The notes beneath the pieces were generated by a model. It worked only from the letters and a program-made list of their open reading frames with translations. It was not told where the DNA came from and did no database searches. DNA of 11,623 nucleotides, taken from contig CATLGN010000027.1 in assembly GCA_949935685.1 (NCBI GenBank), forward strand, positions 1 through 11,623, given 5' to 3'. Source of the DNA: an uncultured Lachnospiraceae bacterium. Its GTDB lineage: Bacteria; Bacillota; Clostridia; Lachnospirales; Lachnospiraceae. Positions 1 through 11,623 of this stretch are shown piece after piece (within the stretch, counting starts at the first letter, position 1; each line of letters opens with the position of its first letter). Position numbers and translations under genes: made by a program.

Positions 1-1171
1 AATTCAAAAGCTGCTTGTAAATGGCAAGGCACAGCCCCGTCCCCTCAATATTGCGATTTCGCTTACTGTCAAGCTGCTGAAACGACTGGAACAGCTTATC
101 CATATCCTCTTTTTTAATACCGATACCGGTATCCTCAATGGATACCTGCAGTTCCACTTCATCCGGGGCCAATTCTGCATAATTCAAATTCATCGTGATC
201 TTTCCATGTGAAGTGAATTTCGCCGCATTGTTGGCCAGATTCAGTAAAATCTGTTTGAGCCGGATATTGTCTCCCATCAGTTTGTTTGGCAGATTCGGGG
301 AAACATTGAGGATAAGCTCCACTTCCTTCCCCTTAAGTCTGGTCATGGCAATATTGGCCACATCATAGACCATGGACATCGGCTCATACTCCACCGGATG
401 TATATCCATTTTGCCGGATTCGATTTTGGAAAAGTCCAGAATATCGTTGATAATGGTCAACAGCGATTTACCCGCTTCTTTAATCTGATTGATATATTCT
501 CTGGCCGTTGAAGACAGCCCCTCGCGCAGCGCCATTTCCGCCATGCCGATCACCGCATTCATGGGCGTGCGGATCTCATGGCTCATGTTCGCCAAAAAAT
601 CCGACTTCATACTGGCTGACTTTTCCAGCTCCAGATTCGCATGATACAGCAGATATTTGTTATGCGCCATATCGGAAAAAGCATCGGAAAATGTGTGCAA
701 AAACCTGACGTCTCTCTCGACTTCCTCGCAACTCCATATTTTCATATCCTGTGCCATGGCCACATACGCTTCGGGATCTCTGCCGACTTCCGCAGCCATC
801 TTCCTCAATTTACCCGAATCAGGCGGAGCGGTGAGAAGCTGACCGGCAACAAAATACCCCAAAAGTTTTCCGTTCGCCTTTACGGGAGCCGTATAGTTTA
901 CCAGGCCGGCCGGACAAGGGCGATTAACCGGTTTCCCTTGCATTCCCACGCCCTCTCCCGCTTTTCTGCATGTTCTGCAGTATGTATTCTGTTCGCCATA
1001 TGTACGGATGCAATCCTTACAAAAAGCGGAAAAATCAGAGCCTTCCGTAATCGCATCTCCGTTCTCGTCCGTGATAATTACGGAAAATCCGGTTAAGCCC
1101 GCGAAGCAGTCCTGTATTTTCTGTAAAATCTTAATGTCGATCAGATCGGTCAAAGACAATTCATAGTCCAT
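1..1171 (-). CDS. PocR-domain sensor histidine kinase (3' end outside window)
   Basis: Open frame running off the window edge; about 390 residues are visible. From the N-terminus: a PocR-type sensory domain (about residues 5-165) with a cysteine cluster (C51, C54, C65, C68 and C86 in FCKDC, YCRTC and PCPAG); a HisKA dimerisation domain with the H-box MSHEIRTPMN (phosphoacceptor H198); and an HATPase_c domain with N-box LANNAAKFT, G1 box DTGIGI and G2 box GTGLCLAI. No membrane segment is visible, so it is probably a cytoplasmic sensor. PocR domains are known or proposed to bind small organic molecules; the ligand here is unknown. The second ATG is chosen as start because the GGAGG at 1181-1185 lies 9 nt from it but only 3 nt from the ATG at 1177. 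It follows the response regulator by about 20 nt, so the two probably form one system. The G2 box has Cys where Gly is usual. Receiver or HPt domains may follow outside the window. Confidence 0.88.
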   Translation of the reverse strand, partial: MDYELSLTDLIDIKILQKIQDCFAGLTGFSVIITDENGDAITEGSDFSAFCKDCIRTYGEQNTYCRTCRKAGEGVGMQGKPVNRPCPAGLVNYTAPVKANGKLLGYFVAGQLLTAPPDSGKLRKMAAEVGRDPEAYVAMAQDMKIWSCEEVERDVRFLHTFSDAFSDMAHNKYLLYHANLELEKSASMKSDFLANMSHEIRTPMNAVIGMAEMALREGLSSTAREYINQIKEAGKSLLTIINDILDFSKIESGKMDIHPVEYEPMSMVYDVANIAMTRLKGKEVELILNVSPNLPNKLMGDNIRLKQILLNLANNAAKFTSHGKITMNLNYAELAPDEVELQVSIEDTGIGIKKEDMDKLFQSFQQLDSKRNRNIEGTGLCLAIYKQLLN

Positions 1172-1180
1172 TTCCATAAC

Positions 1181-1185
1181 CCTCC
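1181..1185 (-). promoter_or_regulatory. Ribosome binding site of the histidine kinase
   Basis: A GGGAGGG run on the minus strand lies in the 15-nt gap after the response regulator stop. Its GGAGG core is 9 nt from the ATG at 1169-1171 and 3 nt from the ATG at 1175-1177, which favours the inner start. Confidence 0.6.
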
Positions 1186-1192
1186 CGCTCTT

Positions 1193-2107
1193 CTATCCCA
1201 ATGTCTTTATTATGATTTCCAAAAGCTTTTCCCGCTCCACAGGTTTCAGCAAATATCCCTGCGGCTTCAGGACAAGCGCCTCCTGGATCTTTTCCCGATC
1301 GGAAACACCTGTCAGAAAGATAACGGGCAAATCTTTTGTCGCTTCGTTCGCGCGCAGCTTTTCCAATACGGCCGGTCCGTTTTCCACCGGCATCTCATAA
1401 TCCAGCAAAATCAGATCCGTCCGTTTCCGCTCCAGAAATTTCATGGCGATCTTGCCGCTGATAGCGGTCGCAATATCATATTCGTCATGCAGATGTTCCT
1501 TCAACAGCTTCAGCATCATCGGATCATCATCAATAACCAGAATATGCTTGCGGCGCGCCGACTCCGGTTCGGCAGCAGCCGGTTCGGCTTCGGCTTCGCG
1601 GGTCAGACGCTCCAACGCGGCAAGTCTGTCCAAAATATCTTCTTCTTTGGGAACCTGACGGACGGACGGCTTTTCGGAAAAATCAGGCACAGGGAACGGT
1701 TCTTCCGTATCTTCTGCCACGGGCTCCGGCACGCGTTGCGCCAGATACTTCATCAACCGCTCCGTAATGGAACCGGCAGACAACGGCTTCTGTAAACATA
1801 AGTCGGCCACATTCACCGAAATACGCTCAAATTCATCGCAATCCTCCTTTGTCCCGATCAGAACAAAAGGAATCCGGGATTCCCGCAGCCGGTATTTTAC
1901 TTCCGCCATCTGGCTGTAATTGTCCCGCGGCTCATTATAGAGACAATAAATAAAAACATGCGGGGAGAAATATCGGATATGACGTATAATATCGTCATAG
2001 CGTGTGGAAGTCGTCAGCACTTCAAAATTTTCATACATCTGATTAAAAAAATCATCGATGACAGAATTATTTTTCCCCGTCAGCAACGCTTTATATTTTA
2101 TTGCCAT
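1193..2107 (-). CDS. Stand-alone response regulator, pseudo-receiver plus receiver
   Basis: 304 residues with no DNA-binding or enzymatic output domain. The C-terminal receiver (about residues 186-304) is intact: acidic pocket D193-D195, phosphoacceptor D236 in LLDYEMP, T266 in IFLTG and K288 in LLKP. The N-terminal part (about 1-122) looks like a degenerate receiver fold: strand-like segments around KYKALLTG, HVFIYCLY, PFVLIG and a late QKP, but no aspartate in the normal phosphorylation position. A proline- and glutamate-rich, partly helical linker (about 124-185) joins them. The gene sits 22 nt after rpe, with an AAGGAAG ribosome site, and about 20 nt before the histidine kinase, its likely phosphodonor. 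Without an output domain it may act through protein contacts or as a phosphorelay intermediate; that is inference. Confidence 0.85.
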   Translation of the reverse strand: MAIKYKALLTGKNNSVIDDFFNQMYENFEVLTTSTRYDDIIRHIRYFSPHVFIYCLYNEPRDNYSQMAEVKYRLRESRIPFVLIGTKEDCDEFERISVNVADLCLQKPLSAGSITERLMKYLAQRVPEPVAEDTEEPFPVPDFSEKPSVRQVPKEEDILDRLAALERLTREAEAEPAAAEPESARRKHILVIDDDPMMLKLLKEHLHDEYDIATAISGKIAMKFLERKRTDLILLDYEMPVENGPAVLEKLRANEATKDLPVIFLTGVSDREKIQEALVLKPQGYLLKPVEREKLLEIIIKTLG

Positions 2108-2129
2108 ATCTTCCTTATCCTCTCCATCC

Positions 2130-2777
2130 CTATCCGAGCAGTTTGTCTATATTCTCGCCGATATTTCCCCGAAATACGGCGCTCCCTGCCACAATCACAT
2201 TGGCTCCCGCCTCTTTTACAATCGAAACATTGCCTGTGGTAATACCGCCGTCAACCTGCACATCCGTCTGCAGTCCGTATTCTTCCAGAAGCCTGCGCGT
2301 TTCCCGAATCTTTTCCGTGGAAGCTTCGATATATTTCTGGCCTCCAAATCCCGGTTCCACAGTCATAATCAATATCATATCGGTCTGTCTGATATACGGC
2401 TTCAGCGCAGCCACAGGGGTATCCGGCTTTATGGAAAGGCCGGCTTTACATCCCAGACCGTGAATCCGGTCAATCGTCTCCGCCGTCCGTTCTCCCGCCG
2501 CCTCCAGATGAAACGTAATCATATCCGCACCGCACTTCACAAACGTTTCAACATAGCGTATAGGCTCCACGATCATCAGATGCACGTCAAAAAACAAAGC
2601 TGTCTTCGGCCGGATTGAAGCGATCACCGGCATTCCAAAGGATATGGACGGGACAAACACCCCGTCCATAACGTCAATGTGAAGATACTCTGCACCCGAT
2701 TTTTCTATTTCCTGAATCTGCTGTCCCAATATGGAAAAATCAGCAGCCAGGATCGATGGTGAAATAATAGTCTTCAT
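2130..2777 (-). CDS. rpe: Ribulose-phosphate 3-epimerase
   Basis: 215 residues, the usual length of this TIM-barrel enzyme. It interconverts D-ribulose 5-phosphate and D-xylulose 5-phosphate in the cytoplasm, in the pentose phosphate pathway. Family motifs are all present: SPSILAADF at the N-terminus, the metal and catalytic pair in HIDVMDG (H33, D35), DVHLM (H66), the phosphate-binding and flexible loop MTVEPGFGGQ (about 138-147), and the second catalytic aspartate D176 in VDGGI. The start is the ATG preceded by GGGAG. It lies 16 nt after the transketolase C-terminal subunit gene, so the three enzyme genes form one operon. In this setting it links xylulose 5-phosphate made by AraD to ribulose 5-phosphate. 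Confidence 0.96.
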   Translation of the reverse strand: MKTIISPSILAADFSILGQQIQEIEKSGAEYLHIDVMDGVFVPSISFGMPVIASIRPKTALFFDVHLMIVEPIRYVETFVKCGADMITFHLEAAGERTAETIDRIHGLGCKAGLSIKPDTPVAALKPYIRQTDMILIMTVEPGFGGQKYIEASTEKIRETRRLLEEYGLQTDVQVDGGITTGNVSIVKEAGANVIVAGSAVFRGNIGENIDKLLG

Positions 2778-2793
2778 GCAATTACGCTCCCAT

Positions 2794-3735
2794 TTACTGA
2801 ACGAAAGCTTTCACTTTCTCATAGATTCCCTTGCCGTCCAGTCCGTATTTCTCCAGCAGGCCCGATGCCGTCCCGGATTCTCCAAATACATCGTTCATAC
2901 CAATGCGGCATACCTTCGTCGGCATTTTCTCGCTGAGTAAATCACAGACTGCGCTGCCAAGTCCGCCAATGATGGAATGTTCTTCCGCCGTTACCACCCT
3001 GCCGGTCTTCTTCGCGGACGCCAGTACCAGTTCCTCATCCAGCGGTTTGATTGTATGGATATTGATCACTTCTGCATCAATCCCGTCCGCCGCCAGCTTT
3101 TCTGCCGCTTCCAGCGCACCGGAAATGCAGGTTCCCGTTGCGATCAGCGTAACGTCTTTTCCCTCTTTCAGTACAACGCCCTTGCCAATCTCGAATTTGT
3201 AATCCGGCCTGTCGTTGATCACCGGCACTGCCGCGCGTCCAAAGCGCAGATAAACCGGGCCCTCATAATTGATCGCAGCATCCACCGCCGCTTTTGCTTC
3301 CACATCATCGGAAGGAACGATCACTGTCATACCCGGGATGGTGCGCATCAGGGCAATGTCCTCATTACACTGATGGGTCGCGCCGTCTTCTCCTACCGTA
3401 ATGCCCGCATGCGTCGCGCCGATCTTGACATTCAGATGCGGATAACCGATGGAGTTTCTCACCTGTTCAAAATTACGTCCCGCCGCAAACATAGCGAACG
3501 AACTGATAAACGGAATCTTACCGCATGTAGCCAGGCCCGCTGCAATACCTGTCATATTACACTCCGCTATTCCGCAGTCGATATGACGGTCAGGATACGC
3601 TTTCTGGAACACGCCGGTCTTGGTCGCTCCTGCCAGATCGGCATCCAGCACAACCAGATTGGGGTATTTTGCACCGCACTCGGCAAGCGCATTGCCGTAG
3701 CTTTCTCTTGTCGCAATTTTCTTAACGTCAGCCAT
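2794..3735 (-). CDS. Transketolase, C-terminal subunit
   Basis: 313 residues, the pyrimidine-binding and C-terminal half of a split transketolase. The catalytic glutamate that activates thiamine diphosphate is E58 in GIAECNM. The family signature HAGITVGEDGATHQ lies at about 109-122. The C-terminal domain (about 190-313) has the usual IATGT and AEEHSIIGGLG blocks. Pairing with the N-terminal subunit encoded just upstream would give the full enzyme, which transfers two-carbon units from xylulose 5-phosphate to ribose 5-phosphate or erythrose 4-phosphate. Its ATG overlaps the upstream stop by one base (TAATG) and is preceded by GGGAGGTG inside the upstream gene, so translation of the two subunits is probably coupled. 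Similar half-proteins exist for deoxyxylulose-5-phosphate synthase, but the two-gene layout and motifs fit transketolase. Confidence 0.95.
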   Translation of the reverse strand: MADVKKIATRESYGNALAECGAKYPNLVVLDADLAGATKTGVFQKAYPDRHIDCGIAECNMTGIAAGLATCGKIPFISSFAMFAAGRNFEQVRNSIGYPHLNVKIGATHAGITVGEDGATHQCNEDIALMRTIPGMTVIVPSDDVEAKAAVDAAINYEGPVYLRFGRAAVPVINDRPDYKFEIGKGVVLKEGKDVTLIATGTCISGALEAAEKLAADGIDAEVINIHTIKPLDEELVLASAKKTGRVVTAEEHSIIGGLGSAVCDLLSEKMPTKVCRIGMNDVFGESGTASGLLEKYGLDGKGIYEKVKAFVQ

Positions 3736-4574
3736 TAGTTTGCACCTCCCAGTTCTTCTCCGATTTTGTCAAGTTCCGCCATCGCTGTGGCATATTCTTC
3801 GTCGTTGGGCGCTTTGCCGTGCCAGCCCGCCTTGTCTTCCATAAAGGATACCCCTTTGCCCTTGACCGTCTTCATAATAATTGCCGTGGGCATACCCTTT
3901 GTCTCTCTCGCCTCTTTCATGGCAGCCGCGATTTCTTCCATATCATTGCCATTGATATTGATTGTATGGAAATTGAACGCTTCAAACTTTTTGTCAATCG
4001 GATACGGAGAACATACGTCTTCCACTTTACCGTCAATCTGCAGTCCGTTGTTGTCCACGATCACAACAAGATTGTCCAGTTTCCGGTGGCCCGCAAACAT
4101 CGCCGCTTCCCAGATCTGGCCTTCCTGAATCTCGCCGTCGCCGCACAGACAGTATACCCGATAGTCTTTGCCATCCATTTTGCCTGCCAGCGCCATGCCC
4201 GTCGCTGCAGAAAGTCCCTGTCCCAGAGAGCCGCTGGACATATCCAGGCCGGGCGTATCCTGCATGCACGGATGTCCCTGCAGATAAGAACCCAGTTTAC
4301 GCAGCGTCTTCAGATCCTCCACCGGGAAATACCCTCTGTATGCCAGAGCGGAATATAAGCCGGGCGCCGTATGTCCTTTGGACAATACAAACCTGTCGCG
4401 ATTTTCCATTTTGGGATTTTGGGGATCGATATTCATCTCTTCAAAGTAAAGATACGTAAACATATCCGCCGCGGAAAGAGAGCCGCCGGGATGTCCCGCT
4501 TTTGCACTATGTACTGCCGTTACGATACCTTTACGCACTTCATTAGCCTGCTTTGCTAATTCCAGTTTGTTCAT
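3735..4574 (-). CDS. Transketolase, N-terminal subunit
   Basis: 279 residues, the thiamine-diphosphate-binding half of a split transketolase. Visible motifs are AGHPGGSLS (H28), SKGHTAPGLY (H68), GSLGQG (115-120), the thiamine diphosphate and metal motif GDGEIQEG through DNNG (D146, then N175 and N176), and a late substrate-region histidine H252 in GWHGK. The frame is open to an ATG at 4589, but the MNKLELAK start at 4574 is chosen because a GGAGG lies 8 nt before it and the outer ATG is itself part of that ribosome site. The stop overlaps the C-terminal subunit start by one base. It is the first gene of the tkt-rpe-two-component group and follows the large intergenic region that holds the paired repeat elements. 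With rpe it takes arabinose-derived xylulose 5-phosphate into the pentose phosphate pathway. Confidence 0.95.
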   Translation of the reverse strand: MNKLELAKQANEVRKGIVTAVHSAKAGHPGGSLSAADMFTYLYFEEMNIDPQNPKMENRDRFVLSKGHTAPGLYSALAYRGYFPVEDLKTLRKLGSYLQGHPCMQDTPGLDMSSGSLGQGLSAATGMALAGKMDGKDYRVYCLCGDGEIQEGQIWEAAMFAGHRKLDNLVVIVDNNGLQIDGKVEDVCSPYPIDKKFEAFNFHTININGNDMEEIAAAMKEARETKGMPTAIIMKTVKGKGVSFMEDKAGWHGKAPNDEEYATAMAELDKIGEELGGAN

Positions 4575-4582
4575 AGCCTTGT

Positions 4583-4587
4583 CCTCC
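4583..4587 (-). promoter_or_regulatory. Ribosome binding site deciding the transketolase start
   Basis: GGAGG on the minus strand, 8 nt before the ATG at 4572-4574. The alternative ATG at 4587-4589 overlaps this site and has no comparable purine block at proper distance upstream, so the inner start is preferred. Confidence 0.75.
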
Positions 4588-4612
4588 ATTATATCAATAT
4601 TCTGCTTCTTTT

Positions 4613-4641
4613 ACTGTAGCATAATCCGGGGATTTCGTCCA
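4613..4641 (-). promoter_or_regulatory. Possible promoter of the transketolase operon
   Basis: On the minus strand: TGGACG (4636-4641) as a -35-like box, a 17-nt spacer, then TACAGT (4613-4618) as a -10-like box preceded by TGC, an extended -10 pattern. The predicted transcript would start near 4606, giving a leader of about 30 nt before the chosen transketolase start. Each hexamer matches consensus at only four of six positions, so this is a candidate. Confidence 0.35.
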
Positions 4642-4700
4642 TAGGAAGGGGAAAAATACAAGGCAACAACATCTACTTTTAAATTTCTGACAGAAGCAAC

Positions 4701-4878
4701 GCCGGAAAAACCGGCAGACAGCACCGGAATCCGGAATAACGCGCGCCTGAACTAACCGGCAACTACGGCTAAGGCGCTCCTGAGCCCCGTCGCGCCTAAG
4801 CCTGCGTAACCGGTGGATTTCATCCGCGCTAAGAACATTCCCCAAAGGCTTCCTGTGCTGGCTGCCGGCTTTTCCGGC
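4701..4878 (+). repeat. Structured palindromic element, copy 1
   Basis: Nested helices flank a conserved core. Outer helix: 4701-4724 with 4855-4878 (22 of 24 pairs). Next helix: GGAAT 4733-4737 with ATTCC 4837-4841. Then an asymmetric internal loop (3 nt on the left, 7 nt on the right). Inner helix: GCGCG 4741-4745 with CGCGC 4825-4829. Core: 4747-4824. The core has its own hairpin, 4767-4777 with 4792-4802 (10 of 11 pairs, 14-nt loop). Strand is given as the one on which the core reads CTGAACTAACC to GGATTTCATC; which strand, if any, is transcribed is unknown. The outer arms also contain small local hairpins (GCCGG and CCGGC around an A-rich or T-rich loop). Copy 2 shares the core and loop sizes but has different helix sequences. 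It could be a structured RNA family, or a REP/MITE-like palindrome. I do not recognise it. Confidence 0.8.
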
Positions 4879-4884
4879 TGGATC

Positions 4885-4914
4885 TTGACAAAATATCCGT
4901 AAGTTACATGTTAT
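4885..4914 (+). promoter_or_regulatory. Possible plus-strand promoter reading into element copy 2
   Basis: A perfect TTGACA (4885-4890) is followed after 18 nt by TGTTAT (4909-4914), four of six matches to TATAAT. It lies in the spacer between the two structured elements and would drive transcription on the plus strand through copy 2 towards the hairpin and T-run at 5214-5278. No plus-strand gene lies nearby, so if active it would make a noncoding RNA. Confidence 0.3.
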
Positions 4915-4981
4915 CCGTTCCCTTGTTGTGATCAGCGCTTTTTGTTACACTAACAGCAGAACGTATGCCAGCCAATGCCCA

Positions 4982-5164
4982 GCCAGAGGGATGGCAAAGG
5001 AAATCTCAGGCAGGCTTTTGGAGGGCGTATTTCGCTGAGATGAAATCCACCGGTTACGCAGGCTTGACGCGACGGCTCTCCGGAGCGTCTTAGCCGCAGT
5101 TAGCGGTTAGTTCAGATCAGCATTGCCCGTGCCTGCCCGAGATTTCCTTTGCCATCCTTCTGGC
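4982..5164 (-). repeat. Structured palindromic element, copy 2 (inverted)
   Basis: Inverted relative to copy 1. Outer helix: 4982-5015 with 5131-5164 (32 of 34 pairs). Next helix: GGGC 5023-5026 with GCCC 5125-5128. Internal loop: 7 nt (5027-5033) opposite 3 nt (5122-5124), the same 3/7 asymmetry as copy 1. Inner helix: 5034-5038 with 5117-5121 (5 bp). Core: 5039-5115, with one unpaired base next to it at the same place as in copy 1. Core identity to copy 1 is 69 of 78 aligned positions, including one gap. The core hairpin carries a compensatory change: a G-C pair in copy 1 is A-T here. The inner helix differs at three of five pairs with pairing kept. The near-perfect 34-bp outer stem resembles a MITE or palindromic unit; the covarying inner helices resemble a structured RNA. 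Confidence 0.8.
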
Positions 5165-5213
5165 GTTGCCTTGCCAACATACCCCGTTTTGTCATATTCT
5201 CATAGAAAATTAT

Positions 5214-5262
5214 GAAAGGCAGCCGTTTTCCATGCTTCTTCCGCATCCAACGACTGCCTTTC
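5214..5262. terminator. Bidirectional terminator-like hairpin after araD
   Basis: A 14-bp stem (5214-5227 with 5249-5262, one mismatch that is a G-U wobble on one strand) with a 21-nt loop. On the minus strand it lies about 45 nt after the araD stop and is followed by ATAATTTTCT. On the plus strand it is followed by TGATTTTACC and seven T residues. It probably ends the arabinose operon and could also end any plus-strand transcript from the intergenic region. Confidence 0.65.
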
Positions 5263-5307
5263 TGATTTTACCTTTTTTTCATAACAGTATAAAAGAATAT
5301 CGTGCCT

Positions 5308-6006
5308 TTATGTATCCTGCCCGTAATACGCATTGGCGCCATGTTTTCTGAAGTAATGCTTATCCTGCAGCACCTGCGGTGCAGGCGTATTTTTCGGATT
5401 GATCATCTCACAGCGCGCCGCCATCTTGGCAACTTCGTCCAGAACAACCGCATTGTGTACCGCTTCGTGCGCATCCTTGCCCCAGGTGAAGGGCCCATGA
5501 TTTTTGCAGAGTACGGCGGGCATTGCCACAACGTCGATGTCATTGTCCTTAAAGTAGTTTACAATCAGAACACCCGTGTTTACTTCATAACCTGCGTCGA
5601 TCTCCTCTTTTGTCAGATTTCTGACACAGGGGATCTCACCATACATATAGTCGGCATGTGTTGTCCCATAGCACGGAATGCCTCTCCCGGCCTGCGCCCA
5701 GCTCGTCGCCCAGGAGGAGTGTGTGTGTACCACGCCGCCTACTTCCGGGAAGCCCTTATAGATTTCCACATGGGTCGGTGTATCGGAAGAAGGTTTGTAT
5801 TTTCCTTCCACCTTTTTACCGTCGAGATCTACCACAACCATATCTTCCCATGTCAGTTTATCATAATCCACGCCGCTCGGTTTGATCACAAACAGGCCCT
5901 TTTCTCTGTCGATTCCGCTCACATTACCCCAGGTAAACGTCACCAGCCCGTATTTGGGAAGCAGCATATTGGCTTCATAGACCTCTTTTTTCAGTTCTTC
6001 TAACAT
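5308..6006 (-). CDS. araD: L-ribulose-5-phosphate 4-epimerase
   Basis: 232 residues, matching the usual length of about 231. This class II aldolase-like zinc enzyme converts L-ribulose 5-phosphate to D-xylulose 5-phosphate, the last step of the isomerase pathway for L-arabinose. Zinc-ligand histidines are visible as H94 and H96 in VVHTHS and H170 in [10 protein letters not shown]. Catalytic D119 (THADY) and Y228 near the C-terminus (NAYYGQ) match the aspartate and tyrosine of the E. coli enzyme with a one-residue offset. GNVSG and KPSGVDY near the N-terminus are the family's phosphate-binding blocks. It is the last gene of the arabinose group, 39 nt after the kinase, and is followed by a terminator-like hairpin. 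The related UlaF/SgbE enzymes have the same fold, but the araA neighbour decides for AraD. Confidence 0.95.
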
Positions 6007-6045
6007 TTCAGCGTTTTCTCCCTTCCGATTTATATTCCCGCTGTT

Positions 6046-7653
6046 TTATTTCAGATTGTCGATGGCTGCACGCTCAATCGGCAAGCCCTTTGTATAGCGC
6101 GCAATAAAGGCATCAAAGCCTGCAACATCCGCCGGATCGGGCTCAACGCGGCTGCCCTTTTCGCCTGCAAATACCGCTCTGTTCAGGAAGACATCCAGCG
6201 CTTCGCCGTCTTCTTTGTGAATCATGTAGGAAGCCAGCAGGGCAATCCCCCATGCGCCGCCTTCTCCCGCCGTCTCCATAACGGAAACCGGTGTATTGAT
6301 CGCCGCGGCAAGAATCTTCTGACCCACGCCCTTTGTCTTGAACAGGCCGCCGTGTCCGAGAATCTCGTCAACCTGAACGCCTTCTTCTTTAAAGAGAATA
6401 TCCAGTCCGGTCTTTAACACGCCCAGAGAAGCAAACAGGTTCACACGCATAAAGTTTGCCAGATTGAACTTCGCGTTGGGCGTGCGGACAAACAGAGGTC
6501 TGCCTTCTTCCATTCCCACAATATGCTCGCCGGAGAAATAATTGTACGCCAGCAGTCCGCCGCAGTCGTCGTCGCCTTCCAGCGCTTTGTTATAAAGCGT
6601 GCCGAACAGTTTATTCATATCCACGTCGATGCCAAAGCTCTCCGCAAACTCTTTGAAAATGTTGACCCATGCATTCAGATCCGATGTGCAGTTGTTGCAG
6701 TGCGCCATCGCTACCAGATGTCCGTTCGGTGTCGTTACAAGGTCAATCTCCTCATGTACTTTCGAAAGTTCTTTTTCCAGTACGATCATGCCGAATACGC
6801 TCGTACCGGCGGAGACATTACCGGTTCTTACGGCTACGCTGTTCGTCGCAGCCATGCCGGTGCCGGCGTCACCTTCCGGCGGGCAAAGCGGTATGCCCGC
6901 TTCCAGCGCGCCGCTCACATCCAGAAATTTCGCGCCTGCCTCGGTCAGTTTTCCCGCATCCTCACCTGCCGTCAGCACACCCGGCATAATATCTGCAAGT
7001 TTCCAGTCAAAGCCATAGGAAGCCGTCGCTTCGTCAAACTGCGCGATCATCTTTTTGTTGAAGCCTCCCGTTGCAATATCGATCGGGAACATGCCGGAAG
7101 CTTCGCCTACCCCCAGTACCTTCTCCCCTGTCAACTGCCAGTGGATATAACCTGCCAGTGTCGTAAAAAAGCTGATGTCTTTTACATGATCTTCCTGATT
7201 CAAAATAGCCTGATACAAGTGGGCAATACTCCAACGCTGCGGAATATGATAGTCAAACAGTTTCGTGAGTTCTTCCGATGCCTGCCCCGTGATGGTATTT
7301 CTCCAGGTACGGAAAGGCACCAGCAGTTTACCGTCTTTGTCAAACGCCATATAGCCGTGCATCATCGCGCTGAAACCGATCGCACCCAGTTTCGTGATGC
7401 CCACGCCGTACTGCGCCTTTACGTCTTCCAGAAGGCTGGCATAGCAGTCCTGCAGTCCCTTATGTATCTTATCCAGGCTGTAAGTCCAGATGCCGTCCAC
7501 ATAATCATTTTCCCAGTCATAGCTGCCCGATGCGATCGGTGCATTGTCCTCGCCGACCAAAACCGCTTTGATTCGCGTTGAGCCAAACTCAATGCCCAGA
7601 ACCGCCTTGCCCGCCTCGATCACGCCTTTCACTGCGTTGTTATCCATACTCAT
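6046..7653 (-). CDS. araB: FGGY-family sugar kinase, probable L-ribulokinase
   Basis: 535 residues with both FGGY (actin-like ATPase) domains. N-terminal phosphate motif [11 protein letters not shown] (about 20-30), with Glu where many relatives have Asp. Catalytic-base region [11 protein letters not shown] with D252, followed by SAGTSVF. C-terminal block [19 protein letters not shown] (about 413-431) and [16 protein letters not shown] kinases phosphorylate sugars in the cytoplasm; automated annotation could call this type xylulokinase. Its place between araA and araD, with no other kinase in the group, argues that it makes L-ribulose 5-phosphate from L-ribulose. It does not look like the E. 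coli AraB subtype, so substrate choice rests on context. The ATG start has AAGGAGGGG upstream (10 nt from GGAGG), in the 24-nt gap after araA. Confidence 0.83.
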
Positions 7654-7677
7654 GTGTGAAACCCCTCCTTTTTTTCT

Positions 7678-9177
7678 CTAGAACCGGAATGCCAGCTCAT
7701 TCCATCTCAGTTCGTTTTTCAGATTTCTGATCGTCGTATTTTTGTCAATCACTACGCTCTCAATACCCATAGCGGCTGCCCAGTCAACCATCTGCTCCAC
7801 ACTCAGATCATAGGTGAACGCGGTATGATGTGCGCCGCCTGCCAGAATCCATGCTTCGGCCCCCGTATACAGATCCGGCTGCGGCGTCCAGTAGTTAATG
7901 CCGACCGGCAGTTTCGGAAGCGGTTTCTCCACCTTCTTGCAGTCTACCGCGTTGATGATAAGGCGGAAACGATGTCCCAGATCTACGAGCGACGTTGCGA
8001 TACCGCTGCCTTCTTTTGCCTGGAATACGATGCGGGCAGGATCTTCCCGGTTGCCCATCGAAAGCGGCTGGCATTTCATGGTAATCGGTCCTTCTGCAAT
8101 CGCCGGACATACTTCCAGCATATGCGCCTGAATGATGCCTTCCTTACCCGGTACAAAGTTATAGGTATAGTCTTCCATAAAGGAGCTGCCCTTCGCATTG
8201 GGTACCCCCGCCGTCATAATCTTGATCAGACGGTCCATCGCCGCGGTCTTCCAGTCGCCTTCACCACCGAAGCCATATCCTTTTTCCATCAGTCTCTGCA
8301 CCGCAAGACCCGGAAGCTGCTTCAGACCGCCAAGCATCCCAAAATGCGTAACGAACGCCTGATAATTGCCGTCTTCCAGGAATTTCTCCATACCGATCTC
8401 GATCTGTGCCTGAACCGCCACATGTCTCCGGAACTCGTCCGCGTCTCTGCCCTCCAGAGCCACTTCATATTTGCTGTAATATTCATCCGTCAGCGCGTTT
8501 ACATCGCTCTCGGATACCGCATCCACAAATTCCACCAGATCGTTTACATTATAATGATCGATTTCCCATCCGAATTTGATCTGCGCTTCTACCTTATCGC
8601 CCTCGGTAACGGCTACGTTGTTCATATTATCCCCGAAGCGGCAGACACGGATATGAGAAGATTCCATAACGCCGATGGCGGTCCGCATCCAGCTTCCCAG
8701 TTTTTCCTGTACCTTGCCGTCTGCCCAGTGTCCTACGATCACCTTTCTCTCGATGCCCATGCGGGTAACAATATGGCCATATTCCCTGTCACCGTGCGCG
8801 GACTGGTTTTCATTCATAAAGTCCATATCCATCGTATCGTAGGGAATTTCTTCATTAAACTGTGTGTGCAGGTGGCAGAGCGGTTTCTTATATTCCTGCA
8901 GGCCGATAATCCACATTTTGGCCGGAGAAAAGGTATGCATCCATGTGATCACACCGGCACATTCCGCATCGTTATTCGCATCGTTAAATGTCTTTCTGAT
9001 AGAAGCCTGATCGATCAGCGTCGGTTTCAGCACAACCTCAAAGGGCAGTTTTCCCCCTGCGTTCAGCCCTTCCACGATCTTGGCGGAATGCTCTGCCACA
9101 TGGCGCAGGCATTCGTCGCCGTATAAGTCCTGTGAGCCTGTGCAAAACCAGAATTTGTAATTTTTTGCTGCTTTCAT
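7678..9177 (-). CDS. araA: L-arabinose isomerase
   Basis: 499 residues, against 500 in the E. coli enzyme. It isomerises L-arabinose to L-ribulose in the cytoplasm and needs a divalent metal, usually manganese. The metal-binding residues of the family are in place: E306 in GFGGEGDW, E335 in SSFMEDYTYN, H352 in QAHMLEV and H450 or H451 in GGAHHTAF. The N-terminal FWFCTGSQDLYG and the CHLHTQFNEEIPY block are typical of AraA. A GGAGGGAAAG ribosome site precedes the ATG. The gene follows araR by 18 nt and precedes the kinase by 24 nt, so araR-araA-araB-araD is probably one transcript. No truncation or missing catalytic residue was seen. Confidence 0.98.
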   Translation of the reverse strand: MKAAKNYKFWFCTGSQDLYGDECLRHVAEHSAKIVEGLNAGGKLPFEVVLKPTLIDQASIRKTFNDANNDAECAGVITWMHTFSPAKMWIIGLQEYKKPLCHLHTQFNEEIPYDTMDMDFMNENQSAHGDREYGHIVTRMGIERKVIVGHWADGKVQEKLGSWMRTAIGVMESSHIRVCRFGDNMNNVAVTEGDKVEAQIKFGWEIDHYNVNDLVEFVDAVSESDVNALTDEYYSKYEVALEGRDADEFRRHVAVQAQIEIGMEKFLEDGNYQAFVTHFGMLGGLKQLPGLAVQRLMEKGYGFGGEGDWKTAAMDRLIKIMTAGVPNAKGSSFMEDYTYNFVPGKEGIIQAHMLEVCPAIAEGPITMKCQPLSMGNREDPARIVFQAKEGSGIATSLVDLGHRFRLIINAVDCKKVEKPLPKLPVGINYWTPQPDLYTGAEAWILAGGAHHTAFTYDLSVEQMVDWAAAMGIESVVIDKNTTIRNLKNELRWNELAFRF

Positions 9178-9195
9178 TGTCTTTCCCTCCTGTTA

Positions 9196-10290
9196 TCATT
9201 CTTTTACCTGTAGATTCCTGACGGAATCCCGCTCTACTACCTGCAGGTCAAACTCATAGTTCCCGTCAAATCTTGGATTGCGGATCATTTCCACAATGTT
9301 GTATGCCGCTTTTTCCCCGAGCCGCTCCATCGGATACGGAATGGACGTAAGTCTGACGCTGCCCAGAACGGCCAGTTCCGAATCGTCGATACTGGCAACC
9401 GACAAATCTTCCGGCACACGGATATTCTCATTTTTTAATATCTTAATCAGTTCGAATGCCACTTCATCATTGTAAGACACCAGGCCGCTGCATCCCCGCA
9501 GCCTGGTTTTTATCTTGCCCTGTAGTCTGGAGAAATCTTTCACATCCTCCGTATCCACCCACAAAATGCGTGATTCGTCACAGGCAATGCCTGCCTTGTG
9601 CAAAGCTTCCATGTATCCGGCGTAACGCAGATGTCCCTGTCCGTCGTCCAGCTTAAAAATTCCCGCGATCCGGCGATGCCCTTTGGCGATCAGATACTCC
9701 GTTGCCAGCTTCCCGGCCTGTCTGTCATTCATGGATACATGCGGCATCTGCAATACCGGATAATAACTGTTAATAAACAAAACCGGTATATTTCTTCTTG
9801 CCAGCTCCCGGTAATAACACAGGTTCTGATTCGGCAGCGCGCTCTTTGTGGCTTCCACAATAATCCCCGCCACCTCATCTTTTTCCAGAATGTCCTTTAG
9901 AATCGTCCGCTCTCTGGCAAGCAAATTATTGGTAAACGCAATCTGAACCGGATAGCCTTCCTGAAAAAGCGTATGTTCGATGGACTGAATCGTTCTCGGG
10001 AAAATATAGTTGTCCAGATATGTCATAATGACCGCGATCCGGTTTCTGTTCTCCGCATTCCGCAGATACGGATTTTCACTGACATAGGTGCCGCTGCCGC
10101 GCACGCGGCTCAGAATATGTTCTTCTTCCAGTAATCCGATGGCATGGCGCACCGTCTGTCTGCTCAGTCCAAACATGCGGCTGAGTTCGTTCTCCGAATA
10201 CATCTTTTTCCCGGGAAGAAGCTTTTTCTCCGCGATCTGCTCCCGTATCCAGTCCGCAAGCTCCAGATATTTGGGTATGTCCTTTGTCAT
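9196..10290 (-). CDS. araR: Arabinose operon repressor, GntR/LacI chimera
   Basis: 364 residues, close to the length of Bacillus subtilis AraR. The N-terminal 76 residues form a GntR-type winged helix: PKYLELADWIREQI, then YSENELSRMFGLSRQTVRHA with the recognition helix, then the wing RVRGSGTYV. Residues about 83-364 form a LacI-type sugar-binding and dimerisation domain, with RIAVIMTYLDNYIF at its start and AGIIVE, GHRRIAGIF and SVASIDDSELA further on. In the family, L-arabinose binding releases the repressor from operators in the ara genes. It sits between the transporter permease and araA and is probably co-transcribed with the genes it controls, implying autoregulation (inference). An AGGGAG lies 3 nt before the ATG, a little closer than ideal. 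No convincing operator was found in the window. Confidence 0.93.
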   Translation of the reverse strand: MTKDIPKYLELADWIREQIAEKKLLPGKKMYSENELSRMFGLSRQTVRHAIGLLEEEHILSRVRGSGTYVSENPYLRNAENRNRIAVIMTYLDNYIFPRTIQSIEHTLFQEGYPVQIAFTNNLLARERTILKDILEKDEVAGIIVEATKSALPNQNLCYYRELARRNIPVLFINSYYPVLQMPHVSMNDRQAGKLATEYLIAKGHRRIAGIFKLDDGQGHLRYAGYMEALHKAGIACDESRILWVDTEDVKDFSRLQGKIKTRLRGCSGLVSYNDEVAFELIKILKNENIRVPEDLSVASIDDSELAVLGSVRLTSIPYPMERLGEKAAYNIVEMIRNPRFDGNYEFDLQVVERDSVRNLQVKE

Positions 10291-10308
10291 CTTCTCCCTG
10301 TATTACAA

Positions 10309-10347
10309 AAGGCTGCTTATGGGACAAAACGTCACACAGGCAGCCTT
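10309..10347 (-). terminator. Hairpin between permease and araR, possible attenuator
   Basis: An 8-bp GC-rich stem (AAGGCTGC at 10340-10347 with GCAGCCTT at 10309-10316, read on the minus strand) and a 23-nt loop, followed by only a short T-rich stretch (TTGTAAT). It lies within the 93-nt gap between the permease stop and the araR start. The weak U-run suggests partial termination or stabilisation of the upstream mRNA end, not a full stop. Confidence 0.4.
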
Positions 10348-10383
10348 CATCCCCCTACTCTATGTTCAGGCTCAAACAGCCAG

Positions 10384-11553
10384 TCAGCTCTTCTTATTCT
10401 TGGAAATTACGTCAACTGTAACCGCGCCCAGAAGAACCGCGCCTTTTACGATTTTCTGAATATCGGTAGACCATCCATACAGAGACATACCATTGTTCAG
10501 GATACCCATAATAAACGCACCAACTACCGCACCTGTAATGGTACCGGCGCCACCGGCTACCGCTGCGCCGCCGATGTAGCAGGAAGCAATGGCATCCATT
10601 TCAAATCCGTCGCCGGCCTTCGGTGTGGACGACGCGTTACGTGCGGAAAGCACGATACCTGCCAGCGCGCTCAGAATACCCATATTGGTATAAACCCAGA
10701 AGAATACTTTCTTAGTATCAATACCGGAAAGGTTTGCCGCCTTACGGTTGCCGCCCAGTGCGTAAATCTGACGACCTGCAACCGTCTTGCTTGTAATAAA
10801 CGCATAAGCGCCTACCAGAAGGGCCATAATCAGAAGCACGAAAGGAAGTCCGTTGTAGCGTGCCAGTTTGTAGAAGAAGAACCATACGATTACAAGCATA
10901 ACCGCTTCTTTTACAGCAACCTGCCACATGGGATTGGTTGCAAAGTTGTATTTTTTCTTTGTGGCAATGTTTTTCATTTCACTTAAAATCAGCACAACCG
11001 ATACAACGGCTGCAATGATGATGCTGATCAGATCCAGCGTACCGTCGCCAAAGGGAATCTTAATGGTGGGAAGGAAACCGGCGCCGATAAATACGAAATT
11101 ATCCGGCAGAGGTCCCTTTGTCTGTGCCTGCAGCACAGTATATGTAAGGCCGCGGCCCATCAGCATCGTAGCCAGCGTTACAACGAAAGGCGGAATGCCC
11201 AGATAAGCGATAAAGAAGCCTGCAAACATACCAATGATCAGACCGATCACCAGCGCCGCGATAATCGCCACCCACATGTTCATCTTATAGTCAACCATTA
11301 CGATGCCGGCAGCAGCGCCTGTTACGGCAACAACGGAACCAACGCCCAGATCGACGTTACCAGTCAATACGCAGAGCAGCATGCCGACTGCCAGGATAAC
11401 AACGTATCCGTTCTGCATAATCAGGTTATTGATATTGGCGGGAGAAAGGTTCTTTCCGCCTGTCATAATAGCAAAAATCAAATAAATTGCAATAAGAGCA
11501 AGAAACATACCATACTGTTTCATGTCAAGATTTACTTCTTTTTTCTTATTCAT
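10384..11553 (-). CDS. mmsB: Sugar ABC transporter permease (multiple monosaccharide / XylH type)
   Basis: 389 residues, largely hydrophobic, with about ten predicted membrane segments, of the branched-chain-permease superfamily used by xylose, arabinose and galactose importers (XylH, GguB, MmsB). Recognisable blocks are NINNLIMQNGYVVILAVGM, TGNVDLGVGS, the PPFVVTLATM region, and the cytoplasmic coupling loop GGNRKAANLSGIDTKKVFF that contacts the ATPase. It is longer than RbsC-type permeases because of an extra loop and membrane stretch in the middle, as in XylH. The second ATG is preferred: GGGAG lies 6 nt before it but directly abuts the outer ATG at 11559. The start overlaps the ATPase stop by 8 nt, so translation is probably coupled. 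With araR and araABD behind it, it most likely imports L-arabinose, though related transporters take several sugars. Confidence 0.92.
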   Translation of the reverse strand: MNKKKEVNLDMKQYGMFLALIAIYLIFAIMTGGKNLSPANINNLIMQNGYVVILAVGMLLCVLTGNVDLGVGSVVAVTGAAAGIVMVDYKMNMWVAIIAALVIGLIIGMFAGFFIAYLGIPPFVVTLATMLMGRGLTYTVLQAQTKGPLPDNFVFIGAGFLPTIKIPFGDGTLDLISIIIAAVVSVVLILSEMKNIATKKKYNFATNPMWQVAVKEAVMLVIVWFFFYKLARYNGLPFVLLIMALLVGAYAFITSKTVAGRQIYALGGNRKAANLSGIDTKKVFFWVYTNMGILSALAGIVLSARNASSTPKAGDGFEMDAIASCYIGGAAVAGGAGTITGAVVGAFIMGILNNGMSLYGWSTDIQKIVKGAVLLGAVTVDVISKNKKS

Positions 11554-11623
11554 TTCCATCTCCCTTTCTATTATGAGCCATAATACATTGCATAATCTTT
11601 TCCTGTGTTACTTCTTCTTTGCT
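11546..11623 (-). CDS. mmsA: Sugar ABC transporter ATPase, C-terminal end (partial)
   Basis: Only the last 25 codons and a TAA stop are present; the rest lies outside the window. The tail reads EEVTQEKIMQCIMAHN and then a basic end, a form seen at the C-terminus of monosaccharide ABC-importer ATPases (MmsA, GguA, XylG type). The frame ends inside the start of the permease gene, the usual order in these import operons. The nucleotide-binding motifs are not visible, so the call rests on the tail and on the neighbour. Confidence 0.65.
   Translation of the reverse strand, partial: SKEEVTQEKIMQCIMAHNRKGDGNE
11560..11564 (-). promoter_or_regulatory. Ribosome binding site of the permease
   Basis: GGGAG on the minus strand inside the 3' end of the ATPase gene. 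It is 6 nt from the ATG at 11551-11553 and directly abuts the ATG at 11557-11559, which favours the inner start. Confidence 0.55.

Follow-up and report, generated by a model that had tools for sequence, protein, structure and literature searches.

MITE-like bacterial repeats of the BOX, RUP and ERIC type are non-coding, non-autonomous intergenic palindromes whose helices are conserved in sequence, and the sites of an integron attC array are repeated in a single orientation. REP palindromes, both GTAG- and CGTC-tagged, measure 20-40 bp and no transposase is known for the CGTC type, according to the available text of PMC3733652. MRSC-65-2 has a long covarying stem and a conserved UYCCGG repeat, is found in diverse phyla with dozens of copies per genome, and is proposed to be selfish and possibly structured as DNA (as described in the available part of PMC11109978). 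Palindromic RNA candidates from human microbiomes are listed in PMC8040213. The comparison with published work drew on the available text of these three descriptions and of PMC8632094.

The DNA analysed here, hereafter the window, is a stretch of 11,623 nucleotides from an uncultured Lachnospiraceae bacterium (GCA_949935685.1, contig CATLGN010000027.1). It carries two copies of a hairpin-forming DNA repeat family located between genes of some gut bacteria. We read the family as non-autonomous mobile DNA repeats that fold as single-stranded DNA and are moved by a protein encoded elsewhere, with a probability of roughly 0.6.

Structure of the hairpins

Hairpin copy 1 lies at 4701..4878, with minus as the likelier folded strand (inverted repeats I4, I1 and I2, and fold), and copy 2 at 4982..5164, with plus as the likelier folded strand (inverted repeat I3, and fold). 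Both inverted copies of a preliminary description were recovered in place from I1-I4, and its shared core of 69/78 positions was found again as an alignment over 78 query positions at 88.46% (5039-5115 minus vs query 58-135). The flank helices differ as claimed there, in sequence and in the folds (GCGCG/CGCGC and GGAAT/ATTCC in copy 1, GCTGA/TCAGC and GGGC/GCCC in copy 2). The sizes of its exact 3/7 internal loop were not reproduced; the predicted loops differ between strands. The minus strand of copy 1 folds at -108.2 kcal/mol (z -7.1) and the plus strand of copy 2 at -119.7 kcal/mol (z -10.0), each equalled by 0/200 shuffles, and the opposite, less stable strands gave z of -6.2 and -8.7, respectively.

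A covariance model of 83 nt, R1, was built from 47 diverse cores. It places the conserved apical cores at 4744..4826 on the minus strand (87.1 bits, E 1.4e-21) and 5037..5118 on the plus strand (88.9 bits, E 4.0e-22), both window copies being among the 47 rows used to build it. The 103-nt spacer between the divergent hairpins (4879..4981, no strand assigned) is shorter than a 60-aa gene. A pattern scan of 4560-5320 detected 3 promoter-like matches (shuffle mean 1.0), all outside the spacer; its 2 terminator-like matches (shuffle mean 1.0) both sit on the folded strand of copy 1, at the 3' foot. Beyond araD, inverted repeat I8 (5207-5269) is by eye a possible minus-strand terminator, unlisted by the pattern scan.

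Across the 47 cores, 25 named pairs, taken on the strand opposite to the first-described core orientation, were 96.0% paired, with both-sided changes in 19/25 pairs (149 cells), and 0/500 shuffles reached any of five measures. The covariation first proposed from two copies is thus upheld on 47 diverse ones. Slid versions of the core structure were 27-43% paired, a comparison in which the core structure is favoured by having been drawn from one row. The alignment also contains conserved unpaired bases. On the strand first described, helix cells of 96 cores held 79 A.C vs 16 G.T; 41 of the 79 fall in one column pair (38 vs 16 without it), and the copies are related, not independent. Because A.C reads as a G.U or G.T wobble on the opposite strand, that strand is likelier the folded one, and given this asymmetry the core likely folds single-stranded. 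On the folded strand the core has tandem G.A and U.U mismatches.

Each copy is laid out as a long palindrome, in which a conserved, strand-specific apical core of ~83 nt tops an outer stem whose arms are hypervariable yet complementary and whose foot is conserved. The arms reach 40-147 nt past the core (123 copies). Among 3002 outer-stem positions between perfect pairs in these 123 copies, 2818 were Watson-Crick, the rest being 54 A.C, 42 G.T, 52 other mismatches and 36 gaps. For the outer stem no clear strand bias was seen, and its arms vary in concert between copies. At the orthologous sites L083/L093 and L107/L126 the stem is almost identical (a third pair, L052/L119, is clipped by a contig end), so that the flank-helix differences do not imply rapid drift in place. 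In 23 comparisons of Blautia schinkii paralogues without a shared stem, 237 complementary double changes were counted (128 of transversion and 109 of transition type), together with 143 single-arm changes (47 G.T, 36 A.C, 60 other), 1116 unchanged pairs and 79 mismatched positions that fit none of these classes. Complementarity of the outer stem is probably upheld by DNA template switching between the arms and not by selection on RNA.

The B. schinkii copies share a conserved leader of ~60 nt. Its alignment holds 42 rows, of which 31 were used for upstream information, and beyond about -60 no position in these 31 copies carries more than 0.18 bits. Since there is almost no information upstream of the leader, no built-in promoter is evident. 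No conserved T run was seen by eye after the foot in B. schinkii.

These observations bear on the alternative that survives best, a trans-acting structured RNA, in which each copy would be a small RNA gene, pairs would be transcribed divergently from the spacer and the family would spread by duplication. Covariation with conserved unpaired bases, the folded-strand asymmetry including G.U, the tandem G.A and U.U mismatches, the divergent arrangement of the pairs and the two terminator-like matches at the foot of copy 1 all speak for it. It is nevertheless unlikely, given that the sequence before the leader shows no conserved promoter in 31 B. schinkii copies, that no T run is conserved after the foot there and that the outer stem lacks a clear G.U bias; moreover, at least 140 dispersed copies and site polymorphism suit a mobile element better. 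The preliminary description had left the choice between folded RNA and folded single-stranded DNA undecided. A single-strand fold is borne out by the core asymmetry, and the balance leans towards mobile DNA on account of polymorphic copies, no conserved promoter, no sense-strand preference and an outer stem without clear asymmetry.

Distribution and arrangement of copies

Many other genomic copies, on which the preliminary description had made a conserved family depend, were found, including covariance-model matches in further Lachnospiraceae. The window's genome, which is incomplete (G000), has 5 copies, and blastn found copies in 3/61 relatives, counting that genome. A pattern scan of named genomes gave at least 117 stretches, taken as loci L029-L145, and 142 distinct copies were drawn from these and earlier loci. 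The carriers among the pattern matches listed were Lachnospiraceae, e.g. Blautia schinkii, Oliverpabstia, Dorea, Roseburia and Lachnotalea, and the other listed matches were in unplaced clostridial or 'uncultured bacterium' MAGs.

With R1, at least 23/299 genomes of the window's family (Lachnospiraceae) were positive, a patchy distribution, and across the class at least 3/391, all three in Lachnospiraceae; both surveys used strict filters and scored few candidates, so that weak members are missed. At least 140 R1 matches were found in B. schinkii (G331; of 1384 candidates, 150 were scored); some few of these matches are weak or clipped at contig ends. Elsewhere there were at least 35 matches in G134, 32 in G332, 44 in G334 and 18 in G333. 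Lower-scoring matches with a longer matched core of ~102-140 nt occurred in G330, G309, G247, G141 and others, the cores in these four named genomes measuring ~107-140 nt. In G134, where the GC skew is clear, 26/35 matches fall on the plus strand with both replichores taken together, an excess that possibly comes from scoring 150 of 583 candidates.

The family is absent from the Rfam library, in line with the initial failure to place the element in a known RNA family: Rfam covariance models gave 0 matches at gathering score across the window, 0 in 4600-5280 at E up to 1, and, for the elements at four further loci, none at E up to 0.1. Searches with copy 1 (blastn, plasmid and phage records) and with the exact 30-position core pattern (IMG/VR) also returned none. 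At L078:7280-7450, ~300 nt from an element copy, a Clostridiales-1 RNA was matched (RF01699, 116 bits).

Close copies are arranged in a characteristic way. In B. schinkii all 37/37 neighbours less than 1.5 kb apart are divergent with respect to their folded strands, in a single order; 74/140 matches sit in such pairs, and distances jump from 1257 to 4468. Neighbours closer than 1.5 kb were divergent in 3/3 cases in G134 and 3/5 in G334, and none were present in G332 and G333. With the five genomes pooled, 43/45 close neighbours are divergent and none convergent, the 2 same-strand cases both being in G334. Among fetched loci, 14/14 multi-copy units have the same divergent order, at 12 distinct places. 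Of the unpaired B. schinkii matches, 17/66 lie less than 1.5 kb from a contig start, so some may have lost their partner where the assembly breaks.

Gene orientation was recorded from crude longest-ORF calls, by which the window's own context was mis-set, and with at least one place (L025/L098) fetched twice. Among 50 single copies between same-strand genes, the folded strand was sense in 18 and antisense in 32, with the core at a median of ~97 nt past the stop of the upstream gene; a further 15 single copies lay between convergent and 9 between divergent genes. The ORFs of 127 loci were clustered, and none of the 15 largest clusters is a gene that recurs next to copies. The largest cluster (14 loci, by eye an ABC transporter family) has 4/16 members no more than 500 nt away from a copy, and the small clusters confined to the surroundings of copies consist of frames that run through the hairpin itself.

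An element acting in cis on mRNA (a terminator, a 3' or 5' UTR stabiliser or a processing signal) would fit the intergenic positions near genes and the short distance past the stop codon. Such a role is improbable, as the folded strand is sense in only those 18/50 by the crude calls, single copies also separate convergent and divergent genes, and no consistent gene accompanies them.

Presence, absence and possible cargo

The family appears to move. At the window locus, a block of ~4645..5307 is absent in 6/9 congeners (L147-L152), in which araD adjoins transketolase with a short gap and without the element; the other three (L153-L155) gave an araD match only. At L078:6756-6974, a 219-bp copy is present in C.4_9 and absent, with the same blunt junction, in the sibling MAGs AH.5_3 and C.3_16. 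At this one site no target site duplication was seen, the flanks abutting without overlap in the two siblings. The more distant C.6_10 also lacks the copy and has 36 nt of other sequence at the site. Given the identities between siblings (C.4_9/AH.5_3 96.4%, C.3_16/C.4_9 95.3%, C.3_16/AH.5_3 95.1%), one insertion explains the pattern more simply than two identical deletions would. An origin of the stem by inverted duplication of the target was ruled out at L078, as neither arm is in the empty site.

Ten further sites were compared besides L138 and L139, and only L078 gave an unambiguous blunt junction. The copy at L113 is cleanly absent in two siblings (1-nt ambiguity), with insert ends at other distances from the foot. 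AH.5_3 retains the hairpin foot with a 7-nt junction repeat at L073, and siblings retain hairpin pieces with an 11-nt junction repeat at L059. At L058 the foot is retained in AH.5_3 and the site is filled in one of two siblings, and at L138 the copy is missing in C.3_16 (junction diverged) and a core-less hairpin is retained in AH.5_3. Junctions were diverged or ambiguous at L103, L128, L100, L135 and L092; L125 is filled in the single sibling fetched and L139, judged by gap size, in both siblings. Several sites that look empty are deletion remnants, and loss is therefore common; hairpin remnants are as expected of deletion-prone palindromes. Remnants without a core were noted with direct-repeat junctions at L330 (7-nt) and at L332 and L333 (11-nt), and at L291 the core is simply missing.

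Among the 37 B. schinkii pairs, 9, long ones for the most part, were checked for ORFs inside the spacer. A small gene or gene pair is present in each of the four with the greatest distance between cores (823-1174 nt): the Pfam matches are DUF6442 together with HTH_3, an HTH regulator, in the L348 spacer and NUDIX in that of L349, and, below cut-off, SnoaL_2 in L351 and the pyrophosphatase-like InPase in L215. The other five contained no ORF or only unconvincing frames. Two gene-carrying units were compared with relatives out of 60 of the genus. From their translations we take the flanks to be holA and comEC in one unit and a DnaJ-type gene and prfB in the other. Among 15 fetched congeners, chosen like all compared relatives for closely spaced flanks, the holA-comEC gap was 96-287 in 13 and 788 and 1144 in the remaining 2, vs 1630-1738 in B. 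schinkii, and none had an R1 match. The gap between the DnaJ-type gene and prfB was 121-282 in 4/4 congeners vs 1330-1401 in B. schinkii, the value of 282 resting on a 19-nt piece (332 by the main match). Several relatives that were not chosen, e.g. G739, G757, G770 and G773, differ in the orientation of these flanks or have ~4-10 kb between them.

In genomes other than B. schinkii, six divergent neighbours at longer distances enclose ordinary-looking genes (L356, L357, L361) or doubtful frames (L358-L360), and no recombinase was seen by eye in their spacers. Between the copies at 164 and 1011 of L060, the spacer is full of repeated TGGGTAA-containing units. As the four longest pairs hold genes and both compared units are missing at syntenic sites in relatives, a divergent pair may, tentatively, delimit a mobile gene-cassette system at both ends, with the hairpins as recombination sites and the spacer as optional cargo.

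Proposed mode of movement and relation to known repeats

Structure, copy number, patchy distribution, presence/absence polymorphism and divergent pairing are direct observations. In the mobile single-stranded DNA reading, one strand, once single-stranded, would extrude as a hairpin, its unpaired core bases would be recognised by a protein encoded elsewhere, and a copy, or a divergent pair as one unit, would be moved without target duplication. The search for a mobilising enzyme gave none: no recurring neighbour stands out in the 15 largest ORF clusters (127 loci), and Y1_Tnp (PF01797), looked for in 9 carrier genomes, is present in 4/9 and absent from G332, G333, G334, G090 and the incomplete G000. 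The weights given to mobile DNA and to a trans-acting RNA reflect the absence of an enzyme, these Y1_Tnp gaps and the lack of a built-in promoter.

Large intergenic palindromes with covarying cores, at 140 or more matches in one genome, would make up a noticeable share of some gut Lachnospiraceae genomes. The family offers a test of whether a hairpin can be recognised as single-stranded DNA without a Y1 transposase, of how long palindromes keep their complementarity, and of whether genes travel from site to site inside inverted hairpin pairs.

Like MITE-like repeats, these hairpins are non-coding, non-autonomous, intergenic palindromes; unlike them, they have covarying and not sequence-conserved helices and no target duplication at the single clean site (L078). 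An integron attC array differs in that the hairpin pairs here are inverted.

Membership of the REP/REPIN family with movement by a RAYT (Y1) transposase is the least probable explanation, for despite dispersed intergenic hairpins with unpaired bases, many per genome and mostly in head-to-head inverted dimers (REP features as given in the available text of PMC3733652), and the blunt insertion at L078, the copies here are ~180 nt or more with a hypervariable outer stem, far above the 20-40 bp of that source, and the Y1 gene is missing from 5/9 carriers, with only partial matches in B. schinkii and its at least 140 copies. The folded-strand 3' foot is often GC-GTCC, with CGTC only across the stem end, and neither Firmicutes nor Clostridi- occurs in the main text of PMC3733652 as available. 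MRSC-65-2, compared by its available description only (PMC11109978), likewise has a long covarying stem and dozens of copies per genome. It occurs in diverse phyla, whereas the positives here fall in one family, with one class sampled; the equivalent of its conserved UYCCGG repeat, TYCCGG, is present here in only 4/47 cores, although CCGG does occur in B. schinkii leaders and tails. Judged by text, MRSC-65-2 is the published description nearest in spirit to this hairpin family.
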